DNA from: a virus
Length of the DNA: 64,000 nt
Virus record (IMG/VR): IMGVR_UViG_3300043570_000986
Coordinates: 1-64,000 of that record
Direction: 5' to 3' (one strand)
The notes under the pieces are model-generated. The model made no database searches. It worked only from the letters and a program-made list of their open reading frames with translations, and was not told where the DNA came from. Shown here piece after piece: positions 1-64,000 of this stretch. Numbering within the stretch: the first letter of the stretch is position 1; each line of letters starts with the position of its first letter. The translations under genes were made by a program, and so were the position numbers.

Positions 1-229
1 CTTTTTTAACATCTTCCCAATAAGAATAATAGTTTTGTTTATCTTCAAATTCATCTAAATAAGCTCCATAACGTAAATTCAAGCCACCATTATATATTTC
101 ATCAACTGCTATTAAAGCACATTGTTTAGCCGAATCTATATAATCTTCCCATCCTAATACTTCGTGAAATACTCTTGTGTGAGGAATATATTTATCAATT
201 AACTCTATTGCTTTTTCTTTTGGCGTCAT
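1..229 (-). CDS. Partial small hypothetical phage protein (3' end outside window)
   Basis: Open reading frame running off the left edge; the first 76 codons are present. It starts MTPKEKAIELIDKY and continues as a soluble, helix-rich acidic/aromatic protein. The MTPKEKA..LIDKY opening is of a kind often seen in small accessory proteins of Bacteroidota phages; no function is known to me. The start ATG is preceded by the A-rich leader AAAACAAATAA that recurs throughout this region, which supports the start choice. It is the furthest-left gene seen in the leftward accessory cluster. Confidence 0.75.
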   Translation of the reverse strand, partial: MTPKEKAIELIDKYIPHTRVFHEVLGWEDYIDSAKQCALIAVDEIYNGGLNLRYGAYLDEFEDKQNYYSYWEDVKK

Positions 230-230
230 T

Positions 231-521
231 TTATTTGTTTTTATAATTAATAATGTTTTCTGCATCACCTAATGACAAACCATAACCTATACAATCCATA
301 GGATTTAGCATTTCTTTTGTCTTATAATCTATAAGGTCTTTTAAATAAGTAGGTAACTCATTTGGTAAATTCTCACAATTCCAAAACCACCATTGGTCGC
401 CCATACTTTGTGGTGTTGCGTGTTGGTAGGTAATTCCTAGTTCTTTCATTACTACTTGTGGATGCCTATTTTCTTTACAGTTAATTCCTGCTTCCATAAT
501 GTTAAATCTTAAATGTTTCAT
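231..521 (-). CDS. Small hypothetical protein, 96 aa
   Basis: Soluble 96-residue protein with a Trp-rich central stretch (GDQWWFWNCENLP, about residues 41-53) and no membrane segment. I do not recognise a family. Its stop codon lies inside the recurring leader (AAAAACAAATAA) of the next gene downstream, so the C-terminal residues KNK are encoded by that shared junction. It is separated from its neighbours by only a few bases and is presumably co-transcribed leftward with them. Confidence 0.75.
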   Translation of the reverse strand: MKHLRFNIMEAGINCKENRHPQVVMKELGITYQHATPQSMGDQWWFWNCENLPNELPTYLKDLIDYKTKEMLNPMDCIGYGLSLGDAENIINYKNK

Positions 522-523
522 AT

Positions 524-649
524 TTATTTGTTTTTATTGATTAATTTTATTTTAATGTAATTCTTGACTATTTTAAAGAATTTAGCTATTTGGTGCATAT
601 CACTTACTGTTATATCAACATTATAAGGATTCCATTTTGTTTTTTTCAT
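524..649 (-). CDS. Very small hypothetical protein, 41 aa, ATGA-coupled
   Basis: Encodes MKKTKWNPYNVDITV... and ends INKNK. Its ATG overlaps the TGA stop of the gene upstream (646-1035) in an ATGA arrangement, the usual sign of translational coupling. Its own C-terminus is encoded by the repeated leader of the following gene. It is rich in Lys and Ile, with no recognisable domain. The coupling and exact fit between neighbours are the main support. Confidence 0.6.
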   Translation of the reverse strand: MKKTKWNPYNVDITVSDMHQIAKFFKIVKNYIKIKLINKNK

Positions 650-1035
650 ATTTTTTTTATAGATAACCTCATATTATAATCATTTATAATTTCTTGTAAT
701 AATCTTTCAGTATTTTGATATGTTTTTTCTACCCCAGCAAAAAAACCTGCATCATATTTATTTTCAATTAAAATATTTGCTTCTTTTTGCGTAATAGCAT
801 TTCCCCTCATTCTTATACAATCATTATAAAGAATCATCACACTTTCAAATAAATCTTCATGTTTAGTTATTTTGACTTCTATTGAATTGTTTATTTTTAC
901 TAATTCATTTAAAATCTGCTCATCCTCTAAAGTATCTTTCCAACTTCCAATAACACTTAATAATTCATCATTAGCATTAAGTTTTTCAAGTATGGTATAT
1001 ATTTCATTTATTATTTTTAAATCTATTTCACTCAT
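646..1035 (-). CDS. Hypothetical protein, 129 aa, helical
   Basis: Acidic, mostly helical 129-residue protein without signal peptide or membrane helix. Residues 94-106 (YDAGFFAGVEKTY) resemble the 'Y..G...G' phrase found in several small accessory phage proteins of unknown role. It stops with TGA overlapping the next ATG. No function can be assigned. The long antisense frame over its 5' half is a shadow. Confidence 0.75.
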   Translation of the reverse strand: MSEIDLKIINEIYTILEKLNANDELLSVIGSWKDTLEDEQILNELVKINNSIEVKITKHEDLFESVMILYNDCIRMRGNAITQKEANILIENKYDAGFFAGVEKTYQNTERLLQEIINDYNMRLSIKKI

Positions 1036-1071
1036 ATTAATTTATTTTATTTGTTATTAGTTTTTATTTAT

Positions 1072-1179
1072 TTACATTTTTTCAGCTGTCCAATCATGAA
1101 ATAAATTAGACCATTTTGAGTTAGTAATTAACAAAGGGTGTGCTATACAATTATGTATTATATTCCAAAATCTTTTCAT
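1072..1179 (-). CDS. Very small HNCIAHPL-type protein, 35 aa
   Basis: Encodes a 35-residue protein opening MKRFWNIIHNCIAHPLL and ending HDWTAEKM. The phrase HNCIAHPL(L) followed by 'FHDWTA' is, from memory, a recurrent signature of tiny phage proteins in unrelated phages, so I regard it as a true gene despite its size. Function unknown; the conserved His and Cys residues could bind metal, which is inference only. It starts 2 nt after the stop of the upstream membrane protein gene. Confidence 0.65.
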   Translation of the reverse strand: MKRFWNIIHNCIAHPLLITNSKWSNLFHDWTAEKM

Positions 1180-1180
1180 A

Positions 1181-1363
1181 TCAGTCTTTCTTATCTAATT
1201 TAATTAATTCATTTAGTGGATAAGATAGCATTGAAACCATAATTGTGGATAGTATAAAGCCAAACCTACCTGACTGTTCCCATTGTGATGGATTCCATTG
1301 CCACATTGTAAAGGAAAAGCAAAAGTAATTCAATAAAATCATTGTTATAATTATTTTTTTCAT
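1181..1363 (-). CDS. Small membrane protein, 60 aa
   Basis: Begins MKKIIITMILLNYFCFSF, a hydrophobic N-terminal helix that could be a signal peptide or anchor. A second hydrophobic stretch follows (about residues 34-50) and the tail is short and charged. It probably sits in the host inner membrane. No family recognised. It has the A-rich Bacteroidota-type leader upstream. Confidence 0.65.
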   Translation of the reverse strand: MKKIIITMILLNYFCFSFTMWQWNPSQWEQSGRFGFILSTIMVSMLSYPLNELIKLDKKD

Positions 1364-1387
1364 GTTTTTTATTTGTTTTTTAGTTTA

Positions 1388-1609
1388 TTAATTTTGTTTA
1401 AATGTTTGATTATAGTATTCTTCTGCATCATTTTTATAATGACCTGGGGTTGCTGCTATAAACATTTGTCCAGAAATATTAGCATCTATTATCTGTTGCT
1501 TTTCCATTTCTTTGGCTCTATCTATTTCATTTCTATAATTACTCCATTCTATATTAGGTAATGCAAATTCTAATTGTTCAATTAAATATTCAACTGCTGT
1601 TTTTTCCAT
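1388..1609 (-). CDS. TAVE-family small protein, 73 aa (paralogue 1)
   Basis: Begins MEKTAVEYLIEQL and contains REIDRAKEMEKQQIIDA in the middle. It is clearly related to the products at 1625-1870 and 2407-2652, which share the MEK..TAVE start and the 'AKEME..QIID' centre. Such TAVEWL-type proteins are frequent in phages of Flavobacteria and relatives; their function is unknown to me. It is the most diverged N-terminus of the three, lacking the KQ insertion. Upstream lies the recurrent AACAAACAAGA leader. Confidence 0.75.
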   Translation of the reverse strand: MEKTAVEYLIEQLEFALPNIEWSNYRNEIDRAKEMEKQQIIDANISGQMFIAATPGHYKNDAEEYYNQTFKQN

Positions 1610-1624
1610 ATTAATCTTGTTTGT

Positions 1625-1870
1625 TTAGTGAGTTTTTTTAAATATTTTATTGTAGTAATCTTCTCCACTTACGTAATCATTAAGACCAGCTTCACATTTT
1701 ACCCCAACATTGAAGCTATTGATAATTTCATATTTTTCTATAATTTTCGCCTCATTTATAATGTTTTTTAATTCTTCAATAAGAATACAAAATTGATACA
1801 TATCACCACCTTTTTTAAGTTCTTTAAATCTGGATTCTATAAATTCTACTGCTGTTTGTTTCTTTTCCAT
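1625..1870 (-). CDS. TAVE-family small protein, 81 aa (paralogue 2)
   Basis: Begins MEKKQTAVEFIESRF and has the central phrase NEAKIIEKYEIINSF where its paralogues have AKEME(K)QQIID. The last third (DYVSGEDYYNKIF) aligns with the EEYYNQTF end of the product of 1388-1609, so the two may have arisen by duplication. Soluble, helical, function unknown. Preceded by a TAAAAACAAATAA-type leader. Confidence 0.75.
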   Translation of the reverse strand: MEKKQTAVEFIESRFKELKKGGDMYQFCILIEELKNIINEAKIIEKYEIINSFNVGVKCEAGLNDYVSGEDYYNKIFKKTH

Positions 1871-1883
1871 TTTTTATTTGTTT

Positions 1884-2030
1884 TTAGTTATTAATTAAAT
1901 TTATTAAATATGCTAATATTATTATGATTAAAAAAATAGAGATAGTAAGAAACCAAGCTCCTAACCCTAAAATAATGTCAATTCTATCTTTGCTTTTAAA
2001 AAGCATACATTGGTTAAAAAATTGTTTCAT
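1884..2030 (-). CDS. Single-pass membrane protein, 48 aa
   Basis: Encodes MKQFFNQCMLFKSKDR, then a hydrophobic helix of about 24 residues (IDIILGLGAWFLTISIFL...) and a short tail NLINN. Topology suggests a tiny inner-membrane protein. It fills the gap between the two flanking genes exactly; its start follows the AACAAACAAGACTAAT leader also used by 2407-2652's downstream neighbour. No homologue recognised. Confidence 0.6.
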   Translation of the reverse strand: MKQFFNQCMLFKSKDRIDIILGLGAWFLTISIFLIIIILAYLINLINN

Positions 2031-2063
2031 ATTAGTCTTGTTTGTTTTTAATTGTTAAATTTT

Positions 2064-2387
2064 TTATACCAACCTCAACTGACGAAACCAATTTAATATT
2101 CTACTTTTATCTCCACTACCATAAGACCATTTACCCGTAATGATAAAAGCAAAAGGAAGTCCGATAAACATTAGAACAAGAAGTATCAATGCGAATGGAA
2201 GCGTTAATCTAATCCAACCTTTTACTTCTGTTTTTTCTTCTGTATAAAATTCGATACCAAGCGAAATCCACCTATCACACATTTCTTCGCTTGATACTTT
2301 GTTTAGTTCAGGGAATGTTTCTGTGAAATTTGGTATGTAATTCATATCATTATGCGACCATACCCTTCTTAATTTTCTGAATACCAT
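2064..2387 (-). CDS. Membrane protein with two hydrophobic segments, 107 aa
   Basis: N-terminal 55 residues are soluble and contain 'VWSHNDMNYIPNFTETFPEL'; a hydrophobic region follows (about residues 58-86, with FALILLVLMFIGLPF) and the tail is basic (NWFRQLRLV). The arrangement suggests a membrane protein with its N-terminal domain in the cytoplasm or periplasm. I do not recognise a described family. It belongs to the leftward run of small genes. Confidence 0.7.
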   Translation of the reverse strand: MVFRKLRRVWSHNDMNYIPNFTETFPELNKVSSEEMCDRWISLGIEFYTEEKTEVKGWIRLTLPFALILLVLMFIGLPFAFIITGKWSYGSGDKSRILNWFRQLRLV

Positions 2388-2406
2388 ATTTATTTGTTTT
2401 TAGTTG

Positions 2407-2652
2407 TTAATCTTGTTCAAGTTCACTATCTACATTTCTATTACATTTTGGACACCAATAGCCACCAAATACTCCAGGCACAAATTCTTTATCAAGGTGT
2501 AAACAAATTTCTTGATTATCTATAATCTGTTGTTCCATTTCTTTGGCTTGTTCATAATATTGTTTTTTATCAATATCATATAATGCTGTTTTTGGAATCA
2601 TTCTTTCAAGTCTTTCATATAACCATTCTACTGCTGTTTGTTTCTTTTCCAT
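2407..2652 (-). CDS. TAVE-family small protein with Cys/His tail, 81 aa (paralogue 3)
   Basis: Begins MEKKQTAVEWLYERLE, with YEQAKEMEQQIIDN at the centre, like the products at 1388-1609 and 1625-1870. Unlike them its C-terminus carries C-x-H ... C-x-x-C (residues EICLHLDKEF and YWCPKCNRN), which looks like a small zinc ribbon. So this copy may be a fusion of the TAVE unit to a metal-binding tail. Function unknown. Confidence 0.75.
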   Translation of the reverse strand: MEKKQTAVEWLYERLERMIPKTALYDIDKKQYYEQAKEMEQQIIDNQEICLHLDKEFVPGVFGGYWCPKCNRNVDSELEQD

Positions 2653-2653
2653 A

Positions 2654-2911
2654 TTAGTCTTGTTTGTTTAGTGAGTTTTCTTTTTTAGTAGTTGATTCAT
2701 CTATATACTTGTTCTCTGTTTGGTCATTAAGTTCTTTTAATAAAGCATTTGCTAATTCAACAGATTCTTTAGCATATGTATTTACATCCCATCCAGTAAT
2801 GTTTTCTCTAAGATAATTTGCACATAATCCTTGCATAGCTAGTCCTGCAAAATATTCTTTTTTAGTTAATGTTTTAACTTCATCTTTAAAAATTGGTATA
2901 TTCTTTTCCAT
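2654..2911 (-). CDS. Hypothetical phage protein, 85 aa (YFAGLAMQGL type)
   Basis: Residues 19-31 (EYFAGLAMQGLCA) followed by a YAKESVELANALLKEL helix match a pattern I know from many small phage proteins in which 'A.kAMQgll' precedes 'A...Ad.ll.el'. These have no known function. The C-terminus SLNKQD is written by the shared junction repeat that also forms the leader of 2407-2652. Soluble, two helices predicted by eye. Confidence 0.75.
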   Translation of the reverse strand: MEKNIPIFKDEVKTLTKKEYFAGLAMQGLCANYLRENITGWDVNTYAKESVELANALLKELNDQTENKYIDESTTKKENSLNKQD

Positions 2912-2912
2912 T

Positions 2913-3311
2913 TTATTTGTTTTTAGTAATTTCTATTAGTTTATCTAAGCATGCTTGTTCTGCTTCTTCATAGGTTTCATAACTCCATTCATCTCCTGGT
3001 TTATCAATTGACCATTCCTCAATAGTCCAAGGTTTCCATATTCTCCAACTAAAACCTACTGAACCATCAACTTCAGTACATTCTGTAGTTATTTCTGAGT
3101 AATATTCTTTTTCTCTAAACCATCTAAATGCTTGTGAGAATGTTGGTGCTGAACAAGATGGTGCATCCAGTGGTTGATTACAAAATGTTCCATATTGATT
3201 TTCATTATTTGGGAAATATAAACTTTCATCATAAAATCCAAAACAAGGTTCATCAAATCCTAACTCTTTAACAGCTAAGGCTTGTTCATAGGTTATAAAT
3301 TCTTTTTTCAT
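2913..3311 (-). CDS. Conserved hypothetical phage protein, 132 aa (EQALAVKELGF type)
   Basis: Has the order ITYEQALAVKELGFDEPC / APTFSQAFRWFREK / W..W.IEEW / SYETYEEAEQACLDKLIEI. This layout is widely repeated in phages of Bacteroidota, usually annotated as hypothetical. No enzymatic motif is apparent. The protein is soluble and aromatic-rich. It starts after the poly-A leader and ends with TKNK encoded by the next junction repeat. Confidence 0.8.
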   Translation of the reverse strand: MKKEFITYEQALAVKELGFDEPCFGFYDESLYFPNNENQYGTFCNQPLDAPSCSAPTFSQAFRWFREKEYYSEITTECTEVDGSVGFSWRIWKPWTIEEWSIDKPGDEWSYETYEEAEQACLDKLIEITKNK

Positions 3312-3335
3312 TTTTTTATTTGTTTTTAGTTGTTA

Positions 3336-3593
3336 TTAGTCTTGTTTGTTTAGTCTTTTAATAATTACTTTTAAGGTTCTCCCATCATCTTGATAAGATA
3401 GTTCTACTTTACAATAATGGTCACTATATGCTCTACCATATTCATCAATGACTTCAAATCTTGTTAATGTTTGGTCTTTAGCCATATCTTCTTGGCATTG
3501 AGTGTAGCCATCTATATATGCAAGTCTTTCAGATGATGATACATTATTACAATATTTTTTAAATAACTGTTCTATTTCTTCTTTGCTTTTCAT
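3336..3593 (-). CDS. Hypothetical protein, 85 aa, beta-rich C-terminal domain
   Basis: N-terminal 45 residues are helical (IEQLFKKYCNN...YIDGYTQCQEDM); the C-terminal half (FEVIDEYGRAYSDHY...VELSYQDDGRTLKVII) reads as a small beta-sheet domain of a kind common in tiny phage proteins. Function unknown. The C-terminal RLNKQD comes from the AACAAACAAGAC junction repeat. It is the first gene of the left sub-cluster after the secreted-protein gene. Confidence 0.75.
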   Translation of the reverse strand: MKSKEEIEQLFKKYCNNVSSSERLAYIDGYTQCQEDMAKDQTLTRFEVIDEYGRAYSDHYCKVELSYQDDGRTLKVIIKRLNKQD

Positions 3594-3648
3594 GTTATTA
3601 GTTTTAAATAAACTCTTACAAGATATTTCACAAGTAAGAGTTTAATTG

Positions 3649-4080
3649 TTATTTGTATTTTTTAAATGTTTTTAATAAAGTATCATATTTAATACCACCT
3701 GCTAATATTTTTTTATTATTTGTAGTATTTAAATTAATACTTGATATAATATACCAATTATCAATTGGAGCTTCAGTATTAATCATAATTGTTTTAGTAT
3801 TAGTTCCTTTGTAAGATACTGATATTTCAAATTCAGTATTATAATCTAAAGATAATATAAAATTTGATGATGCTTTAACACTTGTTAATACTCCTGTATT
3901 GTAATTAACAATATCTAATAAATATGATGTATCAGGTATTTCTTGATTATTAATTTTAATTGTTAAATCTAATTTAACTACTTTATTTGTTTGTGCTACT
4001 GCACATGCTGTCATTAAAACTATTAATAACCCTGTTACTAATAATTTGATTTTCATTGATTCTGTCATTTGAGTTTTCAT
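3649..4080 (-). CDS. Predicted lipoprotein/secreted beta-rich protein, 143 aa
   Basis: Residues 9-27 form a signal peptide ending LLIVLMTACAVAQ. Cysteine follows a lipobox-like LMTAC, so it may be a lipoprotein, or be cut at AVAQ and secreted. The rest alternates polar and hydrophobic residues like a beta-sandwich. The ATG at 4080 gives an 8-residue extension ahead of MKIKLL; the ATG at 4056 would give a more typical signal peptide and could be the real start. It lies just downstream of a terminator-like hairpin, so it may begin its own transcript. Role unknown, perhaps altering the surface of the infected cell. Confidence 0.7.
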   Translation of the reverse strand: MKTQMTESMKIKLLVTGLLIVLMTACAVAQTNKVVKLDLTIKINNQEIPDTSYLLDIVNYNTGVLTSVKASSNFILSLDYNTEFEISVSYKGTNTKTIMINTEAPIDNWYIISSINLNTTNNKKILAGGIKYDTLLKTFKKYK

Positions 4081-4104
4081 ATAATTTTAGTTTAATTGGT
4101 TTAA

Positions 4105-4130
4105 GTTTAAAAAAACAGGCTTTGCACCTG
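4105..4130 (-). terminator. Terminator-like hairpin, leftward
   Basis: Read on the minus strand, CAGG and CCTG pair around a 7-nt loop (plus-strand positions 4116-4119 and 4127-4130) and are followed by seven T residues (4115-4109). It sits between the structured RNA/tRNA region and the 3649-4080 gene. The stem is short, so efficiency is uncertain. Confidence 0.5.
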
Positions 4131-4215
4131 ATTGAATGCTTCATGTTTATGTATTAAAGACCCATAAAATCTAATAATACAACTACCTAGTTAAAGGACA
4201 GCATTTGAGTAATTT

Positions 4216-4281
4216 GTTAAATGTAAGTTAATGCACAAACAGGTACATGACTACCTTACAAACATTAACTTAACATTTAAC
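4216..4281 (-). ncRNA. Long nested hairpin, candidate structured RNA
   Basis: Positions 4216-4233 pair with 4263-4281 to give 18 base pairs broken only by one bulged A at 4273. Inside the 29-nt loop a second 5-bp hairpin forms (AGGTA 4241-4245 with TACCT 4252-4256). No reading frame covers it. A second smaller hairpin lies upstream at 4322-4340 (AGTGTT/AACACT). The strand is inferred from the neighbouring leftward tRNA and genes. It could be a stable small RNA, a tRNA-processing signal or a cis-acting DNA cruciform; the sequence does not decide. Confidence 0.5.
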
Positions 4282-4380
4282 TAATATTTTAAATAAAGGT
4301 TTAACCAACTAACCTCAAAGGAGTGTTTTTACAGAACACTTAAACTGTATTAGGACAACTATCACATAACCTAATATAAG

Positions 4381-4453
4381 GTATGATAGTGGGAATTGAA
4401 CCCACTACCTCCTGATTAATATCAGGTGCTCATACACAACGAGCTATATCATA
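4381..4453 (-). tRNA. tRNA (isotype uncertain, atypical anticodon loop)
   Basis: Read on the minus strand it folds as a cloverleaf. The acceptor stem is TATGATA/TATCATA (7 bp), with bases TA linking to D-stem GCTC/GAGC. A 5-bp anticodon stem CCTGA/TCAGG follows, then variable loop AGGTA and a canonical T-arm GTGGG-TTCAATT-CCCAC, with discriminator C. CCA is not encoded. The anticodon loop is TATTAA, only 6 nt instead of 7, so the anticodon cannot be read with confidence: ATT or TTA are possible. The D-loop (9 nt) lacks a clear GG. A G at 4454 could pair with the discriminator C as an extra -1 pair. It is either an unusual or a decaying tRNA. Confidence 0.7.
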
Positions 4454-4466
4454 CTGTTTAACTTAA

Positions 4467-4913
4467 TTATGCATTAAGTTTTGCTGAAGCTGTTGAAGCT
4501 GCAACTGGTGCTTCACTTGTGTAAGCTACTAACACATTTTGTGCATTCAAATCAGTTGTGAATTCTGTTTCACGATAAATTGGTTGACCATTAAATAATA
4601 AGATACCACCATCTTTGCCTTTACGCTTAGGCTCTTGATTAGCACGGAATGGATTCTTAGTTGTAGATTCTTTAACAATAATCTTACCATCTAAGATTTC
4701 ACCTGCTACTAATGGAGCTGCATCAAATGCTTCTCTACTAGTTGAACGAAGTGCTGATAATACAGTTACTTTGTCTAATGCACCACTTCTATCTACAAAT
4801 GTAGATTGTACTGTGTACCATCCATACTCTTTACCATCTTTTGCACTGATTCCTGTTGAATTAAATACTAAACCTGTTGTTTTGTTTGCGATCACTACTA
4901 CTGAATTTTTCAT
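4467..4913 (-). CDS. Hypothetical protein, 148 aa, beta-rich
   Basis: Compact 148-residue protein of beta character (SVVVIANKTTGLVFNS, GWYTVQSTFVD, VTVLSALRS) with a basic loop (NQEPKRKGKDGG, about residues 92-103) and a flexible Ala/Thr/Ser tail. Size and basic loop would suit a small nucleic-acid-binding protein of OB-fold type, but no diagnostic motif is seen, so this is only a guess. It is the best-preserved medium-size gene in the leftward region and lies 13 bp from the tRNA. Confidence 0.7.
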   Translation of the reverse strand: MKNSVVVIANKTTGLVFNSTGISAKDGKEYGWYTVQSTFVDRSGALDKVTVLSALRSTSREAFDAAPLVAGEILDGKIIVKESTTKNPFRANQEPKRKGKDGGILLFNGQPIYRETEFTTDLNAQNVLVAYTSEAPVAASTASAKLNA

Positions 4914-5097
4914 AATTTTTGTTTTTTTAATTGTTTAATTGATTTTTTAATTGATTTATTTGATTTTAACAAAGTTTAAGTCTGTGTTAAGACTATTGAA
5001 CAATTAACAAGATGATATAACTAATATATTGGCTATGCCAGAGTGCTATAAATAGCTAATTAGAATATATGAGAGCTTATTAGTTGTTGAATATTGT

Positions 5098-5193
5098 TTA
5101 AGATAATGTTATTGTATTAAGTCTAGCTTCTAAAGCTAACCAATATTGTACAAACTTAACGTAGTTCTTTTCTGCTTCTGTAATTGTCAGCAT
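5098..5193 (-). CDS. Possible tiny protein, 31 aa, overlapping its neighbour
   Basis: Encodes MLTITEAEKNYVKFVQYW.. with a helical, amphipathic composition. It overlaps the end of the 5156-5428 gene by 38 nt in another frame. Overlaps of this size are unusual here, but the peptide has sensible composition and otherwise this stretch would be empty. Evidence is weak. Confidence 0.35.
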   Translation of the reverse strand: MLTITEAEKNYVKFVQYWLALEARLNTITLS

Positions 5194-5428
5194 GATTTTT
5201 AGATTTTTTTTCATCAACCCATAATGCAAGTATAATACCTGAGTATAAGATGAAGATAATTAATATTCCTATTGCTAAGGTTGGAATAATTGACCATAAA
5301 CTTATTATTGATACTAGTCCTAATCCTATATGTGCAGATAATTGTCTGGCATATGTTAAATCAGCTAATACATTGCATCCATACCAAGTTGTTGATATGA
5401 ATGCAATTATAAAGATTGTATTGTCCAT
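5156..5428 (-). CDS. Small membrane protein, 90 aa
   Basis: Opens MDNTIFIIAFISTTW, followed by a soluble loop and two further hydrophobic stretches (IGLGLVSIISLWSIIPTLAIGILIIFIL, about residues 33-64). The tail is basic (EKKSKNHADNYRSRKELR). Two to three membrane helices are likely. Holin-like in general shape, but far from the late lysis genes, so holin function is not supported. Confidence 0.6.
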   Translation of the reverse strand: MDNTIFIIAFISTTWYGCNVLADLTYARQLSAHIGLGLVSIISLWSIIPTLAIGILIIFILYSGIILALWVDEKKSKNHADNYRSRKELR

Positions 5429-5431
5429 TGT

Positions 5432-5626
5432 TTAAGTTGTTAATAATGAAACTGATACACAAATTGATGCCCATATTTGGTCATGACTAGGTTTATTATT
5501 TACATAACCTAATTCACGCTTAATAGTGTTTAATCTATTGTGTACTGAAAATTGATACTCAGGTAATTTAGTAGACCTATTTATAATAGGCCTACCATTC
5601 TTTGTAGTTTTTTGTAATGTGTTCAT
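5432..5626 (-). CDS. Small hypothetical protein, 64 aa
   Basis: Soluble, basic N-terminal half (MNTLQKTTKNGRPIINRSTK) and a C-terminus SICVSVSLLTT. No recognised motif. It is separated by 3 nt from the membrane protein gene downstream, so the two are probably translated from one message. Confidence 0.6.
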   Translation of the reverse strand: MNTLQKTTKNGRPIINRSTKLPEYQFSVHNRLNTIKRELGYVNNKPSHDQIWASICVSVSLLTT

Positions 5627-5645
5627 GATTGGATAGTTTTTATGA

Positions 5646-5789
5646 TTATTTTCTTGCCCAAGTAGGACATTTATCTACGTTATACTTAACTATAGATTTT
5701 TTTGAAGCACAACTTGTTAATGAAGTCATTGCTATAAGACATACGATTGTTACTAAGTAACACACTGTTAAATACACTAGTTTTTTCAT
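5646..5789 (-). CDS. Small predicted lipoprotein, 47 aa
   Basis: Encodes MKKLVYLTVCYLVTIVCLIAMTSLTSC, a lipoprotein signal peptide with lipobox LTSC (Cys27). About 20 polar residues follow, ending CPTWARK. It would be an envelope-anchored peptide. Short phage lipoproteins can be outer spanins, but no partner inner-membrane spanin is adjacent. The start has an A-rich leader and fills the gap between its neighbours. Confidence 0.55.
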   Translation of the reverse strand: MKKLVYLTVCYLVTIVCLIAMTSLTSCASKKSIVKYNVDKCPTWARK

Positions 5790-5811
5790 TTGATTTTTGT
5801 TTTAGATTGAT

Positions 5812-6012
5812 TTAGAAATTGTTTTTTTTGTTGTTAAATTCAATATGTAGAATACCATTTTCATAATATCCTTTAAGAGTATCATTTTTAGTAATAGATT
5901 GATACTCTTCTGGTAAATCTATTTTAACATCTGAAATAATTGTTATAATTATAAGGAATATTCCAGTTATTATAAAATTTACAATAACTGACTGTATTAT
6001 TAATTTTTTCAT
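5812..6012 (-). CDS. Membrane-anchored small protein, 66 aa
   Basis: N-terminal hydrophobic helix of about 25 residues (IIQSVIVNFIITGIFLIII...) followed by an acidic, beta-type exposed domain (SITKNDTLKGYYENGILHIEF). Probably anchored in the inner membrane with the C-terminus outside. No family recognised. It is the first gene after the long non-coding block at 6013-6867. Confidence 0.65.
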   Translation of the reverse strand: MKKLIIQSVIVNFIITGIFLIIITIISDVKIDLPEEYQSITKNDTLKGYYENGILHIEFNNKKNNF

Positions 6013-6867
6013 TTTTAATAGTTTTTGATTGTTAATAATTATTTAATTTAAATCCCCAGGCGACCACCGTTAAGAGATTTTGTATTATTTATTTAGAAAC
6101 CTTGGGCAATTTGTAGACCCCAAGATTCCTCCTTGATAAGTATAATATATTAGTAATTAATTAGATTACCCATATTATAGTATCTCACGTAGCTCTTAAT
6201 GTGTTAATTAGACACCTATCACCATTCTACGATTACAAGTTTTAGTCAACACTTGTTATATCTATTTACAAATCAAGTTGTAAATCTTTTTAATTCATTA
6301 TTGAATTAAAGTATTTTATCTTAAGCACTTGGTTGTAATATTGGAAGTCTAGACCTACTCTACTTTTATTTTCCCAAAGGAAATGGTTAGGTTACTTTGC
6401 TATAAGCCATCTATTACAACTTAGTGCATTAGGAATGTGTTAAGCTTATTAATAGTATTATTTTAAAACGTGACCTGTACCTGCAACTGACCACAGTTTA
6501 GCATTAAATGGTATTTTACAGCAATCATCTTAAAATTGAAAGTTTACCCAATTAAGGTAGAATTCCCTTTGAGAATTCTTTAGTTTATTAGTTAATCTGT
6601 TTATTTTTAATGAGTGGTAAGTTCATTTATTTTCAACAAGCTAATAAACGACACTACATCTGAGTGCCATACTTTCTGTTTTAAACTATTAAATAAGCTA
6701 TGTATATAATAGGGTAAGTTATAATGAGGTTAATTGAAAAAGAGGTGAAATGTATTGGAAGGGAAGTGTAACCCACTGATACCAACACTTTACTACAATT
6801 TGTAGCAATTGTTTGCTATATATTGTCCAACATTTGTATATTATTTGTTAGTCAACTAATAAACAAC
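6013..6867. other. Long non-coding block with many short hairpins
   Basis: About 0.85 kb without a credible reading frame on either strand. Perfect inverted repeats seen: ACAAGT/ACTTGT (6235-6256), ATTTACAA/TTGTAAAT (6264-6285), TTTAATTCA/TGAATTAAA with a 4-nt loop (6289-6310), AGAATTC/GAATTCT (6559-6579), GTTTATTAG/CTAATAAAC (6583-6591 with 6641-6649), and the near-palindrome CTACAATTTGTAG (6793-6805). CTAATAAAC recurs at 6856-6864. The block lies between two leftward genes, so if transcribed it is probably read leftward. I found no canonical tRNA T-arm in it. Confidence 0.5.
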
Positions 6868-6883
6868 TCCCCGAAGGGGGATA
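6866..6883 (-). terminator. GC hairpin directly after a stop codon, leftward terminator
   Basis: On the minus strand the sequence after the TAG stop reads CCCCC-TTC-GGGGA (plus positions 6868-6881), which can form a C(UUCG)G-capped stem, followed by TTGTTTATT. Such capped hairpins are typical of terminators or mRNA 3' stabilisers. It would end the message of the 6884-7129 gene. Confidence 0.6.
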
Positions 6884-7129
6884 CTATAAGGTAAAACTCC
6901 TTATAGCATCCTTAGCATTGAATAATACATATGCTTCAGCATCTAATGTATTACCTTTAGCATCTTCAAGTCCTTTCTTCAAGTATGCAGGCTTGCTCTC
7001 ATCAAATTTATGAGCAACAATAATCTTGATACCTTTAGCAGTACCAAAAGCATGCTTACCTTCAGTGTACTGGTTGAATTCAATAGTTTCAACATCTAAC
7101 ATTTCTTTAAAATCTTGTAATGAGATCAT
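6884..7129 (-). CDS. Small hypothetical protein, 81 aa, first leftward gene
   Basis: Encodes MISLQDFKEMLDVETIEF..., a mixed alpha/beta soluble protein with 'GKHAFGTAKGIKIIVAHKF' in the middle and 'DAEAYVLFNAKDAIRSF' at the end. No family recognised. It is the first gene leftward of the divergent region, stops with TAG, and is followed at once by a strong hairpin. It therefore looks like a single-gene, probably well-expressed transcript. Confidence 0.7.
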   Translation of the reverse strand: MISLQDFKEMLDVETIEFNQYTEGKHAFGTAKGIKIIVAHKFDESKPAYLKKGLEDAKGNTLDAEAYVLFNAKDAIRSFTL

Positions 7130-7202
7130 GATAGTTTTTGCAGGGAACAGAGGTTTGGTTTTCCTGCTAAATTTAGGTAGGGGGGGTGTTTTGGGGATGC
7201 CC

Positions 7203-7286
7203 CAAATCCTCGATTACACAAATTTTTTTAAAAAACTATTTTTTCAAATCTTCAATCACACAAAATTTTTTAAAAAATTATTTTTT
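7203..7286. repeat. Tandem direct repeat, 2 x 42 bp, AT-rich
   Basis: Copy A is 7203-7244 and copy B 7245-7286, exactly adjacent. I count 37 of 42 identical positions. Each copy begins CAAATC, has ACACAAA near the middle, then runs of T and A and ends TATTTTTT. Tandem AT-rich repeats in a divergent promoter region are typical of replication origins or of regulator binding sites; the sequence alone does not decide. Confidence 0.7.
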
Positions 7287-7409
7287 GTAACAAATTTAAT
7301 GTAGGATTGTTACAACATTATGGCCCATATATTAGCTTAATGTAGTATATTTCATACATTATATATAACATATTAGCTATATTCTATGGTACTCAATTTA
7401 CAATACTTA

Positions 7410-7441
7410 TTTGGTTATTAAGTACTTAATGATTAACTTTA
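7410..7441 (+). promoter_or_regulatory. Bacteroidota-type promoter, rightward
   Basis: TTTG (7410-7413), then exactly 20 nt, then TAACTTTA (7434-7441), one mismatch from the Bacteroidota -7 element TAnnTTTG. The -33 part lies in the 14-mer TTATTTGGTTATTA that is repeated at 8532-8545. A perfect 14-bp palindrome ATTAAGTACTTAAT (7417-7430) lies in the spacer and could be an operator. Only 4 nt separate the -7 element from the ATG at 7446. Confidence 0.65.
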
Positions 7442-7445
7442 GGGC

Positions 7446-7658
7446 ATGGAAATTAAGATATTACACCGTACTCCAGATCCTGATCATACTACTATTGTAC
7501 TAGGAGTCATACATCATGTAGTTACTACAGTAGAATATGCTGAGATAATTAAACCTGCTACTAGAGTAGAAGGCTCTGGTTCTGATTATGTCAAAGCTAG
7601 AAACAAGATATTACAAGAGTATTTTATTAATGGACCTAAAGAACAATTTAGTTGGTAA
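7446..7658 (+). CDS. First rightward gene, small hypothetical protein, 70 aa
   Basis: Soluble 70-residue protein (MEIKILHRTPDPDHTTIVLG...) with an alternating beta-type N-terminal half and a helical YVKARNKILQEYF end. No family recognised. The promoter's -7 element ends 4 nt before the ATG, suggesting a leaderless message. Its TAA overlaps the next ATG (TAATG). Confidence 0.7.
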   Translation: MEIKILHRTPDPDHTTIVLGVIHHVVTTVEYAEIIKPATRVEGSGSDYVKARNKILQEYFINGPKEQFSW

Positions 7659-7780
7659 TGGCTAGTACATCAGAATTTGAACAACAACAGTTTTGGGAAG
7701 ATAAACCTATTGAGGTTATCTTAGGGGATAACTCTTCCTGGGAATTAACAAATAAGCATAATAATGAGAACAAAATCTAA
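7658..7780 (+). CDS. Very small acidic protein, 40 aa
   Basis: Encodes MASTSEFEQQQFWEDKPIEV... ending NNENKI. It starts in a TAATG overlap with the previous stop and overlaps the next start by 17 nt, consistent with translational coupling. Acidic, no motif recognised. The tight fit is the main evidence. Confidence 0.6.
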   Translation: MASTSEFEQQQFWEDKPIEVILGDNSSWELTNKHNNENKI

Positions 7781-7976
7781 GAATTTTAATGACTCCCAGG
7801 TAAAAGGAATATTACCTGATGGATCAATATACCTTAAAATGGGTGTAACCAAGAAACACTATAATGATAAACTAGATTATGAAGATATGGATCAGATTAA
7901 TGAGAGTTTACTTATGGCTGAAAAAATTAACAAATTTTATTTATTAACAGGGACTAGTCCTATAGTTGAGGAGTAA
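7764..7976 (+). CDS. Small hypothetical protein, 70 aa
   Basis: MRTKSKNFNDSQVKGIL... with a beta start and a long helix (DYEDMDQINESLLMAEKINKFYLL). Soluble; function unknown. Part of the short rightward operon 7446-8161. Confidence 0.65.
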   Translation: MRTKSKNFNDSQVKGILPDGSIYLKMGVTKKHYNDKLDYEDMDQINESLLMAEKINKFYLLTGTSPIVEE

Positions 7977-7978
7977 TT

Positions 7979-8161
7979 ATGAAATTGATATATGATTTAC
8001 AATCAATACCAAAAGATATGAGTATTGAAGAATTTTTAAACTTTGTACATACTGAAAAAATAGTTTTCTGGGATTCTTCTAGGGGAGGTGGTATAGCTCC
8101 AATAGTTGAACCAGATTCAGGTTTACAAATTAAAGATGTTTCTAAAGATTTAACATCTTAA
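7979..8161 (+). CDS. Small hypothetical protein, 60 aa
   Basis: MKLIYDLQSIPKDMSIEEFLNFV... with a Gly-rich turn SSRGGGIAPIVEP. Starts 2 nt after the preceding stop. No family recognised. It is the last gene before a 0.4 kb non-coding stretch. Confidence 0.65.
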   Translation: MKLIYDLQSIPKDMSIEEFLNFVHTEKIVFWDSSRGGGIAPIVEPDSGLQIKDVSKDLTS

Positions 8162-8570
8162 ATTAGGATATTGTCTAAAAATAGTGTATATTTAAATGTA
8201 CTCTAACTTAAACAGTTAGTCACCAGGGAACACCTAATAAGTTAACACCTGGTTAGAAGTTGGATAGTAGTCCGCACTCTTGAAATAATAGAGATTATAG
8301 CAGACAAGGTTTCTCCAATAGGTACAAAAAAGGTTATAAGTGAAATTCTATAGCTGCTACAAGAGGTATGAAGTATCCTCCTGAATTAACAGGATCAAAG
8401 TAAGCAGACACCTAGGCAACTAGGGAGGGTTAAAGACAGATAGATATAAGTTTATAATTAATCCAAACATCTAGTGTACAAACTGGAAGGGGAATATTAT
8501 GTCTTGTAGATAACTAAGTTAGTTATATAATTTATTTGGTTATTATAATTAAATCAGTTATATTTGATGT
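8162..8570 (+). other. Non-coding, hairpin-rich leader region
   Basis: About 0.4 kb with no credible frame. Perfect stems: CTAACT/AGTTAG (8203-8219), ACCAGG/CCTGGT (8222-8227 with 8248-8253), TCCTG/CAGGA with a 6-nt loop (about 8379-8394), CCTAG-GCAA-CTAGG (8411-8424, a GNRA tetraloop), and ATAACTAA-G-TTAGTTAT (8510-8526). AGCAGACA occurs twice (about 8298 and 8403). GNRA capping suggests that part of this is a folded RNA, perhaps the 3' region of the preceding transcript or an independent small RNA. The last palindrome sits just upstream of a promoter and could be an operator. Confidence 0.5.
8535..8566 (+). promoter_or_regulatory. Bacteroidota-type promoter, rightward (best match)
   Basis: TTTG (8535-8538), exactly 20 nt, then TATATTTG (8559-8566), a perfect TAnnTTTG -7 element. 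The flanking 14-mer TTATTTGGTTATTA (8532-8545) is identical to 7407-7420. The next ATG (8571) is 4 nt downstream, the same distance as at 7446. It should drive the long rightward operon containing the packaging genes. Confidence 0.75.
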
Positions 8571-8654
8571 ATGGAATTAAACAATTTAAATTTAGTACAC
8601 CTACTAATAGGATTAGGTATATCAATTTGTGCTTATTTTAAAGATAATAAATAA
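8571..8654 (+). CDS. Tiny membrane peptide, 27 aa
   Basis: Encodes MELNNLNLVHLLIGLGISIC... ending FKDNK: one hydrophobic helix of about 16 residues. It overlaps the next ATG by 1 nt (TAATG). Its ATG lies exactly as far from the promoter as that of the 7446 gene, which supports it as a genuine start at the head of the operon. It might act as a leader peptide. Function unknown. Confidence 0.5.
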   Translation: MELNNLNLVHLLIGLGISICAYFKDNK

Positions 8655-8974
8655 TGGAATATACACTTAAACTCCCTATATCTAAAAAGACTGAATATCT
8701 TATTCAAATGTTAAATCCTGTTATGGGTAATTTAACAGATAAAGAGATTGAGATATTAGTTGTCATTGCTGATAAGCAAATATCTATTATTAATAAGGAT
8801 ACTAGAACAGATGTTCGTATGTTCTTAAATATGGATAAGTTTAACTTTAATAATTATATTAAGAAGTTAGTTACTAAGAAAGTATTACAACAAGTAGATA
8901 GGTTAACTCTTAAAGTTAATCCTAATATTCTACATATCTTAAAACATGATTCAGTTAATTTAAGTTTTGTATAA
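8654..8974 (+). CDS. Possible winged-helix/HTH protein, 106 aa
   Basis: Soluble helical protein: MLNPVMGNLTDKEIEILVVIAD (about 20-41) followed by VRMFLNMDKFNFNNYIKKLVTKKVLQQ (54-80) and a short beta-wing-like VDRLTLKVNP. The order (sensor helix, recognition-type helix, wing) resembles winged-helix DNA-binding proteins. It could be a regulator or a small-terminase-like DNA-recognition protein, but neither is proven. It is co-transcribed with the packaging genes. Confidence 0.6.
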   Translation: MEYTLKLPISKKTEYLIQMLNPVMGNLTDKEIEILVVIADKQISIINKDTRTDVRMFLNMDKFNFNNYIKKLVTKKVLQQVDRLTLKVNPNILHILKHDSVNLSFV

Positions 8975-9204
8975 TGAATTCAACTAAAAGTAATATATAT
9001 GAAGAAATATTGGATGAAATTAAAGGTGAATTTACATTGTCTAAAGTGGAACTTGAAAGAATATGTGATTCTCAGTTTAGGGTTATAAGAGATACAATGT
9101 CTAAAAGAGAAGGTAAGGTAGTTCAGTTAATTTACTTAGGTAAGTTTAGACCTACTATTTATAATACAGATTATACTAAACGTAAAAAACTAAAAGATGA
9201 GTAA
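8974..9204 (+). CDS. HU/IHF-like short DNA-binding protein (tentative), 76 aa
   Basis: Residues 25-60 (LERICDSQFRVIRDTMSKREGKVVQLIYLGKFRPT) follow the HU/IHF pattern: a helix pair, then a 'G.V.L.YLGKF' strand like 'v.L.gfGkF' in HU. Only the first half of an HU fold is present. Similar short proteins occur in other large phages. crAss-like phages are known to encode IHF-like subunits. Overlaps its neighbours by 1 and 8 nt. Confidence 0.55.
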   Translation: MNSTKSNIYEEILDEIKGEFTLSKVELERICDSQFRVIRDTMSKREGKVVQLIYLGKFRPTIYNTDYTKRKKLKDE

Positions 9205-9409
9205 ACTTAAAGAGATATTAAATGGATTTGCTAACTTAGTTTGGTCAAATCCTAGAGTTGAAAAAATAGCACATGATCGTGCAATAATTTGTGCAGCATG
9301 TGATACTAATGTTAATAATTTTTGCAGTATTCAAAAAGGTGGATGTGGATGTTTTATTCCAGCCAAAACTTCTAGTGAATATTCAAGTTGTCCTAAGAAG
9401 TTTTGGTAA
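9197..9409 (+). CDS. Zinc-ribbon-like small protein, 70 aa
   Basis: Cysteines at the spacing CAAC ... C ... CGC ... CP (IICAACDTNVNNFC, GGCGCF, SSCPKKFW) form a compact metal-binding pattern seen in small phage proteins ending 'CP.gkW'. Helical N-terminus precedes it. Likely binds one zinc and nucleic acid or protein; target unknown. Ends in TAATG overlap with the endonuclease gene. Confidence 0.65.
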   Translation: MSKLKEILNGFANLVWSNPRVEKIAHDRAIICAACDTNVNNFCSIQKGGCGCFIPAKTSSEYSSCPKKFW

Positions 9410-9978
9410 TGAATAGTTATATTACAAAAGATCAAGGATTATATATGATATGGTCTAATGTAAAACCAGACTATTATTACATTGGTTCTTCTAATAATAT
9501 TAGAAGACGTTATAATGAACATATGTCTTATTTTAAAAGAAATAAACATAGTAATACTAAATTACAAAACCATGTAAATAAATACGGAATTAATGATTTA
9601 AAATTTTGCGTACATATAATAGATAATTCTTTAAATAATAAAGAGTTAAGAGAATTAGAACAAAAAGAAATACTATATTTTAATACTTATAAAAAAGGAT
9701 TTAATTTAACAGAAAATACAGAACATGCAACAATGTCTGAAAGTGGTAAATTGAGATTAAGTTTAAAAGCTAAAGAAAGACAATCTACTAAAGAAGTAAA
9801 AGAAAAATTAGTTATACAAAATAGTGGTGAAAAAAATCCTAATTCAAAATTAACAAATGCAGATATATTATTTATTAGAAATAATTTGCATTTAAAAAGA
9901 AAAGAATTATCTTTACTTTTCAATGTTTCATATAAAACAATATGGAGAGTTAAAAACAATAGAACTTATGTAATATGA
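9409..9978 (+). CDS. GIY-YIG homing endonuclease, 189 aa
   Basis: Residues 10-12 GLY and 24-26 YIG form the GIY-YIG core, followed by NIRRRYNEH (catalytic Arg region) and a later Glu in RELEQKEI. The C-terminus carries NPNSKLTNADILFIRNN...SLLFNVSYKTIWRVKN, a helix-turn-helix of the kind joined to such enzymes for site recognition. These are free-standing or intron-borne selfish nucleases. The start at 9409 (TAATG overlap) fits better than the ATG 6 nt upstream. No intron is visible around it, so it appears free-standing, between packaging-associated genes. Confidence 0.88.
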   Translation: MNSYITKDQGLYMIWSNVKPDYYYIGSSNNIRRRYNEHMSYFKRNKHSNTKLQNHVNKYGINDLKFCVHIIDNSLNNKELRELEQKEILYFNTYKKGFNLTENTEHATMSESGKLRLSLKAKERQSTKEVKEKLVIQNSGEKNPNSKLTNADILFIRNNLHLKRKELSLLFNVSYKTIWRVKNNRTYVI

Positions 9979-10247
9979 CTATAGAACTAGAAGTTATATC
10001 TCAATATCCTTTACCTGAAAAAGGTAGATCTATTGCTAAGTATGTACCAATGAGAGTATTTCAAAAGAAACTCTTTGTTACAGAGTCTATGCAAATAGAA
10101 GAAAATATTGATAGTAAGGGAGCTACTATCAAACAATTTACTATTTGTAAATATGATACAGAGTATTATAAGATTAACATGCCTTACAAAGAATTAAGAG
10201 ATAAGTATTTTACACCAATTGTAATTAAAGGTTTACATAATGCATAA
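9975..10247 (+). CDS. Small hypothetical protein, 90 aa
   Basis: Beta-rich soluble protein (MTIELEVISQYPLPEKGRS...) with no family recognised. Starts in an ATGA overlap with the endonuclease stop. Since it is flush with the endonuclease gene on one side and overlaps the zincin gene on the other, the insertion of the endonuclease left translation coupling intact. Confidence 0.65.
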   Translation: MTIELEVISQYPLPEKGRSIAKYVPMRVFQKKLFVTESMQIEENIDSKGATIKQFTICKYDTEYYKINMPYKELRDKYFTPIVIKGLHNA

Positions 10248-10644
10248 AGAATTAATAATTCCTATATATGATTGTTTAGTTAGTATTCAAGTTACTAATG
10301 ATATGAATCTTGCAGTAAAACATCTTACAGATACTTATGGTATTACTGAAGATGAAGATTTAACAAATATGGGAGGATTTTGTAATTCAGATCATTCTTC
10401 TATAATTGATAGACAAGTATATTATTTAGTAGTAGGTTATACTTTAGATAAGAAAGAATATTGGGCTACTATTGCTCATGAAACAATGCATTTGATACAA
10501 GAAGTATTAGAATCTAGGGATATTTATTATCTTAGAAAACAACCTAATGAACCATACGCTTATATGTATGGTTACTTTATATCAGAAAACTTTGAGTTCT
10601 TTGAACAAGCATATTCTAAATTTAAAAGAGTTAAAATAAAATGA
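10240..10644 (+). CDS. Small zincin-like metallopeptidase, 134 aa
   Basis: HETMH (His80, Glu81, His84) in the context YWATIAHETMHLIQEVL is a HExxH zinc motif. An acidic/aromatic segment 20-30 residues later (NEPYAYMYGYFISENFEFF) can supply a third ligand through Glu. Small zincins with 'AHE.mH' and 'E.yAY..GY' are known in phages; their targets are mostly unknown. Position just before terL suggests a role in head maturation or take-over, which is inference. Confidence 0.65.
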   Translation: MHKELIIPIYDCLVSIQVTNDMNLAVKHLTDTYGITEDEDLTNMGGFCNSDHSSIIDRQVYYLVVGYTLDKKEYWATIAHETMHLIQEVLESRDIYYLRKQPNEPYAYMYGYFISENFEFFEQAYSKFKRVKIK

Positions 10645-11162
10645 TAAAAATAATAGATTTAGTAGACGGTAAAATTATAGTTGCTCCAGAGTGTTTGGTT
10701 ATAGAACCATTTAAATCTATTTGGGAGAAAGATAAATCTAAAGATAAGACTCATGCATTTAATATGATTAAATATACTTGGTATTATTCTTCATTTAAAT
10801 CACCTTTTTTTCAACATAATAATGCAGATAGATCTAAGTTAATTTTAAGTCATATTATTAAAGATGATAAGTTTAAATTAACTAAAGAGTTAGAAGAATG
10901 TATTAAGATGTATGAAACTATTAATACTACTCCTGCAATGAAGTTATTTAGAGCAGTACAAGAATCTATTAATAAGATGGAAGAGTTCTTTAAGACTGTA
11001 GAATATGATGAAGATAATATTAAGAAAATAACAGATACTATTATTGCTATGCCTAAAGTACAGGAAGCTATTCAAGCAGCATTAAATAACTGTAACAAAG
11101 AACAAGCTTCTGGGGACACTGTCCGTGGCCAGGCAACATTAGGAATTTTTGAAGATGTATAA
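10641..11162 (+). CDS. Conserved protein next to terL, 173 aa (possible small terminase)
   Basis: Opening half contains FKSIWEKDKSKDKTHAFNMIKYTWYYSSFKSP, a conserved phrase that I recognise from proteins preceding the large terminase in phages of Bacteroidota. The C-terminal half is a long helix/coiled coil (ESINKMEEFFKTV...). By position and helical content it could be the small terminase or a terminase partner, but no HTH is obvious. It overlaps the zincin gene by 4 nt and ends 2 nt before terL. Confidence 0.6.
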   Translation: MIKIIDLVDGKIIVAPECLVIEPFKSIWEKDKSKDKTHAFNMIKYTWYYSSFKSPFFQHNNADRSKLILSHIIKDDKFKLTKELEECIKMYETINTTPAMKLFRAVQESINKMEEFFKTVEYDEDNIKKITDTIIAMPKVQEAIQAALNNCNKEQASGDTVRGQATLGIFEDV

Positions 11163-11164
11163 TT

Positions 11165-13261
11165 ATGCAAAATAATAATCCATATATACAACATATAGAA
11201 TATTTTGAATCTACTAAAGAATTTAGTTATTTAGCTGAAGTTTACAATAAAACAGGAATGTATACTAATACAATAGTTGGAACAATTGAATATTTAGATT
11301 TTTGGACACAAGTTAAAGATTATTGTATTAATGGTTTTGAAAACTCAAAAGGTTTTAAAGTCACAGGTCAACATTTCTTTTATCTTAACTTCTGTCCAAT
11401 ATTAGGTCTTAATGAAAAGACTGGAAAGAAATCTAAAATCTTTCCTAGGTTTATAGATTTAGATTATGAGTTCTTCCACATGGTAGAATATTGTAGACTA
11501 AATCAAAAATCATTAGTTGCAGTAAAAGGTAGACGTCAAGGATGGTCTTACAAAGCTGCAGCAATATGTACACATGAGTTCTATTTTTACCCAGATAGTA
11601 AAGCAGTAATAGGAGCATTCTTTAGTTCATTTAGTCAGAATACCATGAACATGGTTGTAGATAATTCTAACTTTATTAATACTAATACTGAGTTTAGAAA
11701 ACAACGTAATCCTGACCTTAAAGATTTTATTAAAGCTAGATACCAAGCTACAGTAAGTGGTGTTAAAGTTTGGAAAGGATTTAACTCTGAAGTTAGAGCA
11801 ATATCATTTAAAGATAATCCTACTGCTGCAGTTGGTTTAAGTGCTTCCTGGTTAATCTTAGATGAGGCAGGTGTATTTAACAATATTACAGATACTTATG
11901 GATATACTGAACCACTTATTAAAGATGGTTCTAAATATACAGGGGTAGCATTAATATTTGGATCTTCTGGAGATATGGATTCAGGTAGTAAATATTTCTA
12001 TGAGATGTTTACTAATCCTGAAAAGTATAACATGTTAGATTTTGAAGATCCATTTAATCCTAATGGTAGAATAGGATTCTTTAGTTCTGCTACAAAAGGT
12101 AGGTTAGGTTTATGCCTTAATCCAGATTCTAAATGGTATAAAAAACACATGGTAGATGAAGACGGTAATTCTAATTATGAAGCAGCACAAGATGATATTG
12201 ATTTCTTAAGATCTAAAGCTAAACATGGTTTAGATCCTAAAGCAATTCATAATATTACTACTCAGTTCCCATGTACTTGGAAAGAAGCATTCTTAAGAAA
12301 TAAAGGTAATGTATTTGGTTCTCCAGAAATGTTAGAATGGTTAGGTCATTTAGAAAATACTCCTAGTCTTAGAGGTCAAGCTCAAAAGGGAGAATTATTT
12401 TTTGATGAAGGAACTGTTAAATGGAGGCCTAGTAATGAATTAAATTATATTACAGATTTTCCATTAAGAAAAGATCCTAAATCTGGAGAATCATTTTCAA
12501 CAGATAGTTGTGTAGTAATCTGGGAACACCCTGAGAAACAAGATAATGGAGAAATACCTAATTACTTATACATTGCAGGATGTGACCCTTATGATCAAGA
12601 TAAGTCAGAATCTGGTTCCTTAGGTTCATTTTTTGTATATAAAAGATTTTATAGAGCAGATAGAACTCATGATATTATAGTTGCTGAATATACTTCTAGA
12701 CCAGATACTGCAGAACAATTCTATGAAAACTGTAGAAAGTTATGTATATATTACAACTCTAAAGTATTGTATGAGAATCAGTTAAAAGGTTTAAAAGTAT
12801 ACTTTGAGCAAAAGAATGCATTACAATATATGTGTGAACAACCAGGTATTATTAGAGATATTGTTAAAGACTCTAGAGTACAACGAGGATATGGTATTCA
12901 CATGAATAGAGGAACTAATGGTTCAAGTGGTATTAAAGATCAATGTGAGTTATATCTTAAGAAGTGGTTATATGAAGAAGTTAGTGGTGAAACTGAAGGT
13001 ACTAAAGTGTGTAGGTTTCAAACTATTAAATCAATACCATTACTTAAAGAATTAATAGCTTATGATAGAGATATTAATACAGATAGAGTTATAGCACTAA
13101 TGCTGTGTGTATTACAAACATACGAATTACATAGAATACATGTGGAAGAGCTATTAGACATGAAAACAACGTCTGGTGATTTCTTAGAAAAAATATACCA
13201 AAAAAACCTTATATTTAACAGGAGGAATTCTCAATCCCAATTTAATCCAAGCAGAAACTAA
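11165..13261 (+). CDS. terL: Terminase large subunit
   Basis: Packaging motor ATPase and headful nuclease, 698 aa. Walker A-like KGRRQGWS begins at Lys121. Walker B ILDEAG has Asp233/Glu234. The C-terminal RNase H-like nuclease starts at the strand IAGCDPYDQDKSE (Asp474), with a later acidic partner near GIKDQCELYL. Length and order fit crAss-like TerL. Its final base overlaps the portal ATG (TAATG). Directly upstream is a probable terminase partner. Confidence 0.92.
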   Translation: MQNNNPYIQHIEYFESTKEFSYLAEVYNKTGMYTNTIVGTIEYLDFWTQVKDYCINGFENSKGFKVTGQHFFYLNFCPILGLNEKTGKKSKIFPRFIDLDYEFFHMVEYCRLNQKSLVAVKGRRQGWSYKAAAICTHEFYFYPDSKAVIGAFFSSFSQNTMNMVVDNSNFINTNTEFRKQRNPDLKDFIKARYQATVSGVKVWKGFNSEVRAISFKDNPTAAVGLSASWLILDEAGVFNNITDTYGYTEPLIKDGSKYTGVALIFGSSGDMDSGSKYFYEMFTNPEKYNMLDFEDPFNPNGRIGFFSSATKGRLGLCLNPDSKWYKKHMVDEDGNSNYEAAQDDIDFLRSKAKHGLDPKAIHNITTQFPCTWKEAFLRNKGNVFGSPEMLEWLGHLENTPSLRGQAQKGELFFDEGTVKWRPSNELNYITDFPLRKDPKSGESFSTDSCVVIWEHPEKQDNGEIPNYLYIAGCDPYDQDKSESGSLGSFFVYKRFYRADRTHDIIVAEYTSRPDTAEQFYENCRKLCIYYNSKVLYENQLKGLKVYFEQKNALQYMCEQPGIIRDIVKDSRVQRGYGIHMNRGTNGSSGIKDQCELYLKKWLYEEVSGETEGTKVCRFQTIKSIPLLKELIAYDRDINTDRVIALMLCVLQTYELHRIHVEELLDMKTTSGDFLEKIYQKNLIFNRRNSQSQFNPSRN

Positions 13262-15834
13262 TGAGTCAAGATATATATGCCAATTTAGGTGGTCAAAATT
13301 TACCTCAACAAAAATTACCTATGTCCCAAAAGGATAAAGAATGGGGTAAATCTTGTATTAATTATTATTCAAATTATAGATATACTAATGGTAGTAACTT
13401 AAGATCTGATAGATTTAGAAAGTTAATTAACTATGATTTATATAATGGTAAAGTAAACCATAAAGATATTGAAACTATTTGTGATCCATTAGGAGTTAAT
13501 ACTTCTAATACATTCTCAGCTAGATTTCAACATTATGATATAGTGTCAGAACCTATTAGATTACTAATTGGTGAAGAAACTAAAAGACCTGATAATCATA
13601 TTGTAATATCAGAATCTCCAGAAGATATTAATCGTAAAACAGCAGGAGTTAAACAAAGAATATTTGAAGCTTTACAACAAGGTTTAGCTTATCAAATAGA
13701 TCCTAATGCTGATCCTAATAATCCACCCCCACCGCCAGAAGAGATAGTTAAGCAAGAAAAGTATACTCCTTCAGATATGATTGAATCTAAAGCAAATAAG
13801 ATTCTTAAAGTATTGAAGAAAAAAGTTAATACTAGATTGTTATTTAGTCAAGGTTGGAAAGATGCATTAATTGCAGGAGAAGAAGTTTATTGGGTAGGTA
13901 TTGAGAATGGTGAAGTAACTATGCGTAGAGTTAACCCAGTTAACTTAACAGTTATTTTAGATGGTGATACAACTTTTATTGATGATGCTATAGCAGTAGT
14001 TGAAGAAAGAATGTTAGCTATTAATACTATCTTAGATGAGTATGGTGATATTCTTTCTAAAGATGATATTGACAAATTAGAAAACTATACTAGAGGAACC
14101 TTTGGTTCTTTTAATACTGCTGGTGGATTTGAACCTCAGTTTGATGTTGTTAATGGTCAGAATGCTTTTGCAGGAATTACTCCTACTAATGCTTACAATG
14201 GAAATAATAGTAATAACTATTCTATTAGAGTTACAAGAGTTGAATGGAAATCAATGAAAAAGATTGGTGAATTAACTTGGACTGATGAAGAAGGAACTCC
14301 ACAATCAGAAATAGTTGATGAGTTATTTAATACAAGAATATTTAAAGAAGCTTTTCCAGATGCCAAAGTAGAATGGTATTGGATTAATGAAGCATGGGAG
14401 GGTGTTAAAATAGGATTAGATATTTTTACAGATATTAAACCTAAACCTAACCAAAGACGTAGATTAGATAATCCTTATTTCTGTAGATTAGGTTATACAG
14501 GATTTATATATGAAGCAACTAACTCTCAATCAGTTAGTTTAATTGATAGGTTAAAACCTTATCAATATTTATATGATATTATATCTTATAGATTAGAGAT
14601 AGCATTTGCTTCTGATCAAGGTAAGAAGTTTATCATGGACTTAGCTCAAATACCAGAAAGTCATGGTATTGACATGGATAGATGGTTATACTATTTAAAA
14701 GAAATGAATATTGCTTTTATTAATAGTTTTGAAGAAGGTAAAAAAGGAATGGCTACTGGACAACTAGCAGGTAGCAAGTTTAATCAATTCCAAGCAATAG
14801 ATTTAAGTCTTAGTCAATCTATTCAGCAGTATATCAACATGCTAGATTATATTAAGTCACAAGTAGCCTTTGTATCTGGAGTTACTCCACAAAGATTAGG
14901 TGCTATTAATAACTCTGAATTAGTTGGTAATGTAGAAAGATCTGTTAATCAATCTTCTTTAATTACTGAATATTTATATGAAGCTCATGCTGAAGTAAAA
15001 CGTAGAGCTTATACTTGTATGATTGAAGTAGCTAAGATTGCTTATAAAAAAGGATTAGTTGCTCAATACATGTTAGATGATACATCTATTGAATTATTAC
15101 AATTAGAAGAAAATGAATTTGAGAACTCAGAGTTTAGTGTATTTGTAACTAACAACACTAAAGATTTAGAATTAAAAGCTAAGTTAGATCAGTTAGTTCA
15201 AGTAGCATTACAATCTGAAAAAGTAGATTTATCTGCAATAGTTGAAACATTAATAAATGATTCTCCTAGAGATATTATTAGATTATTACAACGTAAAGAA
15301 GAAGAATTTTATAAACGTCAAGCTGATCAAGGTAAATCTCAACAAGAACATCAGATGCAGATTGAACAATTACAAAAACAAATGCATGATGAACAAGTTG
15401 AATTTGACCATCTTAAACTTGATCAAGAAAGATATATTGCTGAACAAAACAATGAAACTAAAATACAAGTTGCTGAGATTGCTGTATTTAATAAACAACA
15501 AGACATTGACCTTAATGATAATGGTATACCAGATTCTTCAGAGATTGCTGCTAATGCTTTAGCTCAACAAGAATTATCTTCTAGAATGTTCTTAGAACAA
15601 TCTAAGATAGGACATGATAAATCTAAACATGAAGCTCAAATTGCATTAAAAGATAAAGAAATAAAGCTCAAGAATGAGCTTGAAAATAAAAAAATTGAAG
15701 CCATAAAAATTCAAAATGCTAATCAGATAGAACTAGCTAATAAGAAAGCTAAATTAGATAGAGAGATGATGGATAAGAAAATGCAGATTGAAAAAATGAA
15801 AATTGCTTCCAAACCTAAAACACCTAAAAAATAA
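13261..15834 (+). CDS. Portal protein with long C-terminal coiled coil
   Basis: 857 aa, directly after terL. The N-terminal part (INYYSNYRY..RKLINYDLYNGK, then SEPIRLLIGEETKRPD) is the typical start of portal proteins of Bacteroidota phages. The core contains LYDIISYRLEIAF and SGVTPQRLGAINNSE, as in other portals. From about residue 680 it becomes a Gln/Glu/Lys-rich coiled coil. This is interrupted near residue 748-762 by DIDLNDNGIPDSSEI, a calcium-loop-like D-x-N-D-N-G pattern. It forms the dodecameric DNA channel at one capsid vertex. Confidence 0.88.
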   Translation: MSQDIYANLGGQNLPQQKLPMSQKDKEWGKSCINYYSNYRYTNGSNLRSDRFRKLINYDLYNGKVNHKDIETICDPLGVNTSNTFSARFQHYDIVSEPIRLLIGEETKRPDNHIVISESPEDINRKTAGVKQRIFEALQQGLAYQIDPNADPNNPPPPPEEIVKQEKYTPSDMIESKANKILKVLKKKVNTRLLFSQGWKDALIAGEEVYWVGIENGEVTMRRVNPVNLTVILDGDTTFIDDAIAVVEERMLAINTILDEYGDILSKDDIDKLENYTRGTFGSFNTAGGFEPQFDVVNGQNAFAGITPTNAYNGNNSNNYSIRVTRVEWKSMKKIGELTWTDEEGTPQSEIVDELFNTRIFKEAFPDAKVEWYWINEAWEGVKIGLDIFTDIKPKPNQRRRLDNPYFCRLGYTGFIYEATNSQSVSLIDRLKPYQYLYDIISYRLEIAFASDQGKKFIMDLAQIPESHGIDMDRWLYYLKEMNIAFINSFEEGKKGMATGQLAGSKFNQFQAIDLSLSQSIQQYINMLDYIKSQVAFVSGVTPQRLGAINNSELVGNVERSVNQSSLITEYLYEAHAEVKRRAYTCMIEVAKIAYKKGLVAQYMLDDTSIELLQLEENEFENSEFSVFVTNNTKDLELKAKLDQLVQVALQSEKVDLSAIVETLINDSPRDIIRLLQRKEEEFYKRQADQGKSQQEHQMQIEQLQKQMHDEQVEFDHLKLDQERYIAEQNNETKIQVAEIAVFNKQQDIDLNDNGIPDSSEIAANALAQQELSSRMFLEQSKIGHDKSKHEAQIALKDKEIKLKNELENKKIEAIKIQNANQIELANKKAKLDREMMDKKMQIEKMKIASKPKTPKK

Positions 15835-16361
15835 TGAGTAGTTTAAAACTAACACCTCCAGCAGCAAAGACAAATCCTTTTGTAAGTAAGGAATGTATTG
15901 ATATATTAAACTTTAGAATTGAACAAGAAGAATATTCTTCAAGATTTTATACTGCAATGTCAATGTGGTTAAATGACCATGGGTATTTAGGTGCTGCAGC
16001 AGTTTGGGAAAAAGATGCAGAAGGAGAAATGGTTCATGCAGGTTGGGCTAAGTCTTTCTTATTGGATATGGGTATTACACCTAAGACTCCAGCATTGAAA
16101 GAACCACCTCAAACATTTACAGGTTTACCTGATGTTATTAAACAATCATATGCTCATGAAATAATGGTTACACAACAATGTAATGATTTAGCTTCACATG
16201 CTATGAAATATGGTAATCATTTATTATATCAGTTAGCTATGAAATTTTTAACTGAGCAACAAGAAGAATTAGGAAAAGTACAAAACTTAGTTGATCAATT
16301 AGAAGCATTTGGTGAAGATAAGATTGCAATGAGATTATTTGATCATGAACTAAAAGGATAA
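15834..16361 (+). CDS. Ferritin (non-haem, ferroxidase type)
   Basis: 175 aa, full-length four-helix ferritin close to bacterial FtnA in pattern. LNFRIEQEEYSSRFYTAMS corresponds to helix A, GAAAVWEKDAEGEMVHAGW to helix B, YAHEIMVTQQ to helix C and FLTEQQEELGKV to helix D, with a FtnA-like LFDHEL end. By alignment from memory the ferroxidase ligands are Glu32, Glu65, His68, Glu109, Gln142 and Glu145. The third-site Glu next to Glu65 is Gly64, while its partner Glu141 is kept. Ferritins oxidise Fe(II) and store ferric mineral in a 24-mer cage. The ATG overlaps the portal stop (TAATG), so it is expressed as a late gene with the head. Codon and base use look like the neighbours. Confidence 0.9.
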   Translation: MSSLKLTPPAAKTNPFVSKECIDILNFRIEQEEYSSRFYTAMSMWLNDHGYLGAAAVWEKDAEGEMVHAGWAKSFLLDMGITPKTPALKEPPQTFTGLPDVIKQSYAHEIMVTQQCNDLASHAMKYGNHLLYQLAMKFLTEQQEELGKVQNLVDQLEAFGEDKIAMRLFDHELKG

Positions 16362-16364
16362 TGA

Positions 16365-16571
16365 ATGTCATTAATTCACGAAGTAAAACAAATACTTTGG
16401 GTAACAACCCCTCATGGTGATGGTATAGTATTATTTATAATGGATTATGGTCCACAAGAAAATACTGTATTTGTTGTAGCACTTGAAGAGAATGGTATAA
16501 TAAAACATTATAATAGTAATGATGTTAGATTATGTAAAAATGATACTTTTAATATAAATAAGAATGTATAA
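16365..16571 (+). CDS. Small beta-barrel-like protein, 68 aa
   Basis: Beta-rich (EVKQILWVTTPHGDGIVLFIMDYGPQENTVFVVALEENG), of SH3-barrel-like appearance as seen in small phage proteins that begin 'vwV.TPhG.G'. No function known. Overlaps the following start by 8 nt. Lies in the late operon between ferritin and the peptidoglycan-active protein. Confidence 0.65.
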   Translation: MSLIHEVKQILWVTTPHGDGIVLFIMDYGPQENTVFVVALEENGIIKHYNSNDVRLCKNDTFNINKNV

Positions 16572-18438
16572 TAAGTTACCAGTAAAAGAAAGAATAGAAT
16601 TGATGAAGTCTTATAGAAAGGCTAACAAAGATATGTCTTATCGTGACATGGTTAAAGATTATAATGATAGTTATGAGAAGTTTCAAGATGGTGGTAAATA
16701 TATAGTTAAGTCTGGTGATAATTTATCTACAATTGCTAAAAATTATAATACTGATATAGGTACTATTCAAAAATTAAACAACATACAAGATGTTAATAAA
16801 ATAGGTGTTGGTCAAAATATTGTATTACCAGAAAGACAAAACAACATTGTTCAACAACCTGTTAATACACAACAATCTGCAAATTTAGATAGTTATGATT
16901 TTAATACAGCATTTAAAATAGCTAGACAAGAATTAGGACCAAATAAAATATTTGAACATAAAGGTAAAAAATTTGGAACTAATTTAAAAAGAGAAACATT
17001 TGTACCTGATAAAGAAGAATTAGCTAATAATAATATGTTAAATGATTCAACATTAACTCATTTAACTGATCAAAATAAAAAAGTTAAATCTATTTATACA
17101 AGTAAAGAAACTGTTAAGTTACAACCTACTTGGAAAGAATCTACAGAAATAGAAAAACAAAATCAGGAATTTAATAAATTAAAAAATGCAGAGTTAATTA
17201 ATAAATACCAATCTATTAGAAATCCTAATGAAAAATATATTATTGTAGATAAGAAGAAAGGTAAAATGCATGTATATTTAGGAGGAAAAGAAATTGAATC
17301 TTATAATGTAGGTACTGGTGAAAATAAAGGTGATGAACAAACAAGAACTTGGGTAGATAAAGAAACACATAAAACAGATTGGTCTAAAGGAAATAAACAA
17401 ACAGGAGCAGGAGTTTATACAATATCTTTTATTGATGAACACAATAAGCATTATGGTAATGTTCCTTCTTTTCATTTAAAAAATGAAAATGGTGTAGAAG
17501 TACCAACTGCTATACATGCTGGATTTGGAGATAGGTTAAAAAGGATTGCAAATAATGATTTAAATAATAATGATCCAGAAAGTGGAAAAGATACTAGATT
17601 TTCTAATGGTTGTATAAATGGATTATGTAAAGATATGACTGATCTATATCAAAATGATTTAAAAGCTGATAAAAAAGGAAATCAAGGTACTAAAGTATTT
17701 ATATTACCAGATGATGATAATAATTTTTATCAGATAAAAAATGGTAAGTTAAATTTAACAACTAAAGAATATAATCCTAATGTAGCATATTCTCCTAAAA
17801 ATCTAAAAGCTAATCCTGTTAAAATAAATGTTACTAATGAAGAAAATAATACTCCACATGTAAAAGGAATGGCATATACATTAGAAAAACTTAAATCTAC
17901 TTTAATGAAAGATGGTAAAGTTGATAATGATACCTACAATAAGTTAAGTAAGTTAGTTATAGGATTAGCTTTACAAGAAACTAAAGGTGGAGAAGATTAT
18001 CGTGTAAGATCAGGTTCTTTAAAAATTCCTTTTACAAATAAAGAAACAGATCAAGGATTAGTTAATTACTTAAAAGATTTAAAAGGTTCTAATAGTATAA
18101 ATTCAAGAGGATTAACTCAAATTAAATATGATGCTCAAAATGACGAATTAAAAGCACAATTTAAAAAATATGGAGTAACAAAAGATAATTTAAATGATGG
18201 TGCACATGCTTCTATTGCAACAATGTTAATGTTAAGTTATATGTACAATAATGAATTACCTAGTTTAAAAGAAAAACTTAAAAAACAAGGAATATCAGAT
18301 GAAGAAGCATTACTTTATTTAAATCAAGGTAAGAAATCTGAAATTGTAAAAGGTACTGCTACACCAAGTAAAAACATATATATTCAAAATGTAAAAAATT
18401 TTGGTAAGAATATTAGCGTACAAGAAGAATCATATTAA
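16564..18438 (+). CDS. LysM + L,D-transpeptidase-like + lysozyme-like virion protein
   Basis: 624 aa with at least three modules. Residues 1-43 (KERIELMKSYRKANKDMSYRDM...YEKFQDGG) form a short helical leader ending in GG. Residues 44-91 are a LysM peptidoglycan-binding domain (YIVKSGDNLSTIAKNYN). Residues about 222-375 resemble a YkuD L,D-transpeptidase: YIIVDKKKGKMHVYLGG, then His318 in IHAG and catalytic-type SNGC350IN. Residues about 435-610 look like a lysozyme/transglycosylase fold with Glu472 in ALQETKGG and a later SRGLTQIK. It is probably a virion enzyme that opens the cell wall during entry. It ends the terL operon and is followed by a terminator. Confidence 0.72.
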   Translation: MYNKLPVKERIELMKSYRKANKDMSYRDMVKDYNDSYEKFQDGGKYIVKSGDNLSTIAKNYNTDIGTIQKLNNIQDVNKIGVGQNIVLPERQNNIVQQPVNTQQSANLDSYDFNTAFKIARQELGPNKIFEHKGKKFGTNLKRETFVPDKEELANNNMLNDSTLTHLTDQNKKVKSIYTSKETVKLQPTWKESTEIEKQNQEFNKLKNAELINKYQSIRNPNEKYIIVDKKKGKMHVYLGGKEIESYNVGTGENKGDEQTRTWVDKETHKTDWSKGNKQTGAGVYTISFIDEHNKHYGNVPSFHLKNENGVEVPTAIHAGFGDRLKRIANNDLNNNDPESGKDTRFSNGCINGLCKDMTDLYQNDLKADKKGNQGTKVFILPDDDNNFYQIKNGKLNLTTKEYNPNVAYSPKNLKANPVKINVTNEENNTPHVKGMAYTLEKLKSTLMKDGKVDNDTYNKLSKLVIGLALQETKGGEDYRVRSGSLKIPFTNKETDQGLVNYLKDLKGSNSINSRGLTQIKYDAQNDELKAQFKKYGVTKDNLNDGAHASIATMLMLSYMYNNELPSLKEKLKKQGISDEEALLYLNQGKKSEIVKGTATPSKNIYIQNVKNFGKNISVQEESY

Positions 18439-18452
18439 CATAATAAAGCTAT

Positions 18453-18480
18453 AAAAAGTTATCTGGTTATGTAACTTTTT
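18453..18480 (+). terminator. Hairpin terminator ending the terL operon
   Basis: AAAAAGTTA (18453-18461) pairs perfectly with TAACTTTTT (18472-18480) across a 10-nt loop. The T-run is part of the stem's 3' arm, so it may work in both directions. A promoter starts at once downstream. Confidence 0.65.
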
Positions 18481-18483
18481 GTA

Positions 18484-18515
18484 TTTGCAAACAATAACCA
18501 AAACAGTTATATTTA
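18484..18515 (+). promoter_or_regulatory. Bacteroidota-type promoter for scaffold and capsid
   Basis: TTTG (18484-18487), exactly 20 nt, then TATATTTA (18508-18515), 7 of 8 with gaps allowed for TAnnTTTG. It lies directly behind a terminator and 26 nt ahead of the scaffold ATG, so it should start a fresh late message for scaffold and major capsid protein. Confidence 0.6.
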
Positions 18516-18541
18516 TAGTATATTACTAATAAGGCAAAAAA

Positions 18542-19657
18542 ATGAGTAAGGAAAAAAAAGAATTTAATATTCTTGACACACCATTTGGTGAAGGTCTAGA
18601 AATGCAGTTTAATGATGAGTTCTCTAGTGATTTTCAAGAGAACAATTCAGTAGCACAACCACTAGTTCCAGAACTAGAAGATGTAACACCTCAAGTTGAT
18701 GAAACTAAAGAAGTTGTTAAAGATCTACCTAAAGAAGAAACCAAAGAAACTAAAGAAGTTGCTAAGGTTGAATCTAAACAAGAAAGTACTGAGGAAAGTT
18801 CTTCTCTCAAAGTATTTGCAAGTTGGTTAGGTGATAAAGGTTTAGTAGACTACGATGAAGAAACTTTTGAAGATTCAGAAGAAGGTCTAAAAAAACTAAT
18901 GAGTTCTACTGTTGAACGTGAAGTGGAAAACTACAAAAATAGTTTACCAGATGATGTTCACAAGTTAGTAGAATTTGTTGAAGCAGGAGGTAATCCTAAA
19001 GATTTTATTAATGCATATTATAATGAAGTAACTTGGAGTGATTTTGAAATAGACACTGACACTACTCAAAAAATTGTATTAAGAGAATATTTAAAAGCAC
19101 AAGGAGAAGATATTGAAGAAATAGAAGAAACTTTAGATACATATGAAGTTTCTGGTATTTTAGAAAAGAAAGCTAAGAGTGCATTAAGCAAATTACAGAA
19201 CTATGAGAAAGGTTATCAAGAACAATTGGTAGAATCTCAAAAGAAGTATGAAGCTGAACAAAGAGCAGCAGCTAAGAAACAATATGAAGATTTCAAAGCT
19301 GACTTATATGCTAAAGAAGAAATTCAAGGGTTTAAATTAACCCCTAAAATGAAAGATAATCTTTGGGAATTCATTATGAAACCTGATAAGACTGGTAAGA
19401 CAGGATTACAGAAACATAATGAAACTAACACTAATGCTCAATTCATGTATGCTTATTTAGCAATGAATGATTGGGACTTAAGTAAGTTAGAAAGACAAGT
19501 TAAAACTAAAGTTAACTCTGAGTTAGCAAGTAAGTTATCTAACTTTAAAGATGGTAGATCTAAATTAAAGACTGGTCAGTCTGATAGTTTTGGATCAGAA
19601 AAATCTTCAGGTAACTTCAGTGTTTTTAAACAAGCTTTAGATAAAGGCTTTTTATAA
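18542..19657 (+). CDS. Scaffolding protein
   Basis: 371 aa, highly acidic in the first 100 residues (repeated KEETKETKEVAK-type Lys/Glu runs), with a long helical/coiled region (residues about 210-255, ESQKKYEAEQRAAAKKQYED) and a Ser/Lys-rich tail ending FKQALDKGFL. Composition, size and position immediately before the major capsid gene are those of phage scaffolding proteins, which direct procapsid assembly and then leave. No protease domain is visible in it. It has its own promoter and shares the message with the capsid gene. Confidence 0.75.
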   Translation: MSKEKKEFNILDTPFGEGLEMQFNDEFSSDFQENNSVAQPLVPELEDVTPQVDETKEVVKDLPKEETKETKEVAKVESKQESTEESSSLKVFASWLGDKGLVDYDEETFEDSEEGLKKLMSSTVEREVENYKNSLPDDVHKLVEFVEAGGNPKDFINAYYNEVTWSDFEIDTDTTQKIVLREYLKAQGEDIEEIEETLDTYEVSGILEKKAKSALSKLQNYEKGYQEQLVESQKKYEAEQRAAAKKQYEDFKADLYAKEEIQGFKLTPKMKDNLWEFIMKPDKTGKTGLQKHNETNTNAQFMYAYLAMNDWDLSKLERQVKTKVNSELASKLSNFKDGRSKLKTGQSDSFGSEKSSGNFSVFKQALDKGFL

Positions 19658-19697
19658 AAAATAGAACAAATTATTAATTTAATATAACAAAAACAAA

Positions 19698-21149
19698 ATG
19701 CAAATTAGTCCATTACAAATAACAAACATGAATTGGCATGCTGGTCTTACTCAAGACTCTCATTTGTCCACATTCTTTTTAACTGAGCCAGCTATTGCTA
19801 GTCAAGTTATCACTCGTATTTATAACAAACAAAATGGTTATAAAAATGCTCTTTCTTTCTTAACAGGTGGAATGGGTAAAGCTAAAGAAATTGATGGTAT
19901 CCAATATCGTTGGAATATCATTGGTGACTCTCGCAAAGCAATATCTATTACTCGTTCAGTATTTGATGCTGCTAGTTCAGTAGGTATTAACGCTACAACT
20001 TTTAAAATTGGTGTAGGTGAGAAATGGTTCTCAGAAGGTGACGTTTTATTATTTGACAGTCCAGATTATAAAGCTCGTGTAATTTCTGAACCAATTTATG
20101 ACGGTGCTGATTACATCTTAGTATGTCAATTAGTTACTGCAGATATCACTAAATCTGTACCTGCTACTTTAGTAACAGTTGGTAAAGAGGTATCTAAAGA
20201 ATACAACATTGTAGAACATGATCATTCTCGTACATCAGGTGAAACTCACTATGCTACACCAATGATGTTAGAAAATTACATGACTACATTGCGTAAGAAA
20301 TATTCTGTAACTGGTGCTGCTCACAGTCGTGTTATGGTTATCTCTATGTTAAATCCTGAAACTAATGAAAAAACTAACACTTGGGTAAAATATGCTGAGT
20401 GGGAATTTTGGAAGCAATTCATGGATGAAATTGAAGTTATGTTAATGTTTGGTGAATCTAACATTAAATCTAATGGAACAACTGATTTAAAAGGTGCTTC
20501 AGGAAATACAATTTATTCTGGTGCTGGTTTAGAAAATCAAATTGCTCCAGGTAACAAACGTCTTTACACTACATTGAATGAAAAAACTATCCGTGATTTC
20601 ATGGGAGATTTAGCATACAATGGTACTGAAGATGGTCCTCGTGAGTATGTTGCTTTATGTGGTCGTGAATTCATGAACTTATTTGATCAAGCTATGAAGC
20701 GTTCAGCTTCTGCTTTCAACTTAGTTGATAGTAAATTCATCGCAGGTGAAGGACAAAACTTAGAATTACATGGTCAGTTTATGACTTATACAGGTTTAAA
20801 TGGAGATAAAATTACATTAAAAGAGTATAAGCCTTATAATGATACAATGAGAAATCGTTTATTACATCCTCAAACTGGTAAACCAGCAGAGTCTTATAAA
20901 GCGACTTTCTTAAACTTTAAATCTTATAACAAAGGAGAACCAAATATCCAAAAAGTATATTCTAAAGATCGTGAGATGGTAACAACTTACATTGAAGGAA
21001 TGTATGGCCCTTATGGACCTAAGAAGAATGGTTCATCTGCAAGTTCAGTAGATGGTTACACATTTGAAGCAATGACAGAATGTGGAGTTATGTTACGTGA
21101 CCCATCAGATGCTGCTCAATTAATTTTAGATGCTTCTAGCATTAGCTAG
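19698..21149 (+). CDS. Major capsid protein (HK97 fold)
   Basis: 483 aa. Sequence begins QISPLQITNMNWHAGLTQDSHLSTFFLTEPAIASQ and has the layout of crAss-like major capsid proteins. It is preceded by scaffold and followed by a strong terminator, giving one dedicated message. Codon use shifts here (more CGT, GGT, AAC), as usual for the most abundant phage protein. Starts after an A-rich leader (ACAAAAACAAA) and stops with TAG. HK97 fold is inferred from family, not from a motif. Confidence 0.85.
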   Translation: MQISPLQITNMNWHAGLTQDSHLSTFFLTEPAIASQVITRIYNKQNGYKNALSFLTGGMGKAKEIDGIQYRWNIIGDSRKAISITRSVFDAASSVGINATTFKIGVGEKWFSEGDVLLFDSPDYKARVISEPIYDGADYILVCQLVTADITKSVPATLVTVGKEVSKEYNIVEHDHSRTSGETHYATPMMLENYMTTLRKKYSVTGAAHSRVMVISMLNPETNEKTNTWVKYAEWEFWKQFMDEIEVMLMFGESNIKSNGTTDLKGASGNTIYSGAGLENQIAPGNKRLYTTLNEKTIRDFMGDLAYNGTEDGPREYVALCGREFMNLFDQAMKRSASAFNLVDSKFIAGEGQNLELHGQFMTYTGLNGDKITLKEYKPYNDTMRNRLLHPQTGKPAESYKATFLNFKSYNKGEPNIQKVYSKDREMVTTYIEGMYGPYGPKKNGSSASSVDGYTFEAMTECGVMLRDPSDAAQLILDASSIS

Positions 21150-21169
21150 TTAAAGAATAAAGGTTTTTT

Positions 21170-21206
21170 AGAGAGTGTACCTTATATCAAAACACTCTCT
21201 TTTTTT
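21170..21206 (+). terminator. Strong terminator after the capsid gene
   Basis: AGAGAGTGT (21170-21178) pairs perfectly with ACACTCTCT (21192-21200) and is followed by seven T residues. This is the clearest intrinsic terminator in the late region and isolates the capsid message. Downstream genes have no evident promoter, so some read-through is expected. Confidence 0.85.
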
Positions 21207-21235
21207 AAACTAATAAAGGCAAATTATTAAAAACA

Positions 21236-22033
21236 ATGGAAGTAATTAACAGACAGTATGTTATTAGACCTATCATACGCAATAAATTTTCAGGTCAATC
21301 TTATTACAATAAAACTCTTACTGTAATAATGGGAGCACAGTTAAGTAATACTGGTTTATATAAAACAGGATTATCAACTGAAGATGAAGCACATTTTGAA
21401 AAGGAGTTAAACCTAGCTAAAGGAACTTTAAGTAAGCGTAATGCTGACTTTTGGGGAGATATGGAAGTAAGGTTAAGAAACGACAAGTTAACAATATTTA
21501 ATATAGTTAACGCATATGATGAATTAAAGTTTAGAATGTTACAACAACATGATTGGATTGCTAATACAGAGCATGATGTTGTAGGTAATTCAACTGCTAG
21601 ATTTTACATATATGATCCAGAAGCAGCAAGTAAAATTGAAGATGCTAAAATGGAATTTGAATTTGCAGCAATGGAAGCTTTCCATAAAACAACTGTTGAA
21701 GAAAGAAGAGGGTTACTAAGAGTCTATGGTAAAACAGGTGTAGATAATATGTCTGAAACTATGATTAAAACAGAATTATTTAAAGAACTTAAAAAAGACT
21801 TTAAAGAGTTTATTAGAATCACTTTAGCTAAAGATACTCCAATAAGAGCTTTAGTAAAAGCTTTAACTGAGAAAGAAATAATTAAACAAAAAGGTACTTA
21901 TTTTTATAATGGTGAAGATTTATTAGGTAGTTCAACTGATGAGGTTGTAAGTTACTTAGCAGATTTAAAAAACCAAGCTATTAAATTAGCATTAGAAAAT
22001 AAATTAAAACCTAAGAAAGCCAAAACTGAATAA
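21236..22033 (+). CDS. Virion-associated protein, 265 aa
   Basis: Mixed alpha/beta protein between the capsid gene and the first connector gene. It has a beta N-terminus (MEVINRQYVIRPIIRNKFSG), a long helix (SKIEDAKMEFEFAAMEAFHKTTVEERRGLLRVYG) and a Lys-rich end. The position suggests a head or neck protein conserved in the crAss-like block; I cannot name it more precisely. TAATG overlap with the next gene. Confidence 0.65.
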   Translation: MEVINRQYVIRPIIRNKFSGQSYYNKTLTVIMGAQLSNTGLYKTGLSTEDEAHFEKELNLAKGTLSKRNADFWGDMEVRLRNDKLTIFNIVNAYDELKFRMLQQHDWIANTEHDVVGNSTARFYIYDPEAASKIEDAKMEFEFAAMEAFHKTTVEERRGLLRVYGKTGVDNMSETMIKTELFKELKKDFKEFIRITLAKDTPIRALVKALTEKEIIKQKGTYFYNGEDLLGSSTDEVVSYLADLKNQAIKLALENKLKPKKAKTE

Positions 22034-22710
22034 TGACTATTGTAGAAGCTCATCAAGAATTTAAGTTTAGATGTGATAAATTAGATGCTCTAAATTATCC
22101 TAACTTCTTACCAGAAGAAATAGATTTAATTTTAAATAATGCTCAACAAAGAATTATTAAACAAAGGTATGGTCTTTCTAATAATAAAAGACAATCTTTT
22201 GAGGAAACTCAGAAAAGAACTGAAGATTTAAAAAATGTTACAGTAAATGCAGTATTAACACCTTTAGCTTATGCTTCAGATAATATTGATGTAACTGCAA
22301 GATTTTTAACTTTACCTACTGATCATTGGTTTACTGTACAGGAAAGATGTAGTATTACATGTACTATATGTGGTACACCAGTAACACAACTAGTTGAAGT
22401 TATTCCAACAAGTCATTCAGAATTTTCTAAAGTGATCAAAGATCCTTTTAAACAACCTACTAATACTAAAGTTATTAGATTAATGGAAGCAGGAAGAGTT
22501 GAATTATTATCATCTTGTACAATTGTAGATTATAGAATGAGATACATTAAACAACCAGCTACAGTTAATATTAATACAGGTGTTACATTTGATTTATCTG
22601 AACACATGCATTCAGAAATTATAGATCAAGGAGTATCAATAGCTTTAGAAGGAATAGAGGGTAAAAGAACACAATCATTTAATCCTTTGATTAATAACAC
22701 TAACGAATAA
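22033..22710 (+). CDS. Connector/ring protein (head-tail joining), 225 aa
   Basis: N-terminal helical part EAHQEFKFRCDKLDALNYPNF followed by PEEIDLILNNAQQRIIKQRYG is the signature of connector proteins that bind below the portal (T7 gp11/P22 gp4-like role). The middle has CTICGTPV, a small Cys pair, and the C-terminus is beta-rich. In crAss-like phages several ring proteins stack under the portal. Which ring this is cannot be told from sequence. Confidence 0.7.
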   Translation: MTIVEAHQEFKFRCDKLDALNYPNFLPEEIDLILNNAQQRIIKQRYGLSNNKRQSFEETQKRTEDLKNVTVNAVLTPLAYASDNIDVTARFLTLPTDHWFTVQERCSITCTICGTPVTQLVEVIPTSHSEFSKVIKDPFKQPTNTKVIRLMEAGRVELLSSCTIVDYRMRYIKQPATVNINTGVTFDLSEHMHSEIIDQGVSIALEGIEGKRTQSFNPLINNTNE

Positions 22711-22730
22711 TAAATAAAAATTAAATTAAA

Positions 22731-23150
22731 ATGGCAATAGCAACAATATCACCTAAGTATTTCTTGGGTTCATTCATTCCAAATGTTAAAATTTTATCAG
22801 CTAAAGTTGATGAGATTATTAACTACATTAATGGTACACAAGTAGCAGTAACACAAGGAACAAGTATTACAACTGGAGTTACAGCTAATGCAACTAAAGG
22901 TGTAATTACAACTGTAAGTTTAACTACTGCAGCAAGTACTGTAGCAGGACCTTTTGTAGTAACTAACTCTAAAGTAACAACATCATCTATTGTTCAAGCA
23001 AATGTAGAATATGCTACAGGTAAAACAGGTTTTCCTGTATGTTTAATAGAAGCAGTAGCAGCAGGATCTTTTAACGTAAGATTATTAAATGCTAGTACTG
23101 GTGCAGCATTAAATGATGTAGTTAAAATACATTTTGATGTAATCAATTAA
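22731..23150 (+). CDS. Small beta-rich head decoration/fibre-like protein, 139 aa
   Basis: Short helical start (FLGSFIPNVKILSAKVDEIINYI) followed by a repeated beta pattern (TNSKVTTSSIVQANV, GSFNVRLLNASTGAALNDVVKIHFDV). The ending with 'gsF.v.l.N....L......I.F.V' is typical of small phage beta-sandwich domains found in decoration proteins and fibre tips. The first part could trimerise. Likely on the capsid surface. Confidence 0.6.
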   Translation: MAIATISPKYFLGSFIPNVKILSAKVDEIINYINGTQVAVTQGTSITTGVTANATKGVITTVSLTTAASTVAGPFVVTNSKVTTSSIVQANVEYATGKTGFPVCLIEAVAAGSFNVRLLNASTGAALNDVVKIHFDVIN

Positions 23151-23195
23151 TTAAAAACAAATATCTTAATAAATAAAAATTAAAAATTAAAAACA

Positions 23196-24527
23196 ATGTC
23201 AATTCATAAAGTAACAAACACATTTGTAGGTAATGGTTCAGCATTAGAAGCTAACGTTAATACATTAACTCCAGGTAAATTAGGAGTATTTAAAGCTGAT
23301 CAATCAGTTTTAGCAGCAGCTCAACCTTATGTTGCAGGAACTGCAACTAATGATATTCAGTTATCTGAAACATTTGCTGATGGTTCATTTAAAAAATCAA
23401 TGAAAATTGATGGTCGTGCAGTACAATCTGCAAGATTTGAAAAATATGCTCCTGCATCTCGTGATGTATGGACTATTGGTTATCAACGTGGTTATAGAAA
23501 TGCTGATGGTACTACTTACACAGCAGCAGGTGGTTCAATTGAAGTAAACAATTCTTCTGATTATACAGCTAGTATTCGTTTTAAAAATGATAAATCTTTG
23601 TATTCTGAAAGACCAGAAATGTTAAGAATTAACTTTACATCTTCTGCAACAGCTACTCAATTATCTATTGCTACTCAAATTGCAGCATCAATTAATAACA
23701 GTGGTTTTAAAACATTAGTAAAAGCAGTTGTAATTGGTAATGGTACAGGTATTTTTGGTTTAACAGGTGCTACAGCATATGGTGTTGAAATTACAGCATT
23801 AGATATTAATCAATTCCGTAGTTCAACTTATAAAGAAAATCGTGTATATTTTTCAGTTCAAGTAGAAGATGCTACAGGATTTGGAACAAGTACAACTTGT
23901 ACACAAATTTCTGCAAATAGTCCAGGTGAAGGAACTTATAATTATGTTTATAACAAAGAAAACTTTGATTATCAATATGAAGGTTTATCTAATCGTAGAT
24001 TATGGCCAGCACAACAAGTTAGTTTTAATGTAGTTAATACAGGAGTATTAACTGGAAATATGGCTGCTGTTGTAACTAATCCTACAGGTAACGTAGTAAC
24101 AATACTTGATGAAGATGTAGCAACTGTTACTTCAACATTAGCCTTAAGAGCAGGTGAAATTATTGATGTAGATGGTGTTAAATATGAAATTAAATACATT
24201 GTTAGTGCTACTAAATTTGTACTTACTTCACAAGCATCTGTAGCATATTCAGGAGCAAATCTTAAATTAAGATATTTTTATGATGTTTTAGTAATTACTT
24301 TTGCAGACAATACTTTTACTTCAGGTGCTGATCTTCAAGCATTAGCTCCAAAATCAATCTATATAGCTACACCATCAATTATTACTGGAGCAACAGATCC
24401 TTTACTTAGACCAGCAGTACCAACAACGGTAAGTTATTCTACAGAAGGTGTTGCTTTATTAGTAAATATTGGTGCTTGGTTAGCTGGAACTTCAACTAAT
24501 ATTACAACTGCAGTATTAGTAGCATAG
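23196..24527 (+). CDS. Virion structural protein (head auxiliary candidate), 443 aa
   Basis: Beta-rich, Thr/Ala/Val-rich protein with Ig-like stretches (VSFNVVNTGVLTGNMAAVVTNPTGNVVTI...DEDVATVTSTLALRAGEIIDVDG). Codon use resembles the capsid gene (CGT, GGT), so expression is probably high. Followed by a strong terminator and closing the head block. Candidate major auxiliary/decoration protein; precise role unproven. Confidence 0.62.
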   Translation: MSIHKVTNTFVGNGSALEANVNTLTPGKLGVFKADQSVLAAAQPYVAGTATNDIQLSETFADGSFKKSMKIDGRAVQSARFEKYAPASRDVWTIGYQRGYRNADGTTYTAAGGSIEVNNSSDYTASIRFKNDKSLYSERPEMLRINFTSSATATQLSIATQIAASINNSGFKTLVKAVVIGNGTGIFGLTGATAYGVEITALDINQFRSSTYKENRVYFSVQVEDATGFGTSTTCTQISANSPGEGTYNYVYNKENFDYQYEGLSNRRLWPAQQVSFNVVNTGVLTGNMAAVVTNPTGNVVTILDEDVATVTSTLALRAGEIIDVDGVKYEIKYIVSATKFVLTSQASVAYSGANLKLRYFYDVLVITFADNTFTSGADLQALAPKSIYIATPSIITGATDPLLRPAVPTTVSYSTEGVALLVNIGAWLAGTSTNITTAVLVA

Positions 24528-24594
24528 TCTAGTTCTTAGACTACAACTCACATCATTCTGATGTGTCAAACTTTAAAGCCTTAATTAGTATAAT

Positions 24595-24638
24595 AAGCCC
24601 CTGGTTTCTCTTCCTTAAAAGTTTTCCAGGGGCTTTAT
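24595..24638 (+). terminator. Strong terminator closing the head block
   Basis: AAGCCCCTGG (24595-24604) pairs perfectly with CCAGGGGCTT (24626-24635), followed by TTATTTATG. A second small hairpin, CACATCA-TTC-TGATGTG (24549-24565), lies upstream. Together they end the head-protein message before the fibre genes. Confidence 0.8.
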
Positions 24639-24659
24639 TTATGCTTAAAAAATAAAAAT

Positions 24660-25235
24660 ATGTTATCACTAAAATTTGATCTTTGTGTAGTTAATGCGTG
24701 TACACAATTAAGATTTACAGAAACTACAGGAATTTATTCAACAGCTAATTTAGGTGGATGGGGATTACCTAATATACAAATATCTGATGCTGTTACAGCA
24801 ACTTTAGCAATAACTCCTTATGGTTCTACAACAACCTATACAATAGACTTATTAGCTACTACATTATTTCCTACAGATAATACTTCATTTACTGCTGATA
24901 TACCATTAGGTACTATTGGTAATCCTACAAGTATTGCAGATGGAAAATGGTTATTTACATATACTGTAACAGATGCTACAGATACATATACTAAAAATAT
25001 CTATAAATACTTCTACTGTAATACTGAATGTTGTGTAACAAATATGTTAGCAGCATTAGATTTATCATGTGATTGTTGTAAAGATTCAACAGAATACAAA
25101 AATTATATTCTTGCGTGGACTCAATTACAATCTCTTAAAAAAGCAGCAGCTTGTGGAGATGAAGCTAATTTTACAGCTATTAAAAAAATAGTAGATAAAT
25201 TATGCTTAAATAGTGGGTGTAAAACTTGCAAATAA
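24660..25235 (+). CDS. Cys-rich fibre-module protein, 191 aa
   Basis: First 120 residues are beta-rich (LKFDLCVVNACTQLRFTETTGIYST...). The C-terminal 70 are helical with 11 cysteines in the pattern CNTECC..C.CC.....C......C...C..C. I recognise the same general plan in structural proteins of other Bacteroidota phages. The Cys could bind metal or form disulfides outside the cell. First gene of the fibre module. Role: adaptor or fibre base, by inference. Confidence 0.6.
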   Translation: MLSLKFDLCVVNACTQLRFTETTGIYSTANLGGWGLPNIQISDAVTATLAITPYGSTTTYTIDLLATTLFPTDNTSFTADIPLGTIGNPTSIADGKWLFTYTVTDATDTYTKNIYKYFYCNTECCVTNMLAALDLSCDCCKDSTEYKNYILAWTQLQSLKKAAACGDEANFTAIKKIVDKLCLNSGCKTCK

Positions 25236-25268
25236 CAAATAAAAACCTTATATTAATATATAGAAAAT

Positions 25269-25850
25269 ATGTGTACAGATTGTAATGAAATAACAATACC
25301 TACAGGTCCAACTGGAGCTACAGGAGCTACAGGAGAAACTGGTCCTGCTGGTACCGATGGAACTAATGGAACTAATGGTACAAATGGTACTACAATATTA
25401 AGTACTTATAATAGTACTACTGGTGTAGGTACACCTTCAGGATTAACTGAAACAACATTATTTACATATAATATACCTGCTAATACATTAGCTATAAATG
25501 GTGATGAATTAGAATTATACGCATATTATGAATACTTTAATAATGATCCTGTTACATTAAGAATAAAATTAGGAGCAAAAATAGTTAGTTTTACAGTAGC
25601 AGATGCAGAAAATGATTATAGAATTTTAAAAATTAAAATCTCTAGAATTTCTTCTAATTCTCAGTTATGGACAATTGAAGAATCAATTAGACAAGCAGGA
25701 GAAGGAACTGTTGCAGGTTCTATTAGAGTAGATTCATCTACTGTAGATTTAACAACTATTTTAGCTTTTGAAATTACTGCTCAAAATACAGCAACTGGTG
25801 CTAATCAATTATTACTTAAAAAAGCGACACTTTATAAATATGCAATTTAA
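25269..25850 (+). CDS. Collagen-like fibre protein, 193 aa
   Basis: Residues about 12-41 are Gly-X-Y triplets (GPTGATGATGE..., then GTN repeats) that form a collagen-like trimeric stalk. The remaining 150 residues are a beta-rich tip (FTYNIPANTLAINGDELEL...). This tip resembles the 'slightly polar' trimer tips of phage fibres. It would be a short head or tail fibre that binds the cell surface. Preceded by an A-rich leader and overlapping the next gene by one base. Confidence 0.78.
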   Translation: MCTDCNEITIPTGPTGATGATGETGPAGTDGTNGTNGTNGTTILSTYNSTTGVGTPSGLTETTLFTYNIPANTLAINGDELELYAYYEYFNNDPVTLRIKLGAKIVSFTVADAENDYRILKIKISRISSNSQLWTIEESIRQAGEGTVAGSIRVDSSTVDLTTILAFEITAQNTATGANQLLLKKATLYKYAI

Positions 25851-26707
25851 TGATAATAGGTTTTTTAAATACTGTTAAATCTCCAGGAACAATTACTATT
25901 ATTAGTGATGATAGTGGTAATGTAATCCCAGGAGATATTGTTTCTTATGAGAAATTAATAGGAACATTTAATATTGAAGATGTTGTAACTTTTGATATAG
26001 ATTTTACACAAAGAACACCTATAGCAAGTAATGTTACATTATATACTGCTCCTCAGCAAAATATAACTAATTTAAATACTGTAAATAATCTAAATACAGT
26101 AAATAATTTAAATATAGTATTAACTAACTCTTTGTGTTGTATTTCAGAACAAGCTGTTAAGGTATCTAAACTATATTCTATAGGTGATAAGTGTGCTGAT
26201 TCTGAATTACAGAAGTTAAAACTAATGAATGATTGGTTTGAAGCTTTAAGATGTTATAATGCTAATGAAAGTATTAATGCAGAATTTGCATTAACAATTA
26301 CTTATAGTGCTTATACTGCATTATCAAATGTATTAAGAAATTATACAGTTAATGTTAATGGTGTTGAATCTACTTTACCTGGAGATGGTATTAAAACAAG
26401 ATTTGAAATACTTTCAGAATTATTAGATATTGTATTACCTAATAATATTACTAATATAGTTATAGATCCTGATGGTAGAGATGAAAGATATGTTACAATA
26501 TACGTTATAGGATTATGTGATACTGAAAATATTACACTATCAACATCATTAATATCTACAGGAGCATTATTAAGTACTATAAATTTTACTAAATATAAAA
26601 ATGGATTATGTACAGTTTTAAATTGTTTAACAGAAGCTGATTTTAATATTTTACTAAGTAAACTAATGAAAGAATGTGATATTTGTGATTGCCAATTAAC
26701 AACTTAA
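25850..26707 (+). CDS. Fibre-module protein with LNTVNN repeat and Cys motif, 285 aa
   Basis: N-terminal beta domain (FLNTVKSPGTITIISDDSGN) leads into a short repeat LNTVNNLNTVNN (about residues 74-86), likely a trimeric stalk. A Cys-bearing helical part follows (LCCISEQAVKVSKLYSIGDKC..., residues about 97-140) that resembles the C-terminal part of the 24660-25235 product. Ends ECDICDCQLTT. Probably an extended fibre or adaptor partner of the collagen-like protein. Confidence 0.6.
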   Translation: MIIGFLNTVKSPGTITIISDDSGNVIPGDIVSYEKLIGTFNIEDVVTFDIDFTQRTPIASNVTLYTAPQQNITNLNTVNNLNTVNNLNIVLTNSLCCISEQAVKVSKLYSIGDKCADSELQKLKLMNDWFEALRCYNANESINAEFALTITYSAYTALSNVLRNYTVNVNGVESTLPGDGIKTRFEILSELLDIVLPNNITNIVIDPDGRDERYVTIYVIGLCDTENITLSTSLISTGALLSTINFTKYKNGLCTVLNCLTEADFNILLSKLMKECDICDCQLTT

Positions 26708-26718
26708 AATAAAATAAA

Positions 26719-27069
26719 ATGAATTTACAATTCGGAAATCAAAGTAAAAGTTATTTAGACCAGTTACTTAAACAAAATCTTAATAGTTTTAAAGCTTTTA
26801 GTTATCAAAAACTAACAGTTACAGGTACTGCAGCAACTTTAACTGTTCCTGCAAATGCTAAATATGCAGAAATTAGATTAGAATCTACAATTACTGCAAC
26901 TATTGCAGCAAGATATTTAATTACAGGTGGTGTTCCTACAGCAACTGATGGTATGGCTTTAAATAATTTAGATCTATTTGACATAAGTGATTATCAAAAT
27001 CTAGTTAACTTTCAAGTAATACAAACTGGTGCAGGTACTCATACTTTACATATACAATACTATAAATAA
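26719..27069 (+). CDS. Small beta-sandwich virion protein, 116 aa
   Basis: Helical N-terminus (SYLDQLLKQNLNSFKAF) and then a compact beta domain (TVTGTAATLTVPANAKYAEIRLES ... HTLHIQYYK). The wording 'LTVPanAkYAeI' and 'tLhiqYY' recurs in fibre-associated domains of Bacteroidota phages. It may be a carbohydrate-binding or joining module; not enough to say more. Confidence 0.62.
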   Translation: MNLQFGNQSKSYLDQLLKQNLNSFKAFSYQKLTVTGTAATLTVPANAKYAEIRLESTITATIAARYLITGGVPTATDGMALNNLDLFDISDYQNLVNFQVIQTGAGTHTLHIQYYK

Positions 27070-27075
27070 TAAAAC

Positions 27076-27516
27076 ATGATTTCAGCTATTAAAAATATAA
27101 AAAGAGTATTTTCTCAAAATGGAGGAAGTGGTGGAGCTGCTGTTAACTTAGTAGGCTCTCCATGTGAAATCCAATTAGCTGCAAGTGATGAATCTACTGC
27201 TTTAACAACAGGTACATCTAAGGTTAGCTTTAGAATGCCTTACGCTATGACCTTAACAGAAGTTAGAGCTTCTTTAGTTACTGCTCAAGCAAGTGGAACT
27301 ATATTTACAGTAGATATTAATGAGGCAGGAGTTAGTGTTTTATCAACTTTATTAACAATAGATAATACTGAATTAACTAGTGTAACTGCTGCAACACCTC
27401 CTGTAATATCAGATAGTGGTTTAGCAGATGATGCTTTAATAACTATTGATATTGACCAAATAGGAGATGGTACTGCTAAAGGTTTAAAGATATTATTAAA
27501 AGGAACTAGGGCATGA
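27076..27516 (+). CDS. Fibre-module protein with shared virion anchor, 146 aa
   Basis: N-terminus MISAIKNIKRVFSQNGG matches the N-terminus of the 29384-30925 fibre (SA.KN.RKIFSQ.G), so both probably plug into the same virion site. The remaining 120 residues form a beta domain (KVSFRMPYAMTLTEVRASL...). Overlaps the next, receptor-binding gene by 4 nt. Confidence 0.62.
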   Translation: MISAIKNIKRVFSQNGGSGGAAVNLVGSPCEIQLAASDESTALTTGTSKVSFRMPYAMTLTEVRASLVTAQASGTIFTVDINEAGVSVLSTLLTIDNTELTSVTAATPPVISDSGLADDALITIDIDQIGDGTAKGLKILLKGTRA

Positions 27517-29105
27517 TAATAAATCCGTACATATATGGAGTTGCATCTACCTATGACCCAGATGCTCAACTATTTTTTAATGCTCAAACAGCAGCAGGAG
27601 TAACTCTTTCTACTACTGAAAAAAATGCTGTTAATCAATGGGTAGTAGATAGCAAAGCAGCAGGTATATGGGCTAAGTTTAAAGCTATTTATCCTTTTGT
27701 AGGAAGCACAGCAACATCTCAAAAGTTCAACCTTAAAAATCCTTTAGATACCAATGCAGCCTTTAGACTAAGTTTTGTAGGTGGTGGAACTCATAGTTCT
27801 AATGGCTACCAACCTAATGGTATAAATGCCTATGCAGATACTTTTTTAATACCAGCACCAAATTTATTGGTAAATAGTACCCACTTATCTTACTATTCAA
27901 GAACAACAAGTAATGGTCTTGAAGTAGAAATTGGATGTCGAGATTTATCAATGAATAGTTCTTTGCTTGAAATAAGAACTACTGGAGTAACTTATGGAGC
28001 ATTAAATAGTTCTCCAACTTATATAAGTTTTACAGATTCTGATAGTAAAGGGATGTACACATTAAATAGAAGTGCATCAAATGTTGTTAAAATATTTAAA
28101 AATAATATAATAGGTGTTAGTGGAACAACAGTAAGTACATCAGCACCCACAACCTACCCAATAACTATTGGTGCATTTAATGGAGCAGGAACTACTCAAT
28201 ACTATTCCGCTAAACAATGTGCTTTTTCAACAATAGGAGATGGGCTTACTGATTTAGAATCTCAATTATTCTACCAAATAACTGAAAAATATCAAGTAGC
28301 TTTAGGTAGAAATATAAATGCTCTACAATCATTCTACTATAATAGTGCTTATAACAATGAAACTAATGCTTTCTTATTTAGTACACAAATAACAGATAAC
28401 ACTATTCAAACTGCTACAAACACTTTAGTGAGTGATTTAAAGACTGCTAATATCTTTACTAAGATGAAAGCTATCTACCCTATGGTTGGTGGAACTGCAA
28501 CTACTTGTAAATTTAACTTAGTTAATGCACAAGATACTAATGCTGCTTATAGATTAGTGTTTAGCGGTGGTGGCACGTTTAGCGCAAACGGGTATCAGCC
28601 AAATGGAACTAATGCTTATGCAAATACTTTTTTAGCACCGTCTGCATTTTATTCAACAAACATGCACTTGTCTTACTATTCAAGAACATCTGCTATTGGA
28701 ACTGTTTTAGAAATAGGCAACTCTCAAATAATATCGGGTGGAACAACTTATTCTACATTAGCAACAGCAAGAAATTCTATTTTTGGTTTTACAACAAATG
28801 GGTTAATTAGTTATTTAGCACAAGCTAATTCTTTAGGTTTTTTCTTAGGTCAAAAATTAACAAATTCATCTAGAAAAATTTTTAGAAATGGTATTGTAAA
28901 TAATTTAACAGTAACAACTGATGCAAATAATTTACCAAATACAAATGCTTATATAGGTGCTATAAATGACAATGGAACTTCTGCATTTTATTCATCTAAA
29001 GAATGCGCCTTTGCATCAATAGGTGATGGATTAACAGATGCTGAGGCCTTAGCGTTTTACAATGCAGTTAATGCCTTCCAAGTAAGTTTAGCTAGAAATG
29101 TTTAA
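27513..29105 (+). CDS. Receptor-binding fibre protein with two duplicated domains, 530 aa
   Basis: Two homologous halves of about 250 residues, roughly 20-265 and 285-530. Matching phrases include FKAIYPFVGSTATSQKFNL / MKAIYPMVGGTATTCKFNL, GYQPNGINAYADTFL / GYQPNGTNAYANTFL, HLSYYSRT in both, and IGDGLTDLESQLFY / IGDGLTDAEALAFY. Each half reads as a beta-jelly-roll, concanavalin-like binding domain. Around 28560-28612 the second copy has unusually GC-rich codons (GGT GGC ACG, GCA AAC GGG), a sign of recent exchange. Likely the adhesin that determines host range. Confidence 0.68.
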   Translation: MIINPYIYGVASTYDPDAQLFFNAQTAAGVTLSTTEKNAVNQWVVDSKAAGIWAKFKAIYPFVGSTATSQKFNLKNPLDTNAAFRLSFVGGGTHSSNGYQPNGINAYADTFLIPAPNLLVNSTHLSYYSRTTSNGLEVEIGCRDLSMNSSLLEIRTTGVTYGALNSSPTYISFTDSDSKGMYTLNRSASNVVKIFKNNIIGVSGTTVSTSAPTTYPITIGAFNGAGTTQYYSAKQCAFSTIGDGLTDLESQLFYQITEKYQVALGRNINALQSFYYNSAYNNETNAFLFSTQITDNTIQTATNTLVSDLKTANIFTKMKAIYPMVGGTATTCKFNLVNAQDTNAAYRLVFSGGGTFSANGYQPNGTNAYANTFLAPSAFYSTNMHLSYYSRTSAIGTVLEIGNSQIISGGTTYSTLATARNSIFGFTTNGLISYLAQANSLGFFLGQKLTNSSRKIFRNGIVNNLTVTTDANNLPNTNAYIGAINDNGTSAFYSSKECAFASIGDGLTDAEALAFYNAVNAFQVSLARNV

Positions 29106-29117
29106 CAAATAAAAATT

Positions 29118-29378
29118 ATGAAACTAACAGATATAACAAGAGCAGAATACACTACTTATGTAGGACTTCTAACAGTGGAACAAAAAGATGAATTAGTAGG
29201 GCAGATGTATGCTCCAGATTGTTATTTTAATCCTATAATGGATAATGCAGATAATTGGGTTATCTCTATTGAGGAGATGGAATATAACATAAATCCTGTA
29301 TATGCTTGGGTAAAAGATTTAGACTTAATATTGTATATACCTAAAGAAAATCCTTTTCCACCAATTAGTGAAAATTAA
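29118..29378 (+). CDS. Small conserved fibre-linked protein, 86 aa
   Basis: Acidic protein opening MKLTDITRAEYTTYVGLLTVEQKDELVGQMY with VISIEEMEYNINP further on. Short acidic proteins next to fibre genes are often fibre-assembly chaperones; that is an inference from position. The phrase 'p.y.w.i..D..W.iSiEe' recurs in phages of this host group. Confidence 0.6.
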   Translation: MKLTDITRAEYTTYVGLLTVEQKDELVGQMYAPDCYFNPIMDNADNWVISIEEMEYNINPVYAWVKDLDLILYIPKENPFPPISEN

Positions 29379-29383
29379 TAAAT

Positions 29384-30925
29384 ATGGGACAGTCAGCAGT
29401 AAAGAATCCTAGAAAAATATTCAGTCAAGCTGGGGCAGACCCTGCATTAAATAATCGTGTAACAAATTTAGAAAATAATGAATATAAAATCCTTTACTTC
29501 CAGACCATCAGTTCAACAACAGGCACAATCACGAAACCCACAGGTGCGACAATACTTTTGGACCAATTTTATAGTGGTGGTGATGCTCTTGTTGAAACAC
29601 TTAGTAATGGGCAACCAACTGGACAATCTCCGCTTACCATTGGTGGTGCAGTGGTATCGGTTACTAGTTTTGATACTAGTGGGAATTATGTCCTTAGTGG
29701 TACTCCTTCCGCTTATCCTGTAGCATTAGTCTACATATTTAAAATTAAAGCTATTGATTTACCTAATCTAAACATGACTAACATCATGCAAATGGATGCT
29801 AATGGGTATGTACCTTATGTAGGTGCAATTACAGATTTAGATTTAGGGGAATATGAATTAAAAGCAGGTCAAATAGAATTAGATCAAAGTCCAACAGGAA
29901 CAGCAGGTGTTGCAGTTACTAGATGGAATGATACTATTGGTAGTACAGAAACTACTTTAAAAGGTGGTAGCGTTGTTATAAAAAATGGAGTTGATTTAAT
30001 GGCTAGAGTAGTTAATAAAGTTACTCCAAACACTACATTAACTAAGGCGGCTTATCAAGTAGTTAAAGTAAGTGGCGCACAAGGTCAAAGATTAGCAATT
30101 GATTTTGCTCAAGGTAATAATGACTTAAATAGTGCGGACACAATCGGAGTAGTTACTGAAACTATTTTAACTAATCAAGAAGGCTTTATTTTAACAGTAG
30201 GTCAAATTGAAGAAATAAATACAACAGGTTCTTTACAAAGCGAAACTTGGGTAGATGGGGATGTATTATATTTAAGTCCTACAGTTGCAGGTGCTATGAC
30301 TAATATTAAACCAACTGGATTAACTGGTCATATAGTTGTTTTAGGATATGTAGAATATGCACACGCTATTCATGGTAAAATCTATGTTAAGATAATGAAT
30401 GGATGGGAATTAGATGAATTACATAACGTTTATATAAACCCAACTACATTAGCAAATAACGATGTACTGCAATACGAAAGTTCTACAAGTTTATGGAAAA
30501 ATAAACAAATAGATAATATATTTACAGTTCAATTTGAAACAGGCCCATTAAGCCCAGCGGATGCGACAACTTATTATTTTGGTGACGTAAGAATAACTCC
30601 AAATCTAACTGCAACTAATTTTAATTACAACTTAGGTTCTGCTTATACAATAATTGGTGCTAGAATAAGTATTGGTAACAATACCAGTAGTGGCACAACT
30701 GAATTAGCAACTTTACAAATTAGAAATATAACACAAAGTACAACTTCTAGTTTAGGTACATTTAGAACAGATGCTACAAGTACTTCAATTAAAGGCACTA
30801 CATTTACAGGTGCAAGTATATCCGTTGCTGCTAGTGATGATATTGTTGCTCAAATTGACTTTCCAACGTACGCTACTAATCCAACAACTATCTTAATTTT
30901 TTTAACTTTAATTTGTAAAAAATAA
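29384..30925 (+). CDS. Tail/head fibre protein, 513 aa
   Basis: N-terminal anchor QSAVKNPRKIFSQAGAD, shared with the 27076-27516 product. It is followed by beta-rich segments, an NGYVPYVGAITDLDLGEYEL motif common to fibre shafts of Bacteroidota phages, and a mid-region typical of fibre proteins (GVVTETILTNQEGF..). The C-terminal domain is beta-rich (IGARISIGNNTSSGTTELA...). Some stretches (29500-29720) use GC-richer codons than their surroundings, as in the other adhesin. Likely a receptor-binding fibre. Confidence 0.7.
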   Translation: MGQSAVKNPRKIFSQAGADPALNNRVTNLENNEYKILYFQTISSTTGTITKPTGATILLDQFYSGGDALVETLSNGQPTGQSPLTIGGAVVSVTSFDTSGNYVLSGTPSAYPVALVYIFKIKAIDLPNLNMTNIMQMDANGYVPYVGAITDLDLGEYELKAGQIELDQSPTGTAGVAVTRWNDTIGSTETTLKGGSVVIKNGVDLMARVVNKVTPNTTLTKAAYQVVKVSGAQGQRLAIDFAQGNNDLNSADTIGVVTETILTNQEGFILTVGQIEEINTTGSLQSETWVDGDVLYLSPTVAGAMTNIKPTGLTGHIVVLGYVEYAHAIHGKIYVKIMNGWELDELHNVYINPTTLANNDVLQYESSTSLWKNKQIDNIFTVQFETGPLSPADATTYYFGDVRITPNLTATNFNYNLGSAYTIIGARISIGNNTSSGTTELATLQIRNITQSTTSSLGTFRTDATSTSIKGTTFTGASISVAASDDIVAQIDFPTYATNPTTILIFLTLICKK

Positions 30926-31092
30926 TGAAAACTTACGAGATTAAATACGAACCAATTACTATTGATGGTAAAGTTATTGATAAATATAACATCTATTATT
31001 ATATAGATAATGTTTTAGAAAATAAAGAATTTTATGGATATAATTTAGAATTACCGTTAATTAAAATAAGAGAAAATTATAATTTAAAATAA
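30925..31092 (+). CDS. Small hypothetical protein, 55 aa
   Basis: Encodes MKTYEIKYEPITIDGKVIDK... with Tyr/Asn-rich beta composition. It starts in a TAATG overlap with the fibre gene and ends 16 nt before the next start. Function unknown; perhaps a fibre chaperone. Confidence 0.6.
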   Translation: MKTYEIKYEPITIDGKVIDKYNIYYYIDNVLENKEFYGYNLELPLIKIRENYNLK

Positions 31093-31108
31093 AAGAACTT
31101 AAAAAACT

Positions 31109-31507
31109 ATGAATGCCTCAGAATTAATATTTGGAATAAAAGACGTAGTAGCAATTATCATAGGATTAGGTTCTATAGTTAGTTTTGTTTATGTTATAAA
31201 ATCAAGTTCAGAAAAAGCTAACATTAAAATATCTGAAGTTAATGATGAATTAGATGAATTTAAAAAAGTTGTAACTGAGAAGTTTTTACATTCTAAAAAT
31301 ACAAAAAAAGCAACAGTAGAATATATCATGGATACAGTAGAAAAAAAAGAGAATTTAATTTACAGTAAAATAACTGAAATAAAAAGTGAACAAGAAGTAG
31401 CTCACAATAAGTTATGGAACAAGTTAGACACTGTAGAGAAGATGCAGCAAAACATTAGTAATAATTTAGCTGAACTAACAGGTTATTTAAAAGCTAAAAA
31501 TATTTAG
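31109..31507 (+). CDS. Membrane-anchored coiled-coil protein (holin-accessory type), 132 aa
   Basis: One N-terminal membrane helix (VAIIIGLGSIVSFVYVI, residues about 14-30) followed by a 100-residue coiled coil (NDELDEFKKVV...NKLDTVEKMQQNISNNLAEL). The single helix plus coiled coil recalls XhlA-type holin accessory proteins and small phage membrane proteins in lysis cassettes. It is followed by an apparent endolysin and a small membrane protein. Confidence 0.6.
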   Translation: MNASELIFGIKDVVAIIIGLGSIVSFVYVIKSSSEKANIKISEVNDELDEFKKVVTEKFLHSKNTKKATVEYIMDTVEKKENLIYSKITEIKSEQEVAHNKLWNKLDTVEKMQQNISNNLAELTGYLKAKNI

Positions 31508-31509
31508 TT

Positions 31510-32055
31510 ATGAAAAAATACAAAGTTGAAGAATTACAATTACAATTTAACAAGTTAGGTTATAAGTGGTTGCCATTTCAGATAGTTGGTATTAGATCAA
31601 AAACAGATAGTCCAAATAAGTTTGATGACTTAATAGGACTTATTGAAAAAAATAATATCACTTGGTTTACAGGTACAACTAATCCTGGAGTACATTGGTT
31701 AAAGAATTTACTAAATCCAAAAGGTGCAGCATTACTTAAACCTAATCAGTATTTAGATACTTGGAAATTAGATTTACATCAAGGTAAATACTTAGCTCTT
31801 TGTCAAAGAAAACCTGTAACTGTTTACAGAGATTCTAATAAGAATAATTTTGCTGAAGAAACAGCAATAGTTGATACAGGATTATTTGGTATTAATATAC
31901 ATAGAGCAAATCCATCTGTAATATCTAGTATAATAGATAAATATTCGGCGGGCTGTCAAGTATTAAATGATCCTACTGATTTTAACTTCTTAATAAAAAG
32001 ATGTAAAGAATCAGGATTAAAAGATTTTAGTTATGTTTTACTTAAAGAATTTTAA
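31510..32055 (+). CDS. Probable endolysin or peptidoglycan-acting enzyme, 181 aa
   Basis: Contains GINIHRANPS (His131) and SAGC149QV, spaced like the His...S-x-G-C pair of L,D-transpeptidase-like cysteine enzymes. N-terminal half includes FTGTTNPGVHWLKN and a 'LDLHQGKY' strand. The protein family with 'G.niHr....SaGCqv' is, as far as I recall, found in lysis loci of phages, but the exact reaction (hydrolase or transpeptidase-type fold) is not certain. Its place between membrane proteins supports a lysis function. Confidence 0.65.
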   Translation: MKKYKVEELQLQFNKLGYKWLPFQIVGIRSKTDSPNKFDDLIGLIEKNNITWFTGTTNPGVHWLKNLLNPKGAALLKPNQYLDTWKLDLHQGKYLALCQRKPVTVYRDSNKNNFAEETAIVDTGLFGINIHRANPSVISSIIDKYSAGCQVLNDPTDFNFLIKRCKESGLKDFSYVLLKEF

Positions 32056-32056
32056 T

Positions 32057-32245
32057 ATGACAAAGAAAAGAATAGCAGACTATGGAGCAACAGTACTAAG
32101 TTTAATAGTAGCAATAGCTTCTGCATGGATGACAATAGATTGGACAACTTTTGATATTAAAAAAGAATGGCCTAAATTAGTACTTTCTGCAGTTATTGCT
32201 GCAGGTGGTTATGTGTCAACTTTTAAATTAAAGAATAAAGCATAA
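32057..32245 (+). CDS. Probable holin, 62 aa
   Basis: Starting at 32057 (ATG 1 nt after the endolysin stop) gives MTKKRIADYGATVLSLIVAIASAWMTI... with two hydrophobic helices (about 8-25 and 38-56) separated by a charged turn (DIKKEWPKL). This is the size and topology of small class II holins. An ATG 24 nt upstream, inside the previous gene, is less likely. Function is inferred from topology and the neighbouring endolysin. Confidence 0.6.
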   Translation: MTKKRIADYGATVLSLIVAIASAWMTIDWTTFDIKKEWPKLVLSAVIAAGGYVSTFKLKNKA

Positions 32246-32251
32246 TTAAAT

Positions 32252-32836
32252 ATGTGGTCTAAAATAAAAGATAATTGGAATTTAATAGCTACAGTTTTAA
32301 TAATCTGTGTAATATTTTTATGGGGTAAAAGTTGTGGAACTAAAGAGTTTAAACCTGAAGAACCTACTGTTATTACTATAACTAATTACAGAGATACTAT
32401 ATTTCCTAAAGATACTATTTATGAAAGTAAGTGGTATCCTAGTAAACCTAAACATGATACAGTATGGGTACCTTTAGATTCAGTAGATTGTAATAAAGTA
32501 TTAGTATATAATGATACTATTAAAAAAGTTGAATATGAAGCATATACTCAAACTACTATTCAAGGTGTGTTAAGAGATATAAAGTTAGGTATTAAACTTA
32601 AAGTTCCTTTAATGATTAAAGATTGTACAGTAGTTAAAAAAGATAGTTTGATCTATAGACCATATAAATATGAAATACATGGTGGATTAATTGTAGGACT
32701 TACAATGTTAGCACCTACAATTGATTTAAGTATAGACAGATGTACTTATAGTATTGGATATAATCCATTTAATAGACAACCTATAATTGGATTTAAATAT
32801 AGAATGTTTGGTTGGACACCTAAAAAGAAAAAATAA
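32252..32836 (+). CDS. Membrane-anchored envelope protein in the lysis cassette, 194 aa
   Basis: N-terminal membrane helix (NLIATVLIICVIFLWG, about 9-24), Cys in KSCGT, then a long periplasm-type region with repeated short motifs (YRDTIFPKDTIYESKW, KHDTVWVPLD) and a beta-type C-terminus. Similar proteins with 'D(T/S)V.VP.D' stretches sit in lysis loci of Bacteroidota phages and may span the periplasm (spanin-like). Evidence is topology and position. Confidence 0.55.
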   Translation: MWSKIKDNWNLIATVLIICVIFLWGKSCGTKEFKPEEPTVITITNYRDTIFPKDTIYESKWYPSKPKHDTVWVPLDSVDCNKVLVYNDTIKKVEYEAYTQTTIQGVLRDIKLGIKLKVPLMIKDCTVVKKDSLIYRPYKYEIHGGLIVGLTMLAPTIDLSIDRCTYSIGYNPFNRQPIIGFKYRMFGWTPKKKK

Positions 32837-32838
32837 TT

Positions 32839-33519
32839 ATGTTAAGTTTACGGAAAATTGTTGCAGATATTAGAAATATTGCTGATTCAGGTGAGAATAA
32901 CTACTCATTTAGAATTAGTGATGAACAATTTGCTTTTTGGATAAGTGAAATAAGATCAATGCTTATTTCTCAAGCTGTTAGTAAACGTCAAGATATTTCA
33001 GATATTTGGGTACAGTCAATACCTTGTCTAGAATTAGAATTAGTTGATAATTCTGATTGTTGTATTATTACAACAGATTGTTATATTCTTAGAACTAAAG
33101 TAAGATTACCATCTACTATTGAAACTAGTAGTGATAATTTTATATTAAGAGTTACTACTCCAACAGGAGATATTATATCTAAATCAAATCCTTTTGAAGT
33201 TAAATATAATAAGTATAATAAATATACTTCTAAAAAAGCTAATTGGTATCTTCAAGATGGATATTTATATATTACTTCAGAATTACTTTTGGAATATGTA
33301 AATATATTTGCTATCTTTGAAAATCCGGAAGAACTAGTTGAATATTCTACTTGTGGAGGTTCAGCATGTTTTAACTGGGATAGTAATTATCCATGTTCAT
33401 TGAAGATGGCTAATGATATAACAAATATTATTATGCAAACTAAAGTAATGCCTTTCTTACAAATGCCACATGATACTAGTAATGATGCATTATCTCAAAA
33501 TCAATTAGGTAAAAAATGA
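32839..33519 (+). CDS. Ring/tail-adaptor protein, 226 aa
   Basis: Begins LSLRKIVADIRNIADSG...FRISDEQFAFWISEIRSMLISQAVSKRQDI, the helical pattern of tail-adaptor proteins that recurs in podovirus-like connectors. The C-terminal half is beta-rich with CGGSACFNWDSNYPC. In crAss-like phages such proteins form one of several rings below the portal. The three genes 32839-34705 overlap by 4 nt each and surely act together. Confidence 0.65.
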   Translation: MLSLRKIVADIRNIADSGENNYSFRISDEQFAFWISEIRSMLISQAVSKRQDISDIWVQSIPCLELELVDNSDCCIITTDCYILRTKVRLPSTIETSSDNFILRVTTPTGDIISKSNPFEVKYNKYNKYTSKKANWYLQDGYLYITSELLLEYVNIFAIFENPEELVEYSTCGGSACFNWDSNYPCSLKMANDITNIIMQTKVMPFLQMPHDTSNDALSQNQLGKK

Positions 33520-34007
33520 TAGAATTTAAAGCAACTAAAAGAACTAAAGGAAAATTTACTAAAGATTTATCAACTAAAGATTTTTACAAAGATTATTGTA
33601 GAGCATCTTTTAACAACAAAAGAATACCTGTTGACTATGCTGTATATTATAAAGTTGTAAGAGCATTTAATAAATCTTTACAAAGTAAAATAGTTAGTGA
33701 AGCTGGATCTTTTAAGATGCCATATAATTTAGGTTATCTAGGAATTATTAAATATGATGTCAACTTTGACATAGATAAAATAAAAAACTGGAAAGTTAAT
33801 TATGGTGAATCTAAAAAACAAGGTATGTTAATTTACTATGATCAACCATTTAGATATAAATGGAAATGGGATAAAACTAAATTAAAACTTACAGGTAAAA
33901 AATATTATAAATTTTCTCCATGTAGAGAAGCATCTAGAGCTATCCCTGAACATATTAGGAATACTCCAGGTTTTGATTATTATGAAACTTTAACTAGAAA
34001 ACAATGA
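33516..34007 (+). CDS. IHF/HU-like protein, 163 aa (tentative)
   Basis: Residues about 45-80 (YKVVRAFNKSLQSKIVSEAGSFKMPYNLGYLGIIKY) follow the IHF/HU order of helix, strand 'v.l..G.G.f'. Basic throughout, with aromatic residues at the end. IHF-like subunits are conserved in the structural block of crAss-like phages and may bend packaged or ejected DNA, which is known from family surveys. The fold is inferred by eye only. Confidence 0.55.
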   Translation: MIEFKATKRTKGKFTKDLSTKDFYKDYCRASFNNKRIPVDYAVYYKVVRAFNKSLQSKIVSEAGSFKMPYNLGYLGIIKYDVNFDIDKIKNWKVNYGESKKQGMLIYYDQPFRYKWKWDKTKLKLTGKKYYKFSPCREASRAIPEHIRNTPGFDYYETLTRKQ

Positions 34008-34705
34008 TAGTAAATTTTAAATCATCTAAAGCATTAATTGCTGGGTTATATAGAGATCTTGGAAACAATACTGAGATTAATGAAAGTGATATAATTGAAT
34101 GGTTGGCGGAAGCTCTATCTATGATAGGTTCTTATGCTCAAAATAAAGAAGTATCTACAGTTCTTACTGTTGCAAATCATACTGTAACATTACCTTGTGA
34201 TTTTATATATCCTAAAGATATTACCCATAATGGTAAAGCATTATCTTGGTCAACTAAATCTGCAGCTAATAATTATAAGTGTGATACTTGTAACGCAATA
34301 CCAACATGCTGTACAGATTATAATTTTTATATCTCTGATGGATGTTTAAACACATCATTAGAGTCTGGAGATTTGTGTATAGTATATCAAGCAATACCTG
34401 TAGATGAAGATGGTTTTCCATTAGTTCCAGATAATGTATATTTTGATAAAGCTTTAAAAGCTTATGTAACTTACATGTTAGATAAAATACAATTTAGAAG
34501 AGGATTAGTTCCTGAAGTTGTCTTTAGAATGTCAGAAAAAGATTGGTATTTTTATGTTAACTCTGCTAGAGGTTCAGCATATATGCCTGATGCTGCTCAA
34601 ATGGATAGATTACAAAAAGTTTGGGTAAGATTAATTCCTAAACCACATGAGTTTTCTAATAACTTTAGAAATCTTGAAAATCATGAAAGAAGAAATTTAA
34701 GATAA
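34004..34705 (+). CDS. Ring/tail-adaptor protein (P22 gp4-like role), 233 aa
   Basis: Begins KSSKALIAGLYRDLGNNTEINESDIIEWLAEALSMIGS, the typical helical start of a connector protein, then a beta-sheet part (TVANHTVTLPCDFIYPKDIT, YQAIPVDEDGFPLVPDN) and a helix YVTYMLDKIQF. C-terminal basic tail. It would bridge portal and the large muzzle protein encoded next, as in P22 gp4 or T7 gp11. Which crAss ring it is remains open. Confidence 0.68.
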   Translation: MIVNFKSSKALIAGLYRDLGNNTEINESDIIEWLAEALSMIGSYAQNKEVSTVLTVANHTVTLPCDFIYPKDITHNGKALSWSTKSAANNYKCDTCNAIPTCCTDYNFYISDGCLNTSLESGDLCIVYQAIPVDEDGFPLVPDNVYFDKALKAYVTYMLDKIQFRRGLVPEVVFRMSEKDWYFYVNSARGSAYMPDAAQMDRLQKVWVRLIPKPHEFSNNFRNLENHERRNLR

Positions 34706-34706
34706 T

Positions 34707-37700
34707 ATGGAAAGTATAAATTCATTTTCGTCAGGGATGAACTCTGATCAGTCTAAAACTATTTTAAATAAGGAAACTTATTTACAAGCATTGAATTTTC
34801 GTGGATTAAGTGAGCTAGGATCTTCTAATGGTTCATTAGTTAATATTAAAGGTAATGAATGTAAACTTACATTCCCTGATTTACAACCTGTTTTTAAAAT
34901 AGAAGTAATTCAAGCAGAATCTGATACGGCTAACCCTACAGATATTACTATTAATGGTGTTACAGATAGTATAGATATTTTAAATACTACTACAGGATTT
35001 GATTTATTTACATTCATAACTAGCAAATTTTCAAACTGTTATCAATATACAGGTACTACAGTAGCTACTAAAACATTTGCTGTAGCTTATGAAGATAATT
35101 ACATTGTAATTTATAATCAACCAGTATATCAAAATTGTACAACAGTAGCTTCTATTGCTCCAACAATAGTATTAACACCAGATGAAGATGATGGTACTAG
35201 AGCATTATTATATTTTATTAATCAAAATGCAGCTAATAGTTTAACTCAAAATACAGCTAAGCCATATGTGGCAGGTTGTCCAAGTTCTTTAGTTAAACCT
35301 ATTGGTTCTACATTTATATTAAATGATATTTATATATTAACAGCTACTGATAATCCAACTTATGGACCAGCAGGTGCTCCAAATGAAATACCATCTAATG
35401 ATGAATTACAATTTGGTGGAGCTATATGGAAATTAAATATTGATGATATATCTAAACAACATACATTAACTTTAGTATATTCTAATAACTTAGATTTTAC
35501 TAAATATCATCCAATTCCACCATCTGCTATTACAGGTAGATATGAGAGTATTGATATTAAACGTATATACTGGTCTGACAACTATAATAAGATTAGAACT
35601 ATAAATACAGAAGCTCCTCAATTAATGGCTTTAAATCCAACAATATTGAGTATAATGCCTCTTGTAGAATACACTCAAGGAATATTAAATTCTATAGGAA
35701 TAGGTTCTTTACCTGCTGGATGCTATCAGTTAGCTTATAGATTATCTAAAGTACTAGGTTCTGTAACTAATTTTTCTGAATTAAGTAATCCAGTATACCT
35801 TACAACTAGTCCTGAATCTAATGCTTTTCATTTATATGAAGGTGGACTTGGTGCTACAGGTAAAAACATTACTTGGAAATTAGATAATTTAGATTTAAAT
35901 TTTGATCAAATTGAATCTATTATAATATATAGAAGTTCAGATTCTTCAATACCTACAATAACATCTTTAGGTGTTCAAACAATATCTAGTACAATGAATA
36001 TTGTTTACAGTGATCCTAATGCTACAACTAATAGTGAAATTACACTAGATGAATTTTTATTATTTAATGGTACATTTACACATGCTAAAACTTGTGATAC
36101 AAAAGATAATAGATTGTTTTGGGGTAATGTTAGAGCTCCAAGAAAAGATTTAGAGCTTTATGATGCTAGAGCTTTTAGAGCTAATGATGCAGGTGAAATA
36201 AGATTAGTTAATAATGCAGATGGTGGAGCACCATATACTTTTTCTCAAGCTAAAGCATTAGCACAAACTGAAGATACTATTAACGAATATTATAATTCTA
36301 ATACCGGAGATTATTCAACAAATGCTTGTTATTTAAAACCAACTGATTTAACAAAATTAGGAGGAGAAGGTGCAAATATTTCATATGAATTTGGTACATA
36401 TATATTATCAACAGATGATCAAGCAGGTCCACAAGGAGAAGATAATTGGGATTTATATATTAATCATGTAGGTTCTCCATATAGAGGTTCTATTACAGAA
36501 TCATCTCCTATTACTAATAGTAATTTAGTTTATAGTTATCCTCAAAATGGAAAATTTGCCGCTTTAAAACAACCTGAAAGAACTTCAATCTTAAAAGGAT
36601 TTCAACATGAAGAAATTTATAGATTTGGTATTCAGTTTTTTGATAAAGAAGGTAATCCTTATTTTACTAAATGGATAGGTGATATTAAAATGCCTAGTTA
36701 TGGGGATAAAAATGATAATCCAGGTGGTTCAGTAAATGATTTTAGATTATCATATCAAGGAGCGTTTAATGATATTATATCACAAGCATTGTATATTAAA
36801 TTTACAGTTGATATTTCTTTCATTCAAGATTTAATAGGAGGTTATCAAATAGTTAGAGTTAAAAGAGAAGGTACTAATAAAACTATTTGGGGAGTAGGAT
36901 TAATTAACCCTATGATTTCTTATGATGGAACTGACGGAGGAGGCACTGCTTCTTTACCTGCAGGATTTGAAAGTGAGTTTACTAACTTTACAATGCCTCC
37001 TGTATTTGGACCTGTTCCTTTTCCTAGAAGATATTATAAACCATATCCTTCACAAGATTCTGTTGAAACATTAAATATTTCTTATGATAATTCTTCTAAT
37101 CCTAATTTTGCAAGATTTAAAACATTTGATTGTTGGGATTTTGATTTAGGTAATAGACCATCATTTGCAAATACTGATAAATTATTTATTAGAAGTAGAT
37201 TAGAGTCTGTAAATTACAGAAATTCAGCAGGTGGTTATAGACAATGGTTTGATAAAGATTATGGGACAACAGCAGGACAAGAAGTTCCAACAGATGCAGC
37301 AAGTATAGATAATGGTACAACTCCACCTTTTTTTTCATCTTTAGGTTCAAATAATGATAATTCACATCAACCATTTTTTATATTTAAATTAGTTGATAAT
37401 TTTTTACATACTGATTATACTCAATTTGTAACAAGTGGTACAAATAAATTTAATTATAATTTAGTACATGCTGAATATATTCCAGGTAATGATTCTATTA
37501 CATGGTCAGGTTATTCAATTAATAATAAAGGATTAGATAATCCAATTGCTCCAGCTACTACAACAGGCAGCCCAGCAGGAGGTAAACAAACTTTATTTTT
37601 AGTAGTATCAAATAATCTTCCCAATACTAAAGCTTCTTTATTTACAAGTGACAATGATGCTGCATTTAATTATAACTGTACAGATACTTCAAATCCATTT

Positions 37701-39446
37701 TATAAATTATTAGCATTATATTATAAACCAAATTCATCATTATATGGTGGAGCAACTTATGTAGCTAGAACTAATAATGAATATATTCCTTGTGGAGAAT
37801 ATGTACCAACAATGCAAAATGGTTCATTTACAATACCTTCGGGTATTAAAACATTAATGACTTTTGGTGGTGATGTTTTTACTGTAACTTATGATTTTCA
37901 AAAAACATTTAAACCTTTATCAGGTGGTGCTACATATTTTAGATTTGATTACAATAGTTCAGGTACAGTTTTAAATTTGTTATCTGCTGAAGCAAGATTT
38001 AGTACATCTTTTTTTGTGCCTTGTACAAGTATATCAAATCAAGAATTAAGATTGGGAAATCATCCTAATAAAAGTATTACTGCAGAAGCAGGTTATGAAG
38101 AAGATGATTATTCATATAATACATATAATAATGCTGAAAATGATGTTAAAACATATTTTCCCAAACCATTAAACTTTCAAACATCTGAAGAATGGATTAA
38201 TAGAATATATTGGTCAGAAGTTAAGTTTAATAATGAAATACAAGATTCATGGTCAGTATATCTTACAGATAGTTTTTATGATGTAGAAGGTAACTATGGT
38301 GGTATTAATGCATTAGTATCTCTTAAAGAAAATATGTATTACTTACAAGAACGTGGTGTTGGTTCACTAATGATTAATCCTGTATCATTAATTAATGATC
38401 AAATGGGACAACCTATTAAATTAGGTGGTAGTGCTTCTAATAGTCCTGTAATACAAAAACATTATTATAAATCTATTGATACTGGTACTTTTCATCAGTG
38501 GTCAGTATATAGATCTCAATCTACAATAACATTTGTTGATGCTAGACATAAAAAGATTTATTTATTTAATGGTGAATCTGTAAGTCCTATTTCTGATATT
38601 AAAGGACAAAGAAATTTTGTTATTAAAAGATTACATAATGAATTATTAAAATTTGATAACCCTGTAATTAATAAAGGTGTATTAACTACTTATGATTATT
38701 ATCATAATGAATTTTTATATACTTTTAACAATGACTTAGAAGGAGATACTATTAATAATGAAAATCTTACATTAGCTTATTCTGAAGTATTAAATGCATT
38801 TACAGGAATGTATTCATTTACACCTAACTTATACATCAATAGTAATAAGTATTTAATTAGTACAAAAAATTCTAATGTAGGTCCATATTATCCTAGTAAC
38901 AAATTATGGTTTCATAATTATGGTGCTTATGGATCATTCTATAATACAGTATATCCTAGTACATTAAAATTATTAATTAATGATAATCCTTTATATACTA
39001 AAGTATTTGATAACATGACTATTGAATCAGAAGCTATAGATGATAATGTTGAATGGAATGATGATTTAAATATCTATCCAGGTTCACCAACTAATCCTTC
39101 ATATCCAGATGATGTAAATATTAAAGACTCTACTTTTCAAGAAGTTAGATGTTACAATCAATATCAAAATACTGATTGGACTACATTAACTATTGCTCCA
39201 CCTAATAATAACATTAGAAAAGTTGAACAAGGATTTAACTTACAATTACCTAGAAATAAGTTTGATTATGATACTTATAATCCATCTACTTATTCAATCT
39301 TTGATCCTAGTAAATTAACTAAAACTACCTTTGGAGAAAGGCTTAGAGATAAGTGGTTAATTGCAGACTTTAAATATGACAATCTATTAGGTCTAAGATT
39401 TATAATTCACAATATTAAAACACTACTTAGAATATCTGATAGATAA
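34707..39446 (+). CDS. Large tail-tube/muzzle protein, 1579 aa
   Basis: Opens ESINSFSSGMNSDQSKTILNKETYLQALNFR, the hallmark of the tail 'stabilisation' protein family of crAss-like and P22/T7-type phages (SsGm..D.s...l....Y..a.N.R). The long middle is beta-propeller-like (repeated Y..DNY, RIYWSD, NRLFWG). The matching C-terminal region (YWSEVKFNNEIQDSWS) is followed by NMYYLQERGVGSL. In the crAss-like virion this protein forms the tail muzzle. It is followed by a terminator. Frameshift-free over 4.7 kb. Confidence 0.82.
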   Translation: MESINSFSSGMNSDQSKTILNKETYLQALNFRGLSELGSSNGSLVNIKGNECKLTFPDLQPVFKIEVIQAESDTANPTDITINGVTDSIDILNTTTGFDLFTFITSKFSNCYQYTGTTVATKTFAVAYEDNYIVIYNQPVYQNCTTVASIAPTIVLTPDEDDGTRALLYFINQNAANSLTQNTAKPYVAGCPSSLVKPIGSTFILNDIYILTATDNPTYGPAGAPNEIPSNDELQFGGAIWKLNIDDISKQHTLTLVYSNNLDFTKYHPIPPSAITGRYESIDIKRIYWSDNYNKIRTINTEAPQLMALNPTILSIMPLVEYTQGILNSIGIGSLPAGCYQLAYRLSKVLGSVTNFSELSNPVYLTTSPESNAFHLYEGGLGATGKNITWKLDNLDLNFDQIESIIIYRSSDSSIPTITSLGVQTISSTMNIVYSDPNATTNSEITLDEFLLFNGTFTHAKTCDTKDNRLFWGNVRAPRKDLELYDARAFRANDAGEIRLVNNADGGAPYTFSQAKALAQTEDTINEYYNSNTGDYSTNACYLKPTDLTKLGGEGANISYEFGTYILSTDDQAGPQGEDNWDLYINHVGSPYRGSITESSPITNSNLVYSYPQNGKFAALKQPERTSILKGFQHEEIYRFGIQFFDKEGNPYFTKWIGDIKMPSYGDKNDNPGGSVNDFRLSYQGAFNDIISQALYIKFTVDISFIQDLIGGYQIVRVKREGTNKTIWGVGLINPMISYDGTDGGGTASLPAGFESEFTNFTMPPVFGPVPFPRRYYKPYPSQDSVETLNISYDNSSNPNFARFKTFDCWDFDLGNRPSFANTDKLFIRSRLESVNYRNSAGGYRQWFDKDYGTTAGQEVPTDAASIDNGTTPPFFSSLGSNNDNSHQPFFIFKLVDNFLHTDYTQFVTSGTNKFNYNLVHAEYIPGNDSITWSGYSINNKGLDNPIAPATTTGSPAGGKQTLFLVVSNNLPNTKASLFTSDNDAAFNYNCTDTSNPFYKLLALYYKPNSSLYGGATYVARTNNEYIPCGEYVPTMQNGSFTIPSGIKTLMTFGGDVFTVTYDFQKTFKPLSGGATYFRFDYNSSGTVLNLLSAEARFSTSFFVPCTSISNQELRLGNHPNKSITAEAGYEEDDYSYNTYNNAENDVKTYFPKPLNFQTSEEWINRIYWSEVKFNNEIQDSWSVYLTDSFYDVEGNYGGINALVSLKENMYYLQERGVGSLMINPVSLINDQMGQPIKLGGSASNSPVIQKHYYKSIDTGTFHQWSVYRSQSTITFVDARHKKIYLFNGESVSPISDIKGQRNFVIKRLHNELLKFDNPVINKGVLTTYDYYHNEFLYTFNNDLEGDTINNENLTLAYSEVLNAFTGMYSFTPNLYINSNKYLISTKNSNVGPYYPSNKLWFHNYGAYGSFYNTVYPSTLKLLINDNPLYTKVFDNMTIESEAIDDNVEWNDDLNIYPGSPTNPSYPDDVNIKDSTFQEVRCYNQYQNTDWTTLTIAPPNNNIRKVEQGFNLQLPRNKFDYDTYNPSTYSIFDPSKLTKTTFGERLRDKWLIADFKYDNLLGLRFIIHNIKTLLRISDR

Positions 39447-39475
39447 CTAAAATAATTATACTTAACACATATAAC

Positions 39476-39514
39476 AGCCCTGGTTATTACTTAACTGTAA
39501 ATACTAGGGTTTTT
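39476..39514 (+). terminator. Terminator after the muzzle gene
   Basis: CCCTGGT (39478-39484) pairs with ACTAGGG (39503-39509), one G-T pair included, followed by TTTTT (39510-39514). The T-run merges directly with the -33 element of the next promoter. Confidence 0.6.
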
Positions 39515-39515
39515 A

Positions 39516-39547
39516 TTTGCATATTACAAAAAAATAAACTATATTAT
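39516..39547 (+). promoter_or_regulatory. Bacteroidota-type promoter for the cargo genes
   Basis: TTTG (39516-39519), 20 nt, then TATATTAT (39540-39547), a weaker match to TAnnTTTG. The spacing is the same as for the promoters at 7410, 8535 and 18484. It sits directly behind a terminator and 29 nt before the ATG at 39577. Confidence 0.5.
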
Positions 39548-39576
39548 ATAGTACACATATAACCAAATTTGTTATC

Positions 39577-42570
39577 ATGAAAAAATCAAATAAGAAAATT
39601 CCTAAAACACATTTACCTAAATATTTTTATGGTGATGAAGTTCCTATGAATCAACAATCTTCATATAATCCTAATGTAAATCCTATGTATAGAACTAATG
39701 ATTCTGGTATGGGACCTAATGGACAAGCAGATGCTTATCAAGCACCTAGTGCTACTGATCAAGGTGGAGGTACTCAAAATATTTATAATCAAAAAAGATC
39801 TTTTGGTAAAAATATAGGACAGTATGCAGGTTATGCTGCGGCTGCAGGACAAACTGCTAGTAATTTAGCAGCTATTAATAATCAAAACTATAATGGTGAT
39901 ACTAAAGCTGCTTATCAATCACAAGCTATAGGTAGTGGTATTACTCAAGGTATGGGTAGTCTTAGTCCTTATATTGCTATGGGTACAGGTATTAGAAAAT
40001 CTGCTACAGGGATGATTGGTGATAAACAGGGAGCTAATAGAACATTATCTAATTGGGCGGCAGCACCTCATGAAGCAGCTAGTTCAGATATTGCTGCAGC
40101 TAATAATTCACAAAATACTCAATCTCAAAAGATTGGAGGATATATGTCAGCTATTGGTGATATTACAGGTATGAGTAAGATGCGTCAAATGTTTTCTTAT
40201 GGTACAGGTAATGATGAAAAGACTACAGGATTTTGGGGTAAGTATAATGATTTATCAGGTATTAGTGCTAGAAATAACCAGAAAAATTCTTTAGAACAAG
40301 AAAATTTAGCAGCTCAGAAAGCTCAAGAAGATGCTTATGCTCAACAACAAACTGATTATCAAAATCAACAACAATCAATGATGGATGCTGCTTTTGCTAG
40401 AGGATACGCAAATCAAAATCAAACAGGAGGAGGTGCATATGTTCAATATGCTAAATATGGTGGACAAATGAAATATGCCATGGGTGGTATGAACATACAA
40501 CCTAATGCTGAAGTTGAGGGTAATGAAATGATTACTTCAAATACACCACCACAAGTATTTGCTAATGGTGGAGTTGAATTAGCTTCCAATAATCCATATG
40601 GTACACCTACTTATAAAACTAATGGTGCTAGTCATGAAAATGGTGGAATACCTATGAATATGGCTCCAGGTTCTATTGTTAATGGTAAAACTAAAAATCC
40701 TTTAACAGGAAATAAGTTTACCAAAGATGTTGATATTATTGCTAAAATGGAAAATAAATATACTAAAAAAGCAGAAAGCGGTGATAAATTTTCTAATACA
40801 AATGCTAAACTTATATTACCTATTTTAGCACAAAAGAAAGATTATTTAAATAATTTACAAAATGCTATTATTGCTAATCAAAAACAAGCTAAAGCATTAA
40901 GTAGAGGGGAGTTACCTCAAGTTCCTATGGATAATCAACAAATGCAATCTCAAGGTATGCCTGGACAACCTCAAAATGCAGTAGCAATTGGTAAACATGG
41001 TGGTATGATGAATAAGATGGCAATGGGTGGAGTACAACTACCTTTTTATAATACTGATAATGCAGGTAATCCAATGTATGCAATGGGTGGTGGTTATCCA
41101 GCAATGACTAATCCTTATAATAACTTCAGAGGTAGTATACCTATGTATCCTGATGGTGGTATAAATGCACAAGGATTAACTAAACCTGAATATGAACAAG
41201 CACAAAGAGATAGTAGTGTAATTTATAAATCTGGACTTGCTAAAATTCCTAATTATCAATTTCCAGGTTTTACAGAATCTTCAATGAGAGAAGGTCTTCG
41301 TACTAATCCTAGATCACCAGCGATAAAAACAGCTACAGGACAACCATATGGTAGTGATGCTGGTGTTAATATGATGGACAGTGAAGCTTCTGATTTTAGT
41401 AATTTTAAAACTACAAGAGTTCCTTGGCAAGAATATATTCCCGGTACTGAAAAAAGTGGTGTTGCTATTGAAAATAAACCACTTGAAAAACCTGTTAGTT
41501 CTCCAAATTGGGGATCTACTACTATTTTAAAAGATGGTAGACATTTAAGAGCTTATCCAGATGGACATACTGAAATAGTAGGAAATCCAAGAAAAGTAGT
41601 AAATGTAGGTAATCTTGAAAAGAAAAAATACGGTGGTCAAATGTTACCTAAGTTTTTAGTAGGTGGAAGATATATTGATGGAGTTTGGGTAGAAGATAAT
41701 CAACCTACTGCAGGATTTCAAACTGATGCTTGGCAACAATCAAGTGGTCCTGTTAATAATATAGGAGAAAATTCTAATGTAAATAATTTAATTACTAATA
41801 AAGATTTTAATAAGTTTAAAAATGCAAATGCTGAAATAACAAATGATCAAATTATAAATCAAAATAATAAAGATCGAATGATTGGTAACACTAATGCAAG
41901 AATGCATCAAGCCAATAGATTATCAGGAGAATCTCAATATTTACCAGATAATAACAATGTTAGAAATAATCCTAATTTAAAACAAACTCAAAGAGAAACT
42001 GATCCTAATTCTAAAAACTTTGATTGGGGTAGCTTAGCGTTAAATGCTGGTAACTTTGCAGGACAAAACATGGGTAATATTTATGATTTAAGTAGAAAGA
42101 ATGCTCCTTTACAAAAGTATGATAGAGCTACTGGAAAATTTTTAGATCCTACAAAAGCAATTGCTGGTGAAAATTATATATACAGACAAACTAAAAATAC
42201 ATTACCTGGTCTTACTGGCGGAAATGCAGGAGCAACTATGGCTTTATTATTTGCTAATAAAGCAAATACTGCTACTAGAATTGGTAGACTTCGTGAAACA
42301 TATGATAATGCTAATGCACAAATTGGTAATCAATTAAGTCAGTATAATACTGAGATTGCTTATCGTGAAGCAGAAGCTAGAGCTAAAGATGCTGCAATGA
42401 AAGAAAATATTAGAAGTCAAGCTATTCATGGTATTGGTTCAAGTTTTGGTAAAGCTACTAAATCAGGTAAACAAGATGAAATGGATGAAAAAACTTTAGC
42501 CATGTATAAAGAATATTATAATAATCCTCAATTTAGAGCTGCATTAAAAAAAGCAGGTTATGATGTTTAA
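39577..42570 (+). CDS. Virion cargo protein with GG motifs, 997 aa
   Basis: Basic N-terminus (MKKSNKKIPKTHLPKYFYG), Ala/Gly/Gln-rich low-complexity region, then repeated short GG motifs: KYGGQMKYAMGG (about 293), KHGGMMNKMAMGG (about 473), YPDGG (about 523) and KKYGGQMLPKFLVGG (about 683). Between them lies a conserved domain with EVEGNEMI and GASHENGGIPMNMAPGSIV (about 310-365). C-terminal part is helical. Such proteins are internal virion components in crAss-like phages. It opens the cargo operon with its own promoter. Function unknown. Confidence 0.62.
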   Translation: MKKSNKKIPKTHLPKYFYGDEVPMNQQSSYNPNVNPMYRTNDSGMGPNGQADAYQAPSATDQGGGTQNIYNQKRSFGKNIGQYAGYAAAAGQTASNLAAINNQNYNGDTKAAYQSQAIGSGITQGMGSLSPYIAMGTGIRKSATGMIGDKQGANRTLSNWAAAPHEAASSDIAAANNSQNTQSQKIGGYMSAIGDITGMSKMRQMFSYGTGNDEKTTGFWGKYNDLSGISARNNQKNSLEQENLAAQKAQEDAYAQQQTDYQNQQQSMMDAAFARGYANQNQTGGGAYVQYAKYGGQMKYAMGGMNIQPNAEVEGNEMITSNTPPQVFANGGVELASNNPYGTPTYKTNGASHENGGIPMNMAPGSIVNGKTKNPLTGNKFTKDVDIIAKMENKYTKKAESGDKFSNTNAKLILPILAQKKDYLNNLQNAIIANQKQAKALSRGELPQVPMDNQQMQSQGMPGQPQNAVAIGKHGGMMNKMAMGGVQLPFYNTDNAGNPMYAMGGGYPAMTNPYNNFRGSIPMYPDGGINAQGLTKPEYEQAQRDSSVIYKSGLAKIPNYQFPGFTESSMREGLRTNPRSPAIKTATGQPYGSDAGVNMMDSEASDFSNFKTTRVPWQEYIPGTEKSGVAIENKPLEKPVSSPNWGSTTILKDGRHLRAYPDGHTEIVGNPRKVVNVGNLEKKKYGGQMLPKFLVGGRYIDGVWVEDNQPTAGFQTDAWQQSSGPVNNIGENSNVNNLITNKDFNKFKNANAEITNDQIINQNNKDRMIGNTNARMHQANRLSGESQYLPDNNNVRNNPNLKQTQRETDPNSKNFDWGSLALNAGNFAGQNMGNIYDLSRKNAPLQKYDRATGKFLDPTKAIAGENYIYRQTKNTLPGLTGGNAGATMALLFANKANTATRIGRLRETYDNANAQIGNQLSQYNTEIAYREAEARAKDAAMKENIRSQAIHGIGSSFGKATKSGKQDEMDEKTLAMYKEYYNNPQFRAALKKAGYDV

Positions 42571-42572
42571 AT

Positions 42573-42603
42573 TTTGTTTCTAACTAATTAATTAATACCT
42601 TTA
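42573..42603 (+). promoter_or_regulatory. Possible promoter, 4 nt before the ATG
   Basis: TTTG (42573-42576), 19 nt, then TACCTTTA (42596-42603), followed by 4 nt and the ATG at 42608. The -7 element and the 4-nt distance match the promoters at 7434 and 8559; the spacer is one base shorter. Confidence 0.45.
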
Positions 42604-42607
42604 CAAA

Positions 42608-44668
42608 ATGCCAATAAATAGATTTTCTACCGTAGGTCAAAGTGAATATACTCCACAACATGTACCATTACCTTTTGAGGCAATAGGTGCATTAGGTGAA
42701 AGAACTCAAAAAGCACATGATGCTGCTATTGATGATACTTATAAATTAAAAGATTTAATGACTAAAGTACCAGCAATTTATGATCCTAATTTAGGTTTAT
42801 CTAATATTCAAAAGAAAAAAGAATTAGATGCTCAATTTGCACCTAAGATTGATGAACTTACTAATAAGATAATGGCAGGAGATTCTAATGCTCCTAGAGA
42901 ATTAGAACAACTTAAAAGAGATTTTGCTAATAATCCTATTAGACAAGAACTTGAAAATTCATATGTAGACTATCAAGCATATAAAAAAGATATGATGGAT
43001 AAAAAAGATGCATATGCTGTTTATAAAGATCCATATAGAAATAAAGCGTTAATTAATGAAGCTGGTGAACTTCAACCATTTAGATATTCTGGTATGGGTG
43101 AAAAACAAGATCATGCAACTGAAGCTAGAGCTCAAATGTCAGATATTGCTAAATGGGGATATGATTCTAAAAATTCATATTTAGATCCTAAAGATGGTAA
43201 TATTTATACTAAAGGTTCTAGTGGTAAATATATTAAAGATGAAAGAGTTAGACAATTAGCAAATACCAAAGCTGATAAATTTATTCAAACTCAAAAAGGT
43301 CAAGATTATTTACAATTATTACATTATCAAAATCCCAATGCTACACCTCAAGAATTAATGCAAGGAGTATCTGATTATTTATATGCTGCTGGTGCTAATC
43401 AAGTATTTCAAGATGTTGGTGGAATGACTGATGTTCAAGCAACAAGTATGTCTGGAGATATTAGAAAAGAAAAACAAGAATTTGCTGGACCAATGCCTAC
43501 ATATCAAAATCCATTAGCAACTACTGGAACAACACTTACTCCTAAATCAGGATTAGGTTGGTTAGGTATTAATACAAATTCTATTAATGATGATGGAACA
43601 GTTAATCATAGAACAAATATTGATTCTAAATATATTGTAACAAAAATTGATGGTACAACTTCTACATATTATACAAGTCAAGAAGCTCATAAAGCTGCTG
43701 GAAATACAGGTATTATAACTCAACAAAAAACAGATAAAGGTGAACAACAGCAAAACTTAACTAAATTTTACAATGATTTATTAACTACAGCTAGAGGTTT
43801 AGGTTTAGAAATACCTAAAAAATCTAATGATAAATCTAGAACAGATTATGATGAATTACAAAAACAATTATCAAAATATGGTCAAAATATGCAACAACAA
43901 GGTAATACTTCTGCAGGATTACAATCAAGATTTGGTAATAATTTATCTAATGAATTATTAGGAACTGTTACTGCAAAAGATGATGGTACTACAGTATTTA
44001 AAAAATCTCCATTATTAGGAGGTGCTAAAATTGTAGATCAATCTACAGGAGAAGTTATTTCAGAAAATAAAGAAGAAGTAGCAAAAGATGGAGCTATTAG
44101 AGGTATTAATTATTTTGCTCCTGAAGCAGGTACTTATAGAATGGATTCTAAAAACAAAGCTTACAATTATAATCCTGGAGATAATAATTTAAACGCTATG
44201 ACTAAAAATACACATAGTTTAACACAAGATATTGTTAAAGCTAGACAAGGTAAACAAAATAGTAAAACAATTATTGATAGTGATAATAATACTGTTGGAG
44301 ATTATGCTAACAATATTGTAAATAGTTTAAAAGAAAACTTTAAAACAATACCTGCAAATAACCCACAAGGATTAATATTAGCTAATCATTTAAGTGAAAA
44401 TCTTGCTAAATTAAATGGATATGAACCAGTTAGTGTTAAAACTAGTGATATTTTAATACAAGAAGGTTCTCGTAGAGGATCTCCAAAATATAATTATGTA
44501 GCTTATGAACATAAAGGATTTGGTACTACTAATGAAGCTGATGATAAAATATTAAGAGTGGATGCTGAAAGTGGACAAACAGAAATTATGACATTAGGTG
44601 ATATTCATGCTAGTGAAAGAGATTATTTACAACAAAATTATGCAGGTGCATTTGAACCAACTAAATAA
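42608..44668 (+). CDS. Internal virion (cargo) protein, 686 aa
   Basis: N-terminus MPINRFSTVGQSEYTPQHVPLPFEAIGALGERTQKAHD is the characteristic start of cargo proteins of crAss-like and related phages ('Y.pq.vPLPF..i..al'). The rest is helical, Gln/Lys-rich and without enzymatic motif, as expected for a protein packed in the head and ejected with the RNA polymerase. Lies directly upstream of the giant protein gene. Confidence 0.68.
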   Translation: MPINRFSTVGQSEYTPQHVPLPFEAIGALGERTQKAHDAAIDDTYKLKDLMTKVPAIYDPNLGLSNIQKKKELDAQFAPKIDELTNKIMAGDSNAPRELEQLKRDFANNPIRQELENSYVDYQAYKKDMMDKKDAYAVYKDPYRNKALINEAGELQPFRYSGMGEKQDHATEARAQMSDIAKWGYDSKNSYLDPKDGNIYTKGSSGKYIKDERVRQLANTKADKFIQTQKGQDYLQLLHYQNPNATPQELMQGVSDYLYAAGANQVFQDVGGMTDVQATSMSGDIRKEKQEFAGPMPTYQNPLATTGTTLTPKSGLGWLGINTNSINDDGTVNHRTNIDSKYIVTKIDGTTSTYYTSQEAHKAAGNTGIITQQKTDKGEQQQNLTKFYNDLLTTARGLGLEIPKKSNDKSRTDYDELQKQLSKYGQNMQQQGNTSAGLQSRFGNNLSNELLGTVTAKDDGTTVFKKSPLLGGAKIVDQSTGEVISENKEEVAKDGAIRGINYFAPEAGTYRMDSKNKAYNYNPGDNNLNAMTKNTHSLTQDIVKARQGKQNSKTIIDSDNNTVGDYANNIVNSLKENFKTIPANNPQGLILANHLSENLAKLNGYEPVSVKTSDILIQEGSRRGSPKYNYVAYEHKGFGTTNEADDKILRVDAESGQTEIMTLGDIHASERDYLQQNYAGAFEPTK

Positions 44669-44674
44669 TAAATT

Positions 44675-47600
44675 ATGCCAGAAAATCCTATAATTACACC
44701 AATTACATTTGATCCAGATAAACAAATAAAATCTTTAACAGGTGGTCAAGCTACACAATTAGGAATTGAAAGTGGAGAAGCTTTTGGTTTAAGTGCACCA
44801 TCATTTGGAACATCTCAATATGATAAACCTCAAGAAACATCTTGGAGTGAAGTAAAATCAGGAGATTTTAAATATCTTCGTGGAGAAAGACAAACTAAGT
44901 TAGATAAACTAGGTAATGGTTTAATTAACATGGCAGGTAAAACTCTTACTACTGCTGCAGAAGGTATTGTTAATCCATTTTATGGAACTATTGCAGCATT
45001 AACTAATACTAATGAAAAAGGTGAGTGGGATCCAAGTGCTAATGCTTATTATAATAATGCTTTAACTCAAAGTTTAGATAATGTAGGTAAAGGATTTGAA
45101 GAATTTGCACCTACCTATGAAACTAAAAAAGAAGCCACGGCTACAGGATTAGGTAAATTATGGTCATTTAATACTATATCAAGAGATATATTAGGTGGTG
45201 CTGGTACTACTATTGGTGCTGCATTAACAGGTGCTGCATGGTCTAAAGGAATGTCTTTAGTTGGTAAAGCATTAGGTGCTGCAGGATCTTCTCAAGAAGC
45301 TGCTACAATAATTGCTGAAGCTGCTGAGTCAGGTATTGCTGCATCTGCAGATAAATTAAAATATGTTGCTAATGAATCTTTAAAGAAAACTATTAAAGAT
45401 GGTGCTAGACAAGGAACTATTGCTATAACTTCTGCATCAGGTGAAGCAGGAGCAGAAGCTCGTGAAGCTGAAAAGAATGTATATTATAAATTAACTCATG
45501 ATGACTTTGGTAATGAAAAAAGAATGTCTGAAGGTGAGTTAGAATATGCTAAGATGATGTCTAAACAAGCAGGTGATGCAGCTTTTGCAATGAACTTACC
45601 TGTAATTATGGCTGATAACTGGATTACTTTTGGTAAAGCTTTATTTGGAAATAAGACAAATGACTTTGCTAAAAAAATTATTAAAGAAGGTTCTGTATTA
45701 GATGAAGCTACTGGAGCTTATAAAGCTATTGAAAAAGGTAAATATGCTAACTTAGGATATAGAGCAGGTAAAATAGGTGGTACTATGGCTTCTGAGGGAA
45801 CTCAAGAGCAACTACAATTTGGTATTGGTAAAACTGTTGAAGATTATTATAAAAATAAATATTACAATCCTAATGCTGCAGACTTTGCAGATTCAATGAC
45901 TAAAGGTTTAGCTGAAGCTTATGGAACTCAAGAAGGATGGCATTCAGGCATCATAGGAGCATTGTCAGCAGGTATTGCAGGGCCAGGTATAGTATTAGCT
46001 AGTAAAGGAGGTAAAGCTTTTAAAGATGAATATATTACTAATCCTGAAGATGCTATTATTGCTAAAGGAGTTGAATCTTTAAATCAATATAGTGCAGAAG
46101 TTATTAGAAAAAAGTTTGTAGATAATTTTGTAAGATCTGCAAATATTACTGAAAATAAAGATGAAGCATTAGCTAATAATGATGATTTTAATTATCATAA
46201 TGCAAATGAAGATATGATATTTTCATATGTTTATAATAGAATGCAAAATGGTAAGTTAGAAGATCTTAAACAAGAATTAAATGCTTTTAAAGATTTAACT
46301 GTAGAAGAATTAAAAAATCAATATGGTATAGAAATTAATGTTAATAATAAAAGTAAGTTTGATGAATTAACTTCAACAAATGCTGTTAAAAAGTTTGTTG
46401 AATCTAGAATGGAAAAAGTTGCAGCTATTGAAGATACTTACAATTCTGTAACTAAATTATTTCCTAATGCTAATCCTGATGTAAAAGAGTTACTTATGTA
46501 TTCTGCTCAAGGTATGGAAAATACTAAAGAGAGAAGAAAATCATTAGGTGTTGAAATTAGTGAAACTGTAGGACAACCTGTATTACAAGAATTAATTACA
46601 AGAGCAGTACCTGAACAAGAAGTATTGTCTACATTTATAACAGCTACTCCAGAAAACTTTGGTACAAGATACGCAAGTTTAAGTTTAGAAAATCAAGAAA
46701 ACTTTAAAGCTTTTTTAAAAGCTACTAAAAATGTTAATGAGTTAAAAAAAGATGAAGTAATTAAAAAACTTGATGATTTAAGTTCTTTAACAAATAGAGA
46801 AAAAGATTTTGTTGCTGCTTATAATGCATTAAAAACTCCTCAATTACAAGATCAATTTTTACAACAATCTCAAACTCTTTGGGATAAATATGCTAATATA
46901 GAAAAACAAAAGAATAAGCAAGATGTAGCTGAAGAACAAGCTGCAAATCAACCTCCTGTTCAACCTCCGGCTAATCCATTAGATCCTAATGATCCAAATA
47001 ATGCTAATCCACCAGCACCAGGACAACAACCTGTTTCTGCACCTGCTGCAAAAGTTGATCCAAGTAATCCTTTAGCTCAATGGTATACTGCTAATAAAAT
47101 AGATTATAGTATTTCTGAAAAAGATTTAACAGATGCATTAAATAGAGATGTTGCTAATAAAACAATTAGTGAAGAAGAAGCAGGAAATATATTTGCTGAT
47201 TGGAGTGATAATCAAAATAAACAACCTGCACCTATACAAGGTATTACTCCTGAAAGTATAGAAAGAGAAAAACAAAAAGAACTTGAATTTTGGAAAGATA
47301 ATCTTGATGATGCTTGGAAAGCTGGAAGTAAAGAAACTATAAGAGAACACATAGAAAAAAAATATAATGATCTTTTAGCTTCTATTGGTAAACAACCTGC
47401 ACCTGAACAAAATACTAAAGATCCTAAAAGACCTCAGTCATTTTTAATGACTCAAACTAAAGATAGAGATACTGCATTGCAATCTAATGGTGCTGTTATA
47501 GGTAACTTTAGAGGAACTAAAGAAGATGGTACACCTAAATATGGAATACCAGTTAATGGTCAACCTGTAGTATTATCTACATTTGCTGAAGTACAAGGTA

Positions 47601-50600
47601 AATTAAAAGAATTAATTGATTCTAAAGAAAATTTAAATGATCATATTAATTTTGAAATTACAGATTCAGGATTTGTATTAATACTTATAGATGATATGCC
47701 AGTATCTGTTATAGATAATGGTAAAAACTTTAAAGGTACTGAAGAACAAAAGAAAGATTTTTTTGAAGTAAATTATTTATTTTATAAAAATACTGTAGCT
47801 AGAACTATTGAAGAACTAAATGCTAATAAAGCATTAATTAACTTTACAGCTACTTCATTATTAAACTTTACAACTAATAATGAAGATACTCAAACTACAT
47901 TAGAAACTTTACAACAAGAAAATCCTCAAATACCTTTTGTATTAAAAATAGGTCCTAATATGTTAGACCCTTTAAATACTGATACAGATATTTATTATAA
48001 TGAAGAAACAAAAGGTCAATCTGTTAGTAGCAATGAATCTATTGCTAATATTCAAGATGGACTACATTTAGAAATAACTGAAAACTCATATCCTCAATTA
48101 CCTATTAAAGTTAGAATTGCACCTCATGCTAATCTTCAAGAAGAATTAGATAAAGTTAATGCTGCTACAACTCCAGAAGAAAAGATTGCTGCAGTTAAAG
48201 CATTTAATAATGAAGTATTTATTGCATTAAAACCTGTTAAAGGAGTTAATAGAAAAATATCATTATTCTATGATACTAAATCTGATATTTTTGCTTTACA
48301 AGTTGAAGAAAAAACATCTGGTTCTAAATGGGGTGGTGAAACTACTAAAAAGACTGCTGAAATTGTATTACCTAATGTTTCTACTGAATCTATTTTACAA
48401 GGATTAAATGCTAGACAAGTTAATGGTAAAGATGCTAGAGCATTAGTTGAAGCAGATATTAAATACAACAATTATATTGATGAAGATAATCAAGTTATCC
48501 CATCTAGACTTTCTACACCTATTGGACAAGAAGGTTTATTTAAATATGATTTACAAGCACAAATTGCTGATGATGTTAAACCTGCAAGTTCAACTGTAGT
48601 TACTACTACACCTGCTCAACAAACACCTGCTCAAACTACAACAACTACAACTCTTACAAATGAAGAACAAATTGCTAAATATAGAGCAGATGAACAAGCA
48701 GAACTTCTTAAAGCAATACCTAATATAGCTGATTATTCAGATACTTATGGTGAAAATCAAGGCAATATGCCTGATAATTTATATGCTATATACAAACCTA
48801 TTTATGATAAATATAATAAATTAATTACTGATGTATCAGAAAGTAAACCTACTACAGATGCTAAAGCTGATATAGAAAGAAGAAGACAAGAGGAATTAGA
48901 AGCTTTACCATTTGATGAAGAAGCTAAACAAAGACTAGAATTTGCAAAAACAAAAGGGCAAGAAAGATATTTAAGAGAATTAAAATTACAAGCATCTAAA
49001 ATAGCAGGAAGAGTAGATACCTCAACAGGTAAAAGCATACTTATTCCTAGTGGTAGTGATATAATAGAAAAACATAATGCTGAAGATGTATTAAATAATT
49101 CAAATTCTGATATTGAAAGTAGAATTATGGCTATTCAAAAATTAGCTGAAATAAGTAAACCATATAATGAAGGAAGAAAATCTGATATTTTAAAAAGCAT
49201 TGTTAAAATAAAATCAGGAGAGATCTTAGGTGTTGAAGATCTTGAAATTAAAAAAATATATGATGCAGAACTAGCTGCTTTAAAAACTAAACCTGTTACA
49301 ACGTCTACTGCTAATACAGAATTAGAAGCAGATTTTGCTACAATGAATAATAGTACTGCATTTGTAGGTAAAGTTAAAGAAGATTTAATTAATAAATGGA
49401 ATCAAATATTAGGTACTAATTTTCCAACTAAACCTAAGTCTGCACAATTAAGTTTATTTAAATCTGCTGTTGAATCTTATCTTAATAAAATTAATCCTGA
49501 AAGAGGTAAAGATATTGTATATTCAATTGGATTAGAAGAATCTACTGGTATTACTCAACAAGAAATTGATGCAATTAAAGCAATACTTCCTAAGTTTATA
49601 TCTATTGATGATATTAAAACTATTGCTCAAAATTTAAGAGTTAAAGGTATTCCTTATGGTGCATTTAAAAATAAAGTAATTTATTTAAATACTGCTAAAG
49701 GTAAACCAGGTACAGCATACCATGAAGCATTCCATGCTGTATTCAGAACAATGTTAACTGATGCTCAGATACAAAAGTATTTAATGGCTTCTGCTAAAGA
49801 CTTTGTTAAATCTGGTAAAAACATGCAAGAAGAAGTTGCTAAACTTCGTGAAACAGTTGCTGACTATTTAACTAAATCTGATTTAGAATTACAAACTATT
49901 GTGTTAGAAGAACACATGGCGGATAAGTTTCAAGCTTTTTCTGAAAATAAAGTAGGTAGAGAAACTGAACCTTTTTTAAGACAATTGTTTATTAAAATTA
50001 AAGAATTTTTTAAACAATTATTTAGAATGGGTAATGAGTTAGACATGTTCTATAGTAACATTCTAAAAGGTGCATTTGTTAATGCTACACCTATTTCTAA
50101 TGTCTATACTAAGTCTAATGATACAGTATTTAAATTATTACCTAATAAGTTTACAGCTACAGATAATGGATTCTTTACTGCACAAGAATCTAGAAAAATA
50201 ATAAACTCTTTTGCTATTGATATTTATAAGTTTAAAACTGGTAAGTATGGTAAGATTGAAGAATTAACTAATAAAGATGGTTCTGTTAAATCAGATGAAC
50301 AAATTTTAAAATATTTTGTCAATAAGCGTGTTAATGATTTAACAACCAAAGGTTATGATTATGCTGATAGTTTCATGGATACTAATGAAGTTATGGCTAA
50401 TGAAATTAGTAGTAACATTGAAAAAGAACTTTATTTGTATGATGATAAAAATACAAATAGTTCTAACACAAATGGTTATGAAGTATTGAGTAGTTCAGTT
50501 TTAGAAAAATTAAAAATATTTAATTTTAAAAATTCTAGTGAAGATATAACTGAACAAGAAGGTGGTGATGAAAATCAAGAAATTAAAGAAAAGTTTAGTT

Positions 50601-53600
50601 CTCAAGATGCTTGGTTATCAGGAGGTCATGATTCATTATCTCAAACTATTAAAAAGTATGCAGCATTTACTACTAGAACTGAAAAAGATCCTTTAACTGG
50701 TGAAAATAGAGAAGTTGCAATTGATGATGTTACTTTATATAATGGATTAACTAGAATATTAGCAGATACTGCTGAAGAAAATATGATTGCAAAATTACAT
50801 TATGCTTCAGAAAGTAATCCTAATGTTAAAGCTTTTTATGAGCAAATGATTAAAGATTTAGGTGTTACATTTAATTCTGAAGATGGAACTATTACAACAC
50901 CTAGTAATTCTAATAATTATAATATTTACAGAGCATTCTTAAGTAACTTTAAAAAATCTAGAATATCTCAATTAGATGTATTATTAGGTAAAACAGGTTT
51001 AACTTGGGGTAATGCTAATCAAAATGATCCAGCTAAAGTTTCTTTAACTCAATGGGAAAATAATTTATTAGTTGCTTCTGTTAAAAATAAAGCAACTGTT
51101 ATTGCTGCTTCTGCTAAAATTTATGAAGAAGCTAATGATTTTATTAAACCTAAAAAAGATAATGCTGTTGCATTAGAAAAGAAAGTTGAAACATTAAAAA
51201 AAGAATTTGCTAAGTTAGGTATTAATATTACTACTGCTTATATTAGATTTTCTATTTTAAAACAAAAATCTTTATTAAAAACAGTACAAGAAAATCCTAG
51301 TGCTTATTTAACTAAAGATCAAATAACTTTTTTAAATAGTTATGATATAGAAATACCTATTAACTTTGGTACTTTTGCACCAAAATCTGCAAACTTAAAA
51401 ACATTTAGTATTGAAACTTTATTACAAAATGATCCTATTAGTATTTATAAAAAAGATGCAGGGTTAAGTGAGTTAAAAAGTATAGCTGAAAACAATGCTT
51501 TATTTGATGAATCTATTGGTAACTTTTCATTTACTAATGCTGAAGGAGAAAGAGTTTATGAAATTATTAATAAGTCTTATGTATTAGAAGCTATTTCTAA
51601 ATTTAAAGATGGTACTTATTTAAAAAGTTTAATTAATGGTACTGCTATAGGTTTAAATGAAACTGAAACTAAAAATAATTATTTTTTAAAGAATAACTTG
51701 TTAGTTAACAAGTATCAAGATTACTTAAAAGATTTAAAATTAAATATTCTTAGTGGTATTAGAGATACTAATCCAGGTCCTAATAATGAAAATAGAGCAG
51801 GTATTACTTTTGGTAAATTTGATGGTAGAAGTTATTTAGTAAGTGCTTTAGCATTATTTAATAACAATGGTAATAAAGAATCTGGTAAGTATATATTCAG
51901 ACAAAATGAAGCTTCTAGTACTGCTTATGTTGCAGAGTTACCTAAGTTAGCTTTAGTTGGTGAAAATACAATGGATGACAAAACCATTAATGATTTCTTT
52001 GGTAGACAGTTTTTAAATGAATTTGAAAGAATTGGTAGAGAAAAGAAATTATTTGATGCTGGTAAAGGTACTAAATATGAAAAATATAATACTGCATTAA
52101 CAGATAGAGCTTTTGATTTTACTGAATTCCAATATTTAAAAGATATAATGGGTGAAGCTAAATATCAAGAATTAGTTGATACAGCTTTAGCAGGTACACA
52201 ATTAACTGATGTTCAAATGGCAGAAGTTTTAGGTGCTGTTAATACTTATTTAAATAGTGGTTTTGCTGATTTCTTAAAATTAGTAGATGACTATGGACTT
52301 AAATTTGTTGATGGTATTTCTAAAGAAATGTTATCTAATGCAAATTTAAAAAACTTCTACATTAATGATTATATGATGTCTACATCAATAAATGAATTAT
52401 TAGATGGAGATTATGCATTAGGTAGAAAAGATAAAACAGATATTTCTAAAAGAAATAAATCTGCAATGGCTTCTGGTGTTGATTATGGTAAAGGTAGTCA
52501 TAACTCTGCTATCATTAAAGATATTCCAGTTTATGTAAGACAAAATCCTCAAACTAAAGTTTTAGAAAGAGTTGATGCTTCACAAGTTACTAAAAAAGGA
52601 AAAAAATATTTTGATAATGAAAATAATGAAGTTAATGAAATAACTAGTAATGATGCTCAATCTTATGCTGCTCAACATCATATTATGATGGGTTCATTAA
52701 GAATGGGTAGACTAGATGAAAAAACTAAAGAGATTTATAAAAACATTATTCAGTTTACCAAAAGAGATGAGAAAGGTAAAGTTGTAAGAAATGTTAATAT
52801 TGGTAATAAAAATCAATCTCATTTATCTGATGCTTTAGCTTCATTAAACTCTAAAAAAACAGTAGCTTTTGATGGTGTTAATTCATTAATCTTAAAGATG
52901 TCTGAATTTGGTTTAGTTAGAAGTTCAATATCTTATATTGAAGATAAAGATGTAGATAATTTTACAAACTTAACAAATCAGTTAACTGATTTAATGTTTA
53001 ATAAAGATGACTTTGAAAGTGAAGAATTTAGAAGTCTTACTGCTCAAATAGCTAAGTTATATAAACCAGTACCAGGAATGGAATACTGGCATAATTTAGC
53101 TAACAATATGGATAAGAATGCTGTAGATCATGTTGCTACACAATCTGCTTCTAAAGGAGCTACAACACTTGCTGAAGATAGTTTATCTGGTGATTTAAAC
53201 TTATCTAAATCAAGATTTAAAGTTGCTAATAATACTAAAAGATTACAAGTAGAAACTCCTACTGGTAAAAAAGAAATTGTATTTGGTTCTCAAATATTAA
53301 CTATTATTACTAGTGAGTTAGATGACAATTCAGATGTTAATTTTTTAATTGGTGGTAAAGAAATTAAAAATTTAGGTGAATTAAGAGCTGCTTATAATGA
53401 TGCAATTAATGATTCTAGAAATTCTGAATTTACTAAAGCAATTGCTGTTATTAAAGATTTAAAAGGTAAGGCTTTAAGTCCAGATAGTAATTATGATGGA
53501 ATGATTGATACTACGGAGTTAGATGAGATTGTTAAAAGATCTTTAGCTGCAAGTGGTGCTGATGTTCAACAAATGCAATATTTTGAAGGTGGTTATAACT

Positions 53601-56600
53601 ATAACATGATTCAAATGTTAGTTAAAGCTGAACAAGTTATTTTAGCACATTTTAGTAAAGGTGTTTTAAATCAAAAAGTTAATGGTGATAAAGTATCATT
53701 GTTATCTGGTTCAGGTATTACTGTTGTTAGAAATATTGCTACAGGTAATGTTATATCTCATCATGAAGTTGTTAAAAACCCTTCTAAATATACTGACAAA
53801 ACTAAATATTCTACAAATACTACTTTAAAATATAATGAAGAAGATAAAGATGGTAGAAGATATTCTGAATGTATTTTATCTCAAGCTATTTTAACTAGAC
53901 ATGGTTTAAAAGTAGGAGATGAAATTACTGAAAAACATCCAGAGTTATTAAAAATGTTTGGATACCGTATTCCTACAGGTGATAAACAATCTGCTATGTC
54001 ATTAAAAGTAGTTAGTTTATTACCAGATTATTACAATGGTGTAGGTATATTTCCTGATGAAATTGTGTATTTATCTGGAGCTGACTTTGATATTGACTCT
54101 GAGTTTATTCAAATGCCTGCATTTTGGATTAATTCAGAAGGTGTACCAGTTAAATTTGGTACTGAAAAAACTAATGCTGAAAAGTTTGAAGCTTATAAAT
54201 ATTATAACAAAAAATATGATAAGAATTTTAAAGCAGTATACAACAACATATTATCTAAAGATGCTAGACTTACTTCGTTAATAGGTAATGAAGATTTAGA
54301 TAAAGATCAAGTTTCAGCTATTAAAACAATTGTATTTGATGAAGCTTATAAAGAAGCATCTATTAAATTAGGTTTACCTTTTAATGAAAAAGACTTTATT
54401 AAATCTAAATTACAACCTACAGCTAATTACAATAATATAGCAGTAGATTCAATGATTTCTATTTTAACTAATGATTCATTAAATGGTATTACTAATAATA
54501 CTACATCAACAGATGCTTTAAAAGATGTTGCTGAAAATTTAATTAATGGTGGATTTATTAAACAAACTAAAGGTAATATTCAAGAAAAAAATAAATCTGC
54601 TCATGATATTAATGGTAAGTTTGATGCTAATAAAAAGAACTCTGATGGTAAAAATGGTATTGGTATAGCCGCTAATAAAATTCAACAGTTTGCTTTTTTA
54701 ATGTCTAAAATAGGAAATAAAAGTGTCATATTTAATGAAGAATCTTTTAAATTTGAAATTGCTGGACAAGTTGGTGGTATATATCAAGAAAAAAATAAAG
54801 AAGGTCAACGTATTGCAGATAACTTAAACTTACTTTTAAATGCTTTTACAGATAATGCTAAAGATCCTATTGCTGGTAGATTAAACTTAAAGTTTGAATT
54901 ACTTGGTGGTGCTATGGAATTAATTATGCAAGGTATGACATTTGAAAATACTATGAAGTTAATTAATTTACCTATTATTCAAGAATATGGTGAGTTAGCT
55001 AAAACTTTAAAATATGCACTTAAGACTGGTGTAGAATCTAGTTTTACTAAAGAGTCTATTAAAATTGCAGCAATTGCTAAAATACTTTATCCAGAAGAAG
55101 CTAAAAAGAAATTAAGTAGTGCTATTGAATTAGTAAAAAATGCTAAACAAAATAAAGATCCAGAATTACAAACTATATCTAAAAATAATATTGAAAATAT
55201 CTTATTAGGTAAAGGTTTTGAAAGTTCAGATGCTAATGATTTTGAAAATAATAATGATGTACAAATACAAGCATTATTTCAATTTTTAAAAGTTGTTGAT
55301 CAAAATAATGTAATGTCTAACATTAATACATTCCTTAAATTAAATCAAGGATTAGATGTATCATTTACAAACTTACATGATGATTTACATCAAGCAATTG
55401 ATACTTTTAAAATTAATGATTTAGTAGAAACACCTAGTGAAGAATTACAAGTAACTGATGAACCACATATTGATATTACTAGTTTATTAGAAGGAGATAA
55501 AAATACTTTAAATAATATTAAGCGTGCTTTAATTGTAGAAAAACAAGTAGGTCAAAAGATATTTATTGAACAAACTAAAGTATTTAAAAATGAGTTTCAA
55601 AAGTTTTTAAGTAGTTTAAGTCCTTCTTTTACTAAGACTGGAGATAATTTAGCTAAAATAAGTAGAGAGTTTTTAGGATTCTTAGCTGTTAAATCTTATA
55701 TTGCAGATTTAGAAAAATTAAAAAAAGACTTAAATACTTCTGAGGATAACAAAGAAAAAGTAGAAGCAGTTGACAAAAGATTAAAATCAATTGATTTAGG
55801 TTTAGTATTTAATGAATTAAATGCTGAAGGTAAAAAAACTTTAGCTCAACAATTAATTGTCTTAAAAGCTGATCAAGCAACTAAAAATAATTATATTGTT
55901 AACTATTTTTCAGCTAAAATAAATGATGTTAATTTACAACCAGAAGATCAATCTATATATGAAGCTGATGTTATAGATACTAAATCTTTTGTTAAAGAAA
56001 GTAATGAAACTATATCTTTATTAATAGATTCAGTTAAATCTTTATATAGTGATAATACAACTAAATTAGATGAAACAGGATTAACACCAAGAGATTTTGT
56101 TAATAACATGTTAGGTTATTTAATGGTTAAAGATAACATGACATTTAAAAATAATAGTGTTGCAAAATACTTACCTGTTGAAATGTTTGGTAATTATTCT
56201 AAATCATTAGATAATATTATTGAAGCATTAGTTACTAAGTCTGATAAATTATCTGTTAAGTTAGATGATTTAGGATATAACTTTAGAAAACTATATGCTA
56301 CAGATTTAAATACTCCTTACAATGCTCTTAAGTTTGCAGGTATTCAAGATAATGGTAGTTCAATTACAATTACTGAAAATAATCAAGAAATTACATTTAA
56401 AACTAAGAGTAATACTGCATTAGAAATTGCTAAGATAAAATTTCAAATTAGTCAAACTTCTAATGAACAAGTATTAGCAGAATTACAAAAACAACAAAGT
56501 ATATTAGAAAATAAGTTATCTAAAGAAAAACCTATTATTGAAAATAAAGAAGTTTTAGATAAAATGTTTAAATCTGAAAAGACTGAAGAAAAAGGTAGTT

Positions 56601-57322
56601 ATAAAGATAAAGATGGTAAAACAGTTACGTATGATAAATCTTCTTATATCTTTCCTCAGTTTATGCAAATTAGAGTTGGAGAAAAAGGTGAAGCTAAAGC
56701 TCAAGTTTATGAATTAGTTAGTTACACTAGTGAATTAAATAAAAATAAAACTATAGGTATGCAAAAGCATACACTAAATGAAGGTTTTGCTATAGGTGAA
56801 TCTGCTGTATATAAATTAGTTGAAAAGACAGGTAATAAAGGTGTTAGTATATTTTCTACTGGAACTTACGATAATGCAGTTAGTATATTTAGTAAAATTA
56901 CTAAAAAGACTCCTGCTCAAAGAGATGCTGAAAATGTTGTTAATACTGAAGAAGAAGTAGCTGCTCAATTAACTGCAGCTAAAACTACATTAAGTCCTAA
57001 AGAACAACTTCGTGCAGATATTCTTAAAAGAAATCCTAAGTTAGAAACTGAAGCTAATACTCAAGTTATTAATGTAATTCCTGATGAAAATTTGGAAACT
57101 ACTAAAAAAAGCATTAACTTAGATGCAAAAACACAGATGCTTAAAGGTATTGTAAAAGATTTAATTAGTTCTAATAAAGATAAAATTGATTTATTACTTA
57201 CACCTGAAGAAAGAGATATAATGAATACAAGATATAAAAATGTTAGTTCTGTTGAAGAAATTAAAGCATTAAGAGATGATGTATTTCAAATGATTGAAGG
57301 TAAAAACCCATTTAAATGTTAA
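44675..57322 (+). CDS. Giant virion protein: zincin protease + single-chain RNA polymerase, 4215 aa
   Basis: Single uninterrupted 4215-residue frame. Residues about 165-215 and 420-450 are Gly/Ala-rich hydrophobic stretches (GGAGTTIGAALTGAAW, IIGALSAGIAGPGIV) that could insert in membranes. A Pro/Gln/Ala linker lies near 750-800. A zincin motif HEAFH (His1683-His1687) is followed by EEHMADKF, which can give the third ligand. The RNA polymerase core has RIPTGDKQSAMSLKVVSLLP and then the catalytic DFDID at 3137-3141. This is the Mg-binding motif of the packaged polymerases of crAss-like phages (phi14:2 gp66). The long C-terminus is helical. Expected to be injected and to transcribe early genes; the protease may cut the polyprotein or host targets. 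Confidence 0.85.
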   Translation: MPENPIITPITFDPDKQIKSLTGGQATQLGIESGEAFGLSAPSFGTSQYDKPQETSWSEVKSGDFKYLRGERQTKLDKLGNGLINMAGKTLTTAAEGIVNPFYGTIAALTNTNEKGEWDPSANAYYNNALTQSLDNVGKGFEEFAPTYETKKEATATGLGKLWSFNTISRDILGGAGTTIGAALTGAAWSKGMSLVGKALGAAGSSQEAATIIAEAAESGIAASADKLKYVANESLKKTIKDGARQGTIAITSASGEAGAEAREAEKNVYYKLTHDDFGNEKRMSEGELEYAKMMSKQAGDAAFAMNLPVIMADNWITFGKALFGNKTNDFAKKIIKEGSVLDEATGAYKAIEKGKYANLGYRAGKIGGTMASEGTQEQLQFGIGKTVEDYYKNKYYNPNAADFADSMTKGLAEAYGTQEGWHSGIIGALSAGIAGPGIVLASKGGKAFKDEYITNPEDAIIAKGVESLNQYSAEVIRKKFVDNFVRSANITENKDEALANNDDFNYHNANEDMIFSYVYNRMQNGKLEDLKQELNAFKDLTVEELKNQYGIEINVNNKSKFDELTSTNAVKKFVESRMEKVAAIEDTYNSVTKLFPNANPDVKELLMYSAQGMENTKERRKSLGVEISETVGQPVLQELITRAVPEQEVLSTFITATPENFGTRYASLSLENQENFKAFLKATKNVNELKKDEVIKKLDDLSSLTNREKDFVAAYNALKTPQLQDQFLQQSQTLWDKYANIEKQKNKQDVAEEQAANQPPVQPPANPLDPNDPNNANPPAPGQQPVSAPAAKVDPSNPLAQWYTANKIDYSISEKDLTDALNRDVANKTISEEEAGNIFADWSDNQNKQPAPIQGITPESIEREKQKELEFWKDNLDDAWKAGSKETIREHIEKKYNDLLASIGKQPAPEQNTKDPKRPQSFLMTQTKDRDTALQSNGAVIGNFRGTKEDGTPKYGIPVNGQPVVLSTFAEVQGKLKELIDSKENLNDHINFEITDSGFVLILIDDMPVSVIDNGKNFKGTEEQKKDFFEVNYLFYKNTVARTIEELNANKALINFTATSLLNFTTNNEDTQTTLETLQQENPQIPFVLKIGPNMLDPLNTDTDIYYNEETKGQSVSSNESIANIQDGLHLEITENSYPQLPIKVRIAPHANLQEELDKVNAATTPEEKIAAVKAFNNEVFIALKPVKGVNRKISLFYDTKSDIFALQVEEKTSGSKWGGETTKKTAEIVLPNVSTESILQGLNARQVNGKDARALVEADIKYNNYIDEDNQVIPSRLSTPIGQEGLFKYDLQAQIADDVKPASSTVVTTTPAQQTPAQTTTTTTLTNEEQIAKYRADEQAELLKAIPNIADYSDTYGENQGNMPDNLYAIYKPIYDKYNKLITDVSESKPTTDAKADIERRRQEELEALPFDEEAKQRLEFAKTKGQERYLRELKLQASKIAGRVDTSTGKSILIPSGSDIIEKHNAEDVLNNSNSDIESRIMAIQKLAEISKPYNEGRKSDILKSIVKIKSGEILGVEDLEIKKIYDAELAALKTKPVTTSTANTELEADFATMNNSTAFVGKVKEDLINKWNQILGTNFPTKPKSAQLSLFKSAVESYLNKINPERGKDIVYSIGLEESTGITQQEIDAIKAILPKFISIDDIKTIAQNLRVKGIPYGAFKNKVIYLNTAKGKPGTAYHEAFHAVFRTMLTDAQIQKYLMASAKDFVKSGKNMQEEVAKLRETVADYLTKSDLELQTIVLEEHMADKFQAFSENKVGRETEPFLRQLFIKIKEFFKQLFRMGNELDMFYSNILKGAFVNATPISNVYTKSNDTVFKLLPNKFTATDNGFFTAQESRKIINSFAIDIYKFKTGKYGKIEELTNKDGSVKSDEQILKYFVNKRVNDLTTKGYDYADSFMDTNEVMANEISSNIEKELYLYDDKNTNSSNTNGYEVLSSSVLEKLKIFNFKNSSEDITEQEGGDENQEIKEKFSSQDAWLSGGHDSLSQTIKKYAAFTTRTEKDPLTGENREVAIDDVTLYNGLTRILADTAEENMIAKLHYASESNPNVKAFYEQMIKDLGVTFNSEDGTITTPSNSNNYNIYRAFLSNFKKSRISQLDVLLGKTGLTWGNANQNDPAKVSLTQWENNLLVASVKNKATVIAASAKIYEEANDFIKPKKDNAVALEKKVETLKKEFAKLGINITTAYIRFSILKQKSLLKTVQENPSAYLTKDQITFLNSYDIEIPINFGTFAPKSANLKTFSIETLLQNDPISIYKKDAGLSELKSIAENNALFDESIGNFSFTNAEGERVYEIINKSYVLEAISKFKDGTYLKSLINGTAIGLNETETKNNYFLKNNLLVNKYQDYLKDLKLNILSGIRDTNPGPNNENRAGITFGKFDGRSYLVSALALFNNNGNKESGKYIFRQNEASSTAYVAELPKLALVGENTMDDKTINDFFGRQFLNEFERIGREKKLFDAGKGTKYEKYNTALTDRAFDFTEFQYLKDIMGEAKYQELVDTALAGTQLTDVQMAEVLGAVNTYLNSGFADFLKLVDDYGLKFVDGISKEMLSNANLKNFYINDYMMSTSINELLDGDYALGRKDKTDISKRNKSAMASGVDYGKGSHNSAIIKDIPVYVRQNPQTKVLERVDASQVTKKGKKYFDNENNEVNEITSNDAQSYAAQHHIMMGSLRMGRLDEKTKEIYKNIIQFTKRDEKGKVVRNVNIGNKNQSHLSDALASLNSKKTVAFDGVNSLILKMSEFGLVRSSISYIEDKDVDNFTNLTNQLTDLMFNKDDFESEEFRSLTAQIAKLYKPVPGMEYWHNLANNMDKNAVDHVATQSASKGATTLAEDSLSGDLNLSKSRFKVANNTKRLQVETPTGKKEIVFGSQILTIITSELDDNSDVNFLIGGKEIKNLGELRAAYNDAINDSRNSEFTKAIAVIKDLKGKALSPDSNYDGMIDTTELDEIVKRSLAASGADVQQMQYFEGGYNYNMIQMLVKAEQVILAHFSKGVLNQKVNGDKVSLLSGSGITVVRNIATGNVISHHEVVKNPSKYTDKTKYSTNTTLKYNEEDKDGRRYSECILSQAILTRHGLKVGDEITEKHPELLKMFGYRIPTGDKQSAMSLKVVSLLPDYYNGVGIFPDEIVYLSGADFDIDSEFIQMPAFWINSEGVPVKFGTEKTNAEKFEAYKYYNKKYDKNFKAVYNNILSKDARLTSLIGNEDLDKDQVSAIKTIVFDEAYKEASIKLGLPFNEKDFIKSKLQPTANYNNIAVDSMISILTNDSLNGITNNTTSTDALKDVAENLINGGFIKQTKGNIQEKNKSAHDINGKFDANKKNSDGKNGIGIAANKIQQFAFLMSKIGNKSVIFNEESFKFEIAGQVGGIYQEKNKEGQRIADNLNLLLNAFTDNAKDPIAGRLNLKFELLGGAMELIMQGMTFENTMKLINLPIIQEYGELAKTLKYALKTGVESSFTKESIKIAAIAKILYPEEAKKKLSSAIELVKNAKQNKDPELQTISKNNIENILLGKGFESSDANDFENNNDVQIQALFQFLKVVDQNNVMSNINTFLKLNQGLDVSFTNLHDDLHQAIDTFKINDLVETPSEELQVTDEPHIDITSLLEGDKNTLNNIKRALIVEKQVGQKIFIEQTKVFKNEFQKFLSSLSPSFTKTGDNLAKISREFLGFLAVKSYIADLEKLKKDLNTSEDNKEKVEAVDKRLKSIDLGLVFNELNAEGKKTLAQQLIVLKADQATKNNYIVNYFSAKINDVNLQPEDQSIYEADVIDTKSFVKESNETISLLIDSVKSLYSDNTTKLDETGLTPRDFVNNMLGYLMVKDNMTFKNNSVAKYLPVEMFGNYSKSLDNIIEALVTKSDKLSVKLDDLGYNFRKLYATDLNTPYNALKFAGIQDNGSSITITENNQEITFKTKSNTALEIAKIKFQISQTSNEQVLAELQKQQSILENKLSKEKPIIENKEVLDKMFKSEKTEEKGSYKDKDGKTVTYDKSSYIFPQFMQIRVGEKGEAKAQVYELVSYTSELNKNKTIGMQKHTLNEGFAIGESAVYKLVEKTGNKGVSIFSTGTYDNAVSIFSKITKKTPAQRDAENVVNTEEEVAAQLTAAKTTLSPKEQLRADILKRNPKLETEANTQVINVIPDENLETTKKSINLDAKTQMLKGIVKDLISSNKDKIDLLLTPEERDIMNTRYKNVSSVEEIKALRDDVFQMIEGKNPFKC

Positions 57323-57325
57323 ACT

Positions 57326-57769
57326 ATGGCTTGTAATGTATTAAATAACGCAATAAAAGACATGTATTATAAAGGTATTATGTCTGAAGCTAGGATGGTA
57401 AATCCTAATAAAATAACTGAATTCGATATTGCTAATGAAGAACTTAAAAAAGTTGCTCAAGATTTATATGGAGTTAAAGATAAAGGATTACCTTTTACTA
57501 TTATAGATGAAGGTTTAAAAAAAGAAATAACTGGTTCTACTTATCGTAGAGATAATACTTCTAATGTATTAAGAGCTGAACCTAATAATGAATTTTTTAA
57601 TGAACTTCAGACAAATTTTGATTTAATTGAAACTGAAAATGATAAGTTAGATTATGAAGAAGAAAATAAAATGTCTGAAGATATGTATGAAAGATCAGAT
57701 TATGATGGAATACAAGATTTTGAAAAATTATTAGAGTCAGGAGAAATAACACAATTTTGTAGTAGATAA
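57326..57769 (+). CDS. Small acidic cargo-block protein, 147 aa
   Basis: Starts MACNVLNNAIKDMYYKG; soluble, acidic C-terminal half (ENDKLDYEEENKMSEDMY...). Located between the giant protein and its large partner and separated from them by 3 and 14 nt. Its MAC start resembles that of the next gene (MACLYSHNG). Likely part of the same virion complex; no motif identified. Confidence 0.6.
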   Translation: MACNVLNNAIKDMYYKGIMSEARMVNPNKITEFDIANEELKKVAQDLYGVKDKGLPFTIIDEGLKKEITGSTYRRDNTSNVLRAEPNNEFFNELQTNFDLIETENDKLDYEEENKMSEDMYERSDYDGIQDFEKLLESGEITQFCSR

Positions 57770-57783
57770 TTAAAAATAATAAT

Positions 57784-60700
57784 ATGGCATGTTTATACTC
57801 CCACAATGGGAAAACTTATACTAAAGAAGAATTAATTGATTATTTAAAAAATAATCCTAATATTTATAATATTAAACCAGATTTTAGTAATATTAATGAA
57901 ATTATTGAACAAATAGCTAATGAACCTGAGGTCACTGAAAAAAAAGTGTTAGGCAATCAAACTATTAAGCGTTTAAACAACTTGATTCAAAATCAAATTA
58001 AAATTTTACAAAGTAGAATACTTGAGTTTGAATCAGCTAAAGAAAGAAAAGGTTATTTACCTAAAGAAGATACTATTAATAGGTTAAAAGATTTAAAAGA
58101 AAAGTTATCTACTTTAGAAAATGTAGATGCGTTTACAAATACTGCTGATTTTATTCATCAAGAATTAGGTATTGTTGAAAATTTTTTAGATAATACGTTT
58201 GATGTAAATAATGAAAATCATATTAATTTTGTTTTACAAATTAGAAAACAATTAGAATCTTATAAAGAGTTTGCTACATTTTTACCTGAAATGTCTGATT
58301 TAAATTCAGAAATTAAAAAGATTGCTAGTGAAATAGATTCTATGTATAAAAATACTCAAGAAAGAGTTGAAGAAATTCTTGAAGAATACATGATTAATTT
58401 TGTTAAAACTAATACTAAAAGAAATATTAGTAAAGAAGATATTAAGCAAATGTTAGATGAGTCTAAAGATATATCTTGGCAAGAAATGAAGATGGGTGGT
58501 TTATCTAATAGTATGGATCCACTATTACAATTATTGCAAAGACATGTTGAAAAGACTAGAGAAGAAGTTTATGAAAACACTAATAACTGGATTGCTAAAG
58601 TTAAAAATCAAATATCAAAACTTAAGAAAGCAGGAATAGATGGATTTGATTGGATGTTTCAAAAAACAAAAGATGGTAAATTAACAGGTAGAATACTACA
58701 AAGAGTTAATGAATTATATTATAAAGATAGAACTGCTATTTTTAGTATTTTAAGAGATGCTAAAGGAGATAAGAGAGAGTATATTTATAAACCAGGAGAA
58801 ACTTTATCTGAAGCTGAAAAACAACATAATTTAAAATTTTCAGAAGATAAAAAGAAAGTTGGTTCATTTTTAAGTGCTGAAACAGTTGATAATACTGGTG
58901 CTAGAGATGGTGAAAATCATAAATATTCTGATGAGTTTAAACAAGAAAGAAATAACTTTGAAAAATTAGTTAGTTATGAATCAGGATATACTGAATGGGT
59001 TAAAAAACCATTTGTACCAGGAACTAAAAAACTTAATGGTGAAGAATTGACTCAAAAAGAATATGATAGATTATATACTACATATAAAAGAAAATATTAC
59101 ACTGAACTTAAAGAAGGTTTTAGATTAAAAAGTACTTATGATAATGCAACTAAAAGTTGGGTTAGTGATGGTACTGTTGAAAGAACTGAAACTTCTAGAG
59201 TTAAACCTGAATATGTTGAAGTTGTTACTGAAATAAATGGTGCAACAACTAAATATGCAGATAAACAATATCATTCTCTAATGAATGATAATAGTCCTGC
59301 AGGTATTGCAAGAAAAGAGTTTTTTGAATTTTATAGAAATACTTCTAATGAATTATTAGATAAATTACCTTTAGCTACTAAGCAAAAAATGCAAGGTAAA
59401 ATGTTTAGAGTTAGAAGTTCTATTGCTAAAGATATTAAATCTATAGGTATATTTAATACTGTTAAAAAATCTATTAGACAATATGTTAATCCTGATGTAA
59501 TTTTTACTTCTAGAGAATTAGATGAAGAAGGAAATATGTTAGAAGATGTGCCTATTTTTTATACAGGAGAATTAAAAAGTAATAGAAAAATTGAGCAATT
59601 AACTAAGAAATTAGAAGAATTAAGAAAAGAACTTCAAACTAATGCTAAAGATAAATCCTTAGCAAATAAAATTAAGATGACTAAAAATCTTTTATTAATT
59701 GAAGAATCTAAACTTACTCCTGATGAATTAGAATTAGATATGGGTAAATCATTAATTAAAGCTGCTCAAATGGCTGAGAATTATGATTTAATGAAACAAG
59801 CTGAAGCTACATTACTTATTGCTAAAAAAGTAATTGAACAAAAAAACTTTTTTAAACTTAATGCTGCAGGGCAAAAAGAAATAATTAAAGGTATTGATTC
59901 TAATGTAAATAAAAGAATGAAAAGTTACATGACAATGATATTTTATTCTAATTCTACAGCTAATCAAGATCAAATATCTAAACTCATACAGAATTTTAAT
60001 AGTTTTGTAGCTTATAAATCCTTAGGTTTAAATCCATTTTCAGCTATTAATAATACTGTAATGGCTAAAATTAATAATAGAATAGAAGGATTTGGTAAAC
60101 AATTTGGATTTACTAATAAACATTTAAATTCTGCAATTGCAGATACTGCAGAGTATATTAGAAGTTTAAGTTATATGAAAAATTTAGGTAAAGATGAATA
60201 CTTGTTAGATCCTTCTAATAAGTTTGAAGCAATGCTTAAAAAGTTTAACTGGTTAGATAGAAATCAAATTATTGAAGATAGTTCTGCTATTAGTAAAGTG
60301 ATGTTTATGGGTATTACAGGTGGTGAATTTATTGCACAATCTAATACTGCTATTGCTAAACTTAGATCTCAAATACTTACTAATTCTAAAACTGGTGAAA
60401 AATTATCAGTTTGGGAAGCACATGAATTTATCAATGGAGAATTAAAACTTAAAGATGGTTTTGAATATTCTGCACAAGAAAAAAGAAGTATATCTGTAGA
60501 TATTAAAAACATGAATAAAATGATTCATGGTAACTACAGTGGAAATGATAAAGTTGCTATGCAAGAACATGCTTTAGGTCAATCTGCAATGCAATTTAAA
60601 AAGTGGGTATATAACTTTGCTAAATCTAGATATGGTAATACTTATTATGATGAAACTTCTGGAGATTACCAAGAAGGTAGATATAGAACTTTTAAAGATT

Positions 60701-61218
60701 TTATAATGATTTTAAAAGCTGGTGCAGCATTTGATTTTAAAACTATTAAAAATACTTTTGAATCTTTAGAAGATTATCAAAAATCTAATCTTAAAAAATT
60801 ACAAGTAGAAGCTATTTATTGGGCGACAAGTGTAGTATTAATGTTATTATTAGAAGGATTATCTAAAGGTATTGATGATGATGATGAAGAACTTAAAATG
60901 TTTGTAAACTTTTTAAGAAAACAGTCAGATAGAGTTGGTGGTGAATTAGATGCTGCAATTAATCCTAAGTCTATTGCTGCTAATATTAAAAATCCTGTAT
61001 CAGGAATAAGAGCAGCAAATGATTTTGGTGATATTTTAGTAGAGTTTATAAAACTTCCATTTAATTATGCTGGTGATTCTAAAGATTTGTATGTTCAAAA
61101 AGGATCTCACAAAGGTCAGTTAAGATTAAATAAAGAAATACAAGATATTATTCCTATTGCAAATTTAGAAAATCAATTTGACAACTTATTAACATCAGGA
61201 AATTTCTATTTTAAATAA
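57784..61218 (+). CDS. Large helical virion protein, partner of the polymerase, 1144 aa
   Basis: N-terminal MACLYSHNGKTYTKEELIDYLKNN is an opening I associate with the large proteins following the RNA polymerase gene in crAss-like phages. The body is helical and charged, with two coiled-coil stretches (about 30-120 and 600-640). Near 1010-1035 is a hydrophobic helix (IYWATSVVLMLLLEGLSKG) followed by a run of Asp/Glu. Probably a second chain or cargo partner of the packaged polymerase. Last gene of the rightward late region, ended by a strong terminator. Confidence 0.68.
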   Translation: MACLYSHNGKTYTKEELIDYLKNNPNIYNIKPDFSNINEIIEQIANEPEVTEKKVLGNQTIKRLNNLIQNQIKILQSRILEFESAKERKGYLPKEDTINRLKDLKEKLSTLENVDAFTNTADFIHQELGIVENFLDNTFDVNNENHINFVLQIRKQLESYKEFATFLPEMSDLNSEIKKIASEIDSMYKNTQERVEEILEEYMINFVKTNTKRNISKEDIKQMLDESKDISWQEMKMGGLSNSMDPLLQLLQRHVEKTREEVYENTNNWIAKVKNQISKLKKAGIDGFDWMFQKTKDGKLTGRILQRVNELYYKDRTAIFSILRDAKGDKREYIYKPGETLSEAEKQHNLKFSEDKKKVGSFLSAETVDNTGARDGENHKYSDEFKQERNNFEKLVSYESGYTEWVKKPFVPGTKKLNGEELTQKEYDRLYTTYKRKYYTELKEGFRLKSTYDNATKSWVSDGTVERTETSRVKPEYVEVVTEINGATTKYADKQYHSLMNDNSPAGIARKEFFEFYRNTSNELLDKLPLATKQKMQGKMFRVRSSIAKDIKSIGIFNTVKKSIRQYVNPDVIFTSRELDEEGNMLEDVPIFYTGELKSNRKIEQLTKKLEELRKELQTNAKDKSLANKIKMTKNLLLIEESKLTPDELELDMGKSLIKAAQMAENYDLMKQAEATLLIAKKVIEQKNFFKLNAAGQKEIIKGIDSNVNKRMKSYMTMIFYSNSTANQDQISKLIQNFNSFVAYKSLGLNPFSAINNTVMAKINNRIEGFGKQFGFTNKHLNSAIADTAEYIRSLSYMKNLGKDEYLLDPSNKFEAMLKKFNWLDRNQIIEDSSAISKVMFMGITGGEFIAQSNTAIAKLRSQILTNSKTGEKLSVWEAHEFINGELKLKDGFEYSAQEKRSISVDIKNMNKMIHGNYSGNDKVAMQEHALGQSAMQFKKWVYNFAKSRYGNTYYDETSGDYQEGRYRTFKDFIMILKAGAAFDFKTIKNTFESLEDYQKSNLKKLQVEAIYWATSVVLMLLLEGLSKGIDDDDEELKMFVNFLRKQSDRVGGELDAAINPKSIAANIKNPVSGIRAANDFGDILVEFIKLPFNYAGDSKDLYVQKGSHKGQLRLNKEIQDIIPIANLENQFDNLLTSGNFYFK

Positions 61219-61322
61219 CCATCACTGAATAAAGACAATAAAGCCTTTCTTTTCATAGTTTGTAGCTGACTGCTACTTGTTGTGATGGTTTTCATAGTTG
61301 ATAGTTTTAGGGTTAAAAAATT

Positions 61323-61354
61323 AAACCCCTTAGTGATTGCTAAGGGGTTTTTAG
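61323..61354. terminator. Bidirectional terminator between converging gene sets
   Basis: AAACCCCTTAG (61323-61333) pairs perfectly with CTAAGGGGTTT (61340-61350) over a 6-nt loop, an 11-bp stem. T-rich tails follow on both strands (TTTTAG rightward, TTTAATTTTTTAA leftward). It separates the rightward late genes from the leftward cluster starting at 61555. Confidence 0.88.
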
Positions 61355-61360
61355 TTTATT

Positions 61361-61555
61361 TTAATCAGGTAATTCACCTGGTTCTTTAATTCTGTTTTCA
61401 TTAATGTGTTCAAAATCTGATTCATTAAGTGTTTTTTCTAAACCACATACATACCAACTAGTACATATACCACTTAGTTTTATATGTTTTTCAAATATTG
61501 CTATTTGAAAAATACCTTCATATTTAACCCAATAATATCCTTCTTGTCTTTCCAT
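61361..61555 (-). CDS. Small phage protein (GYYWVKY type), 64 aa
   Basis: Starts MERQEGYYWVKYEGIFQIAIFEKH and ends with DFEHINENRIKEP. The 'GyYWVkyeg.w.ia.f....W...g.....e.df..I...ri..P' layout is a frequent small phage protein of unknown function (DUF551-like in feel). Overlaps the preceding stop by 1 nt (TAATG). Last gene of the leftward cluster. Confidence 0.75.
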   Translation of the reverse strand: MERQEGYYWVKYEGIFQIAIFEKHIKLSGICTSWYVCGLEKTLNESDFEHINENRIKEPGELPD

Positions 61556-61950
61556 TATACTGAATCTTTAATTCTAAAAATTAATTCTTCTTTAAATAAT
61601 TCTTCATAAAAAGGATTATTTTTAGCATAATTACCATCTAATATTGCTTGAATATGATCAGAAGTCATATCTTTAATTGGACTATAGATTGTTTCAGGTA
61701 ATCTATTCATATCTTTATCATAGTTTTTACCCCATGTAAGATATTGCCTTCTAAGTTCATGTGTACCATCATCTTCTATTGAAGTATCTGTAAAATCAGA
61801 TATTTCAGTAAACATTGTTCTTTTATAATCTTTACCTCCATCTACGGCAACTTTACCACAAGTGCATTTAACAAAATCATGTCTATGTTTAGACTCTATC
61901 TCATCATTACAATGATTACATTTTATACTATTTCTTAACATTATCTTCAT
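61555..61950 (-). CDS. Zinc-ribbon phage protein, 131 aa
   Basis: RNSIKCNHCNDEIESKHRHDFVKCTCGKVAVDGG (about residues 5-39) is a C-x2-C...C-x-C zinc-binding domain with 'ESKHRHDF', a familiar small phage domain. A Lys/Asp-rich C-terminal part (IKDMTSDHIQAILDGNY...FYEELFKEELIFR) recalls another widespread phage motif. Probably modifies or binds nucleic acid or protein. Start could be the ATG at 61941, three codons later, which fits other family starts better. Confidence 0.75.
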   Translation of the reverse strand: MKIMLRNSIKCNHCNDEIESKHRHDFVKCTCGKVAVDGGKDYKRTMFTEISDFTDTSIEDDGTHELRRQYLTWGKNYDKDMNRLPETIYSPIKDMTSDHIQAILDGNYAKNNPFYEELFKEELIFRIKDSV

Positions 61951-62215
61951 ATACTTTTAAACCCCACATTAAATCTATTTGTGATATAACATTGTTAATT
62001 TTGTGAGGATTGTAATTAACTTTTGCTTTTAAAAACTTTTTTAACCAATCTAAAAATTCTTGTTTACTTTCAGGAGTATCCCAATAGTATTCAAACCAAT
62101 CTACATTGTTAATTCTAGGTTTCTTTTTAACTGATTTATAATCAGCATCAAACTCTCTTAACATGTAATCTACAACTGTAGATACAAATTCTTCACTATT
62201 TAATTTTATTTTCAT
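61928..62215 (-). CDS. Hypothetical protein, 95 aa
   Basis: Soluble, charged protein (MKIKLNSEEFVSTVVDYMLREF...DWFEYYWDTPESKQEFLDWLKKFL). No recognised family. Overlaps both neighbours by 20-23 nt, suggesting coupled translation within the leftward cluster. Confidence 0.7.
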   Translation of the reverse strand: MKIKLNSEEFVSTVVDYMLREFDADYKSVKKKPRINNVDWFEYYWDTPESKQEFLDWLKKFLKAKVNYNPHKINNVISQIDLMWGLKVYEDNVKK

Positions 62216-62531
62216 TTAATTCTTTTTTAAGTCTTGTTAAAAATGTTTCTGGTCCATCATCACCACTCAACAGCCAATCTATTCGATGAGCATAAATATA
62301 AGCTTCTTTAAGCTTTTTTACACCTATTTTAAATTCATTAATTACTTCATCAGAATATTTGTAATAGAATTTTTCTTCAGGATATTTTTCATAATATTCA
62401 GGATCATATCCACCCCATTCTCTTAATTCTTCTTTGGTTTTTGCTCTACCACTTCTATCAATTTGTGCTTCAATTGACTCAATTATATCATTGATTCTAT
62501 GTTGTTGGTATTCAAAATGTCCTCCACTCAT
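62196..62531 (-). CDS. MSGGHF-type phage protein, 111 aa
   Basis: Opens MSGGHFEYQQHRINDIIESIE and carries AHRIDWLLSGDDGPETFLTRLKKEL at the end, a plan I know from many phages of diverse hosts, with function unknown. Helical, acidic. Its start follows the phosphatase gene by 5 nt. Confidence 0.78.
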   Translation of the reverse strand: MSGGHFEYQQHRINDIIESIEAQIDRSGRAKTKEELREWGGYDPEYYEKYPEEKFYYKYSDEVINEFKIGVKKLKEAYIYAHRIDWLLSGDDGPETFLTRLKKELNENKIK

Positions 62532-62536
62532 GTTTT

Positions 62537-62923
62537 TTAAATTAAAGTTTTATTATTATATTGTTCTTTGCATATTTCTAATAATTTAGGATCATTAAAT
62601 TCATACATATCTGGTATATCTAAAACATAGCACTTATGTATTACATTTAATTTTTCTAATTCTTCTTTTACATGTTGATAATTTTCATTATTAACAAATA
62701 CTATTTCATCAGCCCACATTACTAAAGCTTCACTAATAGGTATTAATGCATAAGATTCTACTGTACCACAGTTCCTAACATTATATCCATATTCTTTAAT
62801 AAGCATATTTTGAAGAGTTGCAGATCTTAATAATCCTGCAGAACATACTGTTAATACTTTCTTAGTTTCTCCTTGAGAAGCATTATTAACATTGTATAAT
62901 TGATTTCTAGTTCCTTTTATCAT
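62537..62923 (-). CDS. Low-molecular-weight-type protein tyrosine phosphatase, 128 aa
   Basis: VLTVCSAGLLRSATLQ holds the C-x5-R-[ST] phosphate loop (Cys27, Arg33). The general acid could be Asp in VLDIPDMYEFNDP, a phrase matching small predicted tyrosine phosphatases (COG4551-like). ALVMWADEIVFVNNENY fits the family's 'WAD.I.vM...' stretch. It would hydrolyse phospho-tyrosine or a similar phosphate; target unknown. First gene of the convergent leftward cluster, behind a terminator-like hairpin. Confidence 0.78.
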   Translation of the reverse strand: MIKGTRNQLYNVNNASQGETKKVLTVCSAGLLRSATLQNMLIKEYGYNVRNCGTVESYALIPISEALVMWADEIVFVNNENYQHVKEELEKLNVIHKCYVLDIPDMYEFNDPKLLEICKEQYNNKTLI

Positions 62924-62936
62924 AATTATTTTTTAA

Positions 62937-62969
62937 TTTTAAAAATACCAGGCGAAGTTAGCTTCCTGG
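62937..62969 (-). terminator. Terminator-like hairpin ending a non-coding locus
   Basis: On the minus strand CCAG + GAAG pair with CTTC + CTGG across a TTAG-type loop, with a 2-base bulge (plus positions 62948-62969). The T-rich tail TATTTTTAAAA follows. It lies 25 nt upstream of the phosphatase ATG and would end any transcript from the locus 62970-63392. Confidence 0.6.
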
Positions 62970-63392
62970 ATTAATATAAGCACTAGACATCTCTATCAAG
63001 GGATACAAATGTGGTATACTAATCTTATATAGCTACTTAGACTTACACTCGAGTTGTATCTAAGGCACTCAACTTTAAACATATTCAGAGGTTGTTGGTA
63101 CAATGTTTTTAAATAACTACAAAATATTAGGTGTAAAAAATTTAAATTACCAACTTTAAAAGTTAGAGGTTAAACTAATATATGTAGTTATTTAATGTTT
63201 TAACAGAGGGTTGTTCAGCTCAACCCATAACTTGTTTTTCTTATTAGCGATAAAGCTATGCATGGCACAAGTTAGAAAGTATAATATTGGCATATTATGT
63301 GTAAGCTCTACAATCGTGGGCCAAAATCCACCTAGTCTTCACACTTCAACCCGAGTCTGTTTTTATTTTATCTGTTAAATGTTAATTAATAC
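62970..63392 (-). other. Non-coding locus with a long nested stem
   Basis: No credible gene in about 0.42 kb. TTAAATAACTACA (63109-63121) pairs perfectly with TGTAGTTATTTAA (63183-63195), 13 bp. Inside, ATATTAG (63124-63130) pairs with CTAATAT (63175-63181), and AACTT-TAA-AAGTT (63151-63163) forms a terminal hairpin. A separate hairpin is GGGTTG/CAACCC (63208-63226). The stacking of nested stems points to a folded RNA. Strand assumed leftward from neighbours and the terminator. No tRNA T-arm or anticodon stem is recognisable. Confidence 0.55.
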
Positions 63393-64000
63393 TTATAAAT
63401 CCATAGGTAATAAAATTGGTAATTTTCCTTTATTAAGTATTACTCCACAAGAAATAATAAATTTTCTAGGATTAGCTTTAGCATAATCAAATGCATATTT
63501 TCTATCATCTACTCCACAACCTACTTGCATACCATAAATTATATCATTTTTAGATACATTATAACGTATATTAGATTCTGAATGAAGATGACCTTGAACT
63601 ACAGACATTCTTCTATTTAAAGCTTTATTGTAAGCTGCATTTTGACCAGAAGTACCTGTTCCATGTGTAAACAATACATTATGTTCAGTATGTTCAATAT
63701 CAAAATTCCAACCTGGAACTTCTAAAACATCTTCTAGCCCTTTAATCCATCTTTTAGATAGTCCAGAACTAAAAGCTTTACGATTAATAATTAAATCATG
63801 ATTACCAAGACATACTCTAACTTTTGGAAATTCTTTATACATTGTTTTAAGTTGATCAATAGCATATTCTAATTCATCTCCTGCACTATGTCCATCAGGA
63901 TTAGTTTCATGAAATGATGAATATGCATTATCTACAACATCTCCAATATGAATTATTGTTCCACAATTATAGTCTTTTCTACACTTTATTAAATGTTCTA
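63393..64000 (-). CDS. Calcineurin-like metallophosphoesterase (5' end outside window)
   Basis: The frame is open to the window edge. It carries IHIGDVVDNAYSSF (GD..D metal motif), VRVCLGNHDLII (GNHD) and VVQGHLHSES (GHxH), the ordered signature motifs of calcineurin-like phosphoesterases. The internal Met before YKEFPKVR is not the start because the GDVVD motif lies before it. The first DxH motif should be beyond position 64000. Phage members often act on nucleic acids or nucleotides. Ends 3' of the non-coding locus. Confidence 0.85.
   Translation of the reverse strand, partial: EHLIKCRKDYNCGTIIHIGDVVDNAYSSFHETNPDGHSAGDELEYAIDQLKTMYKEFPKVRVCLGNHDLIINRKAFSSGLSKRWIKGLEDVLEVPGWNFDIEHTEHNVLFTHGTGTSGQNAAYNKALNRRMSVVQGHLHSESNIRYNVSKNDIIYGMQVGCGVDDRKYAFDYAKANPRKFIISCGVILNKGKLPILLPMDL

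Follow-up and report, generated by a model that had tools for sequence, protein, structure and literature searches.

Iron proteins of viruses and the locus in the window

Phage-encoded Dps and bacterioferritin are already known. According to the available excerpts of the respective papers, Dps and manganese catalase occur in the 'Gratiaviridae' and other gut phages (Benler 2021, PMC8008677), bacterioferritin in the 'Flandersviridae' (PMC11780533) and in the Vrana Lake archaeal virus from lake sediment (PMC10904782), and ferritin in giant viruses (PMC7136201). A literature search restricted to papers outside subscription returned neither a joint report of Crassvirales and ferritin nor any report of the ferritin clade presented here. 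Crassvirales rank with the most abundant phages of the gut; no ferritin gene is present in the members described so far.

The DNA analysed here (the window) is a stretch of 64,000 nucleotides derived from an 87,245-base virus record, IMGVR_UViG_3300043570_000986. Its genome was recognised as that of a crassvirus by the profiles PF23898, PF24228, PF25702, PF25710 and PF25731, all above cut-off, and the Pfam profiles revealed a capsid protein, three tail-ring families and a muzzle protein (Table 1). An open reading frame of 175 codons with its ATG at 15834–15836 encodes a ferritin, and this start codon has one base in common with the stop codon of the portal gene (TAA, 15832–15834), exactly as the original prediction had it. 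The proposed position inside the head module is also borne out, with the portal upstream and the probable scaffold and major capsid protein downstream, and so is the neighbour-like base composition (GC of 0.32 in the ferritin gene, 0.29 in the portal gene and 0.34 in the major capsid gene). A promoter scan of the window gave fewer matches than were obtained in shuffled sequences. One tRNA-like gene with a two-base anticodon call, left unassigned, was seen at 4380–4453 (minus strand).

Table 1. Positions of the ferritin gene, its parts and its neighbours in the window
Feature	Coordinates	Strand	Evidence or remark
Large terminase	11165..13261	+	Profile matches annotated terminase of cr10_1
Portal	13261..15834	+	Sequence; 34% identity to annotated Crassvirales portals
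FtnA-type ferritin, 175 aa, Gly64 replacing third-site Glu	15834..16361	+	ORF, Pfam, PDB, alignment, model
N-terminal tail, residues 1–17; phage-specific extension, proposed docking tag	15834..15884	+	Alignment, model
Helix E, residues 163–173	16320..16352	+	AlphaFold prediction, alignment
68-aa ORF, variable companion in portal-scaffold interval	16365..16571	+	Locus comparison
LysM + L,D-transpeptidase (YkuD) protein, variable companion in same interval	16564..18438	+	
Probable scaffold	18542..19657	+	Named by position only; without Pfam family
Crassvirus major capsid protein (PF23898)	19698..21149	+	409 bits
crAss tail ring protein 3/4 (PF25710)	22033..22710	+	Ferritin directly after it in second phage group

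A look at the same site in related contigs showed the portal-ferritin junction repeated in many separate contigs with 63–100% protein identity, so the junction is not a chimera, and the statement that the gene is no contig artefact stands. That the ferritin gene arose from misassembly, or from host DNA contaminating the contig, has a practically negligible probability: crassvirus capsid, ring and muzzle genes lie on the very same contig, the sequences sharing the junction are divergent, and the gene has phage composition and is under purifying selection.

Fold and iron site of the phage ferritin

The window protein matched the Pfam Ferritin profile PF00210 with an E-value of 4e-19 and 69.3 bits (cut-off 24.5), which places it among the ferritins rather than in another four-helix family, and its top sequence matches in the PDB were to E. 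coli FtnA (E about 5e-21). With the NCBIfam equivalog model for FtnA (NF007638) it reached 81.7 bits, below the cut-off of 178 bits; by its sequence it is a member of the FtnA family and not an equivalog of E. coli FtnA. No Bfr model was present among its library profile hits, and at FtnA column 52, inspected for the heme-ligand Met, no phage ferritin has a Met, the alignment register being that of FtnA and not of Bfr. The protein is also set apart from Dps by an intra-subunit ferritin site and by helix E.

The AlphaFold model, calculated with phage sequences only as input (pLDDT 88), revealed a four-helix bundle followed by helix E (residues 19–48, 52–78, 98–125, 129–159 and 163–173), in agreement with the four-helix pattern noted before. 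Bacterial ferritins from V. cholerae and E. coli were the best matches in the fold search (TM 0.87–0.88, rmsd 1.0–1.2 Å), and the identification as a ferritin is thus upheld by profile, PDB matches and predicted fold alike. Helix E lines the four-fold channel of 24-mer ferritins and is absent from Dps. A 24-subunit cage would be expected for the window protein because of its five helices, its intact di-iron centre and the presence of helix E.

Alignment with FtnA places the di-iron ligands E17, E50, H53, E94, Q127 and E130 at E32, E65, H68, E109, Q142 and E145 of the window protein, the very residues listed in the original prediction. Its observation that only a third-site Glu is replaced was correct too: E49 is substituted by G64, whereas E126 and E129 are retained as E141 and E144. 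The third (C) site, E49/E126/E129, is therefore incomplete in the window ferritin; this is a variable site, and family membership is independent of it. Among 59 distinct phage ferritins, all nine ligand or Tyr columns besides E49 are invariant, and the E49 column is occupied by Glu (35 sequences), Gly (18) or Asp (6). Judging from this alignment, Gly64 is the mark of a subset within the phage ferritin family. A decayed or non-catalytic ferritin is unsupported, all ferroxidase ligands being invariant, and the intact di-iron site predicts a catalytically competent protein.

Distribution, alternative occupants of the site and origin

The scan of viral contigs yielded 54 loci with the single sequence as query and 160 relatives with the alignment, 80 of which were kept. 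The 50,697 public phage records contained no such ferritin beyond one weak fragment of 28% identity. As originally remarked, ferritin does not belong to the standard crAss-like genes in the genomes described to date; in uncultivated aquatic crAss-like contigs, however, the gene is common, 'aquatic' being a reading of the sample codes. The gene order in the window's group (L001–L033) is portal, ferritin, an optional 68-aa ORF and LysM/transpeptidase gene, scaffold and capsid. In the other large group the ferritin is placed a few kb past the capsid gene, directly after tail-ring 3/4 (PF25710) and always on the same strand, and in L095 and L096 it lies upstream of the terminase. The gene keeps to virion-gene blocks but has two main sites rather than one fixed place. 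Its dN/dS against the window (0.08–0.37) falls in the range of portal and scaffold, and on this measure the ferritin is under purifying selection.

Other genes of the portal-scaffold interval vary as well. The LysM/YkuD protein (16564–18438 in the window) differs strongly in length and presence among close relatives. GIY-YIG or HNH-like homing endonucleases were seen between portal and scaffold in L003/L139 (L139:12559-13101), L153 (3093-3518) and L155 (4022-4537); the one in L139 sits between portal and ferritin and carries the last residues of the portal (KPKTPKK) at its end.

Close relatives lacking the ferritin were obtained by a portal search. In L143 and L147, with portals 88% and 87% identical, the portal gene is directly followed by the scaffold gene, with neither ferritin nor the protein described below, which rejects the ferritin as an essential head protein and indicates that the function of both genes is dispensable. 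The same observation bears on the reading that the ferritin was recruited to the head for a structural or assembly role without catalysis. The location of the gene between portal and scaffold and the third-site ligand lost from the subset including the window would suit such a role, but heads are built without ferritin in close relatives, the ferroxidase ligands are invariant in 59 of 59 phage sequences and the second group has its ferritin at the tail-ring gene instead, making this reading very improbable.

In L133–L137 and L142 (portal 90–94% identical) a 130-aa protein takes the place of the ferritin, its gene starting on the portal stop in L134–L137 (for example L134:12571-12963). This protein is DUF5856 (PF19174; phrog_858, annotated in PHROGs as 'starvation-inducible transcriptional regulator'), a family found in 772 public phage records, T4-like phages among them. 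Its alignment shows conserved H28, H31, H43, D58 and E62. All ten of its PDB profile matches were to Dps/NapA, although with weak E-values (0.01–0.95), and nearly all hits in the fold search with its model were Dps (TM 0.6–0.7, E of 0.03 and above). From this fold and these weak profile matches DUF5856 is assigned, with moderate confidence, as Dps-like, with putative iron chemistry. The literature search, again outside subscription papers, found no mention of DUF5856; the data on the ferritin slot offer a likely function for a loosely named family present in hundreds of well-studied phages.

The 74 distinct portal-to-scaffold intervals contained ferritin in 21 cases, DUF5856 in nine, both in three and neither in 41, with the ferritin elsewhere in the locus in 28 of the latter; since ferritin and portal queries were used to collect the loci, these counts are not natural frequencies. 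Where ferritin and DUF5856 occur in one genome they are always adjacent, and both gene orders and both sites are represented. In L238, L250, L259 and relatives, the gene immediately downstream of DUF5856 encodes 173 aa and resembles the window gene at 10641–11162, just before the terminase.

DUF5856 is coupled to the portal outside the crAss-like phages too. In unrelated podoviruses such as MW202483 and the lake phage DSL-LC05 it starts on the end of the portal gene, and in all 67 distinct podovirus loci with a recognised portal the two genes overlapped by 1, 4 or 14 bases; many of these loci are close relatives, and they do not count as 67 independent events. Small aquatic podoviruses with this arrangement include L216 (3519-3881), L218 (3489-3851) and L298–L377. 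In other phages DUF5856 is located away from the portal.

The phage ferritins form one clade in the tree (support 96/100), apart from the ordinary ferritins of Bacteroidota (100/100), with the flavobacterial type nearest to the phages. Holding all portal-site ferritins together was rejected by the AU test (p = 0.0009), and with it a single ancient insertion at the portal; in L068, L164, L165 and L171 the ferritin came to lie between portal and scaffold independently of the window's group. As far as the tree can tell, the site beside the portal has been occupied by ferritin more than once. A recent pick-up of a host gene is unsupported, given the separate phage clade and closest cellular kin of at most 49% identity. 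These kin are Flavobacteriaceae ferritins (L057–L066; 44–49% identity, same ligands) from Winogradskyella, Aureibaculum, Maribacter and Lutibacter. They represent a second, rare ferritin type of this family, and their conserved neighbourhood comprises BON-domain genes, phosphoglycerate mutase-like genes and in some cases Dps (names read from the sequences). Among 297 Bacteroidota genomes a phage-like ferritin was clear and full-length in one case and broken and partial in another; only ordinary ferritins, of about 100 bits or less, were present in the remaining 112 genomes with a match. One Bacteroidota genome (G106:C1:3869515-3869907, L103) has a phage-type ferritin with 133 open codons and internal stops, possibly a prophage remnant. 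The contig L056, binned in a 'Tissierellales' MAG, was discarded as a source of a Firmicutes ferritin, its gene content being phage-like and its ferritin falling inside the phage clade; it looks like a misbinned phage contig. In the proposed scenario Crassvirales would have acquired the ferritin a single time, the most likely source being the stress-island ferritin of Flavobacteriaceae-like hosts. Later moves between lineages would each have placed the gene in a virion-gene block, on more than one occasion between portal and scaffold.

N-terminal tail and proposed role

The residues preceding the first ligand number 28–64 in the phage ferritins, as opposed to medians of 16–22 in cellular ferritins (22 in the flavobacterial type). 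The first 10 residues of the window's tail are predicted to be disordered in the AlphaFold model. A conserved stretch with an Asn (KNP/KNI in most phage sequences) closes the tail, which in the second group often begins with a short basic motif (NLLKR, KRxLK) followed by a linker of varied length.

In four of the six genomes with both genes, the N-termini of the ferritin and of the adjacent DUF5856 are alike. The clearest pairs are MQKIVRPTVF/MQKIPRPSVL in L093 (0 of 790 background N-termini as similar) and MALDINK/MALDINK in L165 (2 of 790); those of L068 (0 of 790) and L171 (6 of 790) are weaker, and in L079 and L089 the two proteins share no tag. Within L093 and L165 the DNA of the two tags differs at synonymous codon positions, which disfavours duplicated DNA within genomes, and the likeness is therefore apparently kept at the protein level. 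The tag sharing between L021 and L134 could reflect recombination at the 5' end rather than selection. Three phage genomes and the window showed no evident further gene bearing the ferritin tag, and in a tag search in G321 the neighbouring DUF5856 ranked only fourth. The simplest reading of these shared N-termini would be a docking partner common to ferritin and DUF5856.

These data slightly favour a role of the ferritin as an iron-oxidising cage made with the head proteins, probably directed to a phage partner by its tail and protecting DNA from iron-driven damage. The ferritin would be translated together with head or tail proteins and would take up Fe2+ with O2 or H2O2 during head-protein synthesis and DNA packaging, sparing the DNA from iron-driven (Fenton) damage. 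Expression is presumably late, with DNA protected during head filling. The N-terminus of 24-mer ferritins is placed on the cage exterior, so the tail would display up to 24 copies of the docking peptide, which would bind a phage partner that binds DUF5856 too. Because of the Dps-like alternative in the slot and the shared tag, a DNA-protection role is favoured and, less firmly, virion cargo; the Dps-like alternate points to protection of DNA or against oxidants more than to plain iron storage.

The ferritin might instead be an ordinary auxiliary metabolic gene that stores or withholds iron in the infected cell, its position being a convenient late-expressed insertion site. The portal-scaffold interval does behave as a variable cassette (LysM/YkuD, 68-aa ORF, homing endonucleases, DUF5856, ferritin or nothing), and the giant-virus ferritins (PMC7136201) and the lake-sediment phage bacterioferritin (PMC10904782) are read in this way in the excerpts available. 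This account, however, gives no reason why the ferritins have gained an N-terminal tag that is in part shared, why ferritin and a Dps-like protein are paired in more than one arrangement, or why unrelated podoviruses couple DUF5856 to the portal; it is held to be somewhat doubtful.

Encapsulin cargo is loaded by targeting peptides. In a similar manner the tail could load the cage, or unassembled subunits, into the head via portal, scaffold or capsid, the ferritin inside the virion then protecting packaged DNA or delivering iron or ferroxidase to the next host. The head-module position with its one-base overlap with the portal, the phage-specific tail, the tag in common with the neighbouring Dps-like protein and the large amount of cargo protein held in the capsid and tail of crassvirus virions (PMC10172136) are all consistent with this option; on the other hand, the PhiCrAss001 cargo proteins detected by mass spectrometry (gp45, gp46, gp47, gp49 and gp50) come from another part of the genome (PMC10172136). 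Virion cargo is regarded as rather unlikely. Cargo ejection in crassviruses is thought to need partial unfolding (PMC10172136), which makes delivery of an assembled cage to the host unlikely; an intact cage, if packaged, would more likely be retained in the head than injected. Were it packaged, phage particles would be iron carriers, with a bearing on the proposed role of phages in natural-water iron.

A broader and rather speculative possibility is a tag-directed ferritin-superfamily module, in which an N-terminal peptide docks either the cage or the Dps-like protein on a head component during head assembly, packaged DNA being protected and the protein perhaps co-shipped. If true, viruses would possess an equivalent of the encapsulin-ferritin compartments, and podoviruses would have arrived at it separately by means of DUF5856. 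Returning to the favoured DNA-protecting cage, the conserved and recurrently placed ferritin and its alternation with a Dps-like protein indicate that iron-driven DNA damage may constrain head assembly in related phages, and together with the sometimes shared tag they suggest a deliberate handling of iron during particle construction. A defined pair of genes and a short peptide are now available for testing.

Compared with known systems, the 'Gratiaviridae' proteins resemble the phage ferritin in being ferritin-like di-iron proteins of Bacteroidota phages with a proposed reduction of oxidative damage, but belong to the Dps and catalase families and are not FtnA-type, and the available part of that paper describes no portal slot or tag (PMC8008677). 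The viruses of PMC11780533, PMC10904782 and PMC7136201 likewise have iron-storage genes on their genomes, although, as far as the excerpts of these papers go, these are bacterioferritins or eukaryotic-type ferritins of unrelated viruses with no reported link to head genes. The stress-island ferritin of Flavobacteriaceae is rare and chromosomal, beside BON-domain and other stress-type genes. DUF5856, with its Dps-type His/His/Asp/Glu pattern, shares with the phage ferritin a predicted ferritin-superfamily fold, the slot beside the portal and sometimes the N-terminal tag, but differs in its Dps-like character, its length of about 130 aa, the lack of helix E and a much wider distribution among phages. 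Bacterial FtnA (E. coli 1eum/9bye, V. cholerae 3qz3) has the fold, the ferroxidase ligands, Tyr24 and helix E in common with the phage ferritin at only about 30% identity; unlike FtnA, the phage protein has an added N-terminal tail and, in the window's subset, Gly in place of Glu49.
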